Shown piece by piece: positions 1 through 54,449 of a stretch of DNA of 54,449 bases. The notes beneath the pieces are model-generated. The model had not been told where the DNA came from and searched no databases. It worked only from the letters and a program-made list of their open reading frames with translations. Both the position numbers and the translations under genes were made by a program. This DNA comes from Candidatus Kapaibacterium sp. Lineage in GTDB: Bacteria > Bacteroidota > Ignavibacteria > Kapaibacteriales > UBA4661. Location: positions 1 through 54,449 of the forward strand of contig RDXM01000094.1 in assembly GCA_004292595.1 (NCBI GenBank). The letters are read 5' to 3'. Positions within the stretch are counted from its first letter, which is position 1. Each line of letters opens with the position of its first letter.

Positions 1-42
1 CAGATTCTTCTCCAAAAGTTCTATCAAGGATACGCGTTCCAT
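1..42 (-). CDS. possible 5' end of a gene running out of the window
   Basis: On the minus strand an ATG at 42-40 opens a frame that stays open to the window edge (14 codons, beginning M-E-R-V-S-L-I-E-L-L-E-K). The amphipathic, leucine-rich start is plausible for a real protein. The 200 bases between it and the next plus-strand gene would be a shared divergent upstream region. The piece is far too short to name and could be chance. Confidence 0.3.
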   Translation of the reverse strand, partial: MERVSLIELLEKNL

Positions 43-266
43 AAATTTTAAGCCTTTTTTGACGCAATATACGCTTTTTTTAGATGCAACAGCCCTCCCC
101 TTTATGGCCGGTTTCTGTCGCTCTTTTATAGTCACCACAAACTTATTTCACTCTACGCTTGCTAACAATTTAAGTGTGATTTTCACTGAAAATCCATGCA
201 AAATCTCAAGCGAGCGTAGGATAAATAATTTCTACATATCCATCTTGTGCATATTGCCAACCTATC

Positions 267-779
267 ATGATACGAGCCTATAAAAATCACATCTTATTTC
301 ATGGAATAGCATTAACAGTTTTTTTTGCTTGTTTTTCTGCATACGCTTTTACATCCTCGAAAGTTGGATTTCCTTTTGCAAACAAACTTATAGGAGTATT
401 CCAATCTGTCTGTGCTATCGGTCTAATACTTATCTTTTCACATAAAGCCTGCCAAGGTATTCTCAACAATATGAAAGGCTTATATGACGGTATTGCTAGT
501 GATAATAGCTTGCTCTCTAAAAATTTTGCAGTCCTCATCGTCATTGCCTGTATCGTAATCACAGTTATTCATTTGACCTATATTTCATCTTACATTCAAT
601 TCACAAACCACTCTGATAATCTTCATGTTGAAAAACTACTATACCTCTTTACAATCGTTGGTTCGTCAGTAGGAATTCTGATAAATTGGCTGCTATTATC
701 AGCATTATCGTATCTATTGGCAACAGCTCTTGACATTCATCACGATATGATTTTTAATAAAACTATACAGAAGTATTAA
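267..779 (+). pseudogene. membrane protein, Yip1-like, probable 5' part of a gene split by the IS607 element
   Basis: The 170-residue frame is strongly hydrophobic with about four membrane segments (roughly residues 9-27, 40-57, 88-112 and 127-152). It stops at a TAA only a few bases before the transposon begins. The segment downstream of the transposon (2648-3001) continues with further membrane helices, ends in an ATGA overlap with a SpoIIM-like gene, and has no convincing start of its own. Together the two halves would give a protein of about 290 residues with the helix pattern of Yip1-domain proteins, which are known neighbours of SpoIIM-type genes. The Yip1 assignment is from hydrophobic pattern, not a search. 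It remains possible that this is a complete short membrane protein. The ATG at 267 has no strong ribosome-binding site. Confidence 0.5.
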
Positions 780-785
780 AATTCT

Positions 786-2000
786 TTATGCAAAAGTAAT
801 CTTCTGCACGGGCAGAACCGCACTGCCTCTATCGAGTAGTTCTTTGACAAAAACATCCCCGACTACCTTTCGTGCTATGCCGATAGCACCATTCACATCG
901 GCGTTCAGTAATGTGCCGACCGAAGATTGGAACAAACCACGTTTGACACGCTTACCTTTGTACTGCTCTTGCTTTTGCAATGGCTCAAAGGCTAAGTGGT
1001 CTATCTTTGAGGTGTAGCTTTCTTCGGTACATTCCAAGCGGATGCCGACGTGTTCGAGTTTGTAGCGAAGCTGGCGAATAAACGTATCAAACGGCACACT
1101 GACAAAGTTTTGATTGGTCTTGTCGCCTAGATTGATATTCTGTTTCCAATCGGGATTCTTGCCGATAATCACCGTGCCGATGCGGTGTTCAAGGCAATAT
1201 GTCCGAATGTACGCACTACACTTGTGAATATAATCTTGCACTTTGCAGTTCCGTTTGAGCGTCAAACGCTGTACACGCTTTGATGTTCCACGATTACCGA
1301 CTGCACTCATCGCTGTTGCACGAGCTTTGTTGAAAAATTGATTGATGGATTTGAGCGGCTTGCCGTTGAGAACGAAAGGCTTCGCGCCTACGTTGCTGAT
1401 ACACGTAGCAAAATTGCTTAATCCGCAATCAATCGAAAGAACATTTGAGGCTTCAACATCGGCTTGCACATCCGGCTTTTCATAGAGAATTTCGACCACA
1501 AAACACGTTGCTTGTGGTACAATACGCACTTGTTGATGCTTGCTTACGGCGGTTTTGACGGGCAAAAGAGCCGCCTTTTTTGCAAAGGTAAGAATGCCAT
1601 TTTTGATGGTGGATTGTTGATTGGTGAAGACCGCAAGCGACACGCCGTCTTTGTCTTTGTAGCGTGGCAAACGCGGACGAGCCTTGTATTTCTCAGGATG
1701 CTGACCGTACTCTTTGAGCGAGGCAAAAAAGCCGTTCCATGCTTGCCGAACCTGCATCACGACTTGTTGCGCTACGTGTGGCGGTAAGGCGATGTAGTCC
1801 ACCTGACGCTCACGGCTTAATTGATTGATAAGGTCAAACTGCGACGGTAGTTTTTCTTTGGCAATAAAGGTTTGGCGCAGAATGTAGTTTGCCACGTTGT
1901 ACAGATTCTTGCACAAATGGCATAACACCTCAGCGCGTTTGGCTTGCTTCGAGCCAAAGCGGATAATATGACGCTCAACCAGCATCATCGGCAATTTCAA
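786..2000 (-). CDS. tnpB: TnpB, RNA-guided nuclease/transposase accessory protein of IS607 element
   Basis: 404 residues with the TnpB plan: an N-terminal wedge/RNA-binding part (residues 1-170) and a split RuvC nuclease. The first RuvC aspartate is D191 in LSIDCGLSNF and the last is D368 in LLNADVNGA. The middle motif reads VIIGKN (278-283), with G where most TnpBs have glutamate; a candidate replacement glutamate is E326 or E327 in TEESYTSK. No CxxC zinc-finger pair is present between residues 290 and 370, where many TnpBs have one. Known TnpBs use an omega RNA from the element's end to cut the empty donor site and help retain the transposon. The gene overlaps tnpA by 26 bases, so the pair is probably co-translated. 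The start at 2000 could instead be either Met at residues 5-6. Confidence 0.92.
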   Translation of the reverse strand: MKLPMMLVERHIIRFGSKQAKRAEVLCHLCKNLYNVANYILRQTFIAKEKLPSQFDLINQLSRERQVDYIALPPHVAQQVVMQVRQAWNGFFASLKEYGQHPEKYKARPRLPRYKDKDGVSLAVFTNQQSTIKNGILTFAKKAALLPVKTAVSKHQQVRIVPQATCFVVEILYEKPDVQADVEASNVLSIDCGLSNFATCISNVGAKPFVLNGKPLKSINQFFNKARATAMSAVGNRGTSKRVQRLTLKRNCKVQDYIHKCSAYIRTYCLEHRIGTVIIGKNPDWKQNINLGDKTNQNFVSVPFDTFIRQLRYKLEHVGIRLECTEESYTSKIDHLAFEPLQKQEQYKGKRVKRGLFQSSVGTLLNADVNGAIGIARKVVGDVFVKELLDRGSAVLPVQKITFA

Positions 2001-2583
2001 CAGTGCAGAGTTCTTGAACCAGTTTTTTACGGCGACCGTTGTAGAGTTTCATCGAATAGCAATGCAAGAGCGAGACGATTTCTTCAAAGATTTCTTGCGC
2101 ATCTAGTTTTTCAGAACCGACTTCTGAAATTACCACGATTTCTGTTCCAAACTTCCGAAACAAGTGCGCAAACAATTCAAATCCGATACGGCTTAGACGG
2201 TCTTTGTAGGTGATAACGACTTTGGCAACTTTATAGGCAAGCACTTCATCCAGCAAGGTAAAAAAATCAGTGCGCTTGCTGAAGGAAATACCACTGGCGA
2301 CATCTTGGTACACCGCATGAATACGCCATCCGTTTTGAAAGCAAAATTGTTTGAGCAATTCTACTTGCACGGCAAGGTCTTTCTTTTGGTTTGCTGTTGA
2401 AACTCTGGCATAGACAATGATATTACGCGGGATATTTTTATTTAAGAGCGCATAGACCGAATCAGCATCGTAGCGATAATGACCGCTTGGCAGTACGGTA
2501 AACTTGATAGTTCCTTGTTTGCAGTATTGCGACAAGGTTGGGCGTGAAATACGCAGTAATTGAAGGACTTCCTTTGCTTTCAT
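1975..2583 (-). CDS. tnpA: IS607-family serine recombinase (transposase)
   Basis: 202 residues. The N-terminus (1-48) is a MerR-like winged helix beginning with a helix-turn-helix (LLRISRPTLSQYCKQG). It is followed by a small serine-recombinase catalytic domain with the nucleophile S62 in YARVSTANQKKDL and the conserved downstream ITYKDRLSR segment. This DNA-binding-first order distinguishes IS607 TnpA from resolvases. It moves the element through a circular intermediate without target duplication. It is intact and full length, so the element may still be mobile. The ATG at 2583 is preceded on the minus strand by A/T-rich sequence, probably the transposon promoter. Confidence 0.93.
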   Translation of the reverse strand: MKAKEVLQLLRISRPTLSQYCKQGTIKFTVLPSGHYRYDADSVYALLNKNIPRNIIVYARVSTANQKKDLAVQVELLKQFCFQNGWRIHAVYQDVASGISFSKRTDFFTLLDEVLAYKVAKVVITYKDRLSRIGFELFAHLFRKFGTEIVVISEVGSEKLDAQEIFEEIVSLLHCYSMKLYNGRRKKLVQELCTVEIADDAG

Positions 2584-2647
2584 GCTTGTTTTCCAAAATT
2601 AAACAAGCGCGAAAATACAAAAAATATGCAAAAAACGAATAGATTAA

Positions 2648-3001
2648 ATCATTTTATGCAGAATATTTCACTACAATTTTAATTTTTATGTCTCTGCGGT
2701 TGGGATAGGGCAGGTAGGAGTGTTTCTTGCGATATTTATTGCACTCCTGATGAGTTTATTTACCTTAGACTCAGTGATGTCTATCTCACATTTTGCTGAA
2801 ATCTCTATAAATTCTTATGAGCGAAATATGATTGGTAAGTTCGGTGAATTTGTTACGCTATTTATTATTTGCTGTTCATTAATGCTCAATGAAAAAATAT
2901 CTTCAAAATATGCCGTAATTATAGCATTTCTGCCAACTCTACTTGTCGGTTTCGTCAGTGAATTTATAAAATTCCTGACCCAAAGTTTATTCTTACAATG
3001 A
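2648..3001 (+). pseudogene. 3' part of the interrupted Yip1-like membrane protein gene
   Basis: The frame is open from just after a TAA at 2645, at the transposon junction, through to TGA at 2999. It encodes three hydrophobic segments (about 2705-2770, 2840-2885 and 2910-2990). The first in-frame start is a GTG at 2720, placed in the middle of the first membrane helix, so the reading frame looks decapitated rather than newly started. The last codons overlap the ATG of the next gene (ATGA at 2998-3001), a classic translational coupling. That suggests this was a functional first gene of a two-gene unit with the SpoIIM-like protein before the transposon inserted. Confidence 0.55.
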
Positions 3002-3540
3002 AAATCTTTAAACGCTTTTTGCAGCTATCAGACCAGCAACAAACATACATCATTTTACTCTGTTTATTAGGAGCATTATTGATAGGGTTATTTTGTGGCA
3101 TAAAATCTTCGGTAAGTGTAAGTAACAGAATACTTTTACGGGCAAGTAGAGATGCTAAGATTGTTGAACGAGCCACTTTCGTAACATTTCAAAAAATAGC
3201 TGTAAACAACCTATTATGCGCTGGTCTATTACTTACGAGTTTTTTTTCTTTTGGCTTAATACCAATTTTGATAATTATTTACAATGGTATCATGATTGGC
3301 TATACCATGAAACTTGGATGCAACCAAATTGGTGTTTTGCCCACTTTAGCATTAGTCTTGCCGCATGGTGTCGTAGAAATGACAGCAATTTTATTTGCTG
3401 CATTTTTAGGAATGCGCATATCCATTGCTTTCATGGAGTTTTTACAGTCCGATATGGAAAACAAACGTTTTTTTTCGATGTTGTTCAGCCAAAAAAAATA
3501 TTCTTCTACTGGGATTAATACTTATTGCCGCCTTAATTGA
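2998..3540 (+). CDS. stage II sporulation protein M-like (SpoIIM/DUF95) membrane protein, apparent frameshift
   Basis: 180 residues as read. It shows the SpoIIM/DUF95 pattern: a first membrane helix, a helical linker, then NNLLCAGLLLTSF, a glycine-rich IIYNGIMIGY segment and LPHGVVEMTAILFAAFLG. Outside sporeformers the family is uncharacterised and is often paired with Yip1-like proteins, as seen here. The printed frame loses its hydrophobic C-terminus at a run of eight A (3491-3498). Reading one base on continues LLLGLILIAALIESFVTP to a TAA at 3587-3589, which is the expected final helix and tail. The intact gene would therefore be about 2998-3589. The extra A could be a sequencing error, a real mutation or a slippage site. 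Confidence 0.75.
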   Translation: MKIFKRFLQLSDQQQTYIILLCLLGALLIGLFCGIKSSVSVSNRILLRASRDAKIVERATFVTFQKIAVNNLLCAGLLLTSFFSFGLIPILIIIYNGIMIGYTMKLGCNQIGVLPTLALVLPHGVVEMTAILFAAFLGMRISIAFMEFLQSDMENKRFFSMLFSQKKYSSTGINTYCRLN

Positions 3541-3569
3541 ATCTTTTGTTACACCATACATTTACGACT

Positions 3570-4298
3570 ATGTTCTGCATTCAGTTTAAGTTTTCCGTAC
3601 TCTATTCTCATATCGTTATACCGCACCATTTCTATCTCCGTTGTTTGGTATTCCTATCCATTATATTTCTTGCTACACCAAGCATATACGCTGCTTTGGG
3701 CGACGGCACAGATAGCACCAAAACTGACTCCACACAACTGCGAATGTATCAATACTTGGGCGCAAGTTCTATGCTCACAACGGCACATCGCGCACTCGGC
3801 ATCCCGCCAGAGTTTGCCGCGCAGTTCGGAGATGCGCCGCTTGTGAGTGTTGGTTTTTATGGCGTGTGGGTGGGAGATTTACTCTTTAAAACGAGCAAAC
3901 TCCGCACGGCTGCTAGCTTTGAGAAAATACTTAATGCTTATCCGTCATCGCGCATATTTGAAAACTGGCGTTTTATGGCACAGTTTGGCTACTATGTCGC
4001 TGAACAAGAGAGTAATAAACCTAAAGGACTGAAAGCCTATCCTTTCCTTGGGTATAGCTGGAATTTATACTACATAGACAATAGTGTTCGTATGAGCATT
4101 CTTTCTGTGGACGGCGGGGCGGGCGCTGACTGGTTTATCCCCCAAACCCCAGTGCTGGTCGGCGTTCAAGCCTCCTACAATCACAGTTGGAATCTTAGTG
4201 CTGCAAAGGAAGTAGTAAATAATGTAAGTGGTTTGTCTATTAAAGCACACATCGCAATTTTTATTTTTGAGAAAAAAAATCCTTTCGGCTGGAACTAA
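3570..4298 (+). CDS. secreted protein of unknown function, first of two tandem paralogues
   Basis: 242 residues from the ATG at 3570 (a TTG at 3537 is less likely). A hydrophobic stretch ending in PSIYA-ALGDG gives a signal peptide with cleavage after about residue 43, a long n-region. The mature part begins with a Ser/Thr/Asp-rich segment (TDSTKTDSTQLRMYQYLG). It then has alternating hydrophobic and aromatic strands (SVGFYGVWVGDLLF, FMAQFGYYV, SVDGGAGADWFIPQTP) suggesting a small beta-rich envelope protein, and ends with a charged Lys stretch and W-N. It is closely related to the gene at 4416. I do not recognise the family. Confidence 0.75.
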   Translation: MFCIQFKFSVLYSHIVIPHHFYLRCLVFLSIIFLATPSIYAALGDGTDSTKTDSTQLRMYQYLGASSMLTTAHRALGIPPEFAAQFGDAPLVSVGFYGVWVGDLLFKTSKLRTAASFEKILNAYPSSRIFENWRFMAQFGYYVAEQESNKPKGLKAYPFLGYSWNLYYIDNSVRMSILSVDGGAGADWFIPQTPVLVGVQASYNHSWNLSAAKEVVNNVSGLSIKAHIAIFIFEKKNPFGWN

Positions 4299-4415
4299 GG
4301 AAAGACAAACATCAAAACGGCTCGTTTTGAAAAAATGACATCCACCTGAAAGAAATTCCTCGCTCACGTGTCATTCCAGAAATCCCGTTTTTACTCATTT
4401 CTTTTTGAACACAAT

Positions 4416-5078
4416 ATGCGCTTGTTCCTTTATTTCTGGATAATAGCAATCGTGCTACCATCAAGCATATACGCTGCTTTGGGCGAAGGTACAGACAGCA
4501 CCAAAACTGACTCCACACAACTGAGAATGTATCAATACTTGGGCGCAAGTTCCACGCTTACAACGGCACATCGCGCACTCGGCATCCCGCCAGAGTTTGC
4601 CGCGCAGTTCGGAGACGCACCGCTTGTGAGTGTTGGTTTTTATGGCGTGTGGGTGGGAGATTTACTCTTTAAAACCAACAAACTCCGCACCTCGTTTGGC
4701 ATTGAGAAATTCCTGAATGCCTATCCTTCACCGCGTATTTTGGAAAATATTCGTTTTCCAATCCAGTTTGGCTACTACGTTTTCGAGCAGGAAACCACGC
4801 GCAAAGGGCTGAAAGCCTATCCTTTTCTTGGTTTTTCCTCAAGCATCTACTTCGTGGATAACGGTGTTCGCATGAATATTATTTCTGTGGACGGCGGCGC
4901 AGGTGCAGACTGGTTTATTCCTCAAACGCCGCTTCTCGTCGGCATTCAAGCCTCGTACAATCATAGTTGGAATCTTCGCGCGGCGCAGGATGTGGCGAAT
5001 AATGTGGGCGGCGTGTGTGTGAAAGCGCAGATTTCTATTTTTATTCGGGAGAAGAAGAATTTTTGGGGATGGGATTAA
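4416..5078 (+). CDS. secreted protein of unknown function, second tandem paralogue
   Basis: 220 residues from the ATG at 4416. A GTG at 4368 would add 16 residues ahead of an already complete signal peptide (MRLFLYFWIIAIVLPSSIYA), so the ATG is preferred. The mature protein matches the preceding gene almost residue for residue from ALGEGTDSTKTDSTQLRMYQ through GVWVGDLLFKT, then diverges moderately (for example EQETTRKGLKAYPFLGF) and converges again at SVDGGAGADWFIPQTP. It arose by tandem duplication. Both copies are intact, so both are probably used. Their position ahead of a TonB receptor suggests a surface or periplasmic role, but function is unknown. Confidence 0.78.
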   Translation: MRLFLYFWIIAIVLPSSIYAALGEGTDSTKTDSTQLRMYQYLGASSTLTTAHRALGIPPEFAAQFGDAPLVSVGFYGVWVGDLLFKTNKLRTSFGIEKFLNAYPSPRILENIRFPIQFGYYVFEQETTRKGLKAYPFLGFSSSIYFVDNGVRMNIISVDGGAGADWFIPQTPLLVGIQASYNHSWNLRAAQDVANNVGGVCVKAQISIFIREKKNFWGWD

Positions 5079-5132
5079 GGCAAGAATAAAATCCAAAAAA
5101 ATCACACATAACTCTTTGACAACACAGCAATC

Positions 5133-7568
5133 ATGACTTTTCAATATCGCACTTTCCCCCGCAAAGCCGCACTATTCCTTGCTTTATTCTGCTTTTTACC
5201 GCACATACTTCTTGCCCAAACACCAAGCGGCGGCATCAATATCTCTGGCACCGTCCGCGATGCAGAGAGCCGCGAAGTCTTGATTGGCGCAACGGTCTTT
5301 GTTGTGCGCGACACGAACAACATCGCTGCAAGCACCATTCTACGAGGTGCGCGGGCGAATAAATTCGGCTTCTTTTCCTTACCCGATGTGCCTCTGCGCG
5401 ATGGCGAAGAATGCTTCGTTGTTGTGCGCAGCATCGGCTACAAGACTGTATTTACGCGCTATTCAGCCGCATCTTCTCCAATTCAATTAAACATCCTCGT
5501 TCCACATCTCGCAAGCCGCACCCAAGAAGTAACCGTCCGCGCTCCGCGTGATTTACGTGCGGCGGTGGAGTCCATTTCCCGCGTGGATATTAGCGCGGAG
5601 ACGATTCGCCGTTTGCCGTCTATTGGCGGGCAGACCGACGTTTTTCGCGCCTTGCAACTTCTTCCGGGCATTCAGTCGGCGGGCGAGCTTTCAAGCGGCT
5701 TGTACGTGCGCGGCGGCTCGCCCGACCAGAATCTAACGCTCTTGGACGGTGCGCTTATCTATAATCCGTCCCATTTGGCGGGCTTTTTCAGCACCTTCAC
5801 CGCTGATGCTGTGCAGGATATTCGCCTCTACAAGGGCGCGTTTCCTGCCGAGTACGGCGGACGCATTTCCAGCGTGATTGATATTACGATGAAAGAAGGC
5901 AACGCAAAACGCCTGAAGTTTAGCGGAAATCTCAGCACGATTATCGCCGAAGCCACGCTGGATGGACCGATTCCCTTCACCGACAGCAACGTAACCTTCA
6001 TGCTCTCGGCGCGGCGTATGCTCTTGGATTGGCTCATTCTCGCCCAGCGCGAACTCACCGACCAAGTGCCAGAAAATCTGCCGCTTCCGCTCTACTATTT
6101 TTACGATGTGAATGCAAAATTGAACTACCGCATTTCCCCCACAGACCGCTTGTATTTGAGCCTCTACACGGGGCGCGATAACTTAGGTTTCGATGCGTCG
6201 GGCTTGGGATTCGGTCTCGGCTGGGGCAATTTAAGCGGGAATCTGCGCTGGGCGCACGTGGTTTCGCCAAATCTGTTTACCAATTTTTCCCTCATTTACA
6301 CGAAATATGATTACACTTCGAGTCTGGAAGCAAGGATTGGTCGGCTTCGCACAACATTTTCAACGCTCTCACAAATTGAAGATTGGACGCTGCGCGGCGA
6401 AGTAGAATGGCTTCCCTCCGCCAATCACGCCGTAAAAGCAGGCGTGGAAGCGATTCGCCATGAATTTACCAATAATGTCGGAACCCGCATCGAACCTAAT
6501 CCTGTGGGCTTCATGCCGAGCGAAACAGGTGGGAAATTACTGGGCTTGGAAGGCGCGTTGTACGCACAAGACGAGTGGACAGTGGATGAACGCTTGCTTG
6601 TGAATCTCGGTGCGCGGTTGTCGTGGTTTCAATCGGGCGGGCAAATTAACCTCGAACCGAGAATTAGTGCGGGCTACAAGCTCACGAGCGACCTAAAATT
6701 AACAGGCTCATTCGCGCTCGCAAATCAGTACGTGCATTTGCTCACGCGCAATGATATTTCTTTGCCCAGCGACACGTGGTTGCCCGCAACCCGCACCATT
6801 CTGCCCGCGCGGAGTATGCAGGGTTCGCTGGGAATGGAAATGCCGATTGATGCTGGCGCATTTGGCGAACTCAATGCTTCGGTGGAAGGCTATTACAAAA
6901 CGATGCAAAATCTCTACGAATACCGCGACGGAACGCTCCTGAACACGCTCAATACCGAGCGTTTGGAGGAGCAGCTCACACGCGGTTCGGGCGAAAGCTA
7001 CGGCGTGGAAGTGTTGTTGGAGAAAAAATCTAGCGAGCGCATTGGCGAGTTCTCTGGATGGCTTGGTTACACGCTTTCGTGGGCAAATCGTACCTTTCCT
7101 GAACTCAACAACGGCAAAACCTTCGCGCCCCGCTACGACCGTAGGCACAACCTCTCCATCGCGCTTACCTACTTGCTCGACGAGCAATGGGAGTTTGGCG
7201 CGACGTGGACGTACGTGAGCGGGCAACCTATCACGCTGCCCGCAGGACAAGCGAATTTTCCCGACATCAACGGCGCACCAGCTCTCAGCGCAAACACGCC
7301 CAGCTACTACACCGGAGAGCGCAACAATGCTCGCATGACCCCGTTTCATAAGCTCGACCTTAGCATCACTGCCCGCACCGTAATTTTCTTATTTCCAGGA
7401 GAATACTATATTAGCATTTACAACGCCTACAACAACATGAACCCGTTTGCATGGATTATTTCCGATGCAACGAATCCGCTTACCCCGCAAGCTGGCACAA
7501 AACCGAGCATTCAGCAAATTACGCTGTTTCCGATTATTCCGACCTTTGGTGTGCGAATTAAGTTTTGA
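5133..7568 (+). CDS. TonB-dependent outer membrane receptor with carboxypeptidase-regulatory-like domain
   Basis: 811 residues. A signal peptide ends at LLAQTPSGG (about residue 29). Residues 36-110 form a carboxypeptidase-regulatory-like beta domain (ISGTVRDAESREVLIGATV), typical of Bacteroidota receptors. The plug follows (about 150-255) with the conserved GLYVRGGSPDQNLTLLDGA and AFPAEYGGRISSVIDI. The rest is a 22-strand-type barrel ending in an aromatic terminal strand (TFGVRIKF). It would import an unknown ligand across the outer membrane using TonB energy. No SusD partner lies next to it, but a DUF4249-like lipoprotein, a frequent companion of this receptor class, lies 1.2 kb downstream. 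Confidence 0.93.
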   Translation: MTFQYRTFPRKAALFLALFCFLPHILLAQTPSGGINISGTVRDAESREVLIGATVFVVRDTNNIAASTILRGARANKFGFFSLPDVPLRDGEECFVVVRSIGYKTVFTRYSAASSPIQLNILVPHLASRTQEVTVRAPRDLRAAVESISRVDISAETIRRLPSIGGQTDVFRALQLLPGIQSAGELSSGLYVRGGSPDQNLTLLDGALIYNPSHLAGFFSTFTADAVQDIRLYKGAFPAEYGGRISSVIDITMKEGNAKRLKFSGNLSTIIAEATLDGPIPFTDSNVTFMLSARRMLLDWLILAQRELTDQVPENLPLPLYYFYDVNAKLNYRISPTDRLYLSLYTGRDNLGFDASGLGFGLGWGNLSGNLRWAHVVSPNLFTNFSLIYTKYDYTSSLEARIGRLRTTFSTLSQIEDWTLRGEVEWLPSANHAVKAGVEAIRHEFTNNVGTRIEPNPVGFMPSETGGKLLGLEGALYAQDEWTVDERLLVNLGARLSWFQSGGQINLEPRISAGYKLTSDLKLTGSFALANQYVHLLTRNDISLPSDTWLPATRTILPARSMQGSLGMEMPIDAGAFGELNASVEGYYKTMQNLYEYRDGTLLNTLNTERLEEQLTRGSGESYGVEVLLEKKSSERIGEFSGWLGYTLSWANRTFPELNNGKTFAPRYDRRHNLSIALTYLLDEQWEFGATWTYVSGQPITLPAGQANFPDINGAPALSANTPSYYTGERNNARMTPFHKLDLSITARTVIFLFPGEYYISIYNAYNNMNPFAWIISDATNPLTPQAGTKPSIQQITLFPIIPTFGVRIKF

Positions 7569-7576
7569 TGCGCCTT

Positions 7577-7614
7577 CCCGTCCTACGCTTTCTGAAGCGG
7601 TGAACGGGTTTCCC
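7577..7614 (+). repeat. copy 1 of ~38-bp imperfect palindrome family
   Basis: Begins CCCGTCCTACGCTTTCTGAA and ends GTGAACGGGTTTCCC. The same unit is almost identical at 8595-8632, with related copies near 23041, 28876, 28943, 44149 and 45187. A reverse-oriented, degenerate copy (GAAACCCGTACTACGG ... AGACGGGAAG) follows at about 7670-7732. It lies directly after the TonB receptor stop. Confidence 0.75.
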
Positions 7615-7659
7615 GGAAAAGTTTCCCAGAAAAGTTTCCCAGAAAAGTTTCTTGGAAAA
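7608..7659 (+). repeat. four tandem 13-bp units (GTTTCCCAGAAAA type)
   Basis: Units at 7608-7620, 7621-7633, 7634-7646 and 7647-7659. The two middle ones are identical and the outer ones differ at one or two bases. Each unit is nearly palindromic (TTTC..GAAA). A similar array of 13-14-bp units lies at 9787-9840. Confidence 0.8.
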
Positions 7660-7797
7660 TAATAACCGTGAAACCCGTACTACGGCAGCGTTCATGCACT
7701 CTGCGCTTCGCGTAAGCCATAAGACGGGAAGAGCGTTAGAGCGAGAAAATCTGAATAATGACAAAATATTTCCTAACCTTCTCTTCCTGGTGATAGT

Positions 7798-8571
7798 ATG
7801 AAAACTTTTCCTCTTCCACTACTCCTCACAATTTGTCTGCTAGGGAGTACCAACGCCAATGCTCAAGAAAATTCTCCCTCTGTGAGACAAATGGTGATGC
7901 AAAACTCTTTGCGAAGTCAGCAATCCATCCGAGCGGCACAGAACTTCTATCGTTTGCTCAAAACGGTTGATATGTACGCAACAGTGAGTGGGAATTATTA
8001 CGTCTTTCCGAATGGTGCGCGTTCTTCGTCGCTTCCATCTGTAAATTTACCGAAGGAAGTCAATCAACTCTCGGAAACAACGTTTGGTATGACCTTTGCA
8101 TATGGCAAGGTTATTTTTTCACAATCCTTGTCCTTAGGGCTGCGACAAGTAGGCAACGTAAGCGACCCACAAAACCAGCTTCAAAGGTACTCTGGCTTTT
8201 TATCCAGCAGTCTTGGATACGTTGCCCACGAAATACTTCCTGAAAACACCAATCTGCGTGTACGTTTTGCACCCGCCGTAGAATTGGGATTTGGTACAAT
8301 TACTTTACCAAACAACTTCAGTAATAGCTACACGACAGTAGGTCCCGCGCTGGATGTGAGTTGCGTTATCCCGCTCACCGAGAAATATACCGACCCTGAC
8401 ACTCATGCGTTTTCTACCCTTGCGTGCTATGTATCGGTGCGAAGTGCCTATAACTGGCATCTTTCTCGGCTCAATTTTGAATCCCTTCACGGTGTTTTTG
8501 TAACACGAGCAACCGTTGGTATCGGCTTGCATAGTGGTATTGACCCGAATTTTGCCGATGCAGAATATTGA
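7798..8571 (+). CDS. secreted, probable outer membrane protein of unknown function
   Basis: 257 residues with a clear signal peptide (MKTFPLPLLLTICLLGSTNANA, cleavage before QENS). The mature part is rich in alternating aromatic and small residues with Asn/Ser turns (YATVSGNYYVFPNG, FGMTFAYGKVIFSQSLSLG, FLSSSLGYVAHEI, AFSTLACYVSVRSAYNWHLS), which suggests a beta barrel of roughly 8-10 strands. I recognise no family. It is separated from the upstream TonB receptor by 230 bases of repeats, so it probably has its own promoter. Confidence 0.78.
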   Translation: MKTFPLPLLLTICLLGSTNANAQENSPSVRQMVMQNSLRSQQSIRAAQNFYRLLKTVDMYATVSGNYYVFPNGARSSSLPSVNLPKEVNQLSETTFGMTFAYGKVIFSQSLSLGLRQVGNVSDPQNQLQRYSGFLSSSLGYVAHEILPENTNLRVRFAPAVELGFGTITLPNNFSNSYTTVGPALDVSCVIPLTEKYTDPDTHAFSTLACYVSVRSAYNWHLSRLNFESLHGVFVTRATVGIGLHSGIDPNFADAEY

Positions 8572-8594
8572 TAGGTTGTGGACACAAATATATT

Positions 8595-8632
8595 CCCGTC
8601 CTACGCTTTCTGAAGCGGTGAACGGGTTTTCC
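8595..8632 (+). repeat. copy 2 of ~38-bp imperfect palindrome family
   Basis: Begins CCCGTCCTACGCTTTCTGAA, almost identical to 7577-7614. It follows the stop of the 7798-8571 gene directly and is next to an 80-bp palindromic repeat. Confidence 0.75.
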
Positions 8633-8642
8633 AGAAAAACAA

Positions 8643-8722
8643 TAGTGGCACAGACATTCCTGTCTGTGAGTGTTGGAGAGAGTTTCAAGCGACAAACACA
8701 GACAGAAATGTCTGTGCCACTA
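8643..8722 (+). repeat. 80-bp palindromic repeat, copy A
   Basis: The left arm (8643-8668, TAGTGGCACAGACATTCCTG...) is nearly the exact reverse complement of the right arm at 8697-8722 (...TGTCTGTGCCACTA), with about 28 bases between. The arms contain a second small palindrome, CAGACATTCCTGTCTG. Other copies are at 18290-18369 and 33960-34037. It is intergenic and non-coding, and would fold into a strong hairpin if transcribed. Confidence 0.85.
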
Positions 8723-8762
8723 AAAGCAGAGTTACCATAAAAATCAGATATTTCCAATCACA

Positions 8763-9668
8763 ATGACACAACAAAAATTCACACTCCTCATACTCCTCTG
8801 CATGGCTTCATTCCTGAATTCCTGCATCACCACCGTTACCGCACCGCTCGACATTTCCTTTGAAGAAAAGCTCGTCGTGCGAGGCGTGGTGCGCTCTGGC
8901 GAGGCGTTGGAGAATATCAGCATCACAAAATCATTGCCCGTGCTTGAAGAGCCTACCAATGCTGGGCTTCAGGTAAGCGGTGTGGAAGGAACGATTGCCG
9001 TGAATGGACAAATATATCCGCTTGTGCAGCAATCGCCCATGTTATACGGCATCCAGCAGCCCAGTATTCGTGCGGCTTCTGGGATGCTGCTCACGCTGAA
9101 TCTCACGCGCAAACTTCCGAACGGCACGGTACAATCTGCCTCCGCCGAAACCCGCATTCCGTCTCAGCCCGTGATTCGCGGCGTGCGCATTATTCCGCAA
9201 ACCGTCCTCAGCGTAACGACCGCCACGCCGATTCCGGGCGCACAGCCTGTTACGATTGTTAGCATGGATACGGTCTTTGCGGCAGAAGTGGTGTTAGAAG
9301 CCGAGCCGCGTGTAGCGTATCGGATTGGGCTGCAAGCCATAGACACGTCGCAAAATCAAGCATTGACGCAGGTGTATGAAAGCAGCGTCCTCTTTCACAC
9401 TGAAAGCGCGGCGCAGGAACGCACAATAAATTCGTCGGCATTACCACGCAACACACAAGTATTGCTGCGGAATCCAGCCTTTCGCTACAAAATCATTGTC
9501 TATGCCTTTGACGAAGCGTATTACCCGTATTTCCTCACGCGCGGGCGCGGACAGCAAGCAACAAACATCTTTGGCGGCGCGAATGAAAACGTTTCGTGGA
9601 ATGTAAAAGGCGATGCAATCGGGATGTTTATTGGTGTTACGGAAAGGACGGTGTTTGTGCGCCCGTAA
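8763..9668 (+). CDS. DUF4249-like lipoprotein
   Basis: 301 residues. The N-terminus MTQQKFTLLILLCMASFLNS-C is a lipoprotein signal with the lipidated cysteine at residue 21. It is followed by a short Thr/Ala stretch and EKLVVRGVVRSGEALENISITKS, the beta-sandwich opening typical of DUF4249 lipoproteins. These are usually encoded next to TonB-dependent receptors in Bacteroidota and probably sit at the outer membrane. Family-level assignment is from pattern only. The receptor at 5133-7568 is the likely partner, although another gene lies between. Confidence 0.68.
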   Translation: MTQQKFTLLILLCMASFLNSCITTVTAPLDISFEEKLVVRGVVRSGEALENISITKSLPVLEEPTNAGLQVSGVEGTIAVNGQIYPLVQQSPMLYGIQQPSIRAASGMLLTLNLTRKLPNGTVQSASAETRIPSQPVIRGVRIIPQTVLSVTTATPIPGAQPVTIVSMDTVFAAEVVLEAEPRVAYRIGLQAIDTSQNQALTQVYESSVLFHTESAAQERTINSSALPRNTQVLLRNPAFRYKIIVYAFDEAYYPYFLTRGRGQQATNIFGGANENVSWNVKGDAIGMFIGVTERTVFVRP

Positions 9669-9786
9669 TTGCGCGGAAATACCAACTTCGGCAATATTGG
9701 TGATGGCGGAGGCGTGTTTTTGCGCCTAAGCGTGGGCGTGGGTCCGCATTATTCGGCAATGGAGGCAGAAGAGCGTGGGTTGTGAA

Positions 9787-9840
9787 ATTTTCCCACAAAA
9801 TTTTCCCACAAAATTTTTCTCGTGAAATTTTTCTCATAAA
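9787..9840 (+). repeat. tandem 13-14-bp units upstream of tRNA-Gln
   Basis: Two identical units ATTTTCCCACAAA (9787-9799, 9800-9812) are followed by two 14-bp variants (ATTTTTCTCGTGAA, ATTTTTCTCATAAA). The spacing and TTTTC..AAA character resemble the array at 7608-7659. Confidence 0.75.
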
Positions 9841-9856
9841 AAGATGATAAAAAAAA

Positions 9857-9888
9857 TTTGCAAAAATAAAATGAAACCCGTAAATTTG
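9857..9888 (+). promoter_or_regulatory. probable Bacteroidota-type promoter for tRNA-Gln
   Basis: TTTG at 9857-9860, then 20 bases, then TAAATTTG at 9881-9888. This fits the -33 TTTG / -7 TAnnTTTG consensus known for Bacteroidota. Initiation would be near 9895, giving a leader of about 60 bases before the tRNA. The same box and the following TAATCTGT occur before tRNA-Cys. Confidence 0.7.
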
Positions 9889-9955
9889 TAATCTGTTCGC
9901 TTCTCGACAAGGGAGAAGCATTCTGAAAGTTCTTTCAGAGCAGTTCTTTTCAGAC

Positions 9956-10027
9956 TGGGGTGTCGCCAAGTGGCAAGGCAGCGGTTTTTGGTTCCGCCAT
10001 TCGTTGGTTCGAATCCAGCCTCCCCAG
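9956..10027 (+). tRNA. tRNA-Gln (anticodon TTG)
   Basis: Full cloverleaf: acceptor TGGGGTG/CTCCCCA, D stem GCC/GGC, anticodon stem GCGGT/TCCGC with loop TTTTGGT (anticodon TTG), and T arm GTTGG-TTCGAAT-CCAGC. The U1-A72 pair and G73 are hallmarks of tRNA-Gln. Two U-U oppositions are present, 6-67 in the acceptor and 31-39 in the anticodon stem. CCA is not encoded. Confidence 0.9.
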
Positions 10028-10202
10028 CACAGCTTTTCAGCTACCAAGCTCTCTTCAAGCGCTTCACGCGGCTCACTCTGCGAAAGCGCTTGAATTGTTT
10101 ATAGTCGGTTTGGTCTATATGTGTATCATAGTTTTGGATGCTGAAAAGTAAGTAATTATTACGATTACAGCACGTTTTCCTCACGTGAAGTAGTGAAATA
10201 TC

Positions 10203-11225
10203 ATGGCGAAAAAGCAAAAACTCAAAATCAAATCAAATTTCCGTCTTGCTGCGGGGCGGTCGAACACTGACCTTGCACAAAAAATAGCAAAAGCACTGGA
10301 AAAAAAAGCGGGCGAAAACAAAGCGGAAATCAATTTTGCTGAACAGCTCGACAAAACGATTATCCGCAATTTTAGCGATGGCGAGATTTGGGTGAAATAC
10401 GAAGATAGTATTCGCGGGGGCGACCTCTTTATCGTTCAATCAACCCACGCGCCTGGCGATAATCTGGTAGAGTTGCTTATGCTGATTGATGCAGCGCGGC
10501 GTGCTTCGGCGGCTCGTATCACGGCTGTGATTCCGTATTTCGGCTATGCCCGACAAGACCGCAAAGACCAGCCGCGCGTGTCCATTACGGCAAAACTCAT
10601 GGCAAATCTTATTGCTAATGCTGGAGCTGACCACGTGATTACGATGGACTTACACGTCCCGCAAATTCAGGGATTTTTCGACCTGCCGCTCGACCACCTC
10701 TACGCTTCTACCGTTCTTGTTAAAAAATTACGCTCGCTCGACCTTCCAAATCTTGTTGTTGCTTCGCCCGACGTGGGCGGTGCAAAAACAGCTCGCGCAT
10801 ATGCGAAACGCTTGAATGCAGGCTTGATTCTGATTGACAAACGCCGTCCCGCGCACAACGTCAGCGAAGTATTTAATATCATCGGCGACCCCAAAGGCAA
10901 AAACATTATCATCATTGACGACCTTATTGATACAGGCGGCACATTTGTTGCCTGCGCTCGCGCTCTGAAAGACGCAGGTGCAGAGCAGATCTTTGGTGCG
11001 TGTACGCACCCAGTTTTCTCTGGGCAAGCGTTAGAAAAAATTGAAAATAGCGTTGTTTCTAAGCTCTTTGTTACCGATTCAATCTACCAAAAACATCCGC
11101 TCTTTGTCCATAGCAGTAAAATTGTCGTGCAATCCGTCGCGGACATTTTTGCTGAGGCAATCCTCCGCACACACAATAACGAATCTATCACGTCCCTCTT
11201 TGAAACTGACCTTATTCCGACGTAA
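10203..11225 (+). CDS. prs: ribose-phosphate pyrophosphokinase
   Basis: 340 residues. It makes PRPP from ribose 5-phosphate and ATP for nucleotide, histidine and tryptophan synthesis. Visible motifs are NFSDGEIWVKYEDSIRGGD near the N-terminal ATP region, the flexible catalytic region YFGYARQDRKDQPR, MDLHVPQIQGFF, and the PRPP-binding loop IIIIDDLIDTGGTF. It is about 25 residues longer than usual because of a Lys-rich N-terminal tail (MAKKQKLKIKSN) and a longer C-terminus. A possible promoter, TTTG-N16-TAGTTTTG, lies about 70 bases upstream, so it need not depend on the tRNA-Gln promoter. rplY follows after 139 bases of repeats, a prs-rplY order seen in many bacteria. Confidence 0.96.
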   Translation: MAKKQKLKIKSNFRLAAGRSNTDLAQKIAKALEKKAGENKAEINFAEQLDKTIIRNFSDGEIWVKYEDSIRGGDLFIVQSTHAPGDNLVELLMLIDAARRASAARITAVIPYFGYARQDRKDQPRVSITAKLMANLIANAGADHVITMDLHVPQIQGFFDLPLDHLYASTVLVKKLRSLDLPNLVVASPDVGGAKTARAYAKRLNAGLILIDKRRPAHNVSEVFNIIGDPKGKNIIIIDDLIDTGGTFVACARALKDAGAEQIFGACTHPVFSGQALEKIENSVVSKLFVTDSIYQKHPLFVHSSKIVVQSVADIFAEAILRTHNNESITSLFETDLIPT

Positions 11226-11226
11226 A

Positions 11227-11282
11227 GGATGAAATCTGAGGAATGAAGTCTGAGGAATGAAGTCTGAGGAATGAAGTCTGAG
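11227..11282 (+). repeat. four tandem 14-bp units (GAATGAAGTCTGAG) between prs and rplY
   Basis: Three exact units at 11241-11254, 11255-11268 and 11269-11282 are preceded by a degenerate one (11227-11240). They are followed at 11284-11320 by three copies of GACGTACAA. The array lies just before the rplY start and could vary in copy number. Confidence 0.85.
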
Positions 11283-11364
11283 GGATGACGTACAACAAGA
11301 CGTACAATGACGTACAACAATATCGAAAAACAACATCTTATATCATTTTTAACTGGAGAACACT

Positions 11365-11946
11365 ATGAGCGCGCTCACCATTGACGCAAAAAAACGCGAA
11401 CTCGGCAAAAAAGCCTCGAAAGCAGTTCGCAACGCTGGATTGATTCCGGGCGTATTCTACGCAAAAGGCAAAGACCCGATTGCGATTGCAACGACCTTCA
11501 AACAACTCCGTCCGGCTGTTTATACTGCTGATACGCACATTATTACCTTGAACGTTGAGGGCGCAGGCACAATGGATTGCGTTATCAAAGACGTAGATTT
11601 CGACCCCATTACCGACGAAATCGTTCACTTCGACGTATTGGGTATTATCGAAGGTCAAACCTTGCACGTCGAAGTGCCGATTATTTTGAAAGGTCAAGCA
11701 AAAGGTGTTGTTCTTGCTGGCGGACTGCTCGAACACACGTTGCACAAAATACAGATTGAGTGCTTGCCAGCAGCATTGCCAGAACACGTCGAAATTGACG
11801 TAACTTCGCTTGAAGTTGGGAAATCTGTTCACGTTGGCGACCTCAAAGTACCGGGCGTGAAATTTATGATTAACCCCACCACCAGTATCGTTGCCGTTCA
11901 TGCGAAAAAAGGTCGTGCTGAAGACGAGGCTGCCGCTAAAGCCTAA
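11365..11946 (+). CDS. rplY: 50S ribosomal protein L25/general stress protein Ctc
   Basis: 193 residues, the long CTC form. An N-terminal 5S rRNA-binding domain (1-90) contains KRELGKKASKAVRNAGLIPGVFY and DVDFDPITDEIVHFDV. A C-terminal TL5-like beta domain (95-180) includes VEVPIILKGQAKGV and IDVTSLEVGKSVHVGDL. The end is an Ala/Glu/Lys tail. It binds 5S rRNA in the large subunit. The start at ATG 11365 follows CTGGAGAAC, a reasonable ribosome-binding site. The pth gene that often follows is absent; a terminator comes next. Confidence 0.95.
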   Translation: MSALTIDAKKRELGKKASKAVRNAGLIPGVFYAKGKDPIAIATTFKQLRPAVYTADTHIITLNVEGAGTMDCVIKDVDFDPITDEIVHFDVLGIIEGQTLHVEVPIILKGQAKGVVLAGGLLEHTLHKIQIECLPAALPEHVEIDVTSLEVGKSVHVGDLKVPGVKFMINPTTSIVAVHAKKGRAEDEAAAKA

Positions 11947-12012
11947 TGCCTACGCAGCAGAGCGATTACAGCAGGAACACTGCTGGGCGGCATGAGCATC
12001 AAGAAAATATCA

Positions 12013-12048
12013 CAAAGCGCATAAGCACTTGTTTATGCGCTTTTTGTT
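12013..12048 (+). terminator. rho-independent terminator after rplY
   Basis: A ten-base perfect stem AAGCGCATAA/TTATGCGCTT with an eight-base loop (12015-12042) runs into TTTTTGTTTTTTT. Confidence 0.85.
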
Positions 12049-12178
12049 TTTTTGGATATTCCTCTGGAAGCTCCTATCTTTGTTGGCAGAGGAAGTCGTT
12101 CTTCGTCAAACGTGAGTACAATTCAACTGTCAAGTACCATGTTCTTTGTTCTCTTTTGTCTGTTTTTTTTTCAATACT

Positions 12179-13930
12179 GTGAGCAATACGTTCAAAAATC
12201 GGCTTTCGCAGAGCAGTGTGTTCGTGCTGTTGTGCTGTATTTTTTCTGTGCCGCTTGCATGGCAACAGAGCGCACGTGCCCAATCCAAAGGCTTTTTTCC
12301 TCCCTCTCCAAGCACACAAAATCAGGGCGTGGGAAATGTTCCTAGCACAAAAGGAGCGCAAGGACAAGTATTATCAAAGCAAGGCGCAAATGCACAGGTG
12401 CCGATAGCAAAAATTCAGACAGCCAAAACGATTGTGCGCCCAACCTTCGACCTTGGTCCAGGTGGCAGACTCACCATTAAAGATTCTGCGTTCAAAAATG
12501 GGAGCGCTGCTATCGAACCCGAGATTATGCCTTGGTTTGAGGCGTTGGGCGAATACTTGAAAGCGCGTCCCGAACTCGAAGTAGAAATACGTGGACACGC
12601 CTCCTCCGAAGGCGACCCCGCCACGAATCAACGTCTTTCCGAAGAACGTGCCGCGACAGCGCGGAAATACTTGGTTGATGTCTATGGCATTCCTGAAAAC
12701 CGTATCAGAATACGCGGCTTTGGCGATACAGCTCCGCTTCTCTCGAACGACAACGAGCGCGGACGCTCTCAAAATCGGCGGGTAGAAATTGTTGGTTTGT
12801 CTTCGGCAACGCAAAAAAGTCTGACGACGGAATCTGGCACAGCAGCAAGCGGTGATGGGCGTATTTCCTCAATGCTTGGGCGCGTACAAATACGCGCTCC
12901 ATGGGAGTTAGATTTTCACATAACACGTGTTGGCGAGCGTATTTTTGAGTATCACCGCATTGTAACGGGCGAAAATTCTCGTGCGGAAATTACCTTTTTC
13001 GATAGTAGCAAAATTCAGGTCTATGAAAATACTTCGATGATTATTTACAGTCCCAGTAGCGGACGCTCTGGCGATAAACCTCGTGAAAACGTAAAGCTCA
13101 TCGAAGGAAATTTATTTGTGAAATTACATGGCAGTGACTCTGCTGGAACGTCGCCCTTTCTTGTGAAGACAACACAATCCTCAATTTCACTGGACACAAG
13201 TTCGGCGCGAATTGGCATTGATAATGGCGGACGCTCGACGGTATCGGTGTTTGGTGGAACAGCCAAAGTGCGCTTGAATGACACCACGCAAGGCAATTCC
13301 GAGCTTGAGATAGAAGAGGGCTTTGGTGTGGCATTGCAGCAGGGCGGTGGCTCATCGAAACGCCGCATCCCGCCGCCGCCGCAGCTATTATCGCCTGACA
13401 TTACCTTGTCCGAAATGCTAGTACTGCCGACACCAGTTGTGTTCCAGTGGTCGCGCCGTGCGCCGCTCACGCGCTTGGAAATTGCTACTGATGCTGGATT
13501 TGCTGAGATTATTACCCGCCAAGTCTTTTCAAAAAATGATTCGCTTGCTGTACGATTGGATTCTGGCACATATTACTTTCGACTGACCAGCATTGATGAG
13601 TTCAACATCGAAAGCAAGCCAACAGGAGGTAGTTTCATGGTTACTGGCACTGGAGCGCGACCGCTGTTCCGCATAGCAGGTTTTCTCTTATTTCTGATAG
13701 CATTTGCGCTCATTTGGGCAAGTATTCTTGGTAATACGCCTTTTCAAGTACGCACCATTCGCACATGGTCGGTAGAAAATCAAGCATTGCGATTTTCTAT
13801 GCACCACAATTCTTCATATTTGCTCTATCGCTTCTTGAGCATAACACTCGACCACCGCTCGCTCTTGCTGATTATGCGTTCTTTAGCGGGACTCAGTTTC
13901 TTGCTGGGAATGTTTATCGTTTGGCAGTAA
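12179..13930 (+). CDS. OmpA-domain/FecR-domain envelope protein with C-terminal membrane helix
   Basis: 583 residues from the GTG at 12179, chosen because it begins a normal signal peptide (MSNTFKNRLSQSSVFVLLC ... ARAQ); a TTG at 12146 is the alternative. Domains in order: a low-complexity Gln/Ser linker; an OmpA-like peptidoglycan-binding domain (about 90-206; IRGHASSEGDPATNQRLSEE and ERGRSQNRRVEI); a FecR-type beta domain (about 244-390; RIVTGENSRAEITFFD); an Ig/Fn3-like segment; and a hydrophobic helix at about 496-516 with a short tail carrying another hydrophobic stretch. FecR domains normally relay surface signals or form prefolded beta platforms. Fusion to a peptidoglycan-binding domain suggests a cell-wall-anchored scaffold. 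batD follows after 103 bases. Confidence 0.85.
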   Translation: MSNTFKNRLSQSSVFVLLCCIFSVPLAWQQSARAQSKGFFPPSPSTQNQGVGNVPSTKGAQGQVLSKQGANAQVPIAKIQTAKTIVRPTFDLGPGGRLTIKDSAFKNGSAAIEPEIMPWFEALGEYLKARPELEVEIRGHASSEGDPATNQRLSEERAATARKYLVDVYGIPENRIRIRGFGDTAPLLSNDNERGRSQNRRVEIVGLSSATQKSLTTESGTAASGDGRISSMLGRVQIRAPWELDFHITRVGERIFEYHRIVTGENSRAEITFFDSSKIQVYENTSMIIYSPSSGRSGDKPRENVKLIEGNLFVKLHGSDSAGTSPFLVKTTQSSISLDTSSARIGIDNGGRSTVSVFGGTAKVRLNDTTQGNSELEIEEGFGVALQQGGGSSKRRIPPPPQLLSPDITLSEMLVLPTPVVFQWSRRAPLTRLEIATDAGFAEIITRQVFSKNDSLAVRLDSGTYYFRLTSIDEFNIESKPTGGSFMVTGTGARPLFRIAGFLLFLIAFALIWASILGNTPFQVRTIRTWSVENQALRFSMHHNSSYLLYRFLSITLDHRSLLLIMRSLAGLSFLLGMFIVWQ

Positions 13931-14033
13931 GGCGCGTAGAATCTTGCTTTTGAATACGTGTTTTTGAATAAAGATAGTTTTCCAGAAACTGATTTATTTT
14001 TACCTCGCTGAATCATCATCTCCGCAGAATTTT

Positions 14034-15941
14034 ATGAATACTTTTTTTGCTTATTCTCGTTCTACCTCTTCATTTCTTGCCCCGATCATTGTGTTCTGTG
14101 CTGTGTGTTTGTTCGTGCTTGCTCCCAAGCGGGCTGTAGCGCAGGAAATAACCGCCATTGTACAGCCAAATCCCATCACGGTCGGCGAGCGATTTCAGGT
14201 CAGCTTTACGAGCAGCGACGTGATGACTAATTTCCGCGCTCCTTCCTTCGAGGGCTTCACGCTCCTGAATGGTCCCATGCAATCGCAAAGTATGCAAATT
14301 GTGAACGGTGCAACGACGCGAAGCATTTCCTACACCTATATTTTGCAAGCCAAAAGCGAAGGCAAATTCACGATTCAAGCGGCTTCGGCGGATGTTGCTG
14401 GAAGGCGTGCGCAGTCGCCGCCAGTAACGGTGAACGTGCTGAAAATAAGCCAAGTGCACGCACAACAGCAACAAGAAGAACGCACAGCAGAAGCAGTCCT
14501 GATGCGAGAATTACAAAAAGGTGTGTATCTGAAAGCCTCTGTCAATAAAACCTCCGTGTTGCGCGGCGAGCAGATTGTCGCAACCTACAAACTCTACACA
14601 CGCCTGACGCTCACGAATTACACACCCAAGAAAATGCCCGCGCTCACGGGATTTTGGAATCAAGATATTGACAGTCCACAACAGCTTCTTTTTAATGATG
14701 AAGTCATTGGCGGGCAAGTCTATCGTGTGGCGGCAGTCAAAAAACTCGTTCTTTTTCCTCAACAAAGTGGCGCGTTGGAATTAGACCCAATGGAAGCCGA
14801 GGTGCTTGCGCGGGTGCAAGTTCCAGCACGACGAAGCAACGGAAACGGTCAGTCCAACGACCCCTTTGATGCCTTCTTTCGGCATGGCGACCCTTTCAGC
14901 GACCCCTTTGGTAATGTACAAGAAGTTCGCGTACCGCTTCGGAGCTTGCCCGTGAAAATAACAGTTCGTGCTTTGCCGCAAAATGATGTTCCAGCAGAAT
15001 TTACTGGTGCTGTGGGTTCATTTAGCTTGGAAACAACCCTTAGTCCACGCGCCACAAAAACAAACGAACCAGTGAAACTCGTGGTAAAAATTAGTGGCAA
15101 GGGAAATTTGAAATTGATTGACCCTATCAAACTCCAGCTTCCGCCAGATATTGAAACATATGACCCGACCACGAAAGATAATATTGATGTGAGCGAGAGC
15201 GGGGCTTCTGGCACACGCACATTCGAGTATTTGCTCATTCCGCGTTTTGCGGGTGATTTCAAAATTCCACCAGTAAGTTTTGCGTATTTCGACCTTGAAA
15301 AAAAACGCTACACCACGCTTCAATCAGAAGAATACACGCTTGCTGTCGAGAAAGGCAAGGATGAAGCTGCCGTTGTGGGTGGGAAATACACGCAGGAAAA
15401 TGTGAATGCCCTCAATAGCGATATTCGCTTTATCAAACTTGGGCGAAGCGGGGAACGTCTGCCGCGTCGTGGTGAAGGCTTCTACGGAAGCACAGGAATG
15501 TTTGGATTGTTGGTTTTACCTTTTGTTCTGTTCGCAGGATTTATCTTCTACCGCCGTCGCGATGAGCAGCTTCGTGGTGATGTCGCACTCATGAAAAATC
15601 GCTCCGCAACCCGCATTGCAGCAAAGCGTTTGGGCGAGGCAAAGAAAGCCTTAGCAAGCGGCGAAGCAAGTAGATTTCACGACGAAATCTCAAAAGCTCT
15701 CTGGGGCTATATGAGCGACAAACTCACGATTCCTCTAGCGAATCTCTCACGCGAGAGTGTTGATGCGGCATTGAAGGAACAAAACGTAAGTGAAGAAGTA
15801 CGCTCAAATTTTGCTAAAACTCAAGACACCTGCGAATTTGCTCGCTTCGCGCCCACACACGCTGCGGGAGAAATGCAACAACTCTACACCAATGCAGAAG
15901 ATATTATTTCGTCGCTAGAACAAGCATTGAAAAAGAAATAA
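14034..15941 (+). CDS. batD: BatD-like protein (oxygen tolerance family)
   Basis: 635 residues: a signal peptide ending APKRAVAQ, then repeated Ig-like beta domains opening with EITAIVQPNPITVGERFQVSF, the typical BatD start. A single membrane helix is at about 490-510 (FGLLVLPFVLFAGFIFYRRR), followed by a helical cytoplasmic tail of about 120 residues. BatD proteins belong to the Bat/MoxR aerotolerance complex of Bacteroidota and their substrate is unknown. Here none of batA, batB, batC or moxR is adjacent; the only moxR in the window is 21 kb away. The upstream neighbour is the OmpA-FecR protein. Confidence 0.85.
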   Translation: MNTFFAYSRSTSSFLAPIIVFCAVCLFVLAPKRAVAQEITAIVQPNPITVGERFQVSFTSSDVMTNFRAPSFEGFTLLNGPMQSQSMQIVNGATTRSISYTYILQAKSEGKFTIQAASADVAGRRAQSPPVTVNVLKISQVHAQQQQEERTAEAVLMRELQKGVYLKASVNKTSVLRGEQIVATYKLYTRLTLTNYTPKKMPALTGFWNQDIDSPQQLLFNDEVIGGQVYRVAAVKKLVLFPQQSGALELDPMEAEVLARVQVPARRSNGNGQSNDPFDAFFRHGDPFSDPFGNVQEVRVPLRSLPVKITVRALPQNDVPAEFTGAVGSFSLETTLSPRATKTNEPVKLVVKISGKGNLKLIDPIKLQLPPDIETYDPTTKDNIDVSESGASGTRTFEYLLIPRFAGDFKIPPVSFAYFDLEKKRYTTLQSEEYTLAVEKGKDEAAVVGGKYTQENVNALNSDIRFIKLGRSGERLPRRGEGFYGSTGMFGLLVLPFVLFAGFIFYRRRDEQLRGDVALMKNRSATRIAAKRLGEAKKALASGEASRFHDEISKALWGYMSDKLTIPLANLSRESVDAALKEQNVSEEVRSNFAKTQDTCEFARFAPTHAAGEMQQLYTNAEDIISSLEQALKKK

Positions 15942-15965
15942 CCGTTTTGAACGTATGTGTATTGT

Positions 15966-17213
15966 ATGCTGAACGCGCCTATTCTTCGCGGATATGCTCT
16001 GACGTTGCTAGGGCATCCACTCTTCGCACTCCTGCTTGTAGGAATTGCTGTGGCGGCTTCGGCAGCTATAGTGCGCTTTGTTGCGCCAGTGCGCAACACT
16101 CTGGAACGCAAGGAAATATCCCGCTTTCAGGCACTCGACGCCCTGCGTGGTCTGCTGGCACTGGGCGTAATGGCGAGCCACGTTCCTATTACATGGTCGT
16201 ACATCACGCGCGGGAAGTGGTTTTTTTTGAACGACTCCAACGTGTACGCGCTTTTGGGAGAAGTCTGCGTGGCATTATTTTTCATGACCACGGGATTTCT
16301 TTTTTGGCAGAAGCTCCTGAAAAGCTCGGGGAGACTTGATATTCCCGTCTTTTTGATTGGGCGCATTTTTCGGATTTATCCGTTGTATCTCGCTGTTCTT
16401 GTACTGGTATTGTTCCTGAGTTTTGCATTGCAAGATTGGCAACACCGAGAAACAATCGCCGAAACCCTGCGTGAGTGTGTGCGTTGGTGTACATTCTATG
16501 CTTCCGATTTGAATCGCCTCCCCAATACCAGTATCCTTATTGCCCGCGTGGAATGGTCGCTTCGCTACGAATGGTTTTTTTATGGAATGCTCCCTGTTGC
16601 AGCAGTGGTCTTTTCGGCAACAAAACGCCATTACTACGGGCTTTTGGCGGGAATATTTCTCATGGGCTGCCTTGCAGTATTCGACCCTGCACACCGCTTC
16701 GTTCCTCGTCAATGCGCTGCTTTTTTGGGGGGAATTACAGCCGCCTATCTTTCCCTTGGCACAAACTCTTTTTTCGTACAAGCTCGAACATGGCTTCAGC
16801 ACTGGGTAAGTAGTATTTTTGCGCTTGGTGCGCTGCTTGGTGTTTTGTGTTTTGCGTCGTCGGCGTATTCACTCGTGTCGTTGTGCTTGCTGAGTGTGGT
16901 TTTTGCGGCGGTGGCATCGGGAAATAGACTTTTTGGACTCTTGAAACCCGCTTCAATACTGTGGTTGGGGGAAATTAGCTATGGTATATACTTGCTGCAT
17001 GGAATAGTATTATGGTTCGGATGCCAAGTATTGGTGCGCTTCTGCTCGGATTTTCCTGAGCAGCCGAATCCGATAGTGTTTTGCCTTTGCGCCTGCGGAG
17101 TTAGTGTTGGTGCGGTTTGTGTGGCAAGTTTTGCCCATATTTTTATTGAACAGCCTGGCATTGAAGCAGGAAAACGATGCGCCCAGTGGTGGCGACAGAT
17201 GAGGCAGCATTGA
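15966..17213 (+). CDS. acyltransferase family 3 membrane protein
   Basis: 415 residues from the ATG at 15966 (a GTG three codons earlier is possible). It has about ten membrane segments. The signature comes early: FQALDALRGLLALGVMASHV, the usual LRG...H motif holding the catalytic histidine of OafA/YrhL/NodX-type O-acyltransferases. RIFRIYPLYLAVL and WSLRYEWFFYGMLP match the family's later conserved regions. Such enzymes O-acetylate or succinylate surface sugars or other envelope molecules; the acceptor cannot be told. It follows batD by 24 bases and is probably co-transcribed. Confidence 0.9.
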   Translation: MLNAPILRGYALTLLGHPLFALLLVGIAVAASAAIVRFVAPVRNTLERKEISRFQALDALRGLLALGVMASHVPITWSYITRGKWFFLNDSNVYALLGEVCVALFFMTTGFLFWQKLLKSSGRLDIPVFLIGRIFRIYPLYLAVLVLVLFLSFALQDWQHRETIAETLRECVRWCTFYASDLNRLPNTSILIARVEWSLRYEWFFYGMLPVAAVVFSATKRHYYGLLAGIFLMGCLAVFDPAHRFVPRQCAAFLGGITAAYLSLGTNSFFVQARTWLQHWVSSIFALGALLGVLCFASSAYSLVSLCLLSVVFAAVASGNRLFGLLKPASILWLGEISYGIYLLHGIVLWFGCQVLVRFCSDFPEQPNPIVFCLCACGVSVGAVCVASFAHIFIEQPGIEAGKRCAQWWRQMRQH

Positions 17214-17244
17214 ATGACGTATATTTTTCATCAAAGATTTTTCA

Positions 17245-18246
17245 TCAAATAAACGAAAGTATCTGCGGCAACAGGTCTATCGTGAGCGGTAGTTTTCCTG
17301 GACCTTCGCCATCGGAATCAATCAAAACTGTCTCTTCCGAATGAGCAATGATGCGGCTTCCACGCACGGTGCGCACGGCAGCATCGCCGATATGCTTGCC
17401 CGAATAAATAAGCGGAAACTTGCGCAGTGCTTGGAGGCGCGATAAATTTTCGACAGTAACAACATCGAACAAACCGTCATTTGGTGAGGCTTCTGGGGCA
17501 ATCATCATGCTGCCACCAAAATATTTCCCGTTGGCAATGGCAACGATGCGGGCTTGCAATGTATCCTGAAACACTTCCTCGCCGTCACGCAGCACCTGCA
17601 AACGGACTTTTTTGTTTTTATATTCCAGCATCGTGAGTAATGACGCGGCAAAGAAGGCAGTTTTGCCGCCGAAGCGTTTCAAAAACGATGCTTGATTTAC
17701 GCGCTTCACCACGTTTCCTCCCATGCCAAAGCTCAGAACATTGCAGAAATAGTGCGTCGCAGGGCTTCCGTCAAAGCGGTGATATTCCATCTTTCCAACA
17801 TCCAGTTTTTGCTGCAAACCGACTGCTTTGTGCTGTGCAATGCGCTTGATTGCTTGGCGAATATCGGTTGGCAGACCGAGTGTTCGTGCAATATCGCTGC
17901 CCGTACCGCTCGGAACAAAGGAAAGCTGCGCCTTTGGGCTTATAGGATGCGCATTCAGAAAAAAACCATTCACGACTTCGCTCATTGTTCCGTCGCCACC
18001 AACGGCGATAATATGCTCGCAGCCCGCTTGCAGTGCGGTGTGCGTGAGAATGCTTGCGTCGCGGGCTGCGCGGGTGATATGCACTTCTAGGTTACCTACG
18101 AGCGAGCGAAGGTAGTCCTCGTGCGCGTTCCACGCCGCACCCGTGCGCCCGTTGCCAGAGGCGGGATTGACAATGACGCAGACGTTTCCGTGTGGTGTGA
18201 TATTGGAGAAAGGAGTATTTATCTGCTGTTGGTGGGATTGCAACAT
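17245..18246 (-). CDS. diacylglycerol kinase family lipid kinase
   Basis: 333 residues. The nucleotide-binding motif GGDGTMSEVVNG and preceding CVIVNPASGNGR place it in the DAGK_cat/YegS/BmrU family, with LSFVPSGTGSDIARTLG as the second conserved site. The C-terminal beta domain includes NGKYFGGSMMIAPEASPNDGLFDVV. It phosphorylates diacylglycerol or a related lipid at the inner membrane; substrate choice cannot be read from sequence. It is transcribed convergently with the acyltransferase, ending 31 bases away. Confidence 0.92.
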   Translation of the reverse strand: MLQSHQQQINTPFSNITPHGNVCVIVNPASGNGRTGAAWNAHEDYLRSLVGNLEVHITRAARDASILTHTALQAGCEHIIAVGGDGTMSEVVNGFFLNAHPISPKAQLSFVPSGTGSDIARTLGLPTDIRQAIKRIAQHKAVGLQQKLDVGKMEYHRFDGSPATHYFCNVLSFGMGGNVVKRVNQASFLKRFGGKTAFFAASLLTMLEYKNKKVRLQVLRDGEEVFQDTLQARIVAIANGKYFGGSMMIAPEASPNDGLFDVVTVENLSRLQALRKFPLIYSGKHIGDAAVRTVRGSRIIAHSEETVLIDSDGEGPGKLPLTIDLLPQILSFI

Positions 18247-18289
18247 AAAGAAAAAGTAAAAATCTCAGTACACGGCAAAATTCTCCCAA

Positions 18290-18369
18290 TAGTGGCACAG
18301 ACATTCCTGTCTGTGAGTGTTAGTGCGGGATTCAGGTAAGAAACACAGGCAAGAATGCCTGTGCCACTA
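18290..18369 (+). repeat. 80-bp palindromic repeat, copy B
   Basis: The left arm TAGTGGCACAGACATTCCTG is identical to copy A. The right arm is diverged (CACAGGCAAGAATGCCTGTG) so that its inner palindrome stays self-complementary (AGGCAAGAATGCCT), suggesting the inner hairpin is maintained. It lies between the lipid kinase start and the selD stop. Confidence 0.85.
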
Positions 18370-18452
18370 AAGCCCGATTGTTACTGCTGTTCAGAAACTT
18401 TGTCGTGTATCAAAAGTAAAAATAGCGAGAGCGAGAACGTACATTGAAAAAA

Positions 18453-19514
18453 TCACACAACTCGAATAGCATGAGAATTTGCCGCCTCAGGCACGAGGAA
18501 GCGTCCAATCGGGCGAGTAAACTCCTGCAAGCCGCGTGAAATCAGGAGTTGCTGCACATCGTTCACTGCGCTTTCTTCTACGGCAATCAGCAAGCCGCCA
18601 CTTGTTTGCGGGTCGGCAAGGATGGCGCGTTGCTCGTCGGAGAGAGGTGCGACGCGGTGTCCATAGCTTGCCCAATTTCGATTTGTGCCTCCTGGAATAG
18701 ATTTTGCGGCAATGTATTCATTCACATTCGGTAAAATGGGAAGGTTGTCGAAGAACAGTTCGGCACGAAGTCGTGTTCCGTCGCACATTTCGCTGAGGTG
18801 TCCGAGCAGACCGAAGCCCGTCACATCAGTCATTGCGCGTACGCCTTTTATTCGCCCCAAGTCCGCACCAATGCTGTTGAGTTGCATCATTTGCGCGGCG
18901 GCACGACCTTTGTCACTTTCCTTCAAAATGCCGCGTTTTTCTGCGGTTGTGAGAATACCTACGCCGAGAGCTTTGGTCAGGAAGAGCATATTTCCTGCTT
19001 CGGCGGTGTTGTTGTGCTTGATGTTTTCGATGGCAACAAGCCCGTTCACGGCAAGTCCGAAGATTGGTTCGGGGCTGTCGATGCTATGCCCGCCCGCAAG
19101 CGGAATACCCGCCTCAGCGCACAGGGAGCGGCTTCCAGCAATGACTTCGCCCGCAATTTCTGGCGGAAGTTTATCAATCGTCCAGCCCAAAATAGCGATT
19201 GCCATAATTGGTGTGCCGCCCATTGCGTACACGTCGCTGATGGCATTTGCGCTGGCGATGCGCCCAAAATCGCGCGGGTCATCAACAATCGGCATAAAAA
19301 AGTCGGTCGTGCTGATGAGTGCTTGTCCTGTGCCTAAGTCATAGACTGCCGCGTCGTCGCGGGAATTATTGCCGACAAGCAAGCGTCCAGCATGAAAGGA
19401 GCTTGGAAAGACTTCGTTGGAGTGGAGGATTTTGTCAAGTACGGCGGGCGAGATTTTACAGCCACAGCCCGCACCATGACTGTATTGCGTAAGACGAATG
19501 GATTCGGTGTGCAT
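18453..19514 (-). CDS. selD: selenide, water dikinase (selenophosphate synthetase)
   Basis: 353 residues from the ATG at 19514; upstream in-frame codons encode an unlikely hydrophobic lead. The opening [14 protein letters not shown] places C17 and K20 exactly as in the E. coli enzyme, so this is the cysteine form, not a selenoprotein. [21 protein letters not shown] is the ATP/metal region, and GGHSID and VTGFGLLGH follow as expected. It makes selenophosphate from selenide and ATP for selenocysteine tRNA or 2-selenouridine tRNA. No selA, selB, tRNA-Sec or selenouridine synthase is in the window, so which pathway it serves is open. Confidence 0.95.
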
Positions 19515-19629
19515 GAACAAAAAAGAAGAAAACAACAAAGAAAATAATGAAGAATACAAGTGAACGGCACATTGACAAATCAAGGCAGAGCAAGAATACA
19601 GAATAATTTGCGAAAAGAAAATTAAATAC

Positions 19630-19659
19630 TTGTAAAGCAGTTGAATAATTGTAATTTGC
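19630..19659 (+). promoter_or_regulatory. probable promoter of the RRM gene
   Basis: TTG at 19630-19632, 19 bases, then TAATTTGC at 19652-19659, close to the TTG-N19-TAAATTTG boxes before the tRNAs. It leaves an untranslated leader of more than 110 bases, as is common for RNA-binding and cold-responsive genes. Confidence 0.5.
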
Positions 19660-19783
19660 ATCTGTTCACCATCGGTTTTTAGCGCAGCGATGTGAACCGC
19701 ATGACTTTCGTTTAGTTACGTTCTTAGGAAGTTCCTGTGTGCAATTTCTGTTTTTCTGCGCTGTAGCATTAAGGTTTTTCGTT

Positions 19784-20119
19784 ATGAATATCTATGTCGG
19801 CAACTTGCCGTACTCATATGGTTCGGAGCAACTCCAAACTTTGTTTTCCGAATACGGCACGGTTGATAACTCTTCCGTCGTAATGGACAAATTTACTGGT
19901 CGTTCACGTGGTTTTGGTTTCGTCGAGATGAACGACGAAGCTCAGGCAAAAGCGGCTACCGATGCTTTGAACGGTATGCAAGTAAATGGTCGTGAACTTG
20001 TGGTAAATGAAGCTCGTCCGCGTGAAGAGCGTCCTCGCCGTGAGTTCCGTCCGCGTGGTAATGGCGGCGGCGGCGGCGGTGGCTACCGTCAGCGTGAAGG
20101 TCAGCGCGAGCGTTTCTAA
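19784..20119 (+). CDS. RNA-binding protein with one RRM domain and Gly/Arg tail
   Basis: 111 residues from the ATG at 19784; upstream in-frame Met codons would add an unlikely hydrophobic lead. Residues 1-80 form an RNA recognition motif with RNP-2 (IYVGNL) and RNP-1 (RGFGFVEM). The tail is Arg/Glu-rich, then a run of Gly (GNGGGGGGGYRQRE), like the glycine-rich RRM proteins of cyanobacteria and Bacteroidota. These bind single-stranded RNA, and several are cold-induced. The long leader and two strong hairpins afterwards fit a highly expressed single-gene transcript. Confidence 0.93.
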   Translation: MNIYVGNLPYSYGSEQLQTLFSEYGTVDNSSVVMDKFTGRSRGFGFVEMNDEAQAKAATDALNGMQVNGRELVVNEARPREERPRREFRPRGNGGGGGGGYRQREGQRERF

Positions 20120-20157
20120 TGCACGTGTCCTTTTGGGTTTGTTTGTAGATTTTAGCA

Positions 20158-20180
20158 GTTCGCGGCGATGTGCCGCGAAC
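20158..20180 (+). terminator. hairpin after the RRM gene
   Basis: A nine-base perfect stem GTTCGCGGC/GCCGCGAAC with a five-base loop. There is no T run, so it may instead stabilise the 3' end ahead of the terminator at 20191. Confidence 0.55.
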
Positions 20181-20190
20181 AAAATAGAAG

Positions 20191-20229
20191 AAAGCGTATG
20201 GTGAACATCAGTAACCATACGCTTTTTTT
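20191..20229 (+). terminator. rho-independent terminator
   Basis: A twelve-base stem AAAGCGTATGGT/ACCATACGCTTT with an 11-base loop is followed by TTTTTTTG. It ends the RRM transcript before the DtxR-type regulator. Confidence 0.88.
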
Positions 20230-20356
20230 GTATCTTTGCAGCAAAAAAGATGAAATGGAAATGCTTGAGACTGAAGCAGAAAAACTGGATATACATAGCT
20301 TTGCTAGCACTATTCCCCACGATTCACGCACCCGATTCACGACATATTGATGCGCT

Positions 20357-21004
20357 ATGCTCACACAAGCCATTCAAGATTATTTGAAAGCGATTTACAA
20401 ACTGAGCGAACACGGCAAGACGGTTATAACGAATGACCTTGCCCGTGAACTCAAAGTCGCACCTGCTTCGGTAACAAATATGCTGAAACGCCTCAGCGAA
20501 ATGAAACTTGCCGAATATGCCTCGTACAAAGGCGTAACGCTCTCGGAAGCGGGACAGAAAGCCGCATTGGAGATAATTCGGCATCATCGGCTGCTCGAAC
20601 TCTATTTGCAAGAGGCTCTCGGATACTCGTGGGACAAGGTGCATGACGAGGCAGAAACGCTGGAGCATCATATTTCCGAAGAGTTTGAAGACCGCATCAG
20701 TGCTATGCTTGGCAATCCCACACACGACCCGCATGGTGACCCTATTCCTACGAAAAACGGTATCGTGCCTCCTACCTCTAAAACGCCTCTTTCTTCGCTC
20801 ACGGCGGGCGCGAGTGCGGTTGTTTCCCGCGTTTCCGATGCCGACCCTGAGTTTTTACGCTATTGCTCTTCTATCGGCATGATTCCTAGTGTTCGCGTGA
20901 TTTTGGTGGCGCATACGCCTTCTACACAAACCATTCGCTTGCGCATTGGCGCGAATGAACACGTCGTGGGAAGTGCTGTTGCGGAGCAGATTTTTGTGGA
21001 ATGA
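20357..21004 (+). CDS. DtxR/MntR-family metal-dependent transcriptional regulator
   Basis: 215 residues. An N-terminal winged helix (1-65) contains LARELKVAPASVTNMLKRLSE as the recognition region. The dimerisation/metal domain (66-140) has HHRLLELYLQEALGYSWDKVHDEAETLEHHIS and DRISAMLGNPTHDPHGDPIP, with the His/Glu/Asp ligands typical of IdeR/DtxR/MntR. A C-terminal FeoA/SH3-like domain ends the protein. It would repress metal-uptake genes when Fe or Mn is bound. No transporter is adjacent. It is followed closely by engB. Confidence 0.92.
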   Translation: MLTQAIQDYLKAIYKLSEHGKTVITNDLARELKVAPASVTNMLKRLSEMKLAEYASYKGVTLSEAGQKAALEIIRHHRLLELYLQEALGYSWDKVHDEAETLEHHISEEFEDRISAMLGNPTHDPHGDPIPTKNGIVPPTSKTPLSSLTAGASAVVSRVSDADPEFLRYCSSIGMIPSVRVILVAHTPSTQTIRLRIGANEHVVGSAVAEQIFVE

Positions 21005-21083
21005 TGTTGTAGAACAATGTAGAAAAACTTGCTGCGCACCCTCACCAATACCGTACAAAACCGACACTTTATTACAATACATC

Positions 21084-21677
21084 ATGGATATTCTCGACGC
21101 ACAATTTCTCATCGGCGCGACCACGCCCGACCACTTTCCAGAAAAAACAACGCTGCCAGAAGTAGCATTTATTGGGCGTTCCAATGTTGGAAAGTCGTCG
21201 CTGATAAACAGTATTGTGCGGCGGAAGAATCTTGCACACGTTTCGGCAACGCCTGGAAAGACGCAGCAAATCAACTTCTTTGGGATAAATCACGACTGGA
21301 TTTTGGTGGATTGTCCGGGCTACGGCTATGCACAAGTTTCGCAAAAAGACCGCGCCGCATGGAAAATACTTATCAATTCTTATTTGCAAAAACGAGCGCA
21401 GTTACGGCTTATTTGCTTGCTGTTCGATATTCGGCACGACCCATCCGACCAAGATATGGGCATGATTGAGGAACTTGAAGAATCAGGCAAAAAGTACGTC
21501 ATTATTCTCACGAAAAAAGATAAAATCTCCAACAAAGCCAGCGAAGAACGCCGCGCCCAGCTTTTGGAGGCAATCGAATTTTGTCAAGGCTGCGTGGATG
21601 TGCTTCCCTATTCCTCCGAAACCAACGAAGCGCGTCCAAATTTATGGGGAATTATCAAGCGGGAATGCGCCTTGTAG
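21084..21677 (+). CDS. engB: ribosome biogenesis GTP-binding protein EngB/YsxC
   Basis: 197 residues from the ATG at 21084, the normal family length; earlier in-frame starts overlap the upstream gene. GTPase motifs: G1 GRSNVGKSS (31-39), G2 within TPGKTQQINFF, G3 DCPGYGYA, and G4 TKKDKI. The family is an essential GTPase in assembly of the large ribosomal subunit. Confidence 0.95.
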   Translation: MDILDAQFLIGATTPDHFPEKTTLPEVAFIGRSNVGKSSLINSIVRRKNLAHVSATPGKTQQINFFGINHDWILVDCPGYGYAQVSQKDRAAWKILINSYLQKRAQLRLICLLFDIRHDPSDQDMGMIEELEESGKKYVIILTKKDKISNKASEERRAQLLEAIEFCQGCVDVLPYSSETNEARPNLWGIIKRECAL

Positions 21678-21820
21678 GGGTTTTTATTCACTGAAAAATG
21701 CTTGGGAAATATTCCATTTTTGGCATGAAATCCATGCTTGCAGATTGCAAGAAATGATTATATTATGCCGTTCTAAACCAGAAATTCAAACGCTCTGTTT
21801 CATTTTTTCTTGTCCTTTTT

Positions 21821-23011
21821 ATGATTCATTCGATTGACGACCTCAGCCTTTCTGGCAAGCGTGTGCTTGTCCGCGTTGATTTCAATGTGCCGCAAGACGA
21901 GTCTGGTGCTATTACCGACGATATTCGTATTCGTGAATCACTTCCTACCATTCAAAAAATTATCCACTCTGGCGGTAAAGCTATTTTGATGTCGCATTTG
22001 GGCAGACCCAAAGGCAAAGTGAATGTAAAGTATTCCCTGAAGCCTGCTGCCACGCGCCTTGCCGAGCTTCTAGGCAAGCCCGTTACAATGGCTCCCGATT
22101 GCATTGGCGATGAAGTGGGGAAAATTATCACGCTTATGGAAAATGGTGATGTTACCTTGCTCGAAAACGTCCGCTTTTATGCGCAGGAAGAAGAAAACGA
22201 GGAAGAATTTTCGCGGAAACTTGCCGCGCTCGGCGATGTGTACGTGAATGATGCCTTTGGCTCTGCACACCGCGCCCATGCTAGTACGCACGGCGTTACG
22301 AAGTTTATCAATTCCCGTGCGGCGGGCTATTTGATGCAAAAAGAATTGAAATATCTTGGCGATGCCGTTGCCAATCCGAAACGCCCTTTTACCGCGATTC
22401 TTGGCGGCTCGAAGATTTCTGGCAAAATTGATGTTATCACAAGTCTGCTCGACAAGTGCGATACTATCATCGTTGGCGGCGGAATGATTTTCACTTTTTA
22501 CAAAGCAATGGGCAAGGAAATTGGTGATTCGCTCGTCGAAGAAGATAAAATCGCACTTGCAGAAGAAACGCTCGCTAAAGCAAAAGCGAAAAATGTGAAA
22601 TTACTCTTGCCTACCGATGCCGTTGTTGCCGATGCCTTCAGCAATGACGCGGTTCGCAAGACCGTCAGCGTGGACAACATCGAAAAAGGCTGGCGCGGCT
22701 TGGATATTGGTCCTGACACGATTAAACTCTTCAGCGATGTCATTCTTTCTTCCCAAACGGTCGTTTGGAATGGTCCGATGGGCGTATTTGAAATGAGCAA
22801 CTTCGCCGATGGAACGCAAGCCGTGGCGCAGTCTCTCGCCGATGCAAGCGCAAAAGGCGCGATTACGATTGTCGGCGGCGGCGACTCGGCAGCAGCGATT
22901 GAGCAATTCGGCTTTGCGAAGGCTGTCAGCCACGTTTCCACAGGCGGCGGCGCGTCGTTGGAATTTTTGGAAGGTAAAGAACTGCCCGGTGTTGCGGCAT
23001 TGAATGTGTAA
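21821..23011 (+). CDS. pgk: phosphoglycerate kinase
   Basis: 396 residues, normal length. [12 protein letters not shown] at the N-terminus is the substrate-binding signature, MSHLGRPKG follows, and [14 protein letters not shown] is the 3-phosphoglycerate site. The nucleotide site is [11 protein letters not shown] and the C-terminal [13 protein letters not shown]. It is the ATP-forming step of glycolysis. tpiA is in the same window but 21 kb away; gap is not adjacent. A palindrome of the 38-bp family follows the stop and may act as a transcript end. Confidence 0.97.
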
Positions 23012-23040
23012 GCAATGAATAATGAGTCCAGTTAGGCTTT

Positions 23041-23084
23041 TCCGTTCCTGCCGTTTTTGAACGGCAGGACAGGTTTCACGCTAA
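23041..23084 (+). repeat. diverged copy of the palindrome family, hairpin after pgk
   Basis: Contains a perfect nine-base stem CCTGCCGTT/AACGGCAGG (23048-23069) with loop TTTG, then CAGGTTTCACG. It is the most symmetric member of the family. Confidence 0.65.
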
Positions 23085-23221
23085 AAAATGGGTTTCCCGA
23101 AAAAATTCTGTTCGGTATGGTATCGGTTTTTACAGCAGTGCATACAGCAAAAACATTAGCACGAAGCCTCGCGGTTTCTGCCTTTGCCTCACCTCTTTCC
23201 TCACACAGTTTTGTGCAAGGA

Positions 23222-25267
23222 ATGATGCGGCTTTTGGCTGTATTCATTGTTTGCTTCTTTAGTGCATTTCCTTTGCTTTTGCAGGCTTCTACGGCGCAGC
23301 AGCGCATTGACAGTTTAAAAAATCTGCTTCCCACCGCGATTGACACCGAGCGCATCAGCGCACTAAACCAGCTTTCCCGCGAATATCGTTACATCGCCCT
23401 TGATACCTCGTTTCTCTACGCAAAGCAAGCTCTCACGCTCTCAGAAAAGCTCGGTAACAAACTCGGCACGGCAAACGCGCTGCGCAGTATCGGCATGGTA
23501 TATGAAAATCAAGGGAAATACGACTTTGCATTAGACCATCTTTTGCGTGCCGTTACGCTTTTTGAGGACATTGGTGAAAAATCAGGTTTGGCGAGTTCGC
23601 TCAATATCATTGGCGAGGCATACCGTAGCCAGCAGAAGTACGACGAGGCAATCACATACTATCGCCGCTCGCTGGCAATTCACCAAGCAATGAGCAATCC
23701 CGACCGCATTGCCACCGTGATGACGAATATGTGCGCTTGCTACCTGAAGCAAGGAAAATATACGCACTTGCTTGATACGTTACTTTACGCAGAAAAGCTG
23801 TATTTACAAGTGAACAGCCCGACGGTTTTCTCGACGTGGCTTGTCATCAGTGATTATTATCTCACCCAGAAAGACGCTCCAAACGCGCTGAAATACGCCC
23901 GCCTCGCGCTGGAAGGTTCTGAGAAAAATAGCAACAAACGCTATATCATTTCGTCGCTGCAAAATATTGGCGAAGCATATGACAAGCTCGGCAAAGCTGA
24001 TTCTACCTTGTTTTACGCTTTCAAAGCCCGCAACGCGGCGCAAATCTATGGCTTCCGCGATGAACTCCGCGAAAGCTACTTCCAGATTTCCGAACTTTAC
24101 GCCGAGCGCAAACAAAGCGATAGTGCGCTGCTGTACTTCAAAATGTATTCATCCTTGAAAGACTCGCTTTTTTCGATGGAAATACAAAACAACATCATGC
24201 ACGCCCAAATGGAGCTTGCCACTGCCACGCAGCAGCAAGAAATCAAGCATCTCGCGCTTTTGCGCAATTCGCTGATTGTCGGTGTGGTAATGCTCGTGTT
24301 TTTTGCCTTGCTCATTGCCAATCGCTATCGTTTGAAGCGCAATTCTGCCAATGAATTACGCCGCAATAATGATGAAATCTTGCGCCAGCAAAATATTTTG
24401 GAAAAACAAGCAGCAGAAATTGAGCTTGCCAATACCGAACTCCTGAACACCAACGATTCGCTCAATCAGCGCAATCACGACCTCGCCGAACTCAACCGCG
24501 AGAAAAACGAGATTTTGGGCATTGTAGCGCATGATTTGAAAAATCCCGTTTCCAATATCCGTATGCTCTCCAAGCTCCTCCGCGACGACGCAGCAACGCT
24601 AACAGAATCAGAAGTGGTCGAGTTTGCGGGCGATATTTACACAGTTTCAGAGCGGATGTTTGAACTGATTACCACGCTTCTGGATGTGAATGCGATTGAA
24701 GAAGGTTCGATTCGCTTTAATTTTTCTGTGTTTGAAATTGCCTCGTTTACCGAAAGTTTGGTTCATAATTACCGATCTCGTGCCAATGCAAAAGACATCA
24801 CATTACATTTTGAGCAGAACCAAAACAAAGACGGTTCAGAGCGGTATTCCGTCATTGCATATGCCGATAAGAATGCAACAATACAAGTTTTAGACAATCT
24901 TCTTTCCAATGCTATCAAGTATTCGCCCTACAACAAAAACGTGTGGGTGCGTGTTCTTTTCGATGAATACGAGGTGTTGAACGATTCCACACCGCCACAA
25001 GGTTTGCTTGCCGCGCCGCAAGAATACGTGCGGATTGAGGTGCAGGATGAAGGTCCGGGCTTGACCGAAGAAGACAAAGCAAAACTCTTCGGCAAGTTCA
25101 CCCGCCTTTCGGCAAAACCCACCGCAGGCGAGCATTCAACGGGCTTGGGGCTGTCGATTGTGAAAAAAATGGTGGAAGGAATGAACGGTAAAGTGTGGGT
25201 AGAAAGCGAGGTCGGTAAAGGCGCAACGTTTATCGTGATATTGCCAAAAGGCGAAGCGTTGGTCTAA
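23222..25267 (+). CDS. TPR-containing membrane sensor histidine kinase
   Basis: 681 residues from the ATG at 23222 (the next codon is also ATG), which starts a signal peptide (MMRLLAVFIVCFFSAFPLLL). Residues about 40-330 are tetratricopeptide repeats (GMVYENQGKYDFALDHLLRA, GEAYRSQQKYDEAITYYRRS). One membrane helix at about 350-372 leads into a Gln/Asn/Glu-rich coiled coil. The HisKA domain carries the phospho-acceptor H437 in GIVAHDLKNPVSN. The ATPase domain has N box DNLLSNAIKYSP and G boxes DEGPGLTEEDK and STGLGLSIVKKM. TPRs are therefore periplasmic and the kinase cytoplasmic. No response regulator is adjacent, so its output partner is unknown. Confidence 0.93.
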   Translation: MMRLLAVFIVCFFSAFPLLLQASTAQQRIDSLKNLLPTAIDTERISALNQLSREYRYIALDTSFLYAKQALTLSEKLGNKLGTANALRSIGMVYENQGKYDFALDHLLRAVTLFEDIGEKSGLASSLNIIGEAYRSQQKYDEAITYYRRSLAIHQAMSNPDRIATVMTNMCACYLKQGKYTHLLDTLLYAEKLYLQVNSPTVFSTWLVISDYYLTQKDAPNALKYARLALEGSEKNSNKRYIISSLQNIGEAYDKLGKADSTLFYAFKARNAAQIYGFRDELRESYFQISELYAERKQSDSALLYFKMYSSLKDSLFSMEIQNNIMHAQMELATATQQQEIKHLALLRNSLIVGVVMLVFFALLIANRYRLKRNSANELRRNNDEILRQQNILEKQAAEIELANTELLNTNDSLNQRNHDLAELNREKNEILGIVAHDLKNPVSNIRMLSKLLRDDAATLTESEVVEFAGDIYTVSERMFELITTLLDVNAIEEGSIRFNFSVFEIASFTESLVHNYRSRANAKDITLHFEQNQNKDGSERYSVIAYADKNATIQVLDNLLSNAIKYSPYNKNVWVRVLFDEYEVLNDSTPPQGLLAAPQEYVRIEVQDEGPGLTEEDKAKLFGKFTRLSAKPTAGEHSTGLGLSIVKKMVEGMNGKVWVESEVGKGATFIVILPKGEALV

Positions 25268-25334
25268 AGAGCAGGGTGAAAGTTGAGCGTAACGCTCAAG
25301 AGGGTGGAAGGATAAAGTTTTTTGCAGAAAGATA

Positions 25335-25363
25335 GTAGCGCGGACAACACTCCTGTCTGCGCA
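25335..25363 (+). repeat. degenerate half-copy related to the 80-bp palindromic repeat
   Basis: Reads AGTAGCGCGGACAACACTCC then TGTCTGCGC, matching the left-arm layout AGTGGCACAGACATTCCTGTCTGTG with changes. There is no right arm. A 16-base palindrome TTGAGCGTAACGCTCAA lies just upstream near 25283. Confidence 0.4.
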
Positions 25364-25469
25364 CCAAGTATCAGCAAGCAGTGTGTGTGATTCCCGAAAG
25401 GCATGATGCAGCCAAGCATTCATGCCTTTTCTTCGTTCATTACTTTTTCTTTCATGATTGAATGACACC

Positions 25470-26909
25470 ATGAATCACGACCACAATAACGCCGAACAAC
25501 CAGTAAATACGCCATCGTCAGACGTAAGCCCCACAGGAACAAACTCCGTAGAGGCAAGCCCCGCACCAGCCTCGCGCCTCTTGCAGGTCTTGGGCGTGGG
25601 ATTTGGCATTGCCGTAACCGTCGGCGCGACCGTGAGCGGCGGTATTTTGCGGTCGCCAGCAGAAGTTGCTGCGCATCTGCCAACAACGTGGATGTTTGTT
25701 GGTATCTGGGTTCTGGGGGCGGTGTACGCACTTATCTGCTCGGTCTCTTTTGCCGAACTCAGCACGATGATACCGCATTCGGGCGGCTTCTACGTCTTTG
25801 CTCGCCGCGCATTGGGGCAATATGCGGGCTTTGTGGTTGGCTGGGCGGATTGGCTCACGAGTTGCGGCACCGTCAGCGCATCCGCACTGCTCATTAGCGA
25901 TGTATTAACGGGTTTGCTCCCAGAATTGAAGGGAAAAGGCTTGCTGCTGTCGTCAATTCTTGTGCTGATGTTCGGCGTGTTTCAGTGGATGGGGATTCGT
26001 TTATCCAGCATTGTGCAAAGCTCGACGAGCTTTTTGAAATCTACTGCGCTGCTCGTCGTTGCGATTGCCGCTTTTGTGCTGGGCGGACACGTAACAGACA
26101 ACGTAATGCTCTTCAATGCCGCACCACAAGCCGCCGCCGCAACGGGTATTTCGCTTTTCATGGCGACAATCCTTGCTTTTCAGGTCGTGATTTATATGTA
26201 CGATGGCTATTACGGCGTGGTGTATTTTGGCGAGGAAGTGGTGAATCCTGGGCGCGATATTCCACGCTCCATGTTTACAAGTGTGCTGATTTCTGGCGCG
26301 ATTTATCTTTTGCTCAACATTGCGTTTGTCTATGTTATGCCGCTTCAGGGAATTGCCTCGTCAGATTTTATTGGCGGAGCGGTGGCGAAATTGACCTTTG
26401 GCAGATATGGTGATGCGATTGTGCGCGTCTTAATTGTTGTGTGCGAACTTTCCACGATGAATGCTTTTCTCATGTTTGCCGTGCGGACGCTCTTTGCCAT
26501 GAGCCGCGATGGTATTCTCACTGAGCGTGCGGCGGCAGTCAATAAAGGCGGCACACCAACAATCACGCTTGGTTTGAGCATTCTTGTCGCGCTGGCGTTC
26601 CTGCTTTCTGGCACATTTGAACGCGCCTTAGCAATTCTTACCTTTGCTATTGTTGTCAATTACGCTATTTGTTTTTTGTCGGTCATTGTTTTGCGCTTCC
26701 GCGAACCCGAAACACCGCGTCCGTACAAGGCATTTGCCTATCCGCTCACCACAGGAATTTCGCTCGCGGTGTCGGTGATGTTTCTTATTGGCTCAACCAT
26801 TGGCGACACAGAACGCAGCTTGTACGCGCTTGGTGCGCTTGCCTTGTCGTATCCAGTGTATTTGTTGCAAAAGAAATTTTGGCGCAGTGTGCCGAAGCAT
26901 GGTGTTTGA
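25470..26909 (+). CDS. APC-superfamily amino acid permease
   Basis: 479 residues from the ATG at 25470 (a TTG at 25458 is less likely). A hydrophilic N-terminal tail of about 35 residues precedes 12 membrane segments. The first helix shows the APC signature GIAVTVGATVSGGILRSPAE, with the unwound Gly-rich substrate site. FAELSTMIPHSGGFYVFARRALG is the conserved helix 2-3 segment and FGEEVVNPGRDIPRSM the conserved helix 6-7 loop. It is probably an amino acid:H+ symporter or exchanger. The specific substrate is not evident and no catabolic partner is adjacent. Confidence 0.92.
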   Translation: MNHDHNNAEQPVNTPSSDVSPTGTNSVEASPAPASRLLQVLGVGFGIAVTVGATVSGGILRSPAEVAAHLPTTWMFVGIWVLGAVYALICSVSFAELSTMIPHSGGFYVFARRALGQYAGFVVGWADWLTSCGTVSASALLISDVLTGLLPELKGKGLLLSSILVLMFGVFQWMGIRLSSIVQSSTSFLKSTALLVVAIAAFVLGGHVTDNVMLFNAAPQAAAATGISLFMATILAFQVVIYMYDGYYGVVYFGEEVVNPGRDIPRSMFTSVLISGAIYLLLNIAFVYVMPLQGIASSDFIGGAVAKLTFGRYGDAIVRVLIVVCELSTMNAFLMFAVRTLFAMSRDGILTERAAAVNKGGTPTITLGLSILVALAFLLSGTFERALAILTFAIVVNYAICFLSVIVLRFREPETPRPYKAFAYPLTTGISLAVSVMFLIGSTIGDTERSLYALGALALSYPVYLLQKKFWRSVPKHGV

Positions 26910-26995
26910 AGAAGCATGATTTTGCCTCTGATAGGCGCAGAGAGGCGAGGAAAGTTCTTCTCTTCATCTCTCTCTGCGCTGTCGAGAATAGTCGT

Positions 26996-28696
26996 TTAGG
27001 CAATAACCTCACGCGAACCAATCACATTAAAACGATTCGCAACAAAGGCGGGGTCGGCGAAGGAGGCATTGCCAGCAGGATTCGCGCCCGCGCCGTGAAA
27101 ATCGCTAAATGCAGAGGATTGATTGACAAAAATTCCACCCACGTAATTGAGCGCAATCGGAGCTTTTCCCTCGAAAATAATTGCGTTTTCGGCTTGCTCG
27201 CGCTCTTCTGCGCTTGTCGTGTAAACCAGCGTTGTGAGTGCGCCTTTTGCTTTCAAACTCCGCAACAGCAGCTGGAGGCTATGCGCAAAGCCATCGGTGG
27301 GAATGAGAAAACTCACCGGACCAAACCACTCATGTTCGTACACATCCGCCGCCGCAACGTCTGCCTGCAAGACCAGTGGTGATGCGGTTCTCGCGCCATC
27401 GAAACCTGCTTGCGGCACAGGCGCAGAAGGACGAATTATCTGAACGGCTGTATTCGTCGAAGCAAGGTTTTGTGCGGTCTTCACGCGCTCGTAGGTTGCT
27501 TCGCTTTGAATTGCGCCTGTGATTGACGACATTTTTGGATTATTGATGAGCGTATCAATCTTGGAAGCAAGGCGTGAAGCCACTTCTGCGAAAGGAACGC
27601 GCGTGTCGCCTTGCAAAACGCCGTCTTTATTCACAAAAATATTTTGCGAGGTTGTACACATTTGCCCGCTATACAGCGTCAGCGTAAAGGCAAGATTATC
27701 CAGCACTGCATCAAGGTTTGGTGCGCTTTCCAAGATAATGCCATTCACGCCAGCTTTTTCGGTAAACACCGCTTTGCCGTGCTTGCGCCCAACGTCCTCA
27801 ATCGTATTGCCAAATGCGCCGCCCGTGAAATCAATAATGCTCACGTCGGGATGCTCGGAAAGCGTGAGTGTGAGCGGGTTTTGGGTGGAATCGGCTGCCA
27901 TTTGCACAAGGTGGGGATTCAAGCCTAAGTCGCGCAAGGTTTCTTGCATACTCGCTATCACGACAGCGATTGCCAAGACCGATTTCGGATGCGGCTTCAC
28001 AATCACCGCATTTCCCGTAACAAGGCTCGCAAACAAGCCCGGAAGCGTGTTCCAGACGGGAAACGTGGAACAGCCAATCACCACGCCGATACCTTTTGGT
28101 ACAATGCGAAAGGCTTTTTTCACGGTCAGATTTCCTGCGCCGCCTGCTGGTTTTACCCACGTCGCGCCACCGACGAACTGCGCTTGCTCGCTGTATCCGA
28201 GCGTGAGAGCTTCAAGAGCGCGGTCAAAGGAATGTGGTCCAGAAGCCTGAAACGACATCGCAAAACTTTGTCCCGATGTGTGCATGGTTGCGTAGGCGAT
28301 TTCAAAAAAGTTATTGCCTGTTCCAGCGCGTTCCAGCACTTCAATCAGTATGGCAGCCCGTTCGGTTGGTGTGAGTTTTTGCCAGTCTTGGCGGGCGTTG
28401 TGAGCGTTTGCAATGACATCTTCGACAGCAAAAATGGGATATTCTGTGCTGTTCTGAAGCCCAAAGGGTGAGGATTCTTCGCCGTGCCAGCCCTGTTCGC
28501 CTGTTTGTAGCAAGCGGGTAAATTTTCCCTGCACGGCAGATTTGAAGCGGCTTTCGCCTTCTTCTGCCGCCGTTTCGCCATAGATTTTTTTGCTTGGCGA
28601 TTCGTTCCAATGCGCGTAATACTCGCGTGTGGAATTGGCGTGAATAGCCTCTTCCAGCGTTTTTTGATGCTTTGCAATCAATGCCCCAAAATTCAT
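26996..28696 (-). CDS. paaN: aldehyde dehydrogenase family protein, PaaN-like
   Basis: 566 residues from the ATG at 28696. The frame runs further upstream through an inverted repeat, which I exclude. The N-terminal LIAKHQKTLEEAIHANSTREYYAHWNESPS region and overall length match PaaN, the phenylacetate-pathway protein, rather than ordinary 480-residue aldehyde dehydrogenases. The catalytic cysteine is C347 in YSGQMCTTSQN; the cofactor region includes CSTFPVWNTLPGLFASLVTGNA. In PaaN-type pathways it oxidises the ring-opened semialdehyde. No other paa gene is nearby, so it could act on a different aldehyde here. Confidence 0.8.
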   Translation of the reverse strand: MNFGALIAKHQKTLEEAIHANSTREYYAHWNESPSKKIYGETAAEEGESRFKSAVQGKFTRLLQTGEQGWHGEESSPFGLQNSTEYPIFAVEDVIANAHNARQDWQKLTPTERAAILIEVLERAGTGNNFFEIAYATMHTSGQSFAMSFQASGPHSFDRALEALTLGYSEQAQFVGGATWVKPAGGAGNLTVKKAFRIVPKGIGVVIGCSTFPVWNTLPGLFASLVTGNAVIVKPHPKSVLAIAVVIASMQETLRDLGLNPHLVQMAADSTQNPLTLTLSEHPDVSIIDFTGGAFGNTIEDVGRKHGKAVFTEKAGVNGIILESAPNLDAVLDNLAFTLTLYSGQMCTTSQNIFVNKDGVLQGDTRVPFAEVASRLASKIDTLINNPKMSSITGAIQSEATYERVKTAQNLASTNTAVQIIRPSAPVPQAGFDGARTASPLVLQADVAAADVYEHEWFGPVSFLIPTDGFAHSLQLLLRSLKAKGALTTLVYTTSAEEREQAENAIIFEGKAPIALNYVGGIFVNQSSAFSDFHGAGANPAGNASFADPAFVANRFNVIGSREVIA

Positions 28697-28739
28697 GACG
28701 ATGCTCCTTGAACAAACAAAAATGAGTGAGAATAAAGGT

Positions 28740-28856
28740 AAGTACGTGACTAAATATAGTTGAGGATGCTTCGACAGGCTCAGCATGAGGTCGGAAACGG
28801 TCTTGACCCTGAGCTTGTCGAAGGGTATCATGCAAACTATATTGAGCGACGTACTT
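28740..28856 (+). repeat. long imperfect inverted repeat upstream of paaN
   Basis: The outer arms AAGTACGTGACTAAATATAG (from 28740) and AACTATATTGAGCGACGTAC (28835-28856) are near reverse complements. Inside them CTTCGACAGGCTCAGCATGA and CCCTGAGCTTGTCGAAGGG form a second pair; this inner sequence is a dispersed palindrome I recall from many unrelated genomes. It sits about 45 bases upstream of the paaN start, in its promoter region. Confidence 0.8.
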
Positions 28857-28875
28857 ATTGCAATATACTTGAGTC

Positions 28876-28983
28876 TTCCCCGTCCGACGGCTAAGGAGTG
28901 CGTAAACGCTGCCGTCGCACGGGTTTCACGGTAATATTTTCCTTGAAACCCGTTCTACCGTTAAGAAACGGTAGGACGGGAAG
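28876..28983 (+). repeat. two opposed copies of the ~38-bp palindrome family
   Basis: A forward copy (CCCGTCCGACGGCTAAGG ... CACGGGTTTCACGG, 28879-28931) is followed by a reverse copy (GAAACCCGTTCTACCGTTAA ... GGTAGGACGGGAAG, 28945-28983). With the 28740-28856 inverted repeat they fill most of the 320-base gap 28697-29016. I see no gene in this gap. Confidence 0.65.
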
Positions 28984-29016
28984 ATGAAGACCTGAAGCGT
29001 TACAAAATATTTTTCC

Positions 29017-30315
29017 TTAAAATTTCACCGCCACGCCTGCCGAAAGCAAGTGAAACGTGCTGCGGTTGTAATCCACCGAAACCACCACTGGACCCAGATA
29101 ATACGACATTCCCAGCGTTCCGCGCAATGCCGCATCCGTGAGCGCGACGGTCTTTGTTTGCGGCTGCGTGTCGCCTGGATAACCTTCGGCGGCATTAACA
29201 GCGTAGAAAAACGTGCCGTTTGCATCGCGCTGAAGCTGCAACAAACCTAGCTGTCCTTGCAATTCAAAGGGAATGACAAAGGTGTACGACGCATTGATGT
29301 TGAGATTGTCGTAGGCAAGCCCGCCGAAGACTTCAAAATTGCCCCAACGCTTGCTGGCATGGACGTTTGCGGTGAAAATGTTCGCATCTGCGCGAAGGCG
29401 TGCGCCTGTAACGCCAATCGTGTTGGTGAGCGTTGTTGTCTGATAGACGGCTTGCAGAGCCAGTTCCAGAGGCGGGTTTGTCATGTATTGCGAAAGGCTG
29501 TGTTTTAGTCCCACCGCCGCAAAACCGAAATTGCCAATGTTATTGCCCCAGTTAATTTGCGGCAAATAGCGCAAAAGCAGCTCCGTTCCGAAGAGCGAGC
29601 CAATCTCAATTTGCGGCATGGCAAGCGGTAAGAAACGCAGATTCTGACCGCTCGGAAGCGGATACTCGTCTGGCAACCGCTCAATATAAGGCAGCACGGA
29701 GGTTCGCGTCGCTGCGGGCAAGAGCAGAAGCGGGTCGCCAGCCGCAGGGTTTTGAAGGCGTTGGCGGAAATATTCTTTGGGAATTCTGAAGCGTTGCTGC
29801 GTATTGCCAAAGAAGGTTGGCGCGTTTGCTGGAAGTTCAATTTTTTTCTCCCGAATGCCATCGCCCAGCACCACACGGAATGCGTAGCCGACAAGCCCCG
29901 CCGTATCGCGTATGCTCACGCTTGGGAAGATGGTTGCATATTGCCCAACACGCGCCAAATCAAGCGTCGCGGTGGGCAATTCGGGCGTGTACGTGAATTG
30001 CTCAGGATTTACCGCGCCCACCATGCCGTGAACGCCGATGCGGATGTAAAAACCGTTTTTCCGCGCCACTTCTGCGCTTTGGTAGGTACGCGCATTGACG
30101 TTGGAATTGAGTAATTGCACAAGCGGATTCAAGTATTTGACGCTGTTGAGCAAAAACAACTCGCCGCCAAAATCCCGTACAACTGCGACCGTAAGCGGGT
30201 CGGCGCGTTGCTGTGAGAGAAGAGCGCAATGGGAAATGAGGAGAAAAAGAACAACAGGGACAAGCTCCACGCACGATTTCATGCGGGAGAGCGGGAAGAA
30301 AGAAAGAGGGTTCAT
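29017..30315 (-). CDS. secreted outer membrane beta-barrel protein, function unknown
   Basis: 432 residues from the ATG at 30315; the Met 11 codons later (30282) also begins a clean signal peptide (MKSCVELVPVVLFLLISHC, cleavage before QQRAD). The mature protein is beta-rich with many Asn/Gly turns and aromatic strand ends (FGFAAVGLKHSLSQYM, FEVFGGLAYDNLNINASYTFV, GTLGMSYYLGPVVVSVDYN) and ends in a typical C-terminal strand with terminal Phe (LLSAGVAVKF). I do not assign a family. It is monocistronic on the minus strand, isolated from paaN by a repeat-filled gap. Confidence 0.82.
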   Translation of the reverse strand: MNPLSFFPLSRMKSCVELVPVVLFLLISHCALLSQQRADPLTVAVVRDFGGELFLLNSVKYLNPLVQLLNSNVNARTYQSAEVARKNGFYIRIGVHGMVGAVNPEQFTYTPELPTATLDLARVGQYATIFPSVSIRDTAGLVGYAFRVVLGDGIREKKIELPANAPTFFGNTQQRFRIPKEYFRQRLQNPAAGDPLLLLPAATRTSVLPYIERLPDEYPLPSGQNLRFLPLAMPQIEIGSLFGTELLLRYLPQINWGNNIGNFGFAAVGLKHSLSQYMTNPPLELALQAVYQTTTLTNTIGVTGARLRADANIFTANVHASKRWGNFEVFGGLAYDNLNINASYTFVIPFELQGQLGLLQLQRDANGTFFYAVNAAEGYPGDTQPQTKTVALTDAALRGTLGMSYYLGPVVVSVDYNRSTFHLLSAGVAVKF

Positions 30316-30455
30316 AAATAAAAAATATGTCATCAAACAATTCTGCATCGCACGAAAATACGCATTTTTACGGTAGATTAGCGCACGAGACTTGGTAAAA
30401 AAATGCTAGATTGCGCCCCCGAAGTCTGTTTGTAGATTTTGTCAGGTGTTGATTC

Positions 30456-30652
30456 TTTGGACGCAGATGAAGATGATTGGATTGATAAAGATGATTTCGG
30501 ATAATTTGGTCAAGTCGCGTAATTAAGTAACAACCAAGTTGTGATTCTTGCTTTGTCTTCAGCAGTTTTTCAACACAAATTTTCGTAATCCCCGAAGATT
30601 AAAGAGCAAAAAATCATCTTCATCAATTCAATCATCTTCATCTGCGTCCAAA
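30456..30652 (+). repeat. long inverted repeat with 42-bp arms
   Basis: The left arm (30456-30497, starts TTTGGACGCAGATGAAGATG) and right arm (30611-30652, ends CATCTTCATCTGCGTCCAAA) are reverse complements at about 40 of 42 positions, with about 113 bases between. It occupies most of the 396-base gap 30316-30711. I see no gene there. Confidence 0.9.
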
Positions 30653-30711
30653 AAAATCACAGACCAAGCAGTTATCGTGATTCACCTTTTCCCACTCTTC
30701 CCAAACATCGC

Positions 30712-31530
30712 ATGAATGCTGACACAATCATTGCCGGAGCAATCGACATCGGCAATACTCGGATAAAAATTCTTGCTGATAATCAATTTTTTGCTGCCGA
30801 CCTTTCGAGTGCTTGGCAGGAAGCAATGCACAAGTATTTGTGGAATTTTTCTGGCAAAAGTGTGCTGCTGGGCGTGTCGTCGGTCAATCCCGAAGCATTT
30901 GCAGCATTGGAAATGGAATTGAAAAAGCGCAGCAATATTCGCTGGAAGGCTCTTGCAGACGTATTCCGCGAGCAGAATCTTGTGGATATTTCTGGCATTC
31001 AAGGGATTGGAACCGACCGCGTTTTGAGTCTGATTGGCGCATTGCATCACGCTTTGGAGCATTTTCCCTCGCGCATTGCACCGATTATCACGATTGATTG
31101 CGGCACCGCCGTAACCGTGAATGCCCTCAGCACACGTCGTAAATGCTTGGGCGGAGCGATTTTGCCTGGCGTGGGAACGCAGCTTCGCGCCTTGCACCAT
31201 TTCACTCAACAACTGCCCGAAGTGGAAGTCGGCTTCGAGGATGCTGTCGTAGGCACAAGCACCGCTCAGGCAATGCGCATTGGCGTTGTGCGCGGCGTGG
31301 CGGGCGCGTTGAAGGAAATTACGCAGACGATTACTGAGCGCGAATTTCAGGGCGAAGTGCCGATGGTGATTATCACGGGCGGCGATGCGGCGATTGTGCT
31401 GAAGGCGTTGGAAACGTGGCACATCGCACCCTTGCACGAGCCACATCTCGTTCTGAATGGTGCGAGTGCGCTCATGGCACAATGGATGCAGGAGTCCTTC
31501 ACCGCAAGCGGTACTGCGCTCTTGCGGTAA
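30712..31530 (+). CDS. coaX: type III pantothenate kinase
   Basis: 272 residues. GAIDIGNTRIKI (phosphate 1 site, D12) opens the ASKHA fold. The second motif IITIDCGTAVTVNAL carries the catalytic Asp. GGAILPGVGTQLRALH and VGTSTAQAMRIGVVRG fit CoaX. It catalyses the first step of coenzyme A synthesis, using the type III fold instead of CoaA. It reads away from the minus-strand outer-membrane gene across the long inverted repeat. Confidence 0.93.
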   Translation: MNADTIIAGAIDIGNTRIKILADNQFFAADLSSAWQEAMHKYLWNFSGKSVLLGVSSVNPEAFAALEMELKKRSNIRWKALADVFREQNLVDISGIQGIGTDRVLSLIGALHHALEHFPSRIAPIITIDCGTAVTVNALSTRRKCLGGAILPGVGTQLRALHHFTQQLPEVEVGFEDAVVGTSTAQAMRIGVVRGVAGALKEITQTITEREFQGEVPMVIITGGDAAIVLKALETWHIAPLHEPHLVLNGASALMAQWMQESFTASGTALLR

Positions 31531-31679
31531 TTGGGTTTTTGTTGTTTTCATGGTGCGCAAAAGTATGCGGCTTCGTATATTTGCCGCCTCAGTATGTGGT
31601 CAAATTTTGTGGAAATATATTTTGAAAAGCCCCATACAAACAGGCTTTCATCAGCAAATACTTTGAGAGAAACTCTATT

Positions 31680-32246
31680 ATGAGCGCAATACCACAACGC
31701 TTGTTCAGCGAAGAAGAATACCGCAGGCGCGAGGAAATGTCGCCCTTCAAGAGCGAATATTATCGGGGTGAAATTTTTGCAATGGCGGGTGGTACGCCGC
31801 GCCATGCGGAAATTACGATGTCGTTTGGCGCAGCCTTGAAACGAAAGAAACCGCGCCAATGCCGCGTGTATTCAGGCGATGCGCAGATTCACATTCCGCA
31901 AAACACCTTGTACACCTATCCCGATGTGAGCGTGGTTTGTGGCAAGCCAGAAATTGTGAATAATGCGTTGTGTAATCCGATTCTCATTGTTGAGGTTTTA
32001 TCGCCTTCGACGCGCAATTATGACCGCAACGAAAAACGTCTGCTCTACGCCGAGATTCCAACGCTGAAAGAATACGTTGTTGTGGAGCAAGATGAAGAGC
32101 GCGTTGATGTTTGGCGCAAGGATTCAAGCGGTGCGTGGGTGTTTCTTCCGATGCTTGACGGTGCGGCAAGTATCCACCTTGATTCCCTGAATTGCGACAT
32201 CAATTTGGATGAAATTTATGAACGTTTTGAGCTTGATGGCGAATGA
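31680..32246 (+). CDS. Uma2 family (DUF820) putative endonuclease
   Basis: 188 residues. The Uma2 restriction-nuclease-like pattern is evident: a Tyr/Arg-rich start (RLFSEEEYRRREEM), KSEYYRGEIFAMAGGTPRHAEI, then YPDVSVVCGKPE (catalytic Asp), LIVEVLSPSTRNYDRNEKRLLYAEI (catalytic Glu and downstream Lys) and LKEYVVVEQDEERVDVWRK. The family has the PD-(D/E)XK fold and is expanded in cyanobacteria and some Bacteroidota; its cellular role is unsettled. Only one copy is in this window, with no partner gene. Confidence 0.9.
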   Translation: MSAIPQRLFSEEEYRRREEMSPFKSEYYRGEIFAMAGGTPRHAEITMSFGAALKRKKPRQCRVYSGDAQIHIPQNTLYTYPDVSVVCGKPEIVNNALCNPILIVEVLSPSTRNYDRNEKRLLYAEIPTLKEYVVVEQDEERVDVWRKDSSGAWVFLPMLDGAASIHLDSLNCDINLDEIYERFELDGE

Positions 32247-32315
32247 GCCGCCGCCGCCGACGACGAGCATTTTTACTTCTTCAGAATTCTTCAACACTTT
32301 TCAAAGGTAGATTCT

Positions 32316-33233
32316 ATGCAGTTTACAAAACTTTCCATTCCCAAACGCCCGCTTTTAAGCGGTTCAATACTTCCCGTTTCTGCACTCGGCTTTGGTGCGG
32401 GGCATATCGGTGGCACGAATATCACGGAAAATGAGGCGGGAACGATTCTGAACCGCGCCGTTGATTTGGGTGTAACCCTGATAGATACTGCTCGCGGCTA
32501 TGGTATGTCGGAAGAGCGCATTGGTCGGCATTTGTCGTATCGGAGGAAAGATGTTGTGCTGGTCTCGAAGTGCGGGTACAGCATTCCGGGCTATGAAGAT
32601 TGGACACCAATGAGCATTCATGCGGGCATAGACATGGCTCTGCGCCTTATGCGCACGGATTATCTGGATGTGATGTTGCTGCATTCTTGCCCAAAATCCA
32701 CGCTGGAGCGTCCGGGATTGATTGAAGCATTGGAAGAAAATGTAAAGTCGGGAAAGCTGCTTGCCATCGGCTATTCCGGCGAAAATGATGACCTCGAATT
32801 TGCTTTGTCATTGAAGCGTTTTGACGTTATCGAAACGTCGGTGAATCCCTTCGACCAACGCGGTATTTTCTCGCTTCTTCCAAAAGCAAAGGCTGCGGGC
32901 GTAGGCGTGATTGCCAAGCGTCCTTTGGGTAATGCACCTTGGCGGTACAATGAGCGTCCCGTCGGAAATTACGCCGAAACCTATTGGGAGCGCATGACCA
33001 CAATGCAGATGCACACTATCGTTCAGGAGAGCGGCTTGTCGTGGGATAATCTCGCTCTGCGCTTCTCTGCCTTCGCAGAGGGCGTAACAACGGCGATTGT
33101 CGGCACAACAAGCACCACCAATCTTCAGCGCAATATCGAACAAGTGAACGACGGTGCGCTGCCCACCGCGCTCCTTCAACGCTTGCACGAAACCTTCCAG
33201 AAGCATGATAATAACTGGACGGGGCAAGTGTAG
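32316..33233 (+). CDS. aldo/keto reductase
   Basis: 305 residues forming a TIM barrel. The catalytic tetrad is visible: D57 and Y62 in LIDTARGYG, K85 in LVSKCG, and H123 in LLHSC. An NADPH site lies near IVGTTSTTNLQRNI at the C-terminus. The family reduces aldehydes and ketones; the substrate is not predictable. It starts 69 bases after the Uma2-like gene. The downstream gap holds an inverted repeat. Confidence 0.93.
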   Translation: MQFTKLSIPKRPLLSGSILPVSALGFGAGHIGGTNITENEAGTILNRAVDLGVTLIDTARGYGMSEERIGRHLSYRRKDVVLVSKCGYSIPGYEDWTPMSIHAGIDMALRLMRTDYLDVMLLHSCPKSTLERPGLIEALEENVKSGKLLAIGYSGENDDLEFALSLKRFDVIETSVNPFDQRGIFSLLPKAKAAGVGVIAKRPLGNAPWRYNERPVGNYAETYWERMTTMQMHTIVQESGLSWDNLALRFSAFAEGVTTAIVGTTSTTNLQRNIEQVNDGALPTALLQRLHETFQKHDNNWTGQV

Positions 33234-33272
33234 GAAAGGATGAAATTTGAAGTATGAGGGATGAAGTTTTGA

Positions 33273-33377
33273 AACGCGGATTTGAGGACTGAAAAGGATT
33301 TTGAGGACTCAAAGATAATTACAAAGAGAGTCCTGACCAGTCCTCAAAAGTCCTCAAAAGTCCTCAAAATCCGCGTT
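33273..33377 (+). repeat. inverted repeat with internal tandem AGTCCTCAAA units
   Basis: The outer arms AACGCGGATTTGAGGA (33273-33288) and TCCTCAAAATCCGCGTT (33361-33377) are complementary with one bulge. Between them are GAGGACT repeats on the left and three tandem AGTCCTCAAA(A) units on the right (33339-33369), able to form several alternative hairpins. It is upstream of the Rieske gene. Confidence 0.85.
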
Positions 33378-33420
33378 CCCTGACGAATGATTGGAATATC
33401 TATGAAACGAGAATAACACA

Positions 33421-33915
33421 ATGACAACCCAATCAAACGAAATACCACAAAGCCTTGAACATGAGGAACGACGTGGCTTTCTGAAGAATACCTTGCGTGT
33501 TGCTTTGGGCGTGTATGCTGCAAGCGGCGCATTTGCGGTGTGGCGTTTTTTGCGCTCGCCGTCGGAGAGGCGCGTCATTCCTCAGCCGCTTGCTCTCAAT
33601 GTTGTAGAATTTGAGCGAGAAAAACAGCGCATTGTGAAATTTGGCGATAAAACCGTGCTTCTCCGTTACGATAAAACTGCCTCTCAGCCTGACAAAACCC
33701 ACCGCGCCTTCAATCTCCGTTGTACTCATGCGGGCTGCACGGTGCGGTGGCTGGAAAGCGAGCGAAAATTCCTTTGCCCATGTCATGGAGCCGAATTTGC
33801 TGCAAACGGCACAGTAACACGCCTCCCAGCCACAGAGCCTCTCGAAGAACTTTCCCTCAAACTCGATTCCGCGCAAGGAAATCTCATCCTCCGCGATGCT
33901 CCAGTGCAACGATAA
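33421..33915 (+). CDS. Rieske [2Fe-2S] protein with Tat-like N-terminus
   Basis: 164 residues. Rieske ligands are C101 and H103 (LRCTHAGC) and C119 and H122 (CPCHG); C106 and C121 would form the stabilising disulfide. That full set is typical of high-potential Rieske proteins of bc-type complexes rather than dioxygenase ferredoxins. The N-terminus has EERRGFLKNTLRVALGVYAA, a twin-arginine motif followed by a hydrophobic anchor, suggesting folded export. No cytochrome b or other complex III gene is adjacent, so the redox partner is unclear. Confidence 0.9.
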   Translation: MTTQSNEIPQSLEHEERRGFLKNTLRVALGVYAASGAFAVWRFLRSPSERRVIPQPLALNVVEFEREKQRIVKFGDKTVLLRYDKTASQPDKTHRAFNLRCTHAGCTVRWLESERKFLCPCHGAEFAANGTVTRLPATEPLEELSLKLDSAQGNLILRDAPVQR

Positions 33916-33959
33916 AAGCTACAAATAACAGACTCAGAAAAATTAAATGAATAAACTTC

Positions 33960-34037
33960 AGTGGCACAGACATTCTTGTCTGTGAGTGTTAGCGCGGGTT
34001 TCAAGCGACAAACACAGACAGGAATGTCTGTGCCACT
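33960..34037 (+). repeat. 78-bp palindromic repeat, copy C
   Basis: Left arm AGTGGCACAGACATTCTTGT and right arm ACAGGAATGTCTGTGCCACT with a 28-base centre (GTGTTAGCGCGGGTTTCAAG...). The centre is very close to that of copy A. It lies 45 bases after the Rieske stop. Confidence 0.85.
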
Positions 34038-34100
34038 ACTGAAGATTTTTGTATGGCGCAAAGCTAGTTAATCTATCAAAATCGCACAAAATCTCACTCC

Positions 34101-35387
34101 ATGAATCTTCGCCTTATTACCACTCTTGTTTTTTGCGTATTGCTGCTCCTCTCAAATCGTTGGCTGTCCTACGAAGAAGGCATCACGATTCTGAAAGCCG
34201 CCGACACGCACAGCTACATGACCATCGCCAAAGCCGCACCAGCACTGCCCATGCTGACAACGCCAGAAACAATGCTGCCGACGAATCATTCTGCTCGTTT
34301 CATTGTGCCGTACTTGGCGGGCGCAATCGCTCATGGAATCGGCGTTTCAGAGCATTGGATGTTTCTTTGCTTTACGACATTTTTTTGTGGAATCATTGTG
34401 ATTTCGTGTTATCAAATGTTTGCAGAACTTGGTTTGAACGATATGCAGTACATCCCGCTCATGGGCTTACTTATTTTGAATCCGTACACGTTTCGCTATT
34501 ACCTCACCGTTCCTGCGATGGTGAATGATATTGTGTTTGTGGCAGGTTTTGCACTGACGCTCTTAGGTTTGATGCGTGGTGCAGCGCGTCAGGGTTTTGT
34601 GATAATTCTCGCAGGCAGCGTCATTGCTATTGCGGGACGGCAAAACGCGCTTGTGTATTTGCCCGCGCTTGCGGCGTGGATGCTTTGGGGCGAGAAGTGG
34701 CGCAGTCTCTCGCTTGGCAAGCGTTTGGGGCAATGTGCGATAGCCGCCGCGAGCATGATTGCGCTCTACGTCGTGATTGGGCGCGTCATTGCGAGCTTCA
34801 GTGTCCAAGGCATGGAAGGCGATGCGCTCACAGGGCTTGTGCGTTGGGCTGTTGCGCCAAGTGAAGGGAATTTTGCAGGCAAATTGAGGGTTTTTGCTGA
34901 ATACGGCTTGCGCACTGTTATTGCGCTCCTTTTCCCAGTATTTATGCTGCTTGGAATCGCCTTTGCGCAGCATTTTAACGGACTTTCCTTGCGCAACTTC
35001 TTTGCTCAAATGCCGCGTGATTTCTGGTTTGCGCTGTTGTTTGTTGCAGCTTTGTACAGCTTTGCTTTTTTGGGTGGACCGACCTTGTTCATGTCGGGCG
35101 TAACGCGCTATGTTTCGCACGCTTTTCCCGCAATGTTGTGTGCCTTGGCGATTGCTATGCGGCAGTACAACTCGTTTTCAGGCATTGCAGGTAGCTTGAT
35201 AATTTGGTTTATTGGCGTTGTTTTTTCAAGCTCCTTGCACCATATGACCACACGTTTTGGCGACCCAACTTCAGATAATTCATCGTATTTTGCGGTGATA
35301 TACTGTATTCTTGCTATTTTTGCAGGACTGCTCACGTTTCTTTTTGTGCGCAAGGAATTGAAAACACATTCTCCGAAACTTTCATAA
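34101..35387 (+). CDS. polytopic membrane protein, probable GT-C-type glycosyltransferase
   Basis: 428 residues with 10-12 membrane helices. The first long loop contains ILKAADTHSYMTIAKAAP, an acidic DxxSY-type motif in the position where GT-C glycosyltransferases keep their catalytic Asp. It ends with a charged tail (RKELKTHS). It is followed after four bases by a GT2 polyprenyl-phosphate-type glycosyltransferase, the classic donor-maker for GT-C enzymes, which supports a role transferring a lipid-linked sugar on the outer side of the inner membrane. The family assignment is inference from topology and context. Confidence 0.6.
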   Translation: MNLRLITTLVFCVLLLLSNRWLSYEEGITILKAADTHSYMTIAKAAPALPMLTTPETMLPTNHSARFIVPYLAGAIAHGIGVSEHWMFLCFTTFFCGIIVISCYQMFAELGLNDMQYIPLMGLLILNPYTFRYYLTVPAMVNDIVFVAGFALTLLGLMRGAARQGFVIILAGSVIAIAGRQNALVYLPALAAWMLWGEKWRSLSLGKRLGQCAIAAASMIALYVVIGRVIASFSVQGMEGDALTGLVRWAVAPSEGNFAGKLRVFAEYGLRTVIALLFPVFMLLGIAFAQHFNGLSLRNFFAQMPRDFWFALLFVAALYSFAFLGGPTLFMSGVTRYVSHAFPAMLCALAIAMRQYNSFSGIAGSLIIWFIGVVFSSSLHHMTTRFGDPTSDNSSYFAVIYCILAIFAGLLTFLFVRKELKTHSPKLS

Positions 35388-35391
35388 TACT

Positions 35392-36552
35392 GTGGCTCAA
35401 ACACCTTCAACTACGCATAAACACTCGGTTTCTTTCGTTGTCCCTTGTTTGAACGAAGAAAAGGTATTGCCGTTTGTTTTAACAAAACTCAAATCCCTCA
35501 AAGACAGCATCATTACTGACCGCGCTGTGGAAGTTATTGTTTCTGACAATGGCAGTACCGACAACTCAGTAAAAGTCGCGGAATCCTTCGGCGCACGGGT
35601 AATTCACTGCCCGCAGCGTGGCTACGGAGCTGCCTTGCAATGCGGTATTCGCGGTGCGGAAAACGAAGTCGTTATCTTCGCCGATGCTGATGATACCTAC
35701 GATTTCTTGGAAGCTCCCGCGCTTTTGCACAAGCTCGACGAGGGAAATTACGATATGGTGCTGGGTTCGCGCTTGCAAGGCACGATTCACGATGGCGCGA
35801 TGCCGTTTCTGCATCGCTACGTGGGAACGCCTGTTCTCGGCTTCATCATCAACGCGCTCTACTCCGACGGTTCGTATCGGCTGAGTGATTGCAATTCTGG
35901 CTTTCGTGCCTTCAAAAAGGCGAGTTTCGTTTCGTGGAACGTGAAAGGAACAGGAATGGAATTTGCGTCGGAAATGCTCGTAAAGGCGATGAAATCTGGC
36001 GCGAAGCTAAGTGAAGTTCCCGCGTCGCTCTCGCCCGACAAGCCCGGACGCATCCCGCATCTGCGCACGTGGCGCGACGGAATGCGCCATTTGTTGCAAA
36101 TTTTGCTCGAATCACCTGAATTTTTCTCAACGGCTGGAACGCTGCTTTGGTGCGCAAGTTGGCTTGTACTGGGGCTTGCGACTGCATTGGGACAAGTGAG
36201 TATTGGCGGGGCTTCCGTCTTTGGTTTGCACTCAATGATGTTCGCACTTTTGGGCAGCATTTTAGGCTTAACTGTCTGGTCAATCGGGATGTTTATTGCC
36301 GCAAAGCAAGGTTCTACGGTGCGTCTGTACAAGCGTTTCGTGGAAATGCAAGAAGATACGCTCTTTTGGCAATCGTTCTGGGTTGGCTCGGCGAGTTTGC
36401 TCTTGCTTGCGGGCATAGTAGTGCGCTGGGGTTGGGGCGGTTTTGCAAATCTTTCCCTTGAAAAACAAACGCTTCTTGTCATTGCTTTTGCCTCGAATGG
36501 ACTTCTCCTCACCGCAAATATTTTGACGGCGCATTTGCTGAAACGCACGTAA
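35392..36552 (+). CDS. glycosyltransferase family 2, polyprenyl-phosphate sugar synthase-like, with membrane tail
   Basis: 386 residues starting at a GTG. The GT-A domain (10-235) has FVVPCLNEEKVLPF, IVSDNGSTDNS and the metal-binding FADADDTYDF. DCNSGFRAFKK matches the DPM1/Ppm-type dolichol/polyprenyl-phosphate transferases. It is followed by four membrane helices (about 245-380), like the multi-membrane bacterial Ppm/GtrB relatives. It would load a sugar from a nucleotide donor onto a polyprenyl phosphate. It is probably translated with the upstream membrane protein. Confidence 0.9.
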   Translation: MAQTPSTTHKHSVSFVVPCLNEEKVLPFVLTKLKSLKDSIITDRAVEVIVSDNGSTDNSVKVAESFGARVIHCPQRGYGAALQCGIRGAENEVVIFADADDTYDFLEAPALLHKLDEGNYDMVLGSRLQGTIHDGAMPFLHRYVGTPVLGFIINALYSDGSYRLSDCNSGFRAFKKASFVSWNVKGTGMEFASEMLVKAMKSGAKLSEVPASLSPDKPGRIPHLRTWRDGMRHLLQILLESPEFFSTAGTLLWCASWLVLGLATALGQVSIGGASVFGLHSMMFALLGSILGLTVWSIGMFIAAKQGSTVRLYKRFVEMQEDTLFWQSFWVGSASLLLLAGIVVRWGWGGFANLSLEKQTLLVIAFASNGLLLTANILTAHLLKRT

Positions 36553-36618
36553 ATACTGGCATTTCGGCGAGAATTGAGAGCCTCACACACGAAAAAAATT
36601 CAACTAAAAATTTTGTCT

Positions 36619-36828
36619 ATGAACTCAACTGCTCATATTCCTTCTGACGCGCCGAAGAATGCGGCATTGGCGGCAATTACGCGCATGAATGATTCAGCAA
36701 CGTTTGAAGAAATCATGCACGAAGTGTATGTACTGCAAAAAATTGAACGAGGACGACGCGACGTTGCAGAAGGGCGCACGTATTCTCAGGAAGAAATGCG
36801 TAAGGAAATGCAAGCATGGCGCACGTAA
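36619..36828 (+). CDS. antitoxin of a RelE/ParE-type toxin-antitoxin pair
   Basis: 69 residues from the ATG at 36619 (an upstream start at 36574 is possible). It is mostly helical and charged (MNDSATFEEIMHEVYVLQKI, GRTYSQEEMRKEMQAW), like the short antitoxins paired with RelE/ParE toxins. Its stop overlaps the toxin start by 13 bases, the usual antitoxin-first coupling. The N-terminus probably binds the operon's operator. Confidence 0.78.
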   Translation: MNSTAHIPSDAPKNAALAAITRMNDSATFEEIMHEVYVLQKIERGRRDVAEGRTYSQEEMRKEMQAWRT

Positions 36829-37121
36829 TCTGGGCAGAGCAAGCGAAAAATGACCTCAAAGAAATCTACACCTTTTTGCGCCGCGACTCCGAAGAATATG
36901 CTGAAGCCTTGACCGATAGGCTCTTTTGGAGTACCGACCGTTTAGAGCAATTTCCATCAAGCGGGCGCATGATTCCTGAGTTTCGTTCTCGAAATTTGCG
37001 TGAAATTCTTGTTGAAAATTATCGCATTCTCTATGAACTTTCTGGCAATACTGTTCAGATTTTAGCGGTTATTCATAGCCGAAGAAATTTGCGTAAAGCG
37101 ACCAAAGGGCGCGTAAAATAA
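36816..37121 (+). CDS. RelE/ParE family toxin
   Basis: 101 residues. The fold signature is clear: VIWAEQAKNDLKEIYTFLRR at the start, LEQFPSSGRMIPEFRSRNLREI in the middle, and YRILYELSGNTVQILAVIHSRRNL at the end. This is the ParE/RelE superfamily; the ILAVIHSRR end is usual for ParE-like members. The target (gyrase or mRNA on the ribosome) cannot be decided from sequence. Confidence 0.88.
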   Translation: MAHVIWAEQAKNDLKEIYTFLRRDSEEYAEALTDRLFWSTDRLEQFPSSGRMIPEFRSRNLREILVENYRILYELSGNTVQILAVIHSRRNLRKATKGRVK

Positions 37122-37160
37122 GCACTAAAAACTACCAACCAACAACTAAAAACCAAAAAC

Positions 37161-38147
37161 ATGACCGACATCCGCGAACTCAACGAGCGCATCCAGCGTG
37201 AAAGCGCGTTTATTGAAATTCTCACGACCGAAATTGGCAAAAGTATCGTTGGGCAAAAATACATGGTCGAACGCCTGCTTATTGCAATGCTCGCAAATGG
37301 GCATATTCTCTTGGAAGGCGTTCCGGGCTTGGCAAAAACACTTGCTATCAAAACGCTGGCAACGGCTATTGATGCGAAGTTCAGCCGTATTCAGTTCACA
37401 CCCGATTTGCTTCCCGCCGACCTTGTTGGAACAATGATTTACAATCCTGCCAAAAGTGCGTTTTCGGTGCGACAAGGACCAATTTTCGCCAACTTCATTT
37501 TGGCGGATGAAATTAACCGCGCTCCAGCCAAGGTACAGAGCGCACTTCTGGAAGCAATGCAGGAACGCCAAGTAACGATTGGCGATGAAACTTTCAAGCT
37601 CGAAGAGCCGTTTTTGGTGCTGGCAACGCAGAATCCGATTGAGCAAGAAGGCACCTATCCGCTTCCCGAAGCGCAGGTGGACCGCTTCATGCTGAAGGCA
37701 CTTATCACCTACCCGACGCGCGAAGATGAACGCCTCATCATGCGGCAAAATCTGGCGAAAGAGGTTGCTGTGATTAACAAAGTCGTGAAACCAGAAGATA
37801 TTTTGAAAGCGCGAAAAGTCGTTGCGGATGTGTACATGGATGAAAAAATTGAGCAGTACATTTTGGATATTGTCGCTGCGACGCGCAAGCCGCAAGATTT
37901 CAAGCTCGGCAAGCTGGCAAATCTTATCAGCTACGGCGGTTCGCCGCGTGCGACGATTTCGCTCGCCAGTGCTGCGAAGGCGTTTGCCTTCATCAGGCAT
38001 CGCGGCTATGTTATTCCCGAAGATGTGCGCTCTATCTGCCACGACGTGCTGCGCCACCGCGTAGGGCTTACCTACGAGGCGGAAGCAGAAAATATGACAA
38101 CCGAAATGATAATTAACGAAATTTTGAACGTTGTTGAGGTTCCCTAA
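37161..38147 (+). CDS. MoxR family AAA+ ATPase
   Basis: 328 residues. Walker A is GVPGLAKT (53-60), Walker B ILADEINRAP, sensor LATQNPIEQEGTYPLPEAQ, arginine finger region VDRFMLKA. The C-terminal lid holds GGSPRATISLASAAKAFAF. MoxR ATPases act as chaperones that assemble or activate partners carrying VWA domains. The usual next gene, a DUF58 protein, is missing. Instead the stop codon overlaps the next ATG (TAATG) and the partner would be the large secreted protein that follows. Confidence 0.95.
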   Translation: MTDIRELNERIQRESAFIEILTTEIGKSIVGQKYMVERLLIAMLANGHILLEGVPGLAKTLAIKTLATAIDAKFSRIQFTPDLLPADLVGTMIYNPAKSAFSVRQGPIFANFILADEINRAPAKVQSALLEAMQERQVTIGDETFKLEEPFLVLATQNPIEQEGTYPLPEAQVDRFMLKALITYPTREDERLIMRQNLAKEVAVINKVVKPEDILKARKVVADVYMDEKIEQYILDIVAATRKPQDFKLGKLANLISYGGSPRATISLASAAKAFAFIRHRGYVIPEDVRSICHDVLRHRVGLTYEAEAENMTTEMIINEILNVVEVP

Positions 38148-40588
38148 TGCTCCAACACTTGATGAAGGCTTGCGTAGCGCGGTGTCGCGCGTACGCAAGC
38201 CGTGTTTTCCCTGCCGACCTGTTTGCTCGCATATTTTCTTTGCGCATTCTCTTCTCACGCAGCCTGTTTTCGCGCCCTTTGCAAGCCGTTTCCATGCTCG
38301 CAATCGCGTGTTTGCTGCTGAGTGCGCAATGCCGTTTTCCAACAGCTACACCTGGACTCCTGAATACTCCGCTCACGTATTCGACAATTCAAATTCGCTT
38401 TCTCAATCTTGCTGCTGACAAGCAGCCGCGCCTGATGCAGATTAGCGGCTCGTCCGCAGGATTTTTCCCTGTTCGCCCGCCGATACCCTTTGCCGAACTG
38501 AGCGATACGATTGCTCCAAGAGGCGACTCCGCGCGGGCTCGTGTGGCATTGATAATGGGAATAATGGGCAAAGACACCACTGAGTACACTGGTACCACCA
38601 CCGCAACGCGCCCCGCCATACGCTTTGCTGGCGTAAACAGCGTCTACACCTTGATTGCGCTGCCTTCGCGTCGTGGTACGGGAAGCGGGCAAACTGAAAC
38701 GAAGGCAACAATGACGATGGGCAGTAGTGCTGTGGATGTCTTTTTGCCGAATCTTCAGCCAGCGCGTCCTGTGGATACGGTGCTTGCCTTGGGGTGGTTT
38801 ACTGGGGCTCAAAGTGCGGGAGCGGTGCGTATTCGTGCGGTGAATTGCATTGCCGACACGCTCGTTACCTTCGACCTCACGCTCGGCTGTCCCAGTGGTG
38901 ATGCCGTTGCCACGAGTTTGCCGTATTTGGGCATTAGTCCGTATCGGACACAAAATTTGCCCGGCGGTCTGAACGATACGGTTACGGTGTCGCTCATTAC
39001 GAGAATTGGACAAAGCCGCACAACGACGGGGCAAAGCGTTCCCACGCCGCCGATTATTAACGGAAGTTTTGGACTCAGCGTCCGTTCTGGACAGTCTTAC
39101 GCCGTGCTTATTTACCGCGACAACGACGGTAAAATCAGCCTTTTGCCCATCAACGAGCAGAGTGGCGAAACGGTTTCCTTCAGGACGCAAAGCGACATCA
39201 AAACAAACGTGCGCGTGGTGAATATGTCGGGCAGCGTGATAGAACGTCTTGCGGTGGGCGATTCGACGCAATCAACGCCGCTTGATTTATCCACAAGCGG
39301 CATGAATACAGGCATGGAGCTGCCGCCGCTTAAAACCACAGGCTATAAGCCGCTGTCCGCGTGCCGCTCCATCGGGCGCGATGTTGTGCAGATGAAATTC
39401 GCATCAACACTTCCCGCAATCGACACAACGACGCTTGCGGCGGGACAAGATTACACCATGATTGCGGGCAGAAACGACGCACGGTCGCTTGGGCGGACGA
39501 TTGTTGCTCGCGTGGAAAACACCACTGTCCTGTCCTCCGACAGCGCGTATATCCGCATTGTGAGCTTTTTGAATGAGCCAGTGCAGGTGCAGCGCGGACT
39601 CAGCCATCAATCGCCACAGCAGATTTTGACGGGAACAATGGCGTTTGGAACAATGAGTCCACGCCTGACCGTCAAGGCAGGAACGACGAACCCATATCTT
39701 CCGCTTCTGGTCTTTAGTGCGCCGCCTCCGCCGAGCCTTGCACCGCAAATATTGCTGCAAACAGGGCTTGCTGGAATACAAGGGCAACGGTCGTATTTCA
39801 TAATTCTCATGCGCAGTTCCAGCACAGGACCCGTTGAAATGTACGTCCTCGAAGACACGAAAACTCCTCCCGCAAACGTCGTACTCAGCCAGATGGACAA
39901 AGGCGCATTTGTGCAGTTTGTGAATGCCCGCACGACATCGTACGTGCTGAAAAGGGCAACAAATACCACACCGCCAATGAGCATTGACGACGTTCAGCTC
40001 TTTTACGGTCGTCCGCAAATGAGCGTCTTGCGCACAGGCACATACGCCTTCAACATGGAGCGAAATACAAACGGAGGTAGCTTTGGCGTAAAACCAGGCG
40101 AGAGACGTGTGCTGGTGTTCTGGGAAAATAAGGATGGTGCGCTGCAAATGCTGGTAGATACAGGAATGAAGGATGATGCGCGGTGGCGTACATTGGGACT
40201 TTTTGGCGTGAATCCAGACAGAGATGACCGCAACATCCAACCACTGTTTCGCTACATGAATGTGTCGTCAGATTTTGGGCGGATGTTTGTCGATCCAAAC
40301 CCCGATGGCGGCGATTTTAAGCTATCCTCCACAGGCTCCGTAAACTACCGAGCCATTGCACCAGGCGAAGCCAGCTTCCCAAAGCCATTTGTTGCCGCTC
40401 GCACCTACGACCTCCGCTTCCGACGTTTTGAGAACCCCGCAGATTCCATGAGTGTTCTGCTACGGGATTACAGCTTTGGCGCAAACCGCGCCTACACTAT
40501 CATTTTTTCTGGCAAGACCATCACGCCGCGACGCGGAGATACGGCGGCGGTGCAGACCTACAATACGGTGGTGTTGCAGGAGTTTTGA
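38147..40588 (+). CDS. large secreted protein, DUF4397-like domains
   Basis: 813 residues from the ATG at 38147, which overlaps the moxR stop. A Met at 38294 starts a normal signal sequence (MLAIACLLLSAQC), so the 49 residues before it may be a long n-region or untranslated. LLLSAQC is a weak lipobox. The body repeats a motif of about 100 residues: IRFLNLAADKQP, VRAVNCIADTLV with LPYLGISPYRTQNLPGG, IRIVSFLNEPVQV, VQFVNARTTSYVL and LFRYMNVSSDF. This resembles the DUF4397 beta-sandwich seen in Bacteroidota surface proteins. Function is unknown; coupling to MoxR is the best clue. Confidence 0.65.
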   Translation: MLQHLMKACVARCRAYASRVFPADLFARIFSLRILFSRSLFSRPLQAVSMLAIACLLLSAQCRFPTATPGLLNTPLTYSTIQIRFLNLAADKQPRLMQISGSSAGFFPVRPPIPFAELSDTIAPRGDSARARVALIMGIMGKDTTEYTGTTTATRPAIRFAGVNSVYTLIALPSRRGTGSGQTETKATMTMGSSAVDVFLPNLQPARPVDTVLALGWFTGAQSAGAVRIRAVNCIADTLVTFDLTLGCPSGDAVATSLPYLGISPYRTQNLPGGLNDTVTVSLITRIGQSRTTTGQSVPTPPIINGSFGLSVRSGQSYAVLIYRDNDGKISLLPINEQSGETVSFRTQSDIKTNVRVVNMSGSVIERLAVGDSTQSTPLDLSTSGMNTGMELPPLKTTGYKPLSACRSIGRDVVQMKFASTLPAIDTTTLAAGQDYTMIAGRNDARSLGRTIVARVENTTVLSSDSAYIRIVSFLNEPVQVQRGLSHQSPQQILTGTMAFGTMSPRLTVKAGTTNPYLPLLVFSAPPPPSLAPQILLQTGLAGIQGQRSYFIILMRSSSTGPVEMYVLEDTKTPPANVVLSQMDKGAFVQFVNARTTSYVLKRATNTTPPMSIDDVQLFYGRPQMSVLRTGTYAFNMERNTNGGSFGVKPGERRVLVFWENKDGALQMLVDTGMKDDARWRTLGLFGVNPDRDDRNIQPLFRYMNVSSDFGRMFVDPNPDGGDFKLSSTGSVNYRAIAPGEASFPKPFVAARTYDLRFRRFENPADSMSVLLRDYSFGANRAYTIIFSGKTITPRRGDTAAVQTYNTVVLQEF

Positions 40589-40689
40589 GGATGTATTTTT
40601 CCGTCGGGCGGCTGCCGTTCTGATTCATTATCAGCATCGTAGCCGCTCGACAGGTATTTTTCTTGCTGGTAGTCTGTTACTGGCGTTGC

Positions 40690-42081
40690 TTATTTTTTCG
40701 CCGCATCTGCTTTCATTGGCTCGTTCAGGTAATCAAGCGTGAGATTCGCAAGTGCGCGAACGCCCGTCAGCAAAGCGGGTTCGTCAATGTAAAAAAGCGG
40801 TGAATGGTTTGCGGCTGCGCTTGCAAGCTGCGCTTTTGGGGTTACGCCCAAAAAGAAAAACAAACCTGGAATTTTGCGTTGATAAAAAGAGAAATCTTCT
40901 GAACCTGTGAGTTTCTGACACGGAAAAATAATGTTTTCTTCGCCCGCAACCCGCTTCAATGTTGGCGACATATACGCTGTTAGGCGTTCATCGTTCACGG
41001 TGCTGGGATATTGCTTGCGGATAAATACATTCGCGCTCGCGCCGCTCGCGCCAGCAATCATTTCGCTTGTGCGCTTGATGCGCTCATGAATACTGGTCTG
41101 CATGGCATCGTCGTAGGTGCGAATTGTTCCCGTCATTTCGACGCTATCGGGAATGATGTTGTTTCGCACACCACCGCGAATACTGCCAACGGTGATAATT
41201 GACGGCTCTTTGGTAACATCCACCTGACGGCTTTCAATCGTTTGCAAGCCCATAATGACTTGCGAGGCAGCGACAATCGGGTCAATGCCGCCCCATGGCT
41301 TCGCGCCATGCGTTTGCCGCCCGCGAATGACCATTTTCAAGTAATCTACTGCTGCCATTGTCGGACCGGGACGAAACGTAATTTTCCCTGTTTCCGTGCC
41401 TGCCATGACGTGCAATCCGAAAATAACTTCTGGTTTGGGATTCTCCAGAACGCCTTGTTTTATCATCAGTTCCGCGCCGCCTTCTTCGCCTTCGGGTGCG
41501 CCTTCTTCGGCGGGCTGGAAAATAAATTTTACGGTTCCGGGCAGATTCTGCTTCATATCAGCAAGGATTTCCGCCACGCTCATCAAAATAGACACGTGCG
41601 CATCGTGTCCGCAAGCGTGCATCACGCCGACACTTTGCCCGTTATATTCGGTGCGCACTTTCGATGCAAACGGCACGTCTGCTTGCTCGGAGACGGGCAG
41701 CGCGTCCATATCGGCTCGCAGCGCGATAATTGGTCCTGGCTTGCCGCCTTTCAAAACGCCCACAACGCCCGTGTATGCAATGCCCGTCTGGACTTCGATG
41801 CCGAGTTTTTTTAAGTGTTCGGCGACGATTTGCGATGTCCGTTTTTCGCGGTTGCCGAGTTCGGGATTTTGGTGGAAGTCGCGCCGCCACTGGAGGAGCT
41901 TGGGTTCAATCGCCGTGGCTTTTTTGTCAATCTCGGTGCGGAGTTTGTCGGTTGCTTGCCCTAAAAGCGGCGTATGATTGAAGGTGGTCAGCCCCAGCAA
42001 TACGATTGCCGAAAGACTTTGTGGAAGCAAAGTTTTTCTAACAAATGATGTGCTGCGGCGTAAGAAATGATGCGGGTTCAT
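40690..42081 (-). CDS. M20 family metallopeptidase/N-acyl amino acid amidohydrolase, exported
   Basis: 463 residues from the ATG at 42081, with a signal peptide (about 1-42, ending PLLGQ). The M20D pattern is clear: LLQWRRDFHQNPELG, the substrate motif IIALRADMDALPV, metal ligands in MHACGHDAHVSILM, catalytic QPAEEGAPEGEEGG, and LTGSEDFSFYQRKIPG near the end. Such enzymes cleave N-acyl groups from amino acids (hippurate, IAA conjugates) or act as carboxypeptidases. Export suggests scavenging of external acyl amino acids or peptides. Confidence 0.93.
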   Translation of the reverse strand: MNPHHFLRRSTSFVRKTLLPQSLSAIVLLGLTTFNHTPLLGQATDKLRTEIDKKATAIEPKLLQWRRDFHQNPELGNREKRTSQIVAEHLKKLGIEVQTGIAYTGVVGVLKGGKPGPIIALRADMDALPVSEQADVPFASKVRTEYNGQSVGVMHACGHDAHVSILMSVAEILADMKQNLPGTVKFIFQPAEEGAPEGEEGGAELMIKQGVLENPKPEVIFGLHVMAGTETGKITFRPGPTMAAVDYLKMVIRGRQTHGAKPWGGIDPIVAASQVIMGLQTIESRQVDVTKEPSIITVGSIRGGVRNNIIPDSVEMTGTIRTYDDAMQTSIHERIKRTSEMIAGASGASANVFIRKQYPSTVNDERLTAYMSPTLKRVAGEENIIFPCQKLTGSEDFSFYQRKIPGLFFFLGVTPKAQLASAAANHSPLFYIDEPALLTGVRALANLTLDYLNEPMKADAAKK

Positions 42082-42505
42082 AATGAATAAAAAGAAGAGT
42101 GAGAAAACTATGACTGCGACGGAATATGAACGATTGTGGGCTTCCGCGCTGGTGTGCATAATTTACGAAATCGTTTGCTGAATTATGCCAAATTAACGTG
42201 TGTGTTTTGCATTCTTTTATCAATCGGGCAAGCACGGAGCATGAAACTCGTAGCACTACTGCACAAACAAAAATTTGGGCAAATGGCTTCCTCTGTTTAT
42301 CTTTGTTCAACGCTTCCAACATGGCTTCAATACGAGCTTGAGAAACATTCAGGAGGAAATATATTGCGAAGCGAAGAGCTGCAAGAGAATTATGTTGGGG
42401 CGTTACTATTTCATTTGTATTTTCTTAGCTCTTCTTTGTCCTTTTTATACCGTCCTTTTGTGTTTTTATGTTCGTATGGTGAAATTATATTATCGGTAAA
42501 TAACT
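42082..42505 (+). other. 424-base divergent intergenic region
   Basis: It separates the minus-strand amidohydrolase from the plus-strand membrane protein and should hold both promoters. A 92-codon frame from the ATG at 42241 covers most of it and overlaps the next gene's start by 14 bases, but its composition (runs of Leu, Phe, Ser and Tyr, no motif) looks like translated AT-rich DNA. I see no repeats or RNA structures here. Confidence 0.5.
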
Positions 42506-44134
42506 ATGAATGTATTTGATATATACTATGCCATTGTCTTGAGCTTGCGCCGTAATCGCTTTTGGTTGGCGTTTGCTATTGTGCTGGCGGGCATTGTTTT
42601 CTGCGATGTCATTGCTGCGCTTTTACCGCTTCCGATGGAAGAATGGGCAAAAATTGGTATTCTGGATATGTCATTTTCGCCCGAAGTCTGGATGGGGCTT
42701 GTGAGCATGATTGTCGGGACGCTTGTGGTCATTATTACGATTGCTTCTCAGGTAGTGCCGCGCATGATTGATGTGTATATGAGCGATTGGCGTAGTCTCC
42801 TCTACGCATGGTTGCTGGTGTTGTCCACGATTCATGCTATTGTTGTGAGCAAGTGTATTGGTGTGCGTCCTTCGAGCGCAGTGTATAATACGTTTATTTT
42901 GCTGCCAACGAGCTTGCTCTTTGCCTTCCCGTATATTTTCTACATCTTGGCAATGACCAAGCCATCAACGATTATTCGCCGCATTTACAAAGAAAATTTT
43001 GCATTGCTGGGGCGCATGAGTACGCCGAATGTGCGGCGTTGGCTGCGGAAACGCGAGAATACCTTTATGGCGCAGGGCGAGCTTTTTCGCTACTTGAATC
43101 AGCTTGATAATATCATGTATTTCGTATCGTTCAAGGAATTGCAAGCACAAATTATTATCAATGTGAGTGCGCTTTTGAGAGAATACATCCGCATAAAAGA
43201 ATTATTCCACGCAGAATTTTTCGCGCTCAGTCATCAAGTTGTTACTGATATTTCTTTTCAAACATTAGAAATCCAATTCCGCGAAATTGAAGAAACGCAG
43301 ACGTTCTACGAACTCAAGTGCTTGCGTATTATGGGCGATGCCTACAACAAGTGCTTGCAGGAAAATACGTTTGATTTGGCTTCTCTTTGCGGCTCGGAGC
43401 TGAATCTCATTGGCGAAGCCGTTATGGAGCAAGGCGATGATTCCCTGATGGAATTTGTGCTGGTGCGCTTCAATACGATGATGCGCTCTGCTTTTAAGCA
43501 TAGTTTGTCTAATCAGGAAGCGCGTAATCTCTACAATCTTACGTTTCATTACAGCACCTACATCAAGCAGCTTGCCCTCAATGACCGTAAAGACCTCGTA
43601 AAAAAAGCAATTCGATACTTGAAAATGTACGGTTCGGAGGTATTTCGCAACAGCCAAACCGAGCAATCGCTCACCTTCATCAACGACGTTTTTACATTCG
43701 AGATGAAAGAAGTATTGGTGTTGATTGCCGAACTCGGCTGGGAACAAGACCTTCAACGCCTTTTGCTCTGCGAACTCTTGGAAATGGATGATTTACTTGT
43801 CGAATCAGGCAGCAAGACGGGCAATATGGCGCATGATGTCGTGTTCAACTCAGGCGTACGCACCTTGCAGGCTGTTCTGGCACTCTTCTACATTTACCAA
43901 CAAGAATACGAGCTTGCATCAATGGTGGTGGATGATATTTCCGAAGACTTGCAAGGCTACGACCCCATGAAAGCTGCTGGCATGGTGGATGTTATTTGCA
44001 AACGCTTGGAAAATGCCCAGCCAACCTTCTGGGAAGACACCGACCGAGGGAACAACAACATCTACTATTCGCATCACAAGGCGCAGATTCCTGAGTTGCA
44101 GTTTATGTTATTGGAAAAAATTGATTTGAGCTAA
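42506..44134 (+). CDS. membrane protein, DUF2254-like
   Basis: 542 residues. Four membrane helices lie in the first 155 residues (about 20-42, 62-88, 95-115 and 127-150). Between helices 2 and 3, TIASQVVPRMIDVYMSDWRS resembles the conserved loop of DUF2254 membrane proteins. The remaining 390 residues are helical and cytoplasmic, with no motif I recognise. The match to DUF2254 is moderate. It stands alone, followed by a palindrome and a MITE-like element. Confidence 0.6.
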   Translation: MNVFDIYYAIVLSLRRNRFWLAFAIVLAGIVFCDVIAALLPLPMEEWAKIGILDMSFSPEVWMGLVSMIVGTLVVIITIASQVVPRMIDVYMSDWRSLLYAWLLVLSTIHAIVVSKCIGVRPSSAVYNTFILLPTSLLFAFPYIFYILAMTKPSTIIRRIYKENFALLGRMSTPNVRRWLRKRENTFMAQGELFRYLNQLDNIMYFVSFKELQAQIIINVSALLREYIRIKELFHAEFFALSHQVVTDISFQTLEIQFREIEETQTFYELKCLRIMGDAYNKCLQENTFDLASLCGSELNLIGEAVMEQGDDSLMEFVLVRFNTMMRSAFKHSLSNQEARNLYNLTFHYSTYIKQLALNDRKDLVKKAIRYLKMYGSEVFRNSQTEQSLTFINDVFTFEMKEVLVLIAELGWEQDLQRLLLCELLEMDDLLVESGSKTGNMAHDVVFNSGVRTLQAVLALFYIYQQEYELASMVVDDISEDLQGYDPMKAAGMVDVICKRLENAQPTFWEDTDRGNNNIYYSHHKAQIPELQFMLLEKIDLS

Positions 44135-44161
44135 CGCTGTTTTTCCGTTCTACCGTTTCTG

Positions 44162-44270
44162 ACTATACTAAAAAAGGTTTGGTGCTTTAGATGTAGTCCA
44201 CCTCAAAGGTGGACTACATCTCATTTCCTTCACTTTTTGGTATGCAATTTTTGCCCGTTTTTAGTATAGT
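44162..44270 (+). mobile_element. 109-bp MITE-like nested palindrome
   Basis: Terminal inverted repeats ACTATACTAAAAA (44162-44174) and TTTTTAGTATAGT (44258-44270) are perfect. An internal 15-bp perfect inverted repeat (AGATGTAGTCCACCT, CAA loop, 44189-44221) lies off-centre. The left flank ends CCGTTCTACCGTTTCTG and the right flank begins AACG, as if the element had inserted into a copy of the 38-bp palindrome family. No coding capacity and no clear target duplication are visible. Confidence 0.75.
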
Positions 44271-44362
44271 AACGCAAGTTTTTTGAAAAATATCCGATAA
44301 GGCACATTAATACACGTTAATTACAGCATTTTCAATCATACAATTACAAAGAGAGCGATTCG

Positions 44363-45139
44363 ATGAGACAATTTTTGATAGCAGGAAACTGGAAAATGCA
44401 CACAACGCCCGCCGAGGCAACCACGCTTGGCAAAGCAATCGCAGAGCGTCATCACGCATTGAAGCCGTCAGCGCGTGTGCAGACGCTTGTGTGTCCGCCA
44501 TACACAAGTATTCATGCGACATTGGAGAGCGTGCAGGGAAGCGGTGTGCTGGTGGGTGCGCAAAACTGCCACTTTGAGCCAAAAGGCGCATTTACGGGCG
44601 AAATTGCACCGAATATGTTGAAGGCAATCGGCTGTACGCACGTGATTATCGGGCATTCGGAGCGTCGTCAGTATTTTAGCGAAACAAATGCTCTGCTGAA
44701 TAAAAAAGTCAAAGCGGCACTGCACGAAAGCATCGTGCCGATTTACTGCGTCGGCGAAACGCTGACCGAACGCCAGCAAGACCAAACAATCAACGTCGTA
44801 CGCGCACAGCTTATTGATGGATTGCTGGATGTTACATTGCAAAGCGCATCGCAGCTTGTTATTGCCTACGAGCCCGTCTGGGCAATCGGTACAGGGCTAT
44901 CGGCAACAGCAGAGCAAGCGCAGGAAGTCCATGCCGCAATTCGTGGCTTGTTGAAAGAATTATTCCCCAATACTGGTGCAGATATTTTCATTCTCTACGG
45001 CGGCAGCTTGAAGCCCGAAAATGCCGATGAAATCTTGTCGAAACCCGATGTTAATGGCGGTTTGATTGGCGGTGCCGCGCTGCAAGCGGATTCTTTCGCG
45101 GCGATTGTCGCGGCGGCAGCAAACTTGTCTGTTTCGTGA
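44363..45139 (+). CDS. tpiA: triosephosphate isomerase
   Basis: 258 residues, normal length. GNWKMH with the substrate lysine, IIGHSERRQYF with the catalytic His, and AYEPVWAIGTG with the catalytic Glu and the mobile loop are all intact. GGSLKPENADEI and NGGLIGGAAL form the phosphate site. It interconverts dihydroxyacetone phosphate and glyceraldehyde 3-phosphate. pgk is elsewhere in this window, so glycolytic genes are dispersed. Confidence 0.97.
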   Translation: MRQFLIAGNWKMHTTPAEATTLGKAIAERHHALKPSARVQTLVCPPYTSIHATLESVQGSGVLVGAQNCHFEPKGAFTGEIAPNMLKAIGCTHVIIGHSERRQYFSETNALLNKKVKAALHESIVPIYCVGETLTERQQDQTINVVRAQLIDGLLDVTLQSASQLVIAYEPVWAIGTGLSATAEQAQEVHAAIRGLLKELFPNTGADIFILYGGSLKPENADEILSKPDVNGGLIGGAALQADSFAAIVAAAANLSVS

Positions 45140-45186
45140 TTTGTTGGCTAACAATAACACCGCGTTGATAATTGCTCGTGGGTTTC

Positions 45187-45223
45187 CCGTCCTACGCTTT
45201 CCTAAGCGTAGAGCGGGTTTCCC
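45187..45223 (+). repeat. copy of the ~38-bp palindrome family after tpiA
   Basis: CCCGTCCTACGCTTTCCTAA followed by GCGTAGAGCGGGTTTCCC. The stem CTACGCTT/AAGCGTAG is perfect. It lies between tpiA and the ABC permease start. Confidence 0.75.
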
Positions 45224-45255
45224 AGATTCCTCTCTGGTTTTTCCATGCTTTTGAT

Positions 45256-46074
45256 ATGAAACGCATTGCAATATTTTTTCTGTATGCCGCACTATTGCTT
45301 GTTGCGGCGGCAATGCTCTTTCCGCTCTTCTGGATGCTGCTGCTTTCTGTGAAAGAACAGCCACAGTCCGCTTTTACTCTTGCCGAACTGATTGTTTCTC
45401 CCTACACCACGCAGCACTACCGCGAGATGCTCTCCAGCGATACCTTCGGTGTATATCTGGCAAATTCATTCTTCGTCGCAGGCGCAGTAACGCTGGGCAA
45501 TGTGGTGTTGTGCTTGTTTTGCGGTTATGCCTTTGCTCGGAAGGAATTTCGTGGCAAGCAGCTTTTTTTTCTCAGCGTTTTGGGCGTGATGATGATTCCC
45601 CCGCACGTGGTTATGATTCCGCTTTATCGAATGATGGTGCAGTTTGGCTGGATAAATTCTTATCTCGCGCTCATTTTGCCTTGGCTGGTAACGCCCTTCG
45701 GTATTTTTCTTGTGCGCCAATACGTGCAGGGCATTCCTGCCGATGTAGAAGATGCGGCGCGGATTGACGGCGCAAGCGAGTGGTATATCGTCTGGCGTGT
45801 GGTGATGCCGCTTTGTAAGCCTGTTTTGGTCGTACTGGCTCTCTACACCTTTCTCAGCCAGTGGAATGCGTTTCTTTTCCCATTTCTTTTCACCAACGAC
45901 CTCGAACACCGCACCCTCACTGTCGCGCTGGCATTTTTTCATGGTAAACAAACCGTCGAATGGGCGAACTTAATGGCAAGTGCCAGTATTGCTGCCGTAC
46001 CGATTATCGCACTATTTCTCGTCTTTCAACGTCAGATTATTCAAGCAATGACGATTGGTGCATTGAAGGAATAG
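45256..46074 (+). CDS. ABC transporter permease, carbohydrate type (MalG/UgpE-like)
   Basis: 272 residues from the ATG at 45256; a start at 45172 would run through a palindromic repeat. Six membrane helices are present. The cytoplasmic EAA loop, contacting the ATPase, reads EDAARIDGASEWYIVWRVVMPLCKP, the MalG-subfamily form. The first periplasmic loop (SVKEQPQSAFTL, YREML, NSFFVAGAVT) also fits MalG-like proteins. It would import a sugar or glycerol phosphate. No MalF-type partner, binding protein or ATPase lies in the window. Confidence 0.92.
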   Translation: MKRIAIFFLYAALLLVAAAMLFPLFWMLLLSVKEQPQSAFTLAELIVSPYTTQHYREMLSSDTFGVYLANSFFVAGAVTLGNVVLCLFCGYAFARKEFRGKQLFFLSVLGVMMIPPHVVMIPLYRMMVQFGWINSYLALILPWLVTPFGIFLVRQYVQGIPADVEDAARIDGASEWYIVWRVVMPLCKPVLVVLALYTFLSQWNAFLFPFLFTNDLEHRTLTVALAFFHGKQTVEWANLMASASIAAVPIIALFLVFQRQIIQAMTIGALKE

Positions 46075-46111
46075 GTCTATCATTTGACTTCGTGATTTTT
46101 CCGCAGATGGA

Positions 46112-47008
46112 ATGAACTCTCCCAAAACAACTTCTCAGACTTCAAACGCTCGCATCCCAGTATTAACCAGCCTTCGCGCCGAAGATTGGGAAATTATCGG
46201 GCTGTACTTTTTTCTTATGGCGGGCAGTCTTTGGCACGTCTTGGGTGTGCTGCAAAGCGCAATGTCCGTGCTTTCTGGTCCTGTGGTGGTGATGATTGCC
46301 CTCTGGATTGCGTATCGCTACGACCAAGTTCTGCGCCGTGAGCGGAGTGATAGTGCGCATCGTGCGCCACTTGCCATGCCTCAAGACCACGACGGAACAC
46401 AGCACAATGGTCATCTCACAGCAGCAGCACGTCTCGAAACCTCACCAACACAAGCACGTTCAGGACAAGCACTCTCAGGAATTGCCCGATTGCATCAGTC
46501 TTCGATTACTGTGCGTTTTCACTCATGGAATCTCGCCGTCGGTGTTCTTTGCTTTGCGCTGGAGTATGTCGGTGTGAAAACAGGGATGATTTTTGGGAAA
46601 TATCAATACATGGATGTGTGGGTTCCTGCCTTGAACGGTGTGCCGCTTGCCATTAGCTTTGCGTGGCTAGGAATGCTTTTATCATCGTTTGCGGTGGTGC
46701 AACGCGCTCTTGCTTCGGTGCAATCACCTTGGCTTCGTGCCTTTTGTGTTGCGCTGTGCATGACGGTGTTTGATATGTTCATGGAGCCAGTTTCCGTGAA
46801 ATTGCACTATTGGCATTGGTTGGAAGCAACAGGAAATAGCTTTATTGTTGCACCCTTGCAGAATTATCTGGCGTGGTTTGGCAATAGTTTTCTCTTGGCG
46901 TATTGTGCTGTGCGTTTAGGCTTATTTCAAACACAAATGCCGCGTGTAGCATGGCATGGATACTGGGCGCAACTGTTGTATTTTAGCATCATTGCCCTCG
47001 CAGCATAA
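46112..47008 (+). CDS. carotenoid biosynthesis protein (CruF/DUF422-like)
   Basis: 298 residues with about seven membrane helices. The conserved core begins at FALEYVGVKTGMIFGKYQYM, then WVPALNGVPLAISFAW and FDMFMEPVSVKLHYWHW, matching the CruF/DUF422 family of carotenoid hydratases. A hydrophilic stretch of about 70 residues (about 75-145, Gln/His-rich) separates the first two helices from the core. It would modify a carotenoid end group in the membrane. No other carotenoid gene is adjacent. It starts 38 bases after the ABC permease stop. Confidence 0.82.
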   Translation: MNSPKTTSQTSNARIPVLTSLRAEDWEIIGLYFFLMAGSLWHVLGVLQSAMSVLSGPVVVMIALWIAYRYDQVLRRERSDSAHRAPLAMPQDHDGTQHNGHLTAAARLETSPTQARSGQALSGIARLHQSSITVRFHSWNLAVGVLCFALEYVGVKTGMIFGKYQYMDVWVPALNGVPLAISFAWLGMLLSSFAVVQRALASVQSPWLRAFCVALCMTVFDMFMEPVSVKLHYWHWLEATGNSFIVAPLQNYLAWFGNSFLLAYCAVRLGLFQTQMPRVAWHGYWAQLLYFSIIALAA

Positions 47009-47115
47009 TGCTTCAGCATGGTATTTCAGCATAGTGCTACGTCATTGTGCAAAATCATACCGAAAAATTTGTTTTTTACCGTCTGTCATTTTTACCATTT
47101 CCATTGCCACATATC

Positions 47116-47703
47116 ATGCACAAGCAAGGTTTTATCAGAGATTGGAGTACATTAGGTTTGCGTTTGCACTTACGAAAAGTGGCAAGTGTGTGTGCCGCAT
47201 ATCTTCTTGTTTTTCTTTGTTGCACACGCTGCGATGAAGGTTTGAAGCCACCTCCCGTGCCGCCCATTACCAGTATTTCAGGAACAATTCGCTATGCAGG
47301 CGGCAAAAATGCTTGGCCCCAGCGCAGAGACAGCGTGTGGACGGTGCGCGTGATTGGATTTCGTCAATTTCCACCAATGGACCTCATTGGCGATATTTTG
47401 CAAGGACGGGCGTATTTTACGCCGCAAGCACTGGCGATTGACAGTACGCTGCCACTCTACGCCGATTCTACCAGCTATTCGCTTATCTTACCCGACGAGC
47501 CGCCACAGCGCATTGAATATCTCTGCGTGGCAATGCTCGTTGATACCGCAAAGCTCCTTTCCACGCAGGGTTGGCGGGTTATTGGTGTGCATTCGACAAC
47601 TGCAAACATCCGTCAATTCGGCACTGTTCCTGTCATCTACGGGCGCGATGTGCGAGCGGATATGACCGTTGATTTCAAAAACCCGCCACCACAGCCGTTT
47701 TAG
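47116..47703 (+). CDS. lipoprotein of unknown function
   Basis: 195 residues from the ATG at 47116. A hydrophobic segment ends LLVFLCCTRC, with a lipid-acceptor Cys near residue 39 (the spacing allows two choices). After a Pro-rich linker (LKPPPVPPI) comes a beta-rich body starting ISGTIRYAGGKNAWPQ and ending ADMTVDFKNPPPQP. The ISGTI opening recalls transthyretin or carboxypeptidase-regulatory-like beta sandwiches. No family is assigned. It lies immediately upstream of argH but is functionally unrelated as far as I can see. Confidence 0.68.
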   Translation: MHKQGFIRDWSTLGLRLHLRKVASVCAAYLLVFLCCTRCDEGLKPPPVPPITSISGTIRYAGGKNAWPQRRDSVWTVRVIGFRQFPPMDLIGDILQGRAYFTPQALAIDSTLPLYADSTSYSLILPDEPPQRIEYLCVAMLVDTAKLLSTQGWRVIGVHSTTANIRQFGTVPVIYGRDVRADMTVDFKNPPPQPF

Positions 47704-47769
47704 AAAAGGCTGAATGCCGCATGAAAACTGTCTTTTCTATGTGATTTTTCTATCAAATTTTTGTATGCA

Positions 47770-49131
47770 ATGAAACTTTGGAGCAAAGAATATACCGACA
47801 CCAACGCCCTCGTTGAACGCTTTACCGTTGGGCGCGACCGCGAACTCGACATTTTTCTTGCCGAATACGACGTGCAGGGTTCGCTCGCACATGGAGAAAT
47901 GTTGCAGAGTATTGGACTGCTCACAAGCGAGGAATGGCAAGCCTTGCAAGCGGAATTGCGGGCATTGTACAAGCGCATTCTGGCAGGAGATTTTGCCATT
48001 GAGGACGGCGTAGAAGATGTTCATTCGCAGGTAGAATTTTTGCTGACCGAGCGTTTGGGCGATACGGGCAAGAAAATTCATAGCGGACGCTCGCGCAACG
48101 ACCAAGTTGCGCTGGATTGCAAGCTCTTTTTTCGTGCAAAAATAACGCACATTGTCCAGCAAATGCACAGGCTCTTTGAACGTCTGCTTGCACTCGCCGA
48201 AGCGCATAAACACGTGCTTTTGCCTGGCTACACGCATTTGCAAATCGCTATGCCGTCGTCGTTTGGGCTGTGGTTCGGCGCATATGCCGAAAGCCTTGCC
48301 GACGACCTTGCGCAAATGCTCGCGGCATACAAACTAGTGAACAAAAGTCCGCTTGGTTCGGCGGCGGGCTATGGCGCGTCGTTTCCGCTCAATCGCCGCA
48401 AGGTGGCGGACGCACTGGGCTTTGACGGTATTCATACCAACGTCGTTTATGCGCAAATGACGCGCGGCAAGGCAGAGCGTGTGCTAGCGCAAGCATTGGC
48501 GGGCGTTGCAGCCACATTAGGAAAAATGGCAATGGATGTTACGCTGTTTATGAGCCAAAACTTTGGTTTTATTAGCTTTCCGAGCGACCTCACCACTGGC
48601 TCGAGCATTATGCCGCACAAAAAAAATCCTGATGTTTTTGAACTCATTCGCGCCCGTGCAAGCCGCATTGTTGCTTTGCCAAACGAAATAACCTTGCTTT
48701 TGCACAATCTTCCCTCTGGCTATCACCGCGATGCGCAGTTGCTCAAGGAAGCGATGTTTCCTGCTTTCGAGAGCCTTTCGGCGTGTTTAGAAATTGCTGA
48801 GTTTTCGCTGCGGCATATCCGCGTCCGCGAAGATATTCTGAGCGATGAACGCGGCAAAGACTTGTATGCGTATCTTTTCAGCGTGGAAGCCGTGAACGCG
48901 CTCGTGCTGGGCGGTCTGCCGTTCCGCGATGCGTATAAAAAAGTGGGCAACGAGATCGAACACGGCACATTTTCCTCAGCAGAATTTTTGCAGAATGCTC
49001 TTCAGCACACGCACGAAGGCAGCATCGGGAATTTATGCTTGGAAGAAATTCGGTCGCAATTCGCAGAACATCACGCTGCATTCAACTTTACACAGGTAGA
49101 ATCAGCAATCATGCGGCTTGTAGGGGAATAA
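47770..49131 (+). CDS. argH: argininosuccinate lyase
   Basis: 453 residues from the ATG at 47770. The superfamily signature GSSIMPHKKNPDVFEL is intact. HSQVEFLLTERLG, SGRSRNDQVALD and LPGYTHLQIAMPSSFG cover the other conserved regions. It splits argininosuccinate to arginine and fumarate, the last step of arginine synthesis. argG, usually adjacent, is not in this window. Confidence 0.96.
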   Translation: MKLWSKEYTDTNALVERFTVGRDRELDIFLAEYDVQGSLAHGEMLQSIGLLTSEEWQALQAELRALYKRILAGDFAIEDGVEDVHSQVEFLLTERLGDTGKKIHSGRSRNDQVALDCKLFFRAKITHIVQQMHRLFERLLALAEAHKHVLLPGYTHLQIAMPSSFGLWFGAYAESLADDLAQMLAAYKLVNKSPLGSAAGYGASFPLNRRKVADALGFDGIHTNVVYAQMTRGKAERVLAQALAGVAATLGKMAMDVTLFMSQNFGFISFPSDLTTGSSIMPHKKNPDVFELIRARASRIVALPNEITLLLHNLPSGYHRDAQLLKEAMFPAFESLSACLEIAEFSLRHIRVREDILSDERGKDLYAYLFSVEAVNALVLGGLPFRDAYKKVGNEIEHGTFSSAEFLQNALQHTHEGSIGNLCLEEIRSQFAEHHAAFNFTQVESAIMRLVGE

Positions 49132-49173
49132 TGTCCAAAAATAAGTTACAGAGTAATCCTCAATGCTGCATCT

Positions 49174-50505
49174 ATGGCAATTATGGCAATGCTCCCAAAT
49201 TTTCCTAGCTATGCTTCTTTCGCCGAAGCACTCCAGCGCACCAACCGTATCAGCGACCCGTGGCTGGATGGAAAAGAACGTTTTCGTCTTGCACCAATTA
49301 TTCTGCCAGAAAGCACGTATTTACGCCTCTGCGAAGCCGCCGAGCGCATTGGAGCCTTATACGACGAACTCTGCACGATTATCCTCAAAACGCCATCGTT
49401 ACTGGATTTCTTCTCTCTCACGCCCTACGAGCGCCTGATGTGGTTTGCTTCTGGCGGAGAGTGGCATGGAATCGCACGACTCGACTTGTTTCTCCTTGCC
49501 GATGGCACTATTCGCACCTGCGAAATGAATTCCGACACGCCAAGCGGCGAAGCCGAAGCGGTCTTGCTCAATGACATCGTTTTTGCAGCAATGCCTCATC
49601 AACAGGCACTTGTAAACCCGAATGCACATTTTATCCACAGCTTTTCCACAATGGTGAAATCGTTTTCCACAACATATCCACACGATAGTCAGCCTCAGGG
49701 ACATTCTTCCAAACAGCGCATCGGTATTGTGTTCCCGACCGAACAGCCCGAAGATTTGTCCATGATGTTGTGCTATCACGAGTGGCTTACTGCTGCGGGT
49801 TTCGAGGTCGTTCTGGGTTCGCCGTATAATCTTCATATGCTTGGAGACAGCTCTGCGGCTATGTTTGACGAAAAAATAGATATTCTTTTGCGGCATTACA
49901 AAACGGACTGGTGGGCGGAGCGAGAATCTGTGTGGCTGGACGGCGCAGATTTTCCCGACCCCGACCCCTTGCACCGCGAGCTAGCGATTGCTCTCGAAGC
50001 CGCATCAAATGGGCGTTTGCGCATTGTGAATCCCTTTGGCGCGGTGCTAACGCAAAACAAGATCACGATGGCGTTTTTTTACCAATTTCCTGAACTTTTT
50101 TCTTCCTTTGCTCAAGAAACAATCCATCGCTACATCCCGCCAACCCAGCGTTTATGCGACATTGACGAAGAAACGAGGCAGAAAAATCTTCTCGGCAAAC
50201 AGCATAACTACGTGCTAAAATCCGACTACGGCTGCGAAGGAGATGAAGTGATTGTAGGGCAAAACGTTACGGCGGATATTTGGCAACGCTCCGTGCAGCA
50301 AGCAATTCCTACACGCTGGATTGTGCAAGAATTTTTCGATGCCGCACCAACTCAGGATGGCTATATTCCAAACTACGGCGTATATCTGCTCGGCGGAAAG
50401 GCGCGTGGAATCTACACGCGGCTTGCGCCCACGCAGACGGATTATCGCTCACTTTCGGTGGCAACATTTTTGCAAACAACACTTCCCGATGAGCGTCATT
50501 CCTAA
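49174..50505 (+). CDS. glutathionylspermidine synthase-like circularly permuted ATP-grasp enzyme
   Basis: 443 residues; the start could be ATG 49174, 49183 or 49189. RLDLFLLADGTIRTCEMNSDTPSGEAEA is the hallmark of the GSP-synthase/pre-ATP-grasp family (normally E-x-N-x-D-x-P). The C-terminal half holds YVLKSDYGCEGDEVIVG, a glycine-rich ATP loop, and WIVQEFFDA as a metal/ATP region. The amidase half of true glutathionylspermidine synthetase is absent. Such stand-alone enzymes form amide bonds on unidentified substrates. Confidence 0.82.
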   Translation: MAIMAMLPNFPSYASFAEALQRTNRISDPWLDGKERFRLAPIILPESTYLRLCEAAERIGALYDELCTIILKTPSLLDFFSLTPYERLMWFASGGEWHGIARLDLFLLADGTIRTCEMNSDTPSGEAEAVLLNDIVFAAMPHQQALVNPNAHFIHSFSTMVKSFSTTYPHDSQPQGHSSKQRIGIVFPTEQPEDLSMMLCYHEWLTAAGFEVVLGSPYNLHMLGDSSAAMFDEKIDILLRHYKTDWWAERESVWLDGADFPDPDPLHRELAIALEAASNGRLRIVNPFGAVLTQNKITMAFFYQFPELFSSFAQETIHRYIPPTQRLCDIDEETRQKNLLGKQHNYVLKSDYGCEGDEVIVGQNVTADIWQRSVQQAIPTRWIVQEFFDAAPTQDGYIPNYGVYLLGGKARGIYTRLAPTQTDYRSLSVATFLQTTLPDERHS

Positions 50506-50543
50506 GTTTGGTCGTTTCTCTTGTCTCGGAACGCGAAAAGATT

Positions 50544-50574
50544 TTTGTAAATATCTGCAAAAGTTGTAAATTTG
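50544..50574 (+). promoter_or_regulatory. probable Bacteroidota-type promoter for tRNA-Cys (and possibly efp)
   Basis: TTTG at 50544-50547, 19 bases, TAAATTTG at 50567-50574. The TAAATTTGTAATCTGT block is identical to that upstream of tRNA-Gln. Confidence 0.72.
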
Positions 50575-50610
50575 TAATCTGTATCAAAAAAAATTGTTAC
50601 AGATAAGTAT

Positions 50611-50681
50611 GGAGACGTGGCCGAGCGGTTAGGCAGAGGTCTGCAAAACCTTTTACAGCGGTTCAAATCCGCTCGTCTCCT
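50611..50681 (+). tRNA. tRNA-Cys (anticodon GCA)
   Basis: Acceptor GGAGACG/CGTCTCC is fully paired; D arm GCC...GGC; anticodon stem GAGGT/ACCTT with loop CTGCAAA (anticodon GCA); T arm AGCGG-TTCAAAT-CCGCT. The discriminator is U73, as expected for tRNA-Cys. CCA is not encoded. efp starts 36 bases downstream, with no terminator between. Confidence 0.93.
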
Positions 50682-50717
50682 CAGGTATTACCACATTTTT
50701 GTACAATATTTCGCACT

Positions 50718-51281
50718 ATGGCAACAACAGCAGATTTGAGAAAAGGCGCAGTCCTCAAGCACAACAACGACCCGTGCCTCATCTTGGAATCCACCCACCG
50801 CACACCTGGAAACCTTCGTGCATTTTACCAAGTAAAAATGCGCAATCTTCGGAGCGGCAAGCTCATCGAAGAACGCTTTCGTTCTGGCGAGTCGCTTGAT
50901 TTTTTGCGTGTTGAGAAGAAAGAATTTCAATACTTGTACAAAGACGGCGATAGCTTTGTGTTTATGGACAAAGACACATATGAGCAAATCAATGTATCGG
51001 AGAAAAATGTTGGTGACTATGCTGCATATTTGAAAGAAGCATCGGACGTGTTCATCACGTTCAATGATACGGAAATTCTCTCGGTGGAGCTTCCGCAGCA
51101 CGTTGTCTTGAAAGTAACACAAACCGAGCCTGGTGTAAAAGGCGATTCGGTGAACAACATTATGAAGCCTGCAACAATGGAAACCGGCGCAGTATTCCAA
51201 GTGCCGATTTTCGTAAACGAGGGTGATTCTGTGCGTATTGATACCGATACGGGCGCATACATGGAACGTGTAAAAGTGTAA
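50718..51281 (+). CDS. efp: elongation factor P
   Basis: 187 residues. A KOW-like domain 1 is followed by two OB folds, ending with the conserved DTDTGAYMERVKV. It relieves ribosome stalling at polyproline. The tip loop of domain 1 reads TPGNLRAF (29-36) in place of PGKGQAF, so the lysine that EpmA modifies in E. coli is an asparagine (N32), with arginine two residues on (R34). I recall similar tips from Chlorobium-type EF-P. The usual Lys- or Arg-based modification systems are therefore not obviously applicable. Neighbours are tRNA-Cys upstream and accB downstream. Confidence 0.96.
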   Translation: MATTADLRKGAVLKHNNDPCLILESTHRTPGNLRAFYQVKMRNLRSGKLIEERFRSGESLDFLRVEKKEFQYLYKDGDSFVFMDKDTYEQINVSEKNVGDYAAYLKEASDVFITFNDTEILSVELPQHVVLKVTQTEPGVKGDSVNNIMKPATMETGAVFQVPIFVNEGDSVRIDTDTGAYMERVKV

Positions 51282-51290
51282 GTGAACAAT

Positions 51291-51337
51291 AACACAGAAA
51301 GCGGCGTAGAATCTTGATTCTACGCCGTCTGTGTTTT
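51291..51337 (+). terminator. strong terminator hairpin after efp
   Basis: AACACAGA...CGGCGTAGAATC pairs with GATTCTACGCCGTCTGTGTT, a stem of about 20 pairs with one small bulge and a short loop, followed by TTTTAG. Confidence 0.8.
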
Positions 51338-51406
51338 AGCATACTCGGTTGTTGTGGTATTGTTTGGGAGAAGAAATTTCTTTTAGGCAATGCCATTTTT
51401 TTGCTC

Positions 51407-51436
51407 TTGTACTGTTGTTTTTTCTCGCTAAATTGC
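51407..51436 (+). promoter_or_regulatory. possible promoter of accB-accC
   Basis: TTG at 51407-51409, 19 bases, TAAATTGC at 51429-51436; spacing is the same as for the tRNA-Cys promoter. The leader would be about 60 bases. Confidence 0.45.
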
Positions 51437-51503
51437 CGCCCGTGAAAAACAATCTTCCCATCGCAACCAAAAATTTTGTTTCATCTTTAAGCCTTCGACA
51501 AAC

Positions 51504-52010
51504 ATGGACTTACAATATCTACGCCGCTTACTCAGAATCTTTGATGAAAGCACCGCCGTTGATTTAGAAATTGAAGAAGAAGGGGTAAAACTGAAAATGT
51601 CGAAGGTGTCCGAGCATCAAGCAATGATGACTGCGCCGCAGCACATTATGATGCCCTCGCAAATGATGATGCAGCCACAACAAATGGCTGCCGCACCCGC
51701 ACAAGCTGCTCCAAGCGCAGCGCCAGTCGCACCAGCAGCAAGTGCAGGCGGCGACGCAGGTGGTAAAAAAACGCATCAAGTGTGTTCTCCCATTGTGGGC
51801 ACGTTCTACCGCGCGCCCGCGCCCGATGCTGATGCCTTTATTCAAGTTGGCTCACGGGTTTCCGTTGGCGCGACCTTGTGTATTGTTGAGGCAATGAAAT
51901 TGATGAATGAAATCGAAAGCGACGGAACGGGAACCGTCGTGAAAATTCTTGTTGAAAACGGACAACCTGTTGAGTACAACCAGCCGCTTGTTCTTTTGGA
52001 AATTGACTAA
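51504..52010 (+). CDS. accB: biotin carboxyl carrier protein of acetyl-CoA carboxylase
   Basis: 168 residues. An N-terminal helical domain (1-40, [19 protein letters not shown]) is followed by a Met/Gln/Ala/Pro-rich linker (40-85) with several Met pairs. The biotinyl domain (90-168) carries the biotinylated lysine K132 in [10 protein letters not shown]. It carries carboxybiotin between AccC and the carboxyltransferase in fatty acid synthesis. accC follows after 120 bases containing a stem-loop. Confidence 0.96.
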
Positions 52011-52033
52011 ACCTTTGATAATGTTACGTTTTA

Positions 52034-52100
52034 AGTGTTGAGCTTTAAGTGATGAATGCTGCGGTGAATTATCGCGCTTCTCACTTCAAAACTCAACACT
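52034..52100 (+). repeat. stem-loop between accB and accC
   Basis: AGTGTTGAGCTTTAAGTGA (52034-52052) and TCACTTCAAAACTCAACACT (52081-52100) are reverse complements apart from one bulge and a mismatch, with 28 bases between. There is no T run after it. It could tune accC expression relative to accB, or stabilise the mRNA. Confidence 0.75.
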
Positions 52101-52130
52101 CATCATGTAACACTTAACACTAAGAAAATT

Positions 52131-53474
52131 ATGTTCAAGAAAGTTCTTATTGCTAATCGCGGTGAAATTGCGTTGCGCGTGATTCGTGCGTGCCGCGAAC
52201 TCGGCATCAAAACAGTTGCCGTTTACTCCGAAGCCGACCGTAATTCCTTGCACGTGCGCTTTGCTGACGAAGCAATTTGCATCGGCAAGGCAGCCAGCAA
52301 ACAAAGTTATTTGTATGTGCCTTCGATTATTGCGGCGGCTGAAATTAGCGAGGCTGAAGCGATTCACCCAGGCTACGGCTTTTTGTCGGAGAATGCTGAT
52401 TTTGCTGAGATTTGCAATGATTGTGGCTTTGTGTTTATTGGTCCGAAGCCAGAATCTATCCAAAAAATGGGCAATAAATCCGTTGCCAAAGAAACCATGC
52501 GCGATGCAGGCGTACCCGTGATTCCAGGCAGCAAAGGCGTTGTTACGACGCTGGAGGAAGCCCGCAAACTCGTGGAAGAAATAGGAGTTCCCGTGATGCT
52601 GAAAGCATCGGCAGGCGGCGGCGGCAAGGGAATGCGCTTTGTGGCTTCGATGGATATGGTCGAGCAAGCGTTTGTCACAGCCCGCACCGAAGCAGAAGCC
52701 GCCTTTAGCAATCCTGACTTGTACATTGAAAAATTTGTCGAAGAACCGCGCCACATTGAAATTCAGGTTTTTGGCGATAAGCACGGTAATATCATTCACC
52801 TGAACGAGCGTGAATGCTCGATTCAACGCCGTCACCAGAAGCTCATCGAAGAAGCTCCGTCGCCGATTTTGGATGAAGATTTGCGTAGGCAAATGGGCGA
52901 AGCAGCCATCAAAGCCGCACAGGCAGTGAATTACGAAGGTGCAGGAACGATTGAATTTCTCGTGGATAAGCACCGCAAATTCTACTTTATGGAAATGAAT
53001 ACGCGGATTCAGGTGGAGCATACCGTTACCGAAGAAGCGTTGGGAATTGACCTTGTGAAAGAGCAAATCCGCGTCGCTGCTGGCGAAAAGCTGTCCATCA
53101 AAAACGATGTGCCGCGTCGTCACGCGATTGAATGCCGCATCAATGCTGAAGACCCGTACCACAACTATCGTCCGTCGCCAGGCGCGATTACCGCTCTGCA
53201 TTTTCCGGGCGGTCCTGGCATCCGCATTGATTCACACATTTATCAGGGTTATTCGATTCCGCCATACTACGATTCCATGATTGCGAAACTGATTGCGATT
53301 GGCGAAAACCGCACCGAAGCTATTGCCCGCATGAAACGCGCCTTGCAGGAATTTGTGATTGAAGGCATCCAAACAACGATTCCGTTCCATCTCAAAATGA
53401 TGGATAACAAAGACTTCATTAGCGGCGAATTTGATACGAAGTATTTGGATAATAATGATTGGCAGAAGTTTTGA
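52131..53474 (+). CDS. accC: biotin carboxylase, acetyl-CoA carboxylase subunit
   Basis: 447 residues. Pre-ATP-grasp [23 protein letters not shown]-grasp glycine loop [31 protein letters not shown] and the catalytic [14 protein letters not shown] are all intact. It carboxylates biotin on AccB using ATP and bicarbonate. Length and motifs are those of stand-alone AccC, not a fused pyruvate or propionyl carboxylase. Confidence 0.97.
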
Positions 53475-53491
53475 GATAATTGGTAATTGAT

Positions 53492-53794
53492 ATGCCCACG
53501 CTCTACGAATATCTTGGTATTAAAATTCTGTTTTATAGCGATGAACACGAGCCAATTCATGTTCACGGACGGTACAACGGTGCTGAATGTAGGGCAGAAA
53601 TTCTGCTGGAAGAAGGTACGATAATAAACGTGGTCTTCAAAAATGTGCGAAATCGCAAACACCTTCCTCCAGCGCAACGAGCGGAATTTGAAGCATTTGT
53701 ACGAGAATATGCCGACGAAATTGTTCAAAAATGGATTGACTATTTTGTTTTGCAGAAAAAGATTTCTCCACAAATCATCACAAAAAGGCTGTAA
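53492..53794 (+). CDS. DUF4160 family protein
   Basis: 100 residues from the ATG at 53492. The conserved DUF4160 core is visible: MPTLYEYLGIKILFYSDEHEPIHVHGRYNGAE, with the His-x-His near residue 24, and the helical end AFVREYADEIVQKW. Its stop overlaps the next ATG (TAATG). DUF4160 and DUF2442 genes occur together in many genomes and have been suggested to be toxin-antitoxin-like; that is not proven. Confidence 0.88.
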   Translation: MPTLYEYLGIKILFYSDEHEPIHVHGRYNGAECRAEILLEEGTIINVVFKNVRNRKHLPPAQRAEFEAFVREYADEIVQKWIDYFVLQKKISPQIITKRL

Positions 53795-54051
53795 TGGAAA
53801 CAGCAGAAGAAATAATTGATATTACCCGTGCTGAATATGTAAGCGGGTATCGAATATTCGTAGCCTTTTCTAATGGCGTGGAGCGCGTGCTAGATTTTGA
53901 GCCATTTTTACAGGCTGCAAAAAATCCAATGACCCGAAAATACCTTGATTTGCAGGCATTTCAATCCTTTTCATTGGACAATGGCGATTTACAATGGAAT
54001 GATTTTGAACTGTGTTTCCAACTGCATAATCTGCTGGAAGGAAAAATATAG
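53794..54051 (+). CDS. DUF2442 family protein
   Basis: 85 residues. The DUF2442 pattern is RAEYVSGYRIFVAFSNGVERVLDFEPFL, then a short helix and FSLDNGDLQWNDFELC near the end. It is translationally coupled to the DUF4160 gene by one-base overlap. Confidence 0.88.
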   Translation: METAEEIIDITRAEYVSGYRIFVAFSNGVERVLDFEPFLQAAKNPMTRKYLDLQAFQSFSLDNGDLQWNDFELCFQLHNLLEGKI

Positions 54052-54060
54052 GTATTTCCA

Positions 54061-54375
54061 ATGAGAAAAAATTCAGCTACATGGCATAAATACTTGCTTG
54101 CAAAACAACCTGCATCACATATACGAGTAAGTTTTTGTATAGTATTGGTGAGTTTTTTGTGTTCATCATGCACGATAATTCCTCCTTTCTTTTTGAGACC
54201 GCGTGCTTCCTACAACTCGCATCGTTTCCAAACCGCAAAAACTCTTGGTGCTGGGCGCACATCGCTCATGCCGTTTGCGACAAGCGTACCCAATGTTGAA
54301 TTGACGAAGCCTATTCTTTTCACCAGTTTTTTTACACCTCGGGCGTATCCTAATACCAATTTAATTGTATTTTGA
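54061..54375 (+). CDS. short putative lipoprotein, possibly truncated
   Basis: 104 residues. A hydrophobic segment ends SFLCSSC, a plausible lipobox with Cys at about residue 37, followed by TIIPPFFLRPRASYNS. A segment rich in Thr, Gly and Ala follows (FQTAKTLGAGRTSLMPFATS), like the first strand of some outer-membrane proteins. The rest is short and ends abruptly, so the gene may be a remnant. The n-region is long. It begins ten bases after DUF2442. The last 74 bases of the window hold nothing I can identify. Confidence 0.45.
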   Translation: MRKNSATWHKYLLAKQPASHIRVSFCIVLVSFLCSSCTIIPPFFLRPRASYNSHRFQTAKTLGAGRTSLMPFATSVPNVELTKPILFTSFFTPRAYPNTNLIVF

Positions 54376-54449
54376 CTATTTTGCATAGAATAATCAACAC
54401 TCTTGGGATAAAAATCCTTTCAAAGCCATGAATAGCCTTGATTATGTCG

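What the first reader, a model, noticed from the sequence alone, without database searches (positions are those of the whole stretch)
777..2000. TnpB with displaced RuvC-II glutamate, no zinc finger, and omega RNA that must lie inside the gene
D191 and D368 are intact but the usual RuvC-II Glu position is VIIGKN; E326/E327 in TEESYTSK is the likely substitute, and no CxxC pair exists. The tnpB stop is only about ten bases from the inferred element end, so any guide scaffold would come almost entirely from the 3' coding sequence, with the guide read from the disrupted host gene (minus strand, from about 776 downward). Rearranged TnpB active sites have been described for a subgroup; this one is intact and sits at an identifiable target.
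Basis: partly seen in the sequence, partly recalled or inferred. Interest (0 to 1): 0.6.

Follow-up and report, generated by a model that had tools for sequence, protein, structure and literature searches.

The report
IS607 transposon with relocated-glutamate TnpB
This is an intact bacterial jumping gene of a well-known family whose RNA-guided DNA-cutting enzyme appears to use a relocated active-site residue shared by its lineage, and whose guide RNA is written mostly into the end of the enzyme's own gene; it is a clean example of something already described.

Summary
The window holds one intact IS607 element (744-2672, minus strand; tnpA 1975-2583, tnpB 786-2000). A same-genus genome carries the uninterrupted host gene, which maps the ends exactly: precise insertion at an AC/GT dinucleotide. 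The active-site observation holds. D191 and D368 are present; the canonical RuvC-II Glu position is Gly280 in 157 of 157 aligned proteins; none has a CxxC between residues 326 and 371. E327, rather than E326, is the likely substitute: Glu in 155 of 157 against 126 of 157, and aligned with the E of E-x6-C in zinc-finger TnpBs. This is the published Ealt / RuvC-II-rearranged arrangement (PMC10711439, PMC10278001) and it runs through the lineage sampled. The stated element end is wrong: 42 nt, not about ten, follow the stop, and the guide starts at 741, not 776. The putative guide scaffold (about 870-744) is still two-thirds coding; SL1 and SL2 lie in the last codons and covary. A covariance model finds that core at the tnpB 3' end in 150 of 163 loci at E up to 1, 115 of them at E up to 0.01. 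Transcription and cleavage are inferred. New member of a known kind.

The parts
744..2672 (-). IS607 element, 1929 bp between the exchanged dinucleotides
   Evidence: empty site in same-genus genome G005; right end shared with two other copies in the same genome
742..743 (.). core dinucleotide AC (GT on the minus strand) at the right end
   Evidence: GT precedes different DNA in all three right ends
2673..2674 (.). core dinucleotide AC (GT on the minus strand) at the left end
1975..2583 (-). tnpA, IS607 serine recombinase with N-terminal HTH, 202 aa
   Evidence: Resolvase and HTH_17; transpos_IS607 178.2 bits, cut-off 110
786..2000 (-). tnpB frame, 404 aa from TTG at 2000; ATG at 1988 is the likelier start
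1428..1430 (-). codon D191 (RuvC-I)
   Evidence: Asp in 156 of 157 rows
1161..1163 (-). codon G280, the place of the canonical RuvC-II Glu by the alignment (N282 by the profile match to ISDra2)
   Evidence: Gly in 157 of 157 rows
1020..1022 (-). codon E327, proposed catalytic glutamate (Ealt)
   Evidence: Glu in 155 of 157 rows; aligned with E of E-x6-CxxC in four haloarchaeal TnpBs
897..899 (-). codon D368 (RuvC-III, NADVN)
   Evidence: Asp in 156 of 157 rows, one gap
744..870 (-). putative guide-RNA (omega/re RNA) scaffold, 127 nt; its 5' limit is inferred
   Evidence: fold; covariation of SL1 and SL2; model R1
832..862 (-). SL1, inside the coding sequence
   Evidence: outer stem 98.4% and 96.0% paired, inner hairpin 68.5% and 53-57%
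811..827 (-). SL2, inside the coding sequence
   Evidence: 92.3% and 87.9% paired
788..809 (-). SL3, runs into the first base of the stop codon
   Evidence: fold of the window and of two same-genome copies
749..784 (-). SL4, 3' stem-loop in the non-coding tail
   Evidence: fold; one A-U to G-C double change in L003, with one pair lost and others shifted
722..741 (-). expected guide, read from host DNA (20 nt shown; length inferred)
   Evidence: position follows from the mapped right end; 721-743 is identical in the empty site of G005
2675..2680 (-). host DNA beside the left end (AAAATT on the minus strand), place of the expected TAM
   Evidence: the TAM itself is inferred
2584..2672 (-). left end, non-coding, upstream of tnpA
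267..743 (+). first part of the interrupted host gene
   Evidence: 87% identical protein in G005, where both parts lie in one 271-codon frame
2675..3001 (+). second part of the interrupted host gene
   Evidence: 86% identical protein in G005 (query began at 2693)

Best explanation
A complete IS607 transposon. TnpA (serine recombinase) moves it as double-stranded DNA by exchange at a matching GT dinucleotide. TnpB is a RuvC nuclease whose third catalytic carboxylate is most likely E327, just after the fifth RuvC strand, in place of the canonical position now held by glycine; the zinc finger between RuvC-II and RuvC-III is gone. The 3' part of the tnpB transcript (about 870-744) is the guide scaffold: four hairpins, two within the coding sequence, one reaching into the stop codon and one in the 42-nt tail. 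Read-through into host DNA supplies the guide (741 downward). The complex should bind and cut sites without the element (AAAATT-GT-GATGAATGTC... on the minus strand), favouring retention of the transposon. Shown here: anatomy, element ends, residue conservation, RNA covariation. Inferred from the family: transcription, processing, metal binding by E327, cleavage, retention.
For: IS607 TnpA and TnpB families. Exact empty site with no target duplication. D191, E327, D368 conserved while the canonical Glu position is Gly. E327 aligns with E of E-x6-CxxC, the Ealt position of PMC10711439 (sections read; passages). AlphaFold2 model with mean pLDDT 93.0 in which 326/327 follow strand 321-325 and D368 lies in a helix beginning at 367; best solved matches are Cas12f, TnpB and a Fanzor2, e.g. 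ISDra2 TnpB 8exa Z 21.8, rmsd 4.6, 321 aligned. Covariation of SL1 and SL2 in two sets. Scaffold core at the tnpB 3' end in 150 of 163 loci. One RuvC-II-rearranged ortholog (RII-r5) is an active nuclease in print (PMC10278001, section 14).
Against: No RNA, protein or cleavage data for this element. Metal-site distances were not measured. L023/L024 have Lys at 327 (with Glu at 326). Of the measures, the number of pairs with a change on both sides was reached by 45 and 73 of 500 shuffles, so that measure alone is not telling; the inner SL1 hairpin is irregular. The 19 sequences of the second set had been located with the model built from the first. Only 32 of 165 loci have an IS607-type TnpA by the window's TnpA at E up to 1e-8 in the DNA held, and one relative has an IS200/IS605 TnpA, so the TnpB lineage is not tied to IS607. 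In PMC10278001 only one of the RuvC-II-rearranged orthologs is reported active.
Confidence: 0.82

Rival explanations
1. TnpB keeps guide and target binding but does not cut: a nuclease-dead regulator or roadblock, like TldR.
For: The canonical RuvC-II Glu is absent and the zinc finger is lost. Some orthologs that process their RNA showed no activity in a dsDNA screen (PMC10278001, section 14).
Against: D191, E327 and D368 are kept almost without exception across the sampled lineage, and the gene sits next to tnpA in a clean insertion, unlike a domesticated regulator (TldR known here from the search listing and recall).
Confidence: 0.1
2. A residue other than E327 supplies the third carboxylate: E326, or a residue near the canonical place.
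For: E326 is Glu in 126 of 157 rows and is the one kept in L023/L024. The profile match to ISDra2 places the canonical Glu at N282, which is Asn in 156 of 157, so that position too is under constraint.
Against: E327 is more conserved (155 of 157) and lies at the published Ealt spacing.
Confidence: 0.1
3. A decaying element: intact by eye but no longer expressed or active.
For: Only one copy of its kind is complete in this genome; one further right-end copy has shifted frames (L002). A third (L003) is cut by a contig end and cannot be judged.
Against: Both frames are open, conserved residues and paired scaffold are kept, and the empty site in a same-genus genome suggests an insertion after the two parted.
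Confidence: 0.05

Closest known systems
IS607 of Helicobacter pylori (founding element of the family) and its TnpB
   Same: TnpA/TnpB order and overlap; TnpB 48.9% identical over 99% of the query; TEES.TSK and GKN in place of the canonical Glu, no zinc finger; same SL1-SL2 core at the tnpB 3' end
   Different: Exchange dinucleotide GG there (PMC6188088, passages), GT here
Ealt / RuvC-II-rearranged TnpBs (PMC10711439; RII-r3 and RII-r5 of PMC10278001)
   Same: Canonical RuvC-II Glu absent; Glu six residues before the place of the first zinc-finger Cys
   Different: Zinc finger lost, so the E-x6-CxxC search pattern quoted in PMC10711439 (passages) would not find it; which RII-r clade it belongs to was not tested
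ISDra2 TnpB (PMC8612924, passages)
   Same: reRNA there is the 3' end of tnpB plus the right end, with a guide from flanking host DNA; similar fold (8exa, Z 21.8)
   Different: IS200/IS605 element; canonical RuvC-II Glu (recalled)
ISFba1 / RAGATH-18 IS607 TnpBs (PMC11061315, passages)
   Same: IS607 element; similar fold (8iaz, Z 22.2)
   Different: There the reRNA lies wholly outside tnpB and the active site is D194, E290, D371; here the scaffold overlaps tnpB and no RAGATH-18 match was listed
Fanzors (PMC10432273 and PMC11423790, passages; 9b0l, Z 18.8)
   Same: Glutamate on the loop after the fifth RuvC strand
   Different: Eukaryotic; keep the zinc finger; DPG motif, where this protein has DCG

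Membership tests
IS607 family transposon | Serine-recombinase TnpA with N-terminal DNA-binding domain | tested here: met
   transpos_IS607 178.2 bits, cut-off 110; HTH_17 at 2-50, Resolvase at 55-190
IS607 family transposon | Insertion at a matching dinucleotide without target duplication | tested here: met
   empty against occupied site; GT rather than the GG of H. pylori IS607
IS607 family transposon | No terminal inverted repeats | not tested
   no repeat search of the ends was run
TnpB | TnpB family profile and RuvC/TNB fold | tested here: met
   guided_TnpB 162.4 bits, cut-off 100; Pfam; fold match to TnpB and Cas12f
TnpB | RNA-guided nuclease activity | not testable with these tools
   needs a bench assay
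Ealt / RuvC-II-rearranged TnpB | No Glu at the canonical RuvC-II position | tested here: met
   Gly280 in 157 of 157; also no Glu if the place is N282
Ealt / RuvC-II-rearranged TnpB | Glu six residues before the first zinc-finger Cys | tested here: met
   by alignment to zinc-finger TnpBs only, as this protein has no such Cys
Ealt / RuvC-II-rearranged TnpB | That Glu reaches the metal site | not testable with these tools
Pro-Fanzor (PMC10711439) | DPG motif in RuvC-I | tested here: not met
   DCG at 191-193
TldR (nuclease-dead TnpB) | Loss of RuvC catalytic residues | tested here: not met
   D191, E327, D368 kept; definition recalled
RAGATH-18 IS607 TnpB | RAGATH-18 RNA downstream of and separate from tnpB | tested here: not met
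   not among the four matches listed for 600-2800 at E up to 5; conserved core lies inside tnpB

The most novel reading that the evidence does not exclude
In a zinc-finger-less Ealt lineage sampled from Campylobacterota, Bacteroidota, Cyanobacteria, Asgard archaea and viral contigs, one guide-RNA core, not matched by Rfam in the sequences tried, is kept inside the last codons of tnpB; and copies that have lost the protein, such as L002 and L179 in this genome and free-standing ones near tnpB in several viral contigs, are kept as separate guide RNAs that serve an intact TnpB in trans.
Probability: 0.15. Interest if true: 0.55.

Novelty: new member of a known kind. Interest (0 to 1): 0.3.

Why it matters
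It is a fully mapped IS607 TnpB locus of the rearranged, zinc-finger-less sort: exact ends, an empty target in a same-genus genome, the expected guide and the place of the TAM. The covariation inside coding sequence indicates that the last codons of tnpB are selected as RNA as well as protein in this lineage, so a guide model for it should include the 3' coding sequence. In the one survey read here that assayed rearranged TnpBs (PMC10278001), a single RuvC-II-rearranged ortholog was reported active, so a ready-made test case is useful.

Tried and rejected
Considered and rejected: (1) Element end at about 776: refuted by two same-genome right ends and by the empty site. (2) RAGATH-18 or another Rfam guide RNA: four sub-threshold matches in 600-2800, one of them (sau-31, 24.7 bits against a gathering score of 50, E 0.68) over the tail 739-790; no gathering-level match in ten loci. 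(3) E326 as the catalytic residue: less conserved than E327, though it is the one kept in L023/L024. (4) Guides of the other right-end copies aimed elsewhere in this genome: the 16-mer of L002 matched only its own locus; that of L003 matched its own locus and, with one mismatch, the right end of L002 (up to one mismatch). (5) Measuring the metal site on the model: not possible. (6) phmmer of the single protein against solved structures: nothing at E 0.001; profiles found Cas12f and TnpB. (7) genome-contig scan with the single protein: no relative; repeated with an alignment, as the cap allows.

Limits of the counts. The relatives are the best 80 of 263 and the best 80 of 458, found by conserved peptides, plus L005-L007, L009 and L010: 165 loci; 156 proteins of 330-480 aa were aligned with the window (157 rows), near-identical ones included; 126 rows remain after their removal. 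The fold used 93 relatives, a hand-picked part of the 130 left. The 150 of 163 counts R1 hits at E up to 1 within the last 120 nt of the called frame; 115 have E up to 0.01 by my count of the tables; 11 of the 150 helped to build R1, which leaves 139 of 152. L007 and L009 were left out (frame on the minus strand of the locus). Of the 13 misses, six have a hit beyond the end of the called frame (L039, L090, L104, L111, L128, L145) and seven have no hit (L040, L054, L088, L097, L113, L117, L151). One hit in mid-gene (L031 2241-2294, E 0.5) is probably chance. The scan of the own genome scored 150 of 1891 first-look candidates, so it may have missed copies.

Full report
1. What is there. The first 3.0 kb of the window contain a host gene interrupted by an IS607 element. 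On the minus strand lie tnpA (1975-2583, 202 aa; transpos_IS607 178.2 bits, cut-off 110) and tnpB (786-2000, 404 aa; guided_TnpB 162.4 bits, cut-off 100). The tnpB frame opens with TTG at 2000; the four relatives begin at the residue aligned with M5, so ATG at 1988 is the likelier start.

2. Element ends. The genome holds two further sequences like the right end, C133:7015-7150 and C4:58308-58405, the second at a contig end. All three agree up to TCATATCGT and then differ. A same-genus genome (G005) has both halves of the host gene in one 271-codon frame. Its DNA, aligned to each window flank, reads ...CATC-AC-AATTTT..., against ...CATC-AC|GATATG... and ...TTTCACT|AC-AATTTT... in the window. 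The element is therefore 744-2672, 1929 bp, with one AC (GT on the minus strand) at each junction and no target duplication. IS607 elements typically recombine at matching dinucleotides (PMC10711439, Results part 1); H. pylori IS607 uses GG (PMC6188088, passages).

3. Active site. The residue numbers in the finding are right. Relatives came from viral contigs (best 80 of 263), genome contigs (best 80 of 458) and five further loci; of 165, 156 were aligned with the window. Asp at 191: 156 of 157. Asp at 368: 156 of 157, one gap. Gly at 280: 157 of 157. Glu at 327: 155 of 157. Glu at 326: 126 of 157. No CxxC within 326-371: 157 of 157. Among 126 rows left after removing near-identical ones, Glu327 is found in 125 and none lacks both glutamates; the exception is L024, Lys at 327 and Glu at 326. 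The selection is of close relatives, so these numbers describe this lineage, not TnpB as a whole.

4. Anchor to known TnpBs. Four haloarchaeal TnpBs with a CxxC...CxxC zinc finger align so that their Glu, six residues before the first Cys, sits on E327; at 280-282 three have GDL and one GKL. That is the alternative glutamate (Ealt) of PMC10711439 (Results part 1; passages), whose authors find Ealt proteins split into a D-hydrophobic-G and a DPG clade. The window has DCG, so it is not a pro-Fanzor. PMC10278001 (sections 7, 13, 14) calls clades with such changes RuvC-II-rearranged (RII-r3, RII-r5) and reports one active RII-r5 ortholog. The profile match to ISDra2 TnpB puts the canonical Glu at N282 rather than G280; either way there is no Glu. 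The large survey behind those clade names (recalled as Altae-Tran et al., PNAS 2023) is not held and was not read.

5. Structure. AlphaFold2 on 94 sequences gave mean pLDDT 93.0, with two blocks of ten residues (281-300) at 67 and 55. Best solved matches by VIA-align: Cas12f 9i8y Z 22.7, ISFba1 TnpB 8iaz 22.2, ISDra2 TnpB 8exa 21.8, mimivirus Fanzor2 9b0l 18.8, with rmsd 4.6 to 5.3 (Foldseek). E326 and E327 follow strand 321-325 and D368 lies in a helix beginning at 367. A Fanzor paper describes the RuvC glutamate on the loop between the fifth strand and the TNB domain, which it calls the classic pattern (PMC11423790, passages); in SpuFz1 E541, D383, N385 and D606 bind two magnesium ions (PMC10432273, passages). 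Distances could not be measured, so the geometry here is inferred.

6. Guide RNA. The minus strand 880-742 folds into four hairpins. SL1 and SL2 are within coding sequence, SL3 reaches the first base of the stop codon, SL4 is in the tail and ends five bases before the right end. On 13 sequences aligned by MAFFT, helices drawn from the window fold and inspection give 87.2% paired cells, 52 double changes and a covariation score of 0.579; the best slid versions reach 52.5%, 17 and 0.165. On a second set, the window plus 19 sequences not used for the model though located with it, the values are 79.3%, 77 and 0.568 against at most 52.6%, 29 and 0.198. In both sets no shuffle reached those three values; the number of pairs with a change on both sides was reached by 45 and by 73 of 500 shuffles. 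SL1 outer stem (98.4%, 96.0% paired) and SL2 (92.3%, 87.9%) carry the signal; the inner SL1 hairpin is weaker (68.5%, and 53 to 57%).

7. How widespread. Covariance model R1 finds the core in the last 120 nt of the called tnpB frame in 150 of 163 loci at E up to 1, 115 of them at E up to 0.01; without the 11 loci used to build it, 139 of 152. In L039 the hit lies about 70 nt beyond the stop instead. Overlap of guide RNA and tnpB is known for ISDra2 (PMC8612924, passages), whereas ISFba1-type elements have theirs outside the gene (PMC11061315, passages). Nine paper searches showed me no description of this lineage's own RNA; PMC10278001 has a covariance model for 'Derived' TnpBs with two 5' stem-loops and a 3' stem-loop, which may well be related, and I could not compare them.

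8. Other copies. In this genome R1 also hits the second IS607 element (C53, E 0.002), C133 (E 9e-10), C12:78-133 (E 0.056) and C4 (E 4.8 there; 30.6 bits as a cut match). In L002 (C133) the TnpB-like codons change frame within the scaffold and no TnpB similarity was found upstream; the inner SL1 stem GTTTTT/AAGAAC is GTTGTG/TACAAC there, still paired. L179 (C12) has stops in its TnpB-like frame and TTCTC/GAGAT where L010 has TTCCC/GGGAT; its minimum-energy fold nevertheless does not show that stem. L003 (C4) is open as far as the contig end and may be a complete copy cut by the assembly. Inheritance from other active elements explains these as well as present function does.

9. Mechanism. From established knowledge of the family: the transcript that runs out of the element is processed into scaffold plus host-derived guide, and the complex cuts sites that lack the element. 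The expected target is the empty site; window 721-743 is unchanged in G005. None of these steps is shown for this element.

10. Host. The nearest named relative by genus is a Candidatus Kapaibacterium MAG: the G001 locus L009 shares all 4181 40-mers with L100.

11. Verdict. The active-site observation is right and runs through the lineage; the boundary claim is wrong by about 34 bases; the idea that the scaffold lies mainly in the gene is right for about two thirds of it (85 of 127 nt). New member of a known kind, a clean test case.

Noticed in passing
L002 1501-1631 (C133), L179 78-133 (C12), L003 1501-1598 (C4, contig end): Further right-end / guide-RNA copies in the window's genome; L002 and L179 no longer code for TnpB, L003 is cut by the contig end.
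   Followed up: partly
L045 1704-1750, L057 1829-1880, L087 1748-1800, L044 1408-1462, L051 973-1027; L039 3300-3361: R1 hits outside the tnpB frame: five upstream of tnpB, possibly free-standing guide RNAs or ends of neighbouring elements, and one downstream of the stop.
   Followed up: partly
L010 929-2724 (own genome, contig C53): A second IS607 element in the same genome, TnpB 46% identical to the window's, with the same missing canonical Glu and TEESYTSK.
   Followed up: partly
window 787-795, 2625-2633, 2655-2663 (minus strand): TTNTGCATA occurs at both element ends, once over the end of tnpB: possible TnpA-binding motif. Seven in the window against 2.76 expected; 1 of 100 shuffles reached seven.
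   Followed up: partly
window 3537-4298 and 4368-5078: Two neighbouring similar frames (GTDSTKTDSTQLRMYQYLGASS...), apparently a tandem duplication.
   Followed up: no
window 739-790 (minus strand): Sub-threshold Rfam match to Staphylococcus sRNA sau-31 (24.7 bits, gathering 50, E 0.68) over the right-end tail; probably chance.
   Followed up: no
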